Shown here one piece after another: positions 1 through 12,339 of a stretch of DNA of 12,339 nt. How positions within the stretch are numbered: the first letter of the stretch is position 1; the number at the start of each line of letters is the position of its first letter. A program made the translations under genes and the position numbers. Below the pieces are notes generated by a model. It did not search any database. It was not told where the DNA came from and saw only the letters and a program-made list of their open reading frames with translations. This DNA is from an uncultured Collinsella sp. (GTDB lineage Bacteria; Actinomycetota; Coriobacteriia; Coriobacteriales; Coriobacteriaceae): the NCBI GenBank assembly GCA_934646865.1, contig CAKUEU010000050.1, forward strand, positions 1-12,339. Reading direction: 5' to 3'.

Positions 1-512
1 TCGTCGAGATTTCCCGCATGAAATCAATTCTTGAAAAGACGCCGTCGTTTGCTCGGCGTGTGTTTACCGAAGAAGAGCGTGCGTATTGTGATGCATCATC
101 GCGTCCCGCTGCTCACTATGCCAGCCGCTTTGCTTCGCGCGAGGCGGTACTTAAAGCTCTCGGCACGGGTTTTAGTCAAGGCGTTGGTCGCAAGGATGTT
201 TCGGTTACGCGTGATAAACTCGGCAAACCGAAGGCGCTGCTTTCGGGCCGTGCTCTCGAGATCGCTCAAGAGCTGGGTGTTGTTGAGGTCGCTCTTTCCA
301 TTACGCTTACAGGAGACTTAGCCGTTGCGAACGCCATCGCGATTACCGAAGATGCTCGGCCTAAGCCAAAAGAGGAAAAGGTGAGTACCAAGAAACGCGT
401 AGCGCAGACATTTAAAGAGGCTCGCTCTGTTTTAGATGAGCTTGAGCAGCTGCAGAATTCAGCATTGACGGAGCACCTGGGCGATGCTTCGCAAGATACG
501 CTAGGAGCATAG
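1..512 (+). CDS. acpS: Holo-[acyl-carrier-protein] synthase (AcpS), 5' end truncated by the window, with a C-terminal extension
   Basis: AcpS transfers 4'-phosphopantetheine from CoA to the serine of apo-ACP in the cytoplasm, activating fatty-acid synthesis. The reading frame is open from the first base: residues before the first ATG (position 18) read VEISR, the end of the family's GxDxVEIxR motif, so the true start and the metal-binding Asp lie upstream. Counting from that ATG, the second signature is FASREAVLKALGTG (about residues 38-51), with the metal-binding Glu at 42 and Lys at 46. The AcpS fold seems complete by about residue 110 (VANAIAI). A lysine- and glutamate-rich tail of about 50 residues follows, which typical 120-130 residue AcpS proteins lack. 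An in-frame GTG at 381, after AGAGG, could allow a separate 43-residue product. The stop is directly followed by the nnr start, suggesting translational coupling. Identity is secure; the role of the tail is unknown. Confidence 0.93.
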   Translation, partial: VEISRMKSILEKTPSFARRVFTEEERAYCDASSRPAAHYASRFASREAVLKALGTGFSQGVGRKDVSVTRDKLGKPKALLSGRALEIAQELGVVEVALSITLTGDLAVANAIAITEDARPKPKEEKVSTKKRVAQTFKEARSVLDELEQLQNSALTEHLGDASQDTLGA

Positions 513-2129
513 ATGAAACCGGTTTTGAGTACCGAAGAAGTCGTTCGTCTCGAGGATATCATCGAACGCGAAGGGACTTCGAAGGCCGAGCTTATGGAGC
601 TAGCGGGTGAGTTTGCCGCCAACGAGGTCTTGAAGCTCAATCCCGATCGGGTTCTCGTTCTGGTCGGTTTTGGTAATAATGGCGGCGACGGTTGGGTTGC
701 CGCCGATATTCTGAGCCATAAGGGTGTGGACGTCGATATCGTTTCTCCGGTTGAGCCGGATGAGATTCCTGCTGCTCTGGCACGTCATGTTGCTCGTCGT
801 ACTGCCGGCCGCGATGTGCACGTTTGCGTCGGCCCCTCGCGTGACGAACTCGAGGTTTTGATCGATAAGGCCGATGTTGTTGTCGATGCCATTTTTGGTA
901 CCGGGTTCCACGGGAATCTGCGTGCGCCGTTCTCCATCTGGATTCCTACGGTCAATGAATGCGCCGATTGTGTCGTATCCATTGATGTCCCCTCGGGCCT
1001 GAATGCCGAGACGGGCGTTGTTGATGACGACTGCATTCGTGCCGAACATACGGTGACGATGATTGCGCCCAAGATTGGTCTGTATAGCGCTGATGGCCCT
1101 GAGTATGCTGGCGATTTGATCTGCGGCAATCTTTACGACCGTCTTGACGAGGTCATCGATGATGTCGACCACGCCGCCGAGATTGTCGAGCCCGGTGACT
1201 TAGCTGATTACTTTGCTCCACTACCTACGAATATCGATAAGTATTCCCGTGGCTCTGTGCTTATTGTCGCCGGATCTGCGCAATATCCTGGTGCTGCCAT
1301 TATGGCGGCCAAGTCTGCAGCTCGCGCGGGTGCTGGTTACGTGGCAGTCGCGGCTCCTGACGCCTGCGCCAATCTTATTCGCATGGCACTTCCTTCGATT
1401 CCCGTCTTTGCTATTCCGTCTGATTCCCGCGGCTCCTTTGGCGCCGCTGCGCGCATGACGGTGTGCGAGATTGCAAAGAAGTACAGCTGCGTACTGTGCG
1501 GTCCCGGTATGACGACGTCTGCCGGCGCTATGCAGGTGGTTTCGGGCTTGCTCGAGCTTGATGTGCCGCTTATTTTGGACGCCGATGCGCTCAACTGCCT
1601 TGCTAAGATTGCCATTGACGGTATTGATAGTAACCCCGAGATGTATCGTCGCGAGCAGCCGTTGGTTATGACACCGCACTATCGTGAGCTTTCGCGTCTG
1701 GTTGCCGGTGACGAGGTGAACGACCTTGGTACCGCGATTGCGGCCGCGCAGAAGGTTGTCTGGGCTGCAGGCTCCGACAATCTGGTGGTCATTGCCAAGG
1801 GGCCGACGACGGCTATCTGTGGCGTTGAGCGTGTGCTGCTGCCGCTCTCGGGTCCGGCTTCTCTGGCAACTGCCGGTTCGGGTGATGTTCTCGCGGGTAT
1901 TTTGGCCGGCACGCTTGCCACCATGCGCGACGAGATGGATCGTTGGGAGTTGCTGTATTCGTACGCCGTCGCACTTCACAGCTACGCCGGTTTTGCCGCG
2001 GCGACGGAGTATGGTGAGAAGAGCGTCATCGCGACCGATCTTATCGACTTGATCGGTCCTGCCATGGAACTGGCGGCAAAGGATGCGCTCGAAGATCTGG
2101 GAATCATGGACGAAGGGTCGGATGACTAA
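513..2129 (+). CDS. nnr: Bifunctional NAD(P)H-hydrate epimerase / ADP-dependent NAD(P)H-hydrate dehydratase
   Basis: This cytoplasmic metabolite-repair enzyme interconverts R- and S-NAD(P)HX and dehydrates the S form back to NAD(P)H using ADP. The 538 residues match the fused YjeF_N + YjeF_C (ribokinase-like) arrangement. Epimerase half, about 1-225: ELMELAGEFAANEV (26-39), the nucleotide loop GFGNNGGDGW (52-61), AIFGTGFHGNLR (126-137) and SIDVPSGLN (157-165). Dehydratase half, about 240-525: YSRGSVLIVAGS (244-255), DADALN (356-361), VMTPHYREL (385-393), IAKGPTTAI (427-435) and the ADP/catalytic loop LATAGSGDVLAG (451-462), whose Asp (458) is the usual catalytic residue. The ATG abuts the acpS stop and has AGGAG 5 nt upstream, inside acpS. 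The alr start is 2 nt past the stop. Nothing looks broken. acpS-nnr-alr adjacency is a common bacterial arrangement. Confidence 0.95.
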   Translation: MKPVLSTEEVVRLEDIIEREGTSKAELMELAGEFAANEVLKLNPDRVLVLVGFGNNGGDGWVAADILSHKGVDVDIVSPVEPDEIPAALARHVARRTAGRDVHVCVGPSRDELEVLIDKADVVVDAIFGTGFHGNLRAPFSIWIPTVNECADCVVSIDVPSGLNAETGVVDDDCIRAEHTVTMIAPKIGLYSADGPEYAGDLICGNLYDRLDEVIDDVDHAAEIVEPGDLADYFAPLPTNIDKYSRGSVLIVAGSAQYPGAAIMAAKSAARAGAGYVAVAAPDACANLIRMALPSIPVFAIPSDSRGSFGAAARMTVCEIAKKYSCVLCGPGMTTSAGAMQVVSGLLELDVPLILDADALNCLAKIAIDGIDSNPEMYRREQPLVMTPHYRELSRLVAGDEVNDLGTAIAAAQKVVWAAGSDNLVVIAKGPTTAICGVERVLLPLSGPASLATAGSGDVLAGILAGTLATMRDEMDRWELLYSYAVALHSYAGFAAATEYGEKSVIATDLIDLIGPAMELAAKDALEDLGIMDEGSDD

Positions 2130-2131
2130 TC

Positions 2132-3277
2132 ATGAATAAAGCCGATTTGACGCGCTGGTCCTGGGTCGAGATCGACCGCGGGGCGCTCCGTCGCAACACG
2201 AGGGCCTATAAGAACTTGCTGAATCCACGTCAGCGCCTGTGCTGCGTGGTCAAGGCCGATGCTTATGGTCATGGAGCTGTTGAGTGCGCCAAGATCATGT
2301 ATTCGGCCGGTGCCGACATGTTTGCCGTGGCGACGGTTAACGAGGGCGTTGAGCTCCGACAGGGCGGGATTACGAAACCCATCCTCATCCTAAGCGAGCC
2401 GCCTATCGAGGCCATTCCGACGTTGCTCGAGTTTGATATCATGCCCTCGGTCTATACGTCTGACTTTGCTCTTGCGTATGGCGAATGTGCCGTCGCGGCG
2501 GGCAAAGTGGGCAAGTATCATCTCGCCATCGAGACGGGCATGAATCGTATCGGCGTTCACTACACGCAGGTGCTCGACTTTGTCCGCGGTATAAATTTCC
2601 ATCGCGGTATTCAGTGCGACGGCGTATTTACGCACTTCGCCACGGCCGATGAACCTTCGGGCTGGGACTACAAGCTGCAATGTCAGCGCTTTACCGAGGC
2701 CGTTCAGGCCATTAAGGATGCGGGTTTTGAGTGCGGTATCGTGCACTGCGCCAACACGCCGTCCTCGATGCTCGACCCCTCGATGCATTTTGATATGATC
2801 CGCGCCGGCGTTGGCTTGTATGGCATGCAGCCGTGCGAGCTGAGTGGCCGCGTGATGCAGCTTGATCCCGTTATGAGCGTCCATGCGCGTGTGACGCGCG
2901 TGGCACACCCTGCGATGGGTGAGGGCGTGGGCTACGGTTTTACCTACCGCGTACCGCGTACGCGCGTTCAGATCTGCACGCTGCCGATCGGTTATGCCGA
3001 TGGCCTTTCGCGTACGCTTTCCAATCGTATGGACGTGCTGTATCGCGGCGAGCGTGTGCGTCAGGTGGGCAATATCTGCATGGACCAGTTTATGGTCGCC
3101 ATTCAGTCCAACCCGGCGCATGAGATTCCCGAGGCCGAGTATGGTGACGAGATGATCATTGTCGGCCGCGATGGAGATGCCGAGATTACCGTGGACGAGA
3201 TGGCGCGCCTACGCGGCACGATTAACTACGAGGTCGCTTGCGGCTTTGGTATGCGTCTCGACAAGGTCTACGTGTAG
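2132..3277 (+). CDS. alr: Alanine racemase
   Basis: This PLP-dependent enzyme interconverts L- and D-alanine, supplying D-Ala for peptidoglycan. The 381-residue length is normal. The N-terminal TIM barrel carries VVKADAYGHGA (39-49) with the PLP lysine at 41. ETGMNRIGV (134-142) and the phosphate-binding RAGVGLYG (224-231) follow. The C-terminal beta domain contributes GVGYGFTYR (265-273), with the second catalytic base Tyr268, and GNICMDQFMV (313-322), the usual substrate-entry loop. The ATG lies 2 nt after the nnr stop with a GAAGGG-like site inside nnr, so translation is probably coupled. A GTAGGAG sequence formed by the alr 3' end is the ribosome binding site for the next gene. All catalytic residues I can check are present. 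Confidence 0.96.
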   Translation: MNKADLTRWSWVEIDRGALRRNTRAYKNLLNPRQRLCCVVKADAYGHGAVECAKIMYSAGADMFAVATVNEGVELRQGGITKPILILSEPPIEAIPTLLEFDIMPSVYTSDFALAYGECAVAAGKVGKYHLAIETGMNRIGVHYTQVLDFVRGINFHRGIQCDGVFTHFATADEPSGWDYKLQCQRFTEAVQAIKDAGFECGIVHCANTPSSMLDPSMHFDMIRAGVGLYGMQPCELSGRVMQLDPVMSVHARVTRVAHPAMGEGVGYGFTYRVPRTRVQICTLPIGYADGLSRTLSNRMDVLYRGERVRQVGNICMDQFMVAIQSNPAHEIPEAEYGDEMIIVGRDGDAEITVDEMARLRGTINYEVACGFGMRLDKVYV

Positions 3278-3285
3278 GAGTCGCT

Positions 3286-3906
3286 ATGGGCGTCATGCAC
3301 ATCCCCGGCCATAGCCATCAGGCGCCGCGTGAGGTCGCACTCGAGGAGATCGAGGCCGTTCTGGGCGATTGTCACCTTTGCCAGCTTTACCAGTCGCGCC
3401 ATAACATCGTGTTTGGCGTGGGAAACCCCCACGCTCGCGTGATGTTTATTGGCGAGGCGCCGGGCCGCAATGAGGATTTGCAGGGCGAGCCCTTTGTGGG
3501 GGCGGCAGGCGAGGACCTCAACGGCATTTTGTCGCTGGCGGGGCTCAAACGCGAAGACGTCTACATTGCCAACGTGCTTAAGTGCCGCCCGCCGGGAAAC
3601 CGCAATCCGCGTCCCGAGGAAGTGCTGGCTTGCTCGCCGTTTTTGCGTGAGCAGATTCGAAGCATCTGGCCCGATATTATTGTGACGCTCGGCAACCCCG
3701 CGACGCACTTTGTGCTAAAGACCGAGATTGGCATTACTAAGCTGCGCGGCAGGTTCCACCAGATGGGGCATTTTGTGGTAATGCCTACGTTCCATCCGGC
3801 AGCAGCGCTGCGCAATCCGGCGTGGCAGGAGCTGCTGGAGGAAGACTTTAAGATGCTGGGCGACTATCTGGAGCGACATCCCGCGCCAGAGGACGCCTCG
3901 GAATAA
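3286..3906 (+). CDS. Family 4 (Fe-S cluster) uracil-DNA glycosylase
   Basis: It excises uracil from DNA to start base-excision repair. I chose the ATG at 3286 because TAGGAG ends 6 nt before it and it lies just past the alr stop; a TTG frame extending back to 3238 would run into alr. The 206-residue protein shows the family 4 pattern: four 4Fe-4S cysteines (C29 and C32 in CHLC, C100 in KCRPP, C116 in LACSPFL), the catalytic motif GEAPG (56-60, with Glu57), FVGAAG (70-75), the NR of RPPGNRNP (101-108), TLGN (134-137) and the second motif FHPAAALR (169-176). Length is typical for the family, and two in-frame stops (TAATAA) end it. Finding a DNA-repair gene inside a cell-wall/tRNA-modification operon suggests housekeeping expression, not DNA-damage induction; I see no operator. 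Confidence 0.94.
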   Translation: MGVMHIPGHSHQAPREVALEEIEAVLGDCHLCQLYQSRHNIVFGVGNPHARVMFIGEAPGRNEDLQGEPFVGAAGEDLNGILSLAGLKREDVYIANVLKCRPPGNRNPRPEEVLACSPFLREQIRSIWPDIIVTLGNPATHFVLKTEIGITKLRGRFHQMGHFVVMPTFHPAAALRNPAWQELLEEDFKMLGDYLERHPAPEDASE

Positions 3907-3918
3907 TAAGGAGCATAT

Positions 3919-4425
3919 ATGTCCCTGGAGCGCCTGGGGGTAGGTACTTACAAAACGACTTGCGCTGCCGATACGGAGTACTTTGGCGAGCTAATTGCAC
4001 CGTGCCTTGAGGACGGCGATGTGCTCATCCTGACCGGTGGCCTGGGAGTGGGCAAAACTCACTTTACCAAGGGCGTCTCGCGCGGGCTGGGCGATGGGCA
4101 TATGGTTACGAGCCCTACGTTCGCGCTCATGGCCGTTCACGATCAAGGTCGTATTCCGCTGTTTCACTTTGATCTATACCGCTTGGAGCATGCCTACGAG
4201 CTCGAGGATACGGGTATTTTCGATGTGCTGGGCTATGAGGGTGCTTGCCTGCTGGAATGGGGCGAACAATTCCAGGACGAGCTGACGGATGAGTATCTTT
4301 CGGTGACGCTCAAGCGTGATGAGGGCGACAGCGATGTGCGAACGATAACGCTCGAGGCGCACGGTGACCGCGCAATGGAGCTTTCCCATTTGATTGATAA
4401 GGCTGTACAAGATGAGCTTGCATAA
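3919..4425 (+). CDS. tsaE: tRNA threonylcarbamoyladenosine biosynthesis ATPase TsaE
   Basis: TsaE is the P-loop ATPase that binds the TsaB-TsaD heterodimer and resets it between rounds of t6A synthesis at A37 of ANN-decoding tRNAs. The 168 residues carry the Walker A sequence GGLGVGKT (40-47), SPTFAL (65-70), HFDLYRL (83-89) and LLEWGEQ (111-117), in the family's order and spacing. A strong AAGGAG sits 5 nt before the ATG, immediately after the tandem stops of the glycosylase gene. The 3' end overlaps the next gene by 14 nt, so TsaE is probably translationally coupled to its protein partners TsaB and TsaD. Confidence 0.95.
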   Translation: MSLERLGVGTYKTTCAADTEYFGELIAPCLEDGDVLILTGGLGVGKTHFTKGVSRGLGDGHMVTSPTFALMAVHDQGRIPLFHFDLYRLEHAYELEDTGIFDVLGYEGACLLEWGEQFQDELTDEYLSVTLKRDEGDSDVRTITLEAHGDRAMELSHLIDKAVQDELA

Positions 4426-6796
4426 CGACAACGCGCTGGTGGTGGCGTTCGATACCTCGACCGACATGCTTGCCTGCGCGGCAAGCTGGATTGATGGGCA
4501 GACGGGCGAGACGAAGCTCGTGAGTGGCGACCACATGTGTCGCCGTCACGCCAACGTTGAGCTCGTGAATACCGTTGATGGCGTGCTGACTCAAGCCGGT
4601 CTGGATCGCAGCGATGTTGGTTGCTACGTGGTCGGCCGCGGCCCGGGGTCGTTTACGGGTGTGCGCATCGGCATCTCCACTGCCAAGGGCCTCGCGCGTG
4701 GTGCCAATGTTCCGCTGCTGGGCGTGTCGACGCTCGATGCTTGCGCTTGGACGGCGTGGAAGGCTGGCGTGCGCGGCAAGCTTGGTATCTTGGCCGATGC
4801 TATGCGCGGTGAGGTATATCCGGCGCTGTATATGCTGGTCGATGATGGTCCCGAGCGTCAATTTGAGCGCGAGCACGTGGTCAAGGCCGCCGTGGCGCTC
4901 GATGAGTGGCGCCAAGCAGCGGACTGGGACCAGGTTCAGCTGACCGGTGACGGTCTCGTGCGCTATGGCAAGCTGCTGGGTGAGGACGAGGCCGCCCGCT
5001 GCGTGGAGCACGACCTGTGGTGGCCTTCGGGCGAGGGCTTGCTGCTCGCGCACGCTGCGGGTGACGGTGATCCGGCCCGCGTCCTGCCGATTTACACGCG
5101 CCTTTCGGATGCCGAGGAAAACGAGCGCAAGCGTCTTGGTCTTGCCGAGAGTGCGCAGAGCGAAATTACGGGCGTTGCCGATGAGCTCGCCGGTCGTCAT
5201 CTGCAGTTCCGTCCCATGGGCGCGGCGGATGCCGAGGGCGCGAGCGCGCTGGAGGCTGCCTGCTTTGAAGGTGCCGGACACGAGGCGTGGACGCCGGGCA
5301 TGTTCCTGTCCGAACTGGGCGAGGACGTCGCTGCGCCGCGTAGTTGGTGGGTAGCACACGACGACGGCAAGCTGCTGGGCCTTGCCGGCGGTATGGTCGT
5401 GGACGGCGATGTGCAGATTCTGGATGTCGCCGTCGACCCGGCACATCGCCGTGAGGGCATTGCCCGCAAGCTGCTGTCGCATGTGAGCTATGATGCCCAG
5501 ATGCTCGGCTGCACCACGGCTTCGCTCGAGGTCGAGGATGGCAACGAGGGAGCAATCGCGCTTTATAACGCTCTGGGCTTTACCGAGGCAGGACGGCGCC
5601 GCGGCTACTATGGTGCCGGCAAGGATGCCATCGTCATGACGGCTCCGCTGCCCCTGGTGCTTCCGGTCGATAACGCCTCGCCCGAGCCGACGGCAGCCGA
5701 GCAGCGCGTATGGCCGCTGCCTGCGCCTAGGCGCTCCGAGGGGGAGCGTGCCGAAATTGAGCGCCGCCGCCTAGTGCTTGCCATCGAGAGTTCCTGCGAC
5801 GAGACGGCCGTGGCGATTATCGATGCGGATGGCAATATGCTGGCCAACCAGGTGTCGACGCAAATTGATTTTCATGCCCGCTTTGGCGGCGTGGTGCCCG
5901 AGATCGCCTCGCGCAAACACGTTGAGGTGATTGTGAGTGTCGTGGATGCGGCGCTCGAGGATGCCGCAGCATCGCTTGGTCTTGAGGGTGGAGCCATTGC
6001 TCCCAGCGAGCTTGCCGCCGTGGGTGTGACGCAGGGTCCGGGCCTGGTGGGCGCGCTCGTGGTGGGCGTTGCCTTTGCCAAAGGCTTTGCCTACGCTGCC
6101 GGTAAGCCGCTCGTATGCGTCAACCATCTGGAGGGGCACCTGTTTGCCAACCTGCTGGCGCAGCCCGACCTCAAGCCGCCGTTTATCTTCACGCTCGTCT
6201 CGGGCGGTCATACCATGCTTGTTCACGTCAAGGCATGGGGCGACTACGAGGTACTTGGTGAGACACTCGACGATGCCGTGGGCGAGGCCTTCGACAAGGT
6301 GGCCAAGGCGTTGGGTCTGGGCTATCCCGGTGGCCCCATCATCTCCAAGCTGGCCGAGACGGGCAACCCCAAGGCGATCGATTTTCCCCGCGCGCTTAAC
6401 AGCAGGGGAGACTATCGTTTCTCGCTTTCGGGGCTTAAAACGGCCGTGACGCTCTACATTGAACAGGAGACCAAGGCCGGGCGCACGATTCACCTGCCCG
6501 ATCTGGCGGCTTCGTTTGAGGCAGCTGTCTTTGACGTGCAGTACAAGAAGGCCAAAAACGCACTGCACGCTACCGGATGCAAGGAATACTGCATCGGTGG
6601 CGGCGTCTCGGCCAACCCGCATCTGCGCGAGATGATGATCAAGAAGCTTGGGCGTCAGGGGATCCGCGTAACGGTGCCGCCCTTGTCTGCCTGTACCGAT
6701 AACGCAGCCATGATCGCGGAGGTCGCTCGCCGTAAATTCGACCGAGGTGAAATCTCGCCGTTCGACGTCGACGCCGATCCGAACATGACGCTGTAG
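4412..6796 (+). CDS. tsaB-rimI-tsaD: TsaB-RimI-TsaD triple fusion (t6A synthase subunits plus ribosomal-protein-alanine N-acetyltransferase)
   Basis: This 794-residue protein joins three usually separate proteins. Residues about 8-235 are TsaB, the dimerization subunit (AFDTSTD 12-18, GRGPGSFTGVRIG 75-87). Residues about 264-411 are a GNAT domain like RimI, which acetylates the N-terminal alanine of ribosomal protein S18: acetyl-CoA loop RREGIARKLL (346-355), ALYNALGF (383-390), and RRRGYYGAGKDAIVM (395-409), matching the RimI tail. A Pro/Ala/Glu-rich linker spans about 412-450. Residues about 453-794 are TsaD, which transfers threonylcarbamoyl to A37: IESSCDETAVAI (458-469), FGGVVPEIASRKH (491-503), metal ligands in NHLEGH (H572, H576), LVSGGHT (595-601), GGGVSANPHLR (729-739) and CTDNAAMIA (761-769). 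Fusion fixes TsaB:TsaD at 1:1. The ATG at 4412 was preferred to the TTG at 4394, which lies deeper in tsaE. No domain seems degraded. Confidence 0.95.
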   Translation: MSLHNDNALVVAFDTSTDMLACAASWIDGQTGETKLVSGDHMCRRHANVELVNTVDGVLTQAGLDRSDVGCYVVGRGPGSFTGVRIGISTAKGLARGANVPLLGVSTLDACAWTAWKAGVRGKLGILADAMRGEVYPALYMLVDDGPERQFEREHVVKAAVALDEWRQAADWDQVQLTGDGLVRYGKLLGEDEAARCVEHDLWWPSGEGLLLAHAAGDGDPARVLPIYTRLSDAEENERKRLGLAESAQSEITGVADELAGRHLQFRPMGAADAEGASALEAACFEGAGHEAWTPGMFLSELGEDVAAPRSWWVAHDDGKLLGLAGGMVVDGDVQILDVAVDPAHRREGIARKLLSHVSYDAQMLGCTTASLEVEDGNEGAIALYNALGFTEAGRRRGYYGAGKDAIVMTAPLPLVLPVDNASPEPTAAEQRVWPLPAPRRSEGERAEIERRRLVLAIESSCDETAVAIIDADGNMLANQVSTQIDFHARFGGVVPEIASRKHVEVIVSVVDAALEDAAASLGLEGGAIAPSELAAVGVTQGPGLVGALVVGVAFAKGFAYAAGKPLVCVNHLEGHLFANLLAQPDLKPPFIFTLVSGGHTMLVHVKAWGDYEVLGETLDDAVGEAFDKVAKALGLGYPGGPIISKLAETGNPKAIDFPRALNSRGDYRFSLSGLKTAVTLYIEQETKAGRTIHLPDLAASFEAAVFDVQYKKAKNALHATGCKEYCIGGGVSANPHLREMMIKKLGRQGIRVTVPPLSACTDNAAMIAEVARRKFDRGEISPFDVDADPNMTL

Positions 6797-6800
6797 TCGC

Positions 6801-6968
6801 AAAGGTGCGGTCCCCGGCACTGCCCGGGCGCCAACGGCCGCATATGAACTTTCCTGCTCTACAGTCCTGCTCACGACGGAGGCCACATTAAGTGGCCTCC
6901 TGTTCGTGCGGAACTCGCGATAAAGTTCATATGCGGCCGTTGGCGCCCGGGCAGCGCCGGGGACCTTT
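6801..6968. repeat. 168-bp palindromic element with near-perfect 44-bp arms
   Basis: The left arm (6809-6852) and right arm (6922-6965) are reverse complements at 43 of 44 positions. Counting a 4-nt bulge (GCGG, 6807-6810), pairing extends to AAAGGT at 6801-6806. The 69-nt loop holds its own hairpin: GGAGGCCAC (6878-6886) and GTGGCCTCC (6892-6900) around ATTAA, extended by CACGA/TCGTG (6872-6876 / 6904-6908). The element starts 4 nt after the tsaD stop, so it would form a very stable RNA structure at the operon's 3' end; no T-tract follows, so it is not a classic terminator. Possible roles are mRNA 3'-end protection, a cruciform, or a non-autonomous mobile palindrome. Part of it recurs at 11933-11970. 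Confidence 0.88.
6892..6929 (+). repeat. Dispersed repeat core, copy A
   Basis: This 38-nt segment matches 11933-11970 at 32 of 38 positions when aligned by hand, with an unbroken 16-nt identity CGTGCGGAACTCGCGA (6905-6920 and 11946-11961). It comprises the 3' half of the inner GGCCAC hairpin plus the start of the right arm of the large palindrome. Two intergenic copies about 5 kb apart suggest a genomic repeat family. Confidence 0.75.
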
Positions 6969-7073
6969 CTGTATTGATATAGCTTCTGAGCTGGTTTGGC
7001 GTCGACAACGTCCAGCAAGGTTAACAAGCCAGTGTCGAATTTCCGGCGTGCTTTAGCTGAAAGAAAAAGTTGG

Positions 7074-7128
7074 TGTGCGGAGCTTTGCTCCGCACATTTG
7101 GGATGGGAGCCCCCGCGGCACTCGGGGG
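7074..7128. other. Pair of GC-rich hairpins of unknown role
   Basis: The first hairpin has a perfect 10-bp stem (TGTGCGGAGC 7074-7083, GCTCCGCACA 7087-7096) with a TTT loop. The second has a 6-bp stem (CCCCCG 7110-7115, CGGGGG 7123-7128). Read on the minus strand, the first is followed after a few bases by a T-rich tract (complement of 7061-7070), so it could be a minus-strand terminator; on the plus strand only TTT follows. No gene fits 6969-7190. A small structured RNA is possible but unproven. Confidence 0.45.
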
Positions 7129-7189
7129 TATCTCTCAAGCAAAAACTGTCGTGGGGTAAAGTCCGAGGTCAGTGGCGTTTTATACCGAG

Positions 7190-7256
7190 AAATTCAAAAA
7201 AAGTTGAAAATTCATTACAAATTTGCGTTGACTTTAGGTAACTAAAGTTTCATACT
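7190..7256 (+). promoter_or_regulatory. Promoter of the cstA transcription unit with AT-rich UP-like region
   Basis: The -35 element is TTGACT (7228-7233) and the -10 is CATACT (7251-7256), with an ideal 17-nt spacer. Upstream, 7190-7225 is very AT-rich with A-tracts, like an UP element contacting the RNA polymerase alpha subunit. Transcription would start near 7263, giving a leader of about 235 nt before cstA. It is the only good promoter I see between tsaD and cstA. Confidence 0.75.
7231..7248. promoter_or_regulatory. 18-bp palindromic operator in the cstA promoter spacer
   Basis: ACTTTAG and CTAAAGT flank GTAA, giving 7-bp perfect half-sites that overlap the 3' end of the -35 box and fill most of the spacer up to the -10. 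A repressor bound here would block RNA polymerase. The TTAGGTAA-type core loosely recalls DtxR/IdeR-family metal-regulator boxes, but this resemblance is weak and the regulator is unknown. Confidence 0.6.
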
Positions 7257-7327
7257 CCTTTTCAACCACTGGGGGATGTGAACACGCACGGATCGTTCGC
7301 ATCATGATTGAAGAGGGTTTCTTAGAC

Positions 7328-7372
7328 ATGTTCACGCATCAGCTAAACATTATCAGCGTAGTAATTATCTGA
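7328..7372 (+). CDS. Candidate Ile/Val-rich leader peptide of the cstA attenuator
   Basis: The 14-codon ORF from ATG 7328 encodes MFTHQLNIISVVII. Its last seven codons are four Ile, two Val and one Ser, and the TGA stop lies at the foot of leader hairpin H2. A GAAGAGGG ribosome-binding-like site ends 10 nt upstream. An in-frame ATG at 7304 would give a 22-residue form, but has only a weak upstream site. Runs of codons for the sensed amino acid are the hallmark of leader peptides such as those of ilv operons. If it works so, shortage of charged tRNA-Ile or tRNA-Val would stall the ribosome and favour read-through into cstA. It is unlikely to act as a protein itself. Confidence 0.6.
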   Translation: MFTHQLNIISVVII

Positions 7373-7420
7373 TGCGGGTTAGCACATACAGCTAGCCCGT
7401 ACGATAACGGGCGGCTGATG

Positions 7421-7462
7421 AAGATGAGGGCCGTCGAGCGCAACCGACGGCCCTCATTTTTT
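7421..7462 (+). terminator. Intrinsic terminator upstream of cstA (attenuator terminator)
   Basis: A perfect 12-bp stem (7425-7436 with 7445-7456, TGAGGGCCGTCG and its complement) with an 8-nt loop is followed by six T (7457-7462). It ends 35 nt before the cstA start, downstream of the only evident cstA promoter. It must therefore be read through for cstA to be expressed, unless an unseen promoter lies in the last 35 nt. Confidence 0.9.
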
Positions 7463-7483
7463 ATGTCTGAGTAGTTCTTTTTA

Positions 7484-7500
7484 GAGGAGGAAATGTAATG
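7484..7500 (+). promoter_or_regulatory. Strong cstA ribosome binding site with overlapping start-stop codons
   Basis: GAGGAGG (7484-7490) lies 7 nt before the cstA ATG (7498). Between them, ATG TAA (7493-7498) forms a start-stop pair whose last base is the first base of the cstA start (ATGTAATG). The 2-nt spacing makes initiation at 7493 unlikely, so 7498 is the start. Confidence 0.8.
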
Positions 7501-9387
7501 AACGGAGTTTTGCTCATGGTTGTGGCTGCGGCGGTGCTCGCCTGCGGCTATCTGGGCTACGGCCGCTGGCTGGCCAACAAGTGGGGCGTTGACAAAGAGG
7601 CCCTCACGCCGGCCAAGCGCATGAAGGACGGCAAGAGCTTCTCGCCCGTCTCCGCCTTTACCGCGTTCTCGCACCAGTTCAGCTCGATCTGCGGTGCTGG
7701 CCCTGTCACGGGTACGATCGTCGCCATGGCCTTCGGCTGGCTGCCCGTCGTGCTCTGGGTCCTCGTCGGCGGCATCTTCTTTGGCGCCGTCCACGACTTT
7801 GGTGCTCTGTACGCCTCGATGAAGAACAACGGCAAGTCGCTCGCTCAGCTCATCGAGAAGTACATCGGCAAGACCGGCCGTCGCCTGTTCCTGCTGTTCT
7901 GCTGGCTGTTCTGCATCATCGTCATCGCCGCCTTCACTGACATGGTCTGCAAGACGTTCATGTTCACCCCGGCCGTTGACGCTTCTGGCGCCGCTACCGG
8001 TGCCATCGACTTCACCAAGTCCTATGCCGCTGGCTGTGCTGGCACCATCTCCATCCTGTTCACCTTCGTCGCTATCGCCTTTGGTTGGGCCCAGAAGAAG
8101 TTCAACCTCACCGGTGCCGCCGAGTTCGTCACCGGCGTGGTCCTCATGGTCCTCATGTTCGCCGTCGGTATGCAGTTCCCGGTCTACCTGGATAAGTTCC
8201 AGTGGTTCGCCGTCGTCATGGTCTACCTGGTCTTCGCTGGCGCCATGCCCATCCAGATGCTCAAGACCCCGCGTGACTACCTCACTTCCATCATGATGAT
8301 CGTCATGATCGTTTGCGCTGTCCTCGGCATCGTCGTCCTGGGCGTCAACGGCCAGGCCACCATCACCGCTCCGGTCTTCACCGGCTTCTCCACTGCCTCC
8401 GGCATGATGTTCCCGGTCCTGTTCGTTTCCGTCGCTTGCGGTGCTCTCTCCGGTTTCCACAGCCTCGTTTCTTCCGGCACCTCTTCTAAGCAGGTCGAGA
8501 AGGAGCAGGACGCCGTCAAGGTCGGTTATGGCGCCATGATCGTCGAGTCCTTCGTCGGCATCCTTGCCATCATCGTCGCCGGCATCATGTTCTCCGACAT
8601 GAACACCGCCGGTACCGGCGCCCTCAACGCCGGCGTCGCTTCCACCCCGTTCCAGATCTTCGCCGCTGGCATCTCCCGCGGTATGCAGGCCTTCGGTGTT
8701 GACGGCACGCTCGCTACCGTCTTTATGACCATGAACGTTTCCGCTCTGGCCCTGACCTCGCTCGATGCCGTCGCCCGCATCGCCCGCACCTCGTTCTCCG
8801 AGTTCTTTGCCCAGACCAACGACGCCCTGGCCATCGAGTCCAAGGCCGGCTACATGAAGGTTCTCGGCAACCCCTGGTTCGCCACGGTCGTCACCCTGCT
8901 TCCCGGTCTCGCCCTTGCTTTTGGTGGCTATGCCAACATCTGGCCGCTCTTTGGTGCTTCCAACCAGCTGCTCGGCGGTATGACCATGATCACCCTCGCC
9001 GTGTTCTGCAAGTGCACCGGCCGCAAGGGCTGGATGCTCTACGTGCCCGTCGCCTTCCTGCTCTGCTGCACCTTCACCTCGCTGGTCCAGAGCGCCATGG
9101 GCTGCATGACCGCTGTCCAGGCCTACGGCTTCTTCGGCACCATCCCGGCTACCGCCACCACGGCCGCCGTCTCCGTCGCCGCCACCAAGGGCCTGCAGCT
9201 CGTTTTCGCCGTCCTGCTGATGGTCCTGGGCCTCATCGTCGCCGTCAACTGCCTCAAGGAGTTCTTCGGCAAGGAGGCCGGCTCCATGCCTGACGAGGAG
9301 CCCGAGTGGTCCGAGATGGGCAAGGCCGAGTACGGTCGCGCCGCTGCCGCTGAAGCTCCTGCCGATGCCGAGGCCGCCAAGGCCTAG
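7498..9387 (+). CDS. cstA: CstA-family carbon-starvation transporter (peptide/pyruvate-type permease)
   Basis: This is a polytopic inner-membrane transporter of 629 residues; E. coli CstA and BtsT, about 700 residues, import peptides and/or pyruvate. An N-terminal membrane segment (about 3-25) is followed by the conserved block FSHQFSSICGAGPVTG (57-72) through GAVHDFGALYASMKNNGKSL (96-115). Further hallmarks are FPVLFVSVACGALSGFHSLV (305-324), KVGYGAMIVESFVG (341-354), ALALTSLDAVARIARTSF (416-433) and WPLFGASNQLLGG (482-494). The last roughly 30 residues (about 597-629) are a cytoplasmic acidic and alanine-rich tail. Codons end overwhelmingly in C (GTC, ATC, TTC, GCC), far more than in neighbouring genes, implying high expression. 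It sits alone between its attenuator-like leader and a strong terminator, so it is monocistronic. The Ile/Val-rich leader suggests a role in amino-acid or peptide scavenging, but the substrate cannot be read from sequence. Confidence 0.93.
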   Translation: MNGVLLMVVAAAVLACGYLGYGRWLANKWGVDKEALTPAKRMKDGKSFSPVSAFTAFSHQFSSICGAGPVTGTIVAMAFGWLPVVLWVLVGGIFFGAVHDFGALYASMKNNGKSLAQLIEKYIGKTGRRLFLLFCWLFCIIVIAAFTDMVCKTFMFTPAVDASGAATGAIDFTKSYAAGCAGTISILFTFVAIAFGWAQKKFNLTGAAEFVTGVVLMVLMFAVGMQFPVYLDKFQWFAVVMVYLVFAGAMPIQMLKTPRDYLTSIMMIVMIVCAVLGIVVLGVNGQATITAPVFTGFSTASGMMFPVLFVSVACGALSGFHSLVSSGTSSKQVEKEQDAVKVGYGAMIVESFVGILAIIVAGIMFSDMNTAGTGALNAGVASTPFQIFAAGISRGMQAFGVDGTLATVFMTMNVSALALTSLDAVARIARTSFSEFFAQTNDALAIESKAGYMKVLGNPWFATVVTLLPGLALAFGGYANIWPLFGASNQLLGGMTMITLAVFCKCTGRKGWMLYVPVAFLLCCTFTSLVQSAMGCMTAVQAYGFFGTIPATATTAAVSVAATKGLQLVFAVLLMVLGLIVAVNCLKEFFGKEAGSMPDEEPEWSEMGKAEYGRAAAAEAPADAEAAKA

Positions 9388-9427
9388 TCGGTCGGACGGG
9401 TTGAATCTCCCATCTATTTGACTCGGA

Positions 9428-9465
9428 AAGACCGGGTCCGCAATCAAGCGGACCCGGTCTTTTTT
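9428..9465 (+). terminator. Intrinsic terminator of cstA
   Basis: A perfect 14-bp stem (AAGACCGGGTCCGC 9428-9441, complement 9448-9461) with a 6-nt AATCAA loop runs into a T-tract (9460-9465). It lies 40 nt after the cstA stop and separates cstA from the next gene. Confidence 0.93.
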
Positions 9466-9506
9466 CTTGTGAGAACAGGTGGTGCAAGGGCGTTCTCGCA
9501 GATGTT

Positions 9507-9536
9507 TTGCGTGGATAGGCTCGTGCGTTGTACCAT
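9507..9536 (+). promoter_or_regulatory. Possible promoter of the JetD-like gene
   Basis: TTGCGT (9507-9512) and TACCAT (9531-9536) with an 18-nt spacer make a moderate sigma70-type match between the cstA terminator and the next start codon. Two CATATG palindromes (9534-9539, 9554-9559) follow, of unknown meaning. Confidence 0.4.
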
Positions 9537-9570
9537 ATGGACGTATATGTGTGCATATGAAAGGGGCCCC

Positions 9571-11763
9571 GTGGCCAAGACGGTATATTCCGATAATCAA
9601 AACAATGTCGATGCTCTGGCTGAGCGCCTGAGCAGCCAGACATCGCTTTCTGCTGAGCGTGCCAAGCTGGTTGCCTACGATCTGCTTTGCCGTAAGGCGC
9701 TCAAGATTAAGTCGAGTGCACTGGCGCAGATTTTCCGCTCCGTCGATAAGGAATGCGACACCAAGGCGATGCGCGATGAGCTTATCGAGGCAAATATCGT
9801 GACCAAGATCGAGGGTAGCGGCATTAACGGGCGCCCGGCGTTCTATACCATCAATGCTGAGATCCGCGATGCCCAGGAGCAGCCTGCCGAGTCCGTCGAA
9901 GATTTTGTCGTCGAGGATTCCGCTGACGTGCCTGCTGTGGAAGAAGTTGCTCCGCATGAGCATGTCGATACCGATGAGTTGCTCGATGAGAACGTCGTGC
10001 GCGCCTTTACGGCCAAGGCAGGACGCGGCGGTTTTGGCGGGGGTGGCAAGCGCGATGCGCAGCGCCGCGCCCAGCAGGAGCGCTTCCGTCGCGCCGTTGC
10101 TCAAAAGGGTGAGACGGATGCCGAGGCTGTTGAGAACGAGGTTGCTGCCGAGTCGCAGAAGCCCGCGAAGGAGCAAAAGCCCGTGGAGGCCCAAGAGCCC
10201 AAGCGTCGTCGCGGTGCTCACTTTAAGGCTGCGCGGCAGGATGTCGCGCGTGAGGTTGAAGAGCCTTCCGAGGTTGCAGACGATGTTGAGGAGTCTGCCA
10301 AGAGGGCTCCGGGTTCGTGTCGTCCCGGCCGCGGTTTTGCGGGACGCGCGTATCCCGTAAAGCGTCAGGAGAAGGGCGAGCCGGCTTCGACCGCTCAGGC
10401 CGAGAAGGCCGAACAAACCGAGAAAACCGTTGAGCCGGCGACTCGCGAGCAGAAGCCTTCCGAGTCGCAGTCTGCGGCTGACACCGAGGTCAAAGCCCAA
10501 CAGTCCGCTGACAAGCAGGCGGGGGAGAGCGCTTCGAGCAAGCCCCGCCGCCGTCGTCACCGTGGCGGTCGTGGCTCAAATGCCGAGGCCGCGGCCGAGA
10601 AGGCAGCGACGCAAAGCAAGGATGCGAAGGCTGAGGCCCCGGTGGAGCAGCCCAAGCGCCAGCCGGCGAAGGGGGACAAGCCCGAGCGCTCGCAAAAGAG
10701 CTCGTCCGCGCCAAAGCAAGAGCGCAAAGCCCAGGCAGATTCTAAGCGCAAATCCCAGGCGCAGTCCAAACCGACTGCAAACGATGCGGCCGCCCAGCAG
10801 CCTGAGCCGCCCGCTCATGGCGAGGTTTCGGCGTTTGCTCTGGCCCGTGTCCTGGGCAGGCAGCTGCTCAAGGTCGTTCCCACGCCTACGGCGCTCTCCA
10901 AGATTAAGGAGCAACAGACTCAAATTGTTAAGGTCGAGGGCAAGGACGGCAAAAAGGCTCCGCAGCGCACTCAGCACAACGAGATGTCCAACCGCAAGAT
11001 TGCCGAAGAGATTGCGATCATCCAGGCTTGGATCGAGCAGAATCGCGGTGCCGACACGTCGGTCGCTTCGCGTCGCCAGCGCGCCTACCAGATTTTTAAC
11101 GATGAGAAGGCCTTTGACGGCAAGCACGGCGAGCGCCTGATTCGGCGTATGACCGAAAAGGGCATCAGCATGCAGGCGATTAAGGTCGCCCCCAACCGCC
11201 CCGTGCACTTTACGGGTTTCTTTACGCTGGGCGCCGACAAGCCGTTCATTATGGTCGAGAACCTGGACACCTATGACGAAATCGTCAAGCTCCTGCGCGG
11301 CCGCAAGCACGCCAAGCTTTTTGGCACCAAGGTGGGTGGCGTGATTTTTGGCGGCGGCTGCAAGGCGAGCGTTTCACACGCACTGGATGATTATCTGGCC
11401 GAGATCGGCTATCGCTTTAACTATGTCTACTACGTGGGCGACATCGACCGAGAGGGTGCGCGCATTGTCGAGCAGACCCGTAACGCCAATGTGGTTGAGA
11501 TTCGCCTGCATGCTGGCATGTATCGTGCCATGCTCGCCGAGCACAAGCGTCGCGTGAAGGCTGGCGGCGAGTGCGAGCCCGCAGCTGCCAATCAGGGCGT
11601 GCCGCAGAACCTGGCGGCGACGATCAAAGATCTGCCTATGGTCACGCGCGTGCAGTTCCGCAATGTGCTGCGCGAGGGCGGACGCATTCCGCAGGAGATT
11701 CTGATGACCGCCGACTATCGGGATGGCGACTCGGGAAGCTTCGACCGCATGCTGAACAATTAG
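9571..11763 (+). CDS. Orphan JetD-like TOPRIM-domain protein with long disordered linker
   Basis: I start it at GTG 9571, which has AAAGGGG 4 nt upstream, giving 730 residues; ATG 9547 would add 8 with a poor ribosome site. Residues about 10-97 are a compact, mainly helical region that looks like a winged helix (ending GRPAFYTIN). Residues about 100-415 are low-complexity Glu/Lys/Ala/Gln/Pro sequence with basic patches KRRRG (211-215) and RRRRHRGGRG (326-335), probably disordered and nucleic-acid binding. From about 416 the protein is folded: SRRQRAYQIFNDEKAFDGK (500-518), then a TOPRIM-type pattern with MVENLDTYDEI (561-571, Glu563), GGVIFGGGCKA (589-599) and YYVGDIDREGARI (620-632, Asp624 and Asp626). 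This order resembles the C-terminal nuclease domain of JetD (DUF2220), which cleaves plasmid DNA in Wadjet systems. No JetA, JetB or JetC is present. Domain assignment is by eye; function is unknown. Confidence 0.72.
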   Translation: MAKTVYSDNQNNVDALAERLSSQTSLSAERAKLVAYDLLCRKALKIKSSALAQIFRSVDKECDTKAMRDELIEANIVTKIEGSGINGRPAFYTINAEIRDAQEQPAESVEDFVVEDSADVPAVEEVAPHEHVDTDELLDENVVRAFTAKAGRGGFGGGGKRDAQRRAQQERFRRAVAQKGETDAEAVENEVAAESQKPAKEQKPVEAQEPKRRRGAHFKAARQDVAREVEEPSEVADDVEESAKRAPGSCRPGRGFAGRAYPVKRQEKGEPASTAQAEKAEQTEKTVEPATREQKPSESQSAADTEVKAQQSADKQAGESASSKPRRRRHRGGRGSNAEAAAEKAATQSKDAKAEAPVEQPKRQPAKGDKPERSQKSSSAPKQERKAQADSKRKSQAQSKPTANDAAAQQPEPPAHGEVSAFALARVLGRQLLKVVPTPTALSKIKEQQTQIVKVEGKDGKKAPQRTQHNEMSNRKIAEEIAIIQAWIEQNRGADTSVASRRQRAYQIFNDEKAFDGKHGERLIRRMTEKGISMQAIKVAPNRPVHFTGFFTLGADKPFIMVENLDTYDEIVKLLRGRKHAKLFGTKVGGVIFGGGCKASVSHALDDYLAEIGYRFNYVYYVGDIDREGARIVEQTRNANVVEIRLHAGMYRAMLAEHKRRVKAGGECEPAAANQGVPQNLAATIKDLPMVTRVQFRNVLREGGRIPQEILMTADYRDGDSGSFDRMLNN

Positions 11764-11765
11764 TT

Positions 11766-11787
11766 CCGCCGTTCTACCGAACGGCGG
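11766..11787 (+). terminator. Hairpin after the JetD-like gene, possible terminator
   Basis: CCGCCGTTC (11766-11774) and GAACGGCGG (11779-11787) form a perfect 9-bp stem with a TACC loop, starting 2 nt after the stop codon. The following TCCTCTCG is only modestly T-rich, so termination strength is uncertain. Confidence 0.55.
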
Positions 11788-11800
11788 TCCTCTCGACGCT

Positions 11801-11906
11801 GCGAGGGGCCCTGGTATGGCAATCTGACGTTCAACTTCGGCGGCGCGACCAGAAGGTCGGCGCCGCCTTGTTTCACGTCACCTTGCCATACCAGGCCCCC
11901 TCTCGC
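11801..11906. repeat. Second large imperfect palindrome
   Basis: The outer arms are GCGAGGGGCCCTGGTATGGCAA (11801-11822, split here only by position) and its near-complement at 11883-11906. Nested within are TGACGT/ACGTCA (11825-11830 / 11875-11880) and a GC-rich hairpin 11839-11850 / 11855-11867 around AGAA, followed by TTGTTTC. The inner hairpin could act as a terminator. CCTCTCG (11789-11795) can also pair with CGAGGGG (11802-11808), competing with the outer stem. Confidence 0.75.
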
Positions 11907-11932
11907 TGTCACGTCCAAAACATCGAGGTCAC

Positions 11933-11970
11933 GTGGCCTTCTTTGCGTGCGGAACTCGCGACAAACTTAA
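11933..11970 (+). repeat. Dispersed repeat core, copy B
   Basis: It matches 6892-6929 at 32 of 38 positions, including 16 identical bases (11946-11961). The inner hairpin is also recognisable in reduced form, as GAGGTCAC directly joined to GTGGCCTT (11925-11940) without the ATTAA loop of copy A. The long flanking arms of copy A are absent, so this looks like a diverged or partial relative. Confidence 0.7.
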
Positions 11971-12216
11971 TGCCCGGCCCGCCGGGGCCACACGGCACGT
12001 TGCAGAAGGCGGCTCGCTTTTCGGAACTGGGCCGATAGGCGTGCCTCAAAAAAATCTACCCCAGTCGCTGTATAGGGTGTCTATAAAGAGCCGTGGCCAA
12101 ATAACATCAAATATGAGTACTGATATTCTTTTAGTAGCAGTAATTTTGACCACATTTAAGGTGATTTGACGTGTCGATCGAGCAGATAAGCTGCCGTATC
12201 TCCTCAAGTGTTCATT
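11971..12216. other. Gene-free stretch, increasingly AT-rich
   Basis: I see no credible gene here. Base composition shifts from GC-rich to AT-rich after about 12045. Small symmetric sequences occur: TATAG/CTATA (12071-12075 / 12081-12085) and ATATGAGTACTGATAT (12111-12126), a palindrome except for one symmetric pair. TTGACC (12136) and TTGACG (12156) look like -35 boxes but no suitable -10 follows. Confidence 0.5.
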
Positions 12217-12230
12217 AAAGGAAGACCTTG

Positions 12231-12275
12231 ATGCGAATAAGTCTCATTAAGATCTTCTTTTATTCAAGACTTTAG
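12231..12275 (+). CDS. Weak candidate short ORF, 14 residues
   Basis: ATG 12231 is preceded, 6 nt upstream, by AAGGAAG, and encodes MRISLIKIFFYSRL before TAG. Two strong hairpins follow directly (12279-12324). The layout recalls a leader peptide before a regulated gene beyond the window, or the remnant of a longer gene, but an ORF this short can occur by chance. Confidence 0.25.
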   Translation: MRISLIKIFFYSRL

Positions 12276-12278
12276 TCT

Positions 12279-12324
12279 GCTGGCCGCGCAGCGGCCAGCT
12301 TTAAACCACCCGCTACGCGGGTGG
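12279..12324. repeat. Two adjacent strong hairpins at the window edge, possible mobile-element end
   Basis: The first is GCTGGCCGC (12279-12287), loop GCA, GCGGCCAGC (12291-12299), followed by TTT. The second is CCACCCGC (12306-12313), loop TAC, GCGGGTGG (12317-12324). Compact hairpins of this kind mark the ends of IS200/IS605-type elements and REP-like repeats, but no transposase gene is within the window. A terminator is an alternative for the first hairpin. Confidence 0.55.
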
Positions 12325-12339
12325 AGACAAAAGGCTTTA

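Follow-up and report, generated by a model that had tools for sequence, protein, structure and literature searches.

A putative isoleucine-reading attenuator, with rival hairpins that covary, precedes cstA in Collinsella and related Coriobacteriia

Peptide-leader attenuators are textbook control elements of amino-acid synthesis operons. The window analyzed here, a stretch of 12,339 nucleotides from an uncultured Collinsella sp., raises the question of whether such an element stands in front of a transporter gene, cstA, and, if so, which amino acid it reads and what this says about the cargo of the transporter. The cstA gene (7498..9387, on the + strand, as are all window features given below) encodes a 629-aa CstA-family transporter, PF02554. 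The product matched this Pfam CstA domain with 475.6 bits (cut-off 27) and was 99-100% identical to the CstA of named C. aerofaciens records, which puts the bacterium very near to C. aerofaciens. Its score with NF011590, the equivalog of the pyruvate/proton symporter CstA, was 191.5 bits, under the NCBIfam cut-off of 1188, and a search by sequence for a solved CstA structure found none. Downstream of cstA, a long ORF with an uncertain start (9418-11763) showed no Pfam or NCBIfam match. Elsewhere in the window, a single ORF at 4394-6796, adjoining tsaE, contains a GNAT domain followed by TsaD; its N-terminal part is TsaB-like by eye, and the ORF perhaps represents fused tRNA threonylcarbamoylation genes.

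The sequence-only reading of this locus had listed a promoter, a short ORF, exclusive hairpins and a terminator, followed by cstA, and all of these are present at 7228-9387. The sigma-70-type promoter TTGACT-17-CATACT (7228..7256) was the sole promoter match in the region, with a score near chance (1 vs a shuffle mean of 0.6). In relatives, a -35 element of the form TTGAC[TAG] was counted by eye in 33 of 35 leaders at the best promoter-like site picked by a script. The spacer contains CTAAAG, which recurs in relatives: a by-eye count at the best-match sites found TAAAG in the spacer (7234-7250 in the window) of 29/35 leaders, and this motif is a possible operator. A 5' stem-loop (7275..7303) precedes the leader ORF and was rejected as a regulatory part, being weak, with z below -1 in 13/30 relatives. 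The Shine-Dalgarno-like GAAGAGGG (7310..7317), which has purine-rich counterparts in relatives by eye, ends 10 nt before the ATG of the leader ORF. This ORF, MFTHQLNIISVVII plus the stop codon, has 14 codons, from the ATG at 7328 to the TGA at 7372; the frame could also open at 7304, giving a longer ORF, but no ribosome site is evident ahead of that start. Among 2000 mononucleotide shuffles of a 241-nt stretch, one gave an ORF of 8-24 aa with at least four Ile among its last eight codons.

The leader ORF constitutes segment A (7328..7372) and is followed by segment B (7373..7384), which abuts the stop codon and is the 5' arm of the B:C hairpin. Segment C (7389..7402) can pair with B or with D, and segment D (7408..7421) with C or, as the antiterminator, with T; pairing of D with A is also possible. 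Segment T (7423..7436) is the 5' arm of the terminator, and T' with the terminator U tract occupies 7445..7462. The cstA Shine-Dalgarno sequence, AGAGGAGG, lies at 7483..7490. From the T run to the cstA ATG there are 35 nt, too few to accommodate another promoter of ordinary type; thus none is expected beyond 7462, where a separate promoter driving cstA had been named as fatal to the earlier proposal.

To what extent is this arrangement conserved? One scan of genome contigs yielded 60 Coriobacteriia cstA loci, of which 53 carry an Ile-ending ORF and the same hairpin array ahead of cstA, a call based on the script's best short ORF plus the sequence behind it. The seven loci without a leader (L033, L035, L038, L048, L049, L053 and L059) are labelled Atopobiaceae in six cases and actinobacterium in one. 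Because 19 of the 53 (L001-L017, L019 and L025) are near-copies with 99-100% identical CstA, the number of independent cases is smaller, and a better figure is given by 34 representative leaders, i.e., 33 of the 60 loci without near-copies plus L074, of which L039 and L054 still have identical ORFs. Ile codons occur in all 34 representatives, two to six in each, with Ile among the last five codons in every case, and 32/34 contain Ile-Ile. A Val codon of any kind was found in 12/34. The conservation that had been predicted for the short ORF and its codons is therefore borne out, and of the proposed Ile/Val signal the isoleucine part stands; valine as a conserved co-signal was dropped, and the signal is isoleucine. 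A CTA-Leu codon is present in 33/34 representatives; in several leaders it is able to pair with the first bases of D, and it could be a second signal or structural.

The reading frame shows the same conservation. In almost every row of the alignment, gaps that fall within the ORF have lengths divisible by three, and the stop codon abuts B in 31 of 35 aligned leaders, lying within B in L042 and L057 and being separated from it by 2-3 bases in L034 and L060. In a CstA tree of 43 rows, the leaderless Atopobiaceae copies L049 and L053 are nested in the leader-bearing group, indicating that the gene was transferred without its leader or that the leader was lost there. In the same tree, L034, which does bear a leader, is grouped with long-branched copies that lack one.

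The folding energy of the 235-nt region is -93.4 kcal/mol, whereas 200 dinucleotide-shuffled versions averaged -62.7 (sd 4.2), giving z -7.35. The helices B:C (7373-7402, -17.9), C:D (7388-7420, -18.1) and D:T (7409-7436, -11.2) overlap and are mutually exclusive. The terminator T:T' (7423-7462, -27.3) ends in six T, as first described, and has 14 computed pairs, so that the 12-bp stem given before was an undercount; an automated terminator scan of the window did not have it among its matches. RNAalifold with 35 leaders returned B:C and T:T', and 15 of 20 pairs showed a change on both sides in at least one sequence. Over 59 leaders, the paired cells amounted to 85.8% for B:C (29-44% in slid versions), 84.5% for C:D (38-57%) and 97.3% for D:T (22-61%), with pairings read from L001, which biases the comparison toward the native over the slid versions. 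In the same set, both-side changes were found at 10/11 pairs of B:C, 5/8 of C:D and 3/7 of D:T. The count of doubly changed pairs in D:T was reached in 12 of 500 column shuffles, the shuffle tests leaving relatedness in.

When partners were swapped among the 59 leaders, the z of the summed energy was -12.6 for B:C, -9.1 for C:D, -18.3 for T:T', -5.2 for A:D and -3.1 for D:T, and swaps as good as the native combination numbered 0/5000 for the first four helices and 4/5000 for D:T. The native D:T beat its own swap mean in 30/59 leaders, and A:D in 33/59. Compensation in D:T is exemplified by L152, where GCAGC in D faces GCUGC in T, and by L165, where GCGGUCG faces CGACUGC. Within the cstA leaders alone there was no D:T swap signal (757/2000 on 35 leaders, 4109/5000 on 29) because both sides hardly vary. 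Thus B:C, C:D, D:T and T:T' all covary, as had been predicted for relatives, and D:T is the weakest of the rival helices, its case resting on the diverse 59-leader set.

Folding was also computed for different states of the leader. With B covered, C:D forms in 35/35 leaders, and the D..T stretch alone folds as D:T in 35/35 and in 59/59 (at least five pairs). For the state in which B is free and T' has yet to be transcribed, minimum-energy folding gave B:C in 22/35 leaders and D:T in 22/35, and C:D in their place in 13/35. Adding T' puts the terminator into the minimum-energy fold of all 35 leaders, whichever state is considered. The switch must therefore be kinetic, operating during transcription.

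On the basis of this comparative evidence, the leader very probably acts as a ribosome-mediated transcription attenuator, adjusting cstA expression to how much charged tRNA-Ile is available. A translatable ORF lies before the hairpins and holds a run of codons for one amino acid, antiterminator and terminator covary, and the terminator is intrinsic. From the elements observed, together with how they are conserved and how the rival helices covary, we infer the ribosome positions, the kinetics and the response to isoleucine as follows. With ample isoleucine, the ribosome would reach the stop codon and cover B, allowing C:D to pair; T would then be free to form T:T', and transcription would end near 7462. 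With scarce isoleucine, the ribosome would stall at the Ile codons shortly ahead of the stop, and B:C would pair, releasing D for D:T, which would block the terminator and permit transcription of cstA. If the leader is not translated, A:D pairing would be possible and termination favoured. A point against this explanation comes from Streptomyces, where codon changes in a leader-like ORF of ilvB had no effect, as far as the available part of that report goes (PMC1262725).

We also looked at where the element occurs. A first covariance model (35 leaders) gave matches in 85 of 396 Coriobacteriia genomes at E <= 0.001, and a second (59 leaders) gave 92 places in 85/396. These places are 72 at cstA, 12 at an MHS-family symporter gene, four at ApbA/PanE- or hydratase-like genes, two at contig ends and two spurious, both of the latter in G296 and with no Ile-rich ORF. 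The 72 cstA places comprise 57 found by tblastn and 15 in G001-G015, at the cstA loci from which the analysis set out or, in G008, at a second cstA copy. First-model matches in G082, G125, G251 and G295, none of them before cstA, were missing from the second model and were dropped. The genome G087 has three leaders, one of them ahead of cstA. In an Actinomycetota-wide sample, 18/396 genomes matched, 17 of which had already matched in the Coriobacteriia search; the remaining match, in G615, was partial only (E 8.6e-4) and was rejected as a case beyond Coriobacteriia.

The Ile leader ahead of the MHS-family MFS symporter gene (L150-L152, L155, L157, L165-L167 and L198-L201) was found in G357, G216, G197, G187, G232, G052, G276, G226, G160, G218, G301 and G248. 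TIGR00883 (MHS-family metabolite/H+ symporter) was the best family for 12/12 of these products, at 348-401 bits, under the cut-off of 443. A further MHS-type leader, in G330, was assigned indirectly, as it lies at a contig end. Including G330, 11 of the 13 MHS-leader genomes also have cstA; in each MHS-leader genome the MHS-type leader is the sole model match, and cstA there is without one. Of the four remaining targets, L142 has an ApbA/PanE-type reductase gene, L143 a 2-oxopentenoate-hydratase-like gene with an ApbA/PanE-type gene behind it, and L145 a hydratase-like gene. At L147 the gene ends early, after 92 codons, and no NCBIfam family matched it, so it is called hydratase-like by eye only. 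The hydratase-like proteins fell below every curated cut-off and matched no Pfam family. At the ilv operons that were located, neither covariance model matched. Within about 1.5 kb of flanks at 17 ilvD/ilvB loci, six short ORFs rich in I/V/L were seen, none convincing by eye, and Rfam gave no match at these 17 loci. At L101 953-1410, about 450 nt separate ilvD from a gene that by eye is ilvA-like; this stretch includes a promoter-like TATAGT, has no Rfam match and is possibly another ilv operon regulator. At G002:C1:237484-238405, a PF00920 dehydratase-family match falls into two adjacent pieces.

What, then, might CstA import under an isoleucine signal? The Coriobacteriaceae are among the families predicted to include more than 80% auxotrophs, according to the portion of the study available (PMC10665431). 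We examined 20 genomes in which cstA shares 98.7% identity or more with that of the window over the 487-488 residues compared. Acetolactate synthase over the cut-off was found in 0/20 of them (genome completeness unstated), with partial, sub-threshold matches in G115 and G176, and IlvE was found in 20/20. In the first 15 genomes, acetolactate synthase was present in nine and absent in six, with IlvE in 15/15. Across 28 genomes, IlvE matched in all 28, in 27 of them over the cut-off. The missing acetolactate synthase suggests that the lineage of the window does not turn pyruvate into isoleucine in the usual way, and with IlvE retained, amination of a 2-oxo acid that has the matching skeleton would be possible. 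Both leader-cstA units of C. provencensis (L074 and L032) directly follow a copy of ilvE; the other 59 loci had no ilvE in the flanks examined. Acetolactate synthase was present in 8/8 MHS-type genomes tested, so the auxotrophy argument does not reach them. We tentatively propose that the transporter imports an isoleucine precursor or source, perhaps a branched-chain 2-oxo acid aminated by IlvE. A wider version, drawn from gene content and rather doubtful, would be a Coriobacteriia isoleucine-tRNA regulon for the salvage of branched-chain 2-oxo acids, in which CstA would import 3-methyl-2-oxovalerate for conversion to isoleucine by IlvE and, in other lineages, the MHS, ApbA/PanE and hydratase genes would be the targets. 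In the parts of the reports available, E. coli CstA and BtsT import pyruvate, itself a 2-oxo acid (PMC7730263, PMC5847655), and Lactococcus 'PanE' is a branched-chain 2-keto acid reductase according to a title in the references of PMC4353338. If the proposal holds, one RNA sensor would have been conserved while its target changed among lineages.

Gene content as read from the genomes appears to fit 2-oxo acid salvage, and peptide import fits nearly as well. The same switch may possibly serve a CstA that imports Ile-containing peptides, with isoleucine shortage in an auxotroph leading to peptide uptake. The CstA proteins of E. coli, Salmonella and Campylobacter have been tied to peptide use in the available portions of two reports (PMC7730263, PMC5847655), and the genomes with near-window cstA, lacking acetolactate synthase, apparently have no isoleucine synthesis by the usual route. 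However, several amino acids would be expected as signals for peptide import, and besides Leu (mostly CTA) only Ile is found in every leader; furthermore, other leaders directly precede the MHS symporter and the ApbA/PanE- or hydratase-like enzymes. It is improbable that the switch governs import of pyruvate feeding branched-chain amino acid synthesis. This would agree with pyruvate as the substrate of E. coli CstA and BtsT (PMC7730263 and PMC5847655, as far as their available text goes) and with acetolactate synthase in nine of the first 15 genomes, but the enzyme is missing from the other six and from all 20 genomes with near-identical cstA, where the leader is kept, and pyruvate import is disfavoured in the lineage of the window.

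The isoleucine switch itself was also weighed against simpler explanations. The leader could be a constitutive attenuator or an RNA-binding site, with a short ORF that has no role of its own and Ile codons that are kept by A:D pairing; A does include part of the Ile codon run, and the A:D partners covary too (0/5000 shuffles). We consider this very unlikely, as the ATT two codons before the stop lies outside the tested helices and its A and T columns (31-32) are invariant in 35/35 leaders, start codon, frame and stop position are all kept, and leaders with different RNA partners retain Ile. A chance resemblance combined with an ordinary terminator before cstA, for which the promoter score, by itself near chance, might speak, is refuted by the conservation and covariation over 59 leaders and has practically no likelihood.

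The tRNA-Ile attenuator that we favour would have several uses. An Ile leader conserved on a transporter across a family of gut bacteria, in lineages that are apparent isoleucine auxotrophs, provides a handle on the unsettled substrate of CstA, since the cargo, judged by the cell's own regulation, should be one that relieves isoleucine shortage. The leader may show how bacteria that are unable to make isoleucine obtain it, could serve to report the isoleucine status of Collinsella, and would be a case of a single RNA sensor on several unrelated genes.

Isoleucine T-box riboswitches, a class included in Rfam, would likewise sense tRNA-Ile charging. Unlike a T-box, the cstA leader has a translatable ORF, and the window matched no Rfam family: Rfam release 15 gave 0 matches above the gathering threshold, with Atu_C4 (E 0.13), BjrC68 (E 0.23), PK-BYV (E 0.59) and Thr_leader (E 0.78) below it. 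E. coli cstA and btsT belong to the same transporter family; their regulators are CRP and CsrA, with BtsSR for btsT (PMC7730263), and in B. subtilis, cstA is predicted to be targeted by an sRNA (PMC2784878). Unlike the leader described here, leader-peptide control is absent from these accounts in the portions available (PMC7730263, PMC2784878). Among open PMC papers, a search turned up no description of leader-peptide attenuation upstream of cstA, in agreement with the first impression that the arrangement was undescribed for this gene. The mechanism belongs to a known class; what is unusual is the class of gene that it targets, and the RNA has no Rfam match at curated thresholds. As in the ilv attenuators (Corynebacterium ilvBNC and the ilvB-II, ilvB-OMG and ilvB motifs), described in the available parts of PMC10272879 and PMC1262725, a short ORF rich in branched-chain codons is followed by hairpins and a terminator. 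Unlike them, the cstA leader reads isoleucine rather than a mixed signal, has no Rfam match at the curated threshold, and would control a transporter and, in relatives, other genes outside isoleucine synthesis. As in attenuators of the trp/his type, a stall would decide between antiterminator and terminator (PMC9413887, in its available part). Unlike that type, the cstA leader has five downstream segments, B, C, D, T and T', and its stall hairpin B:C would spare the terminator and free D to act.
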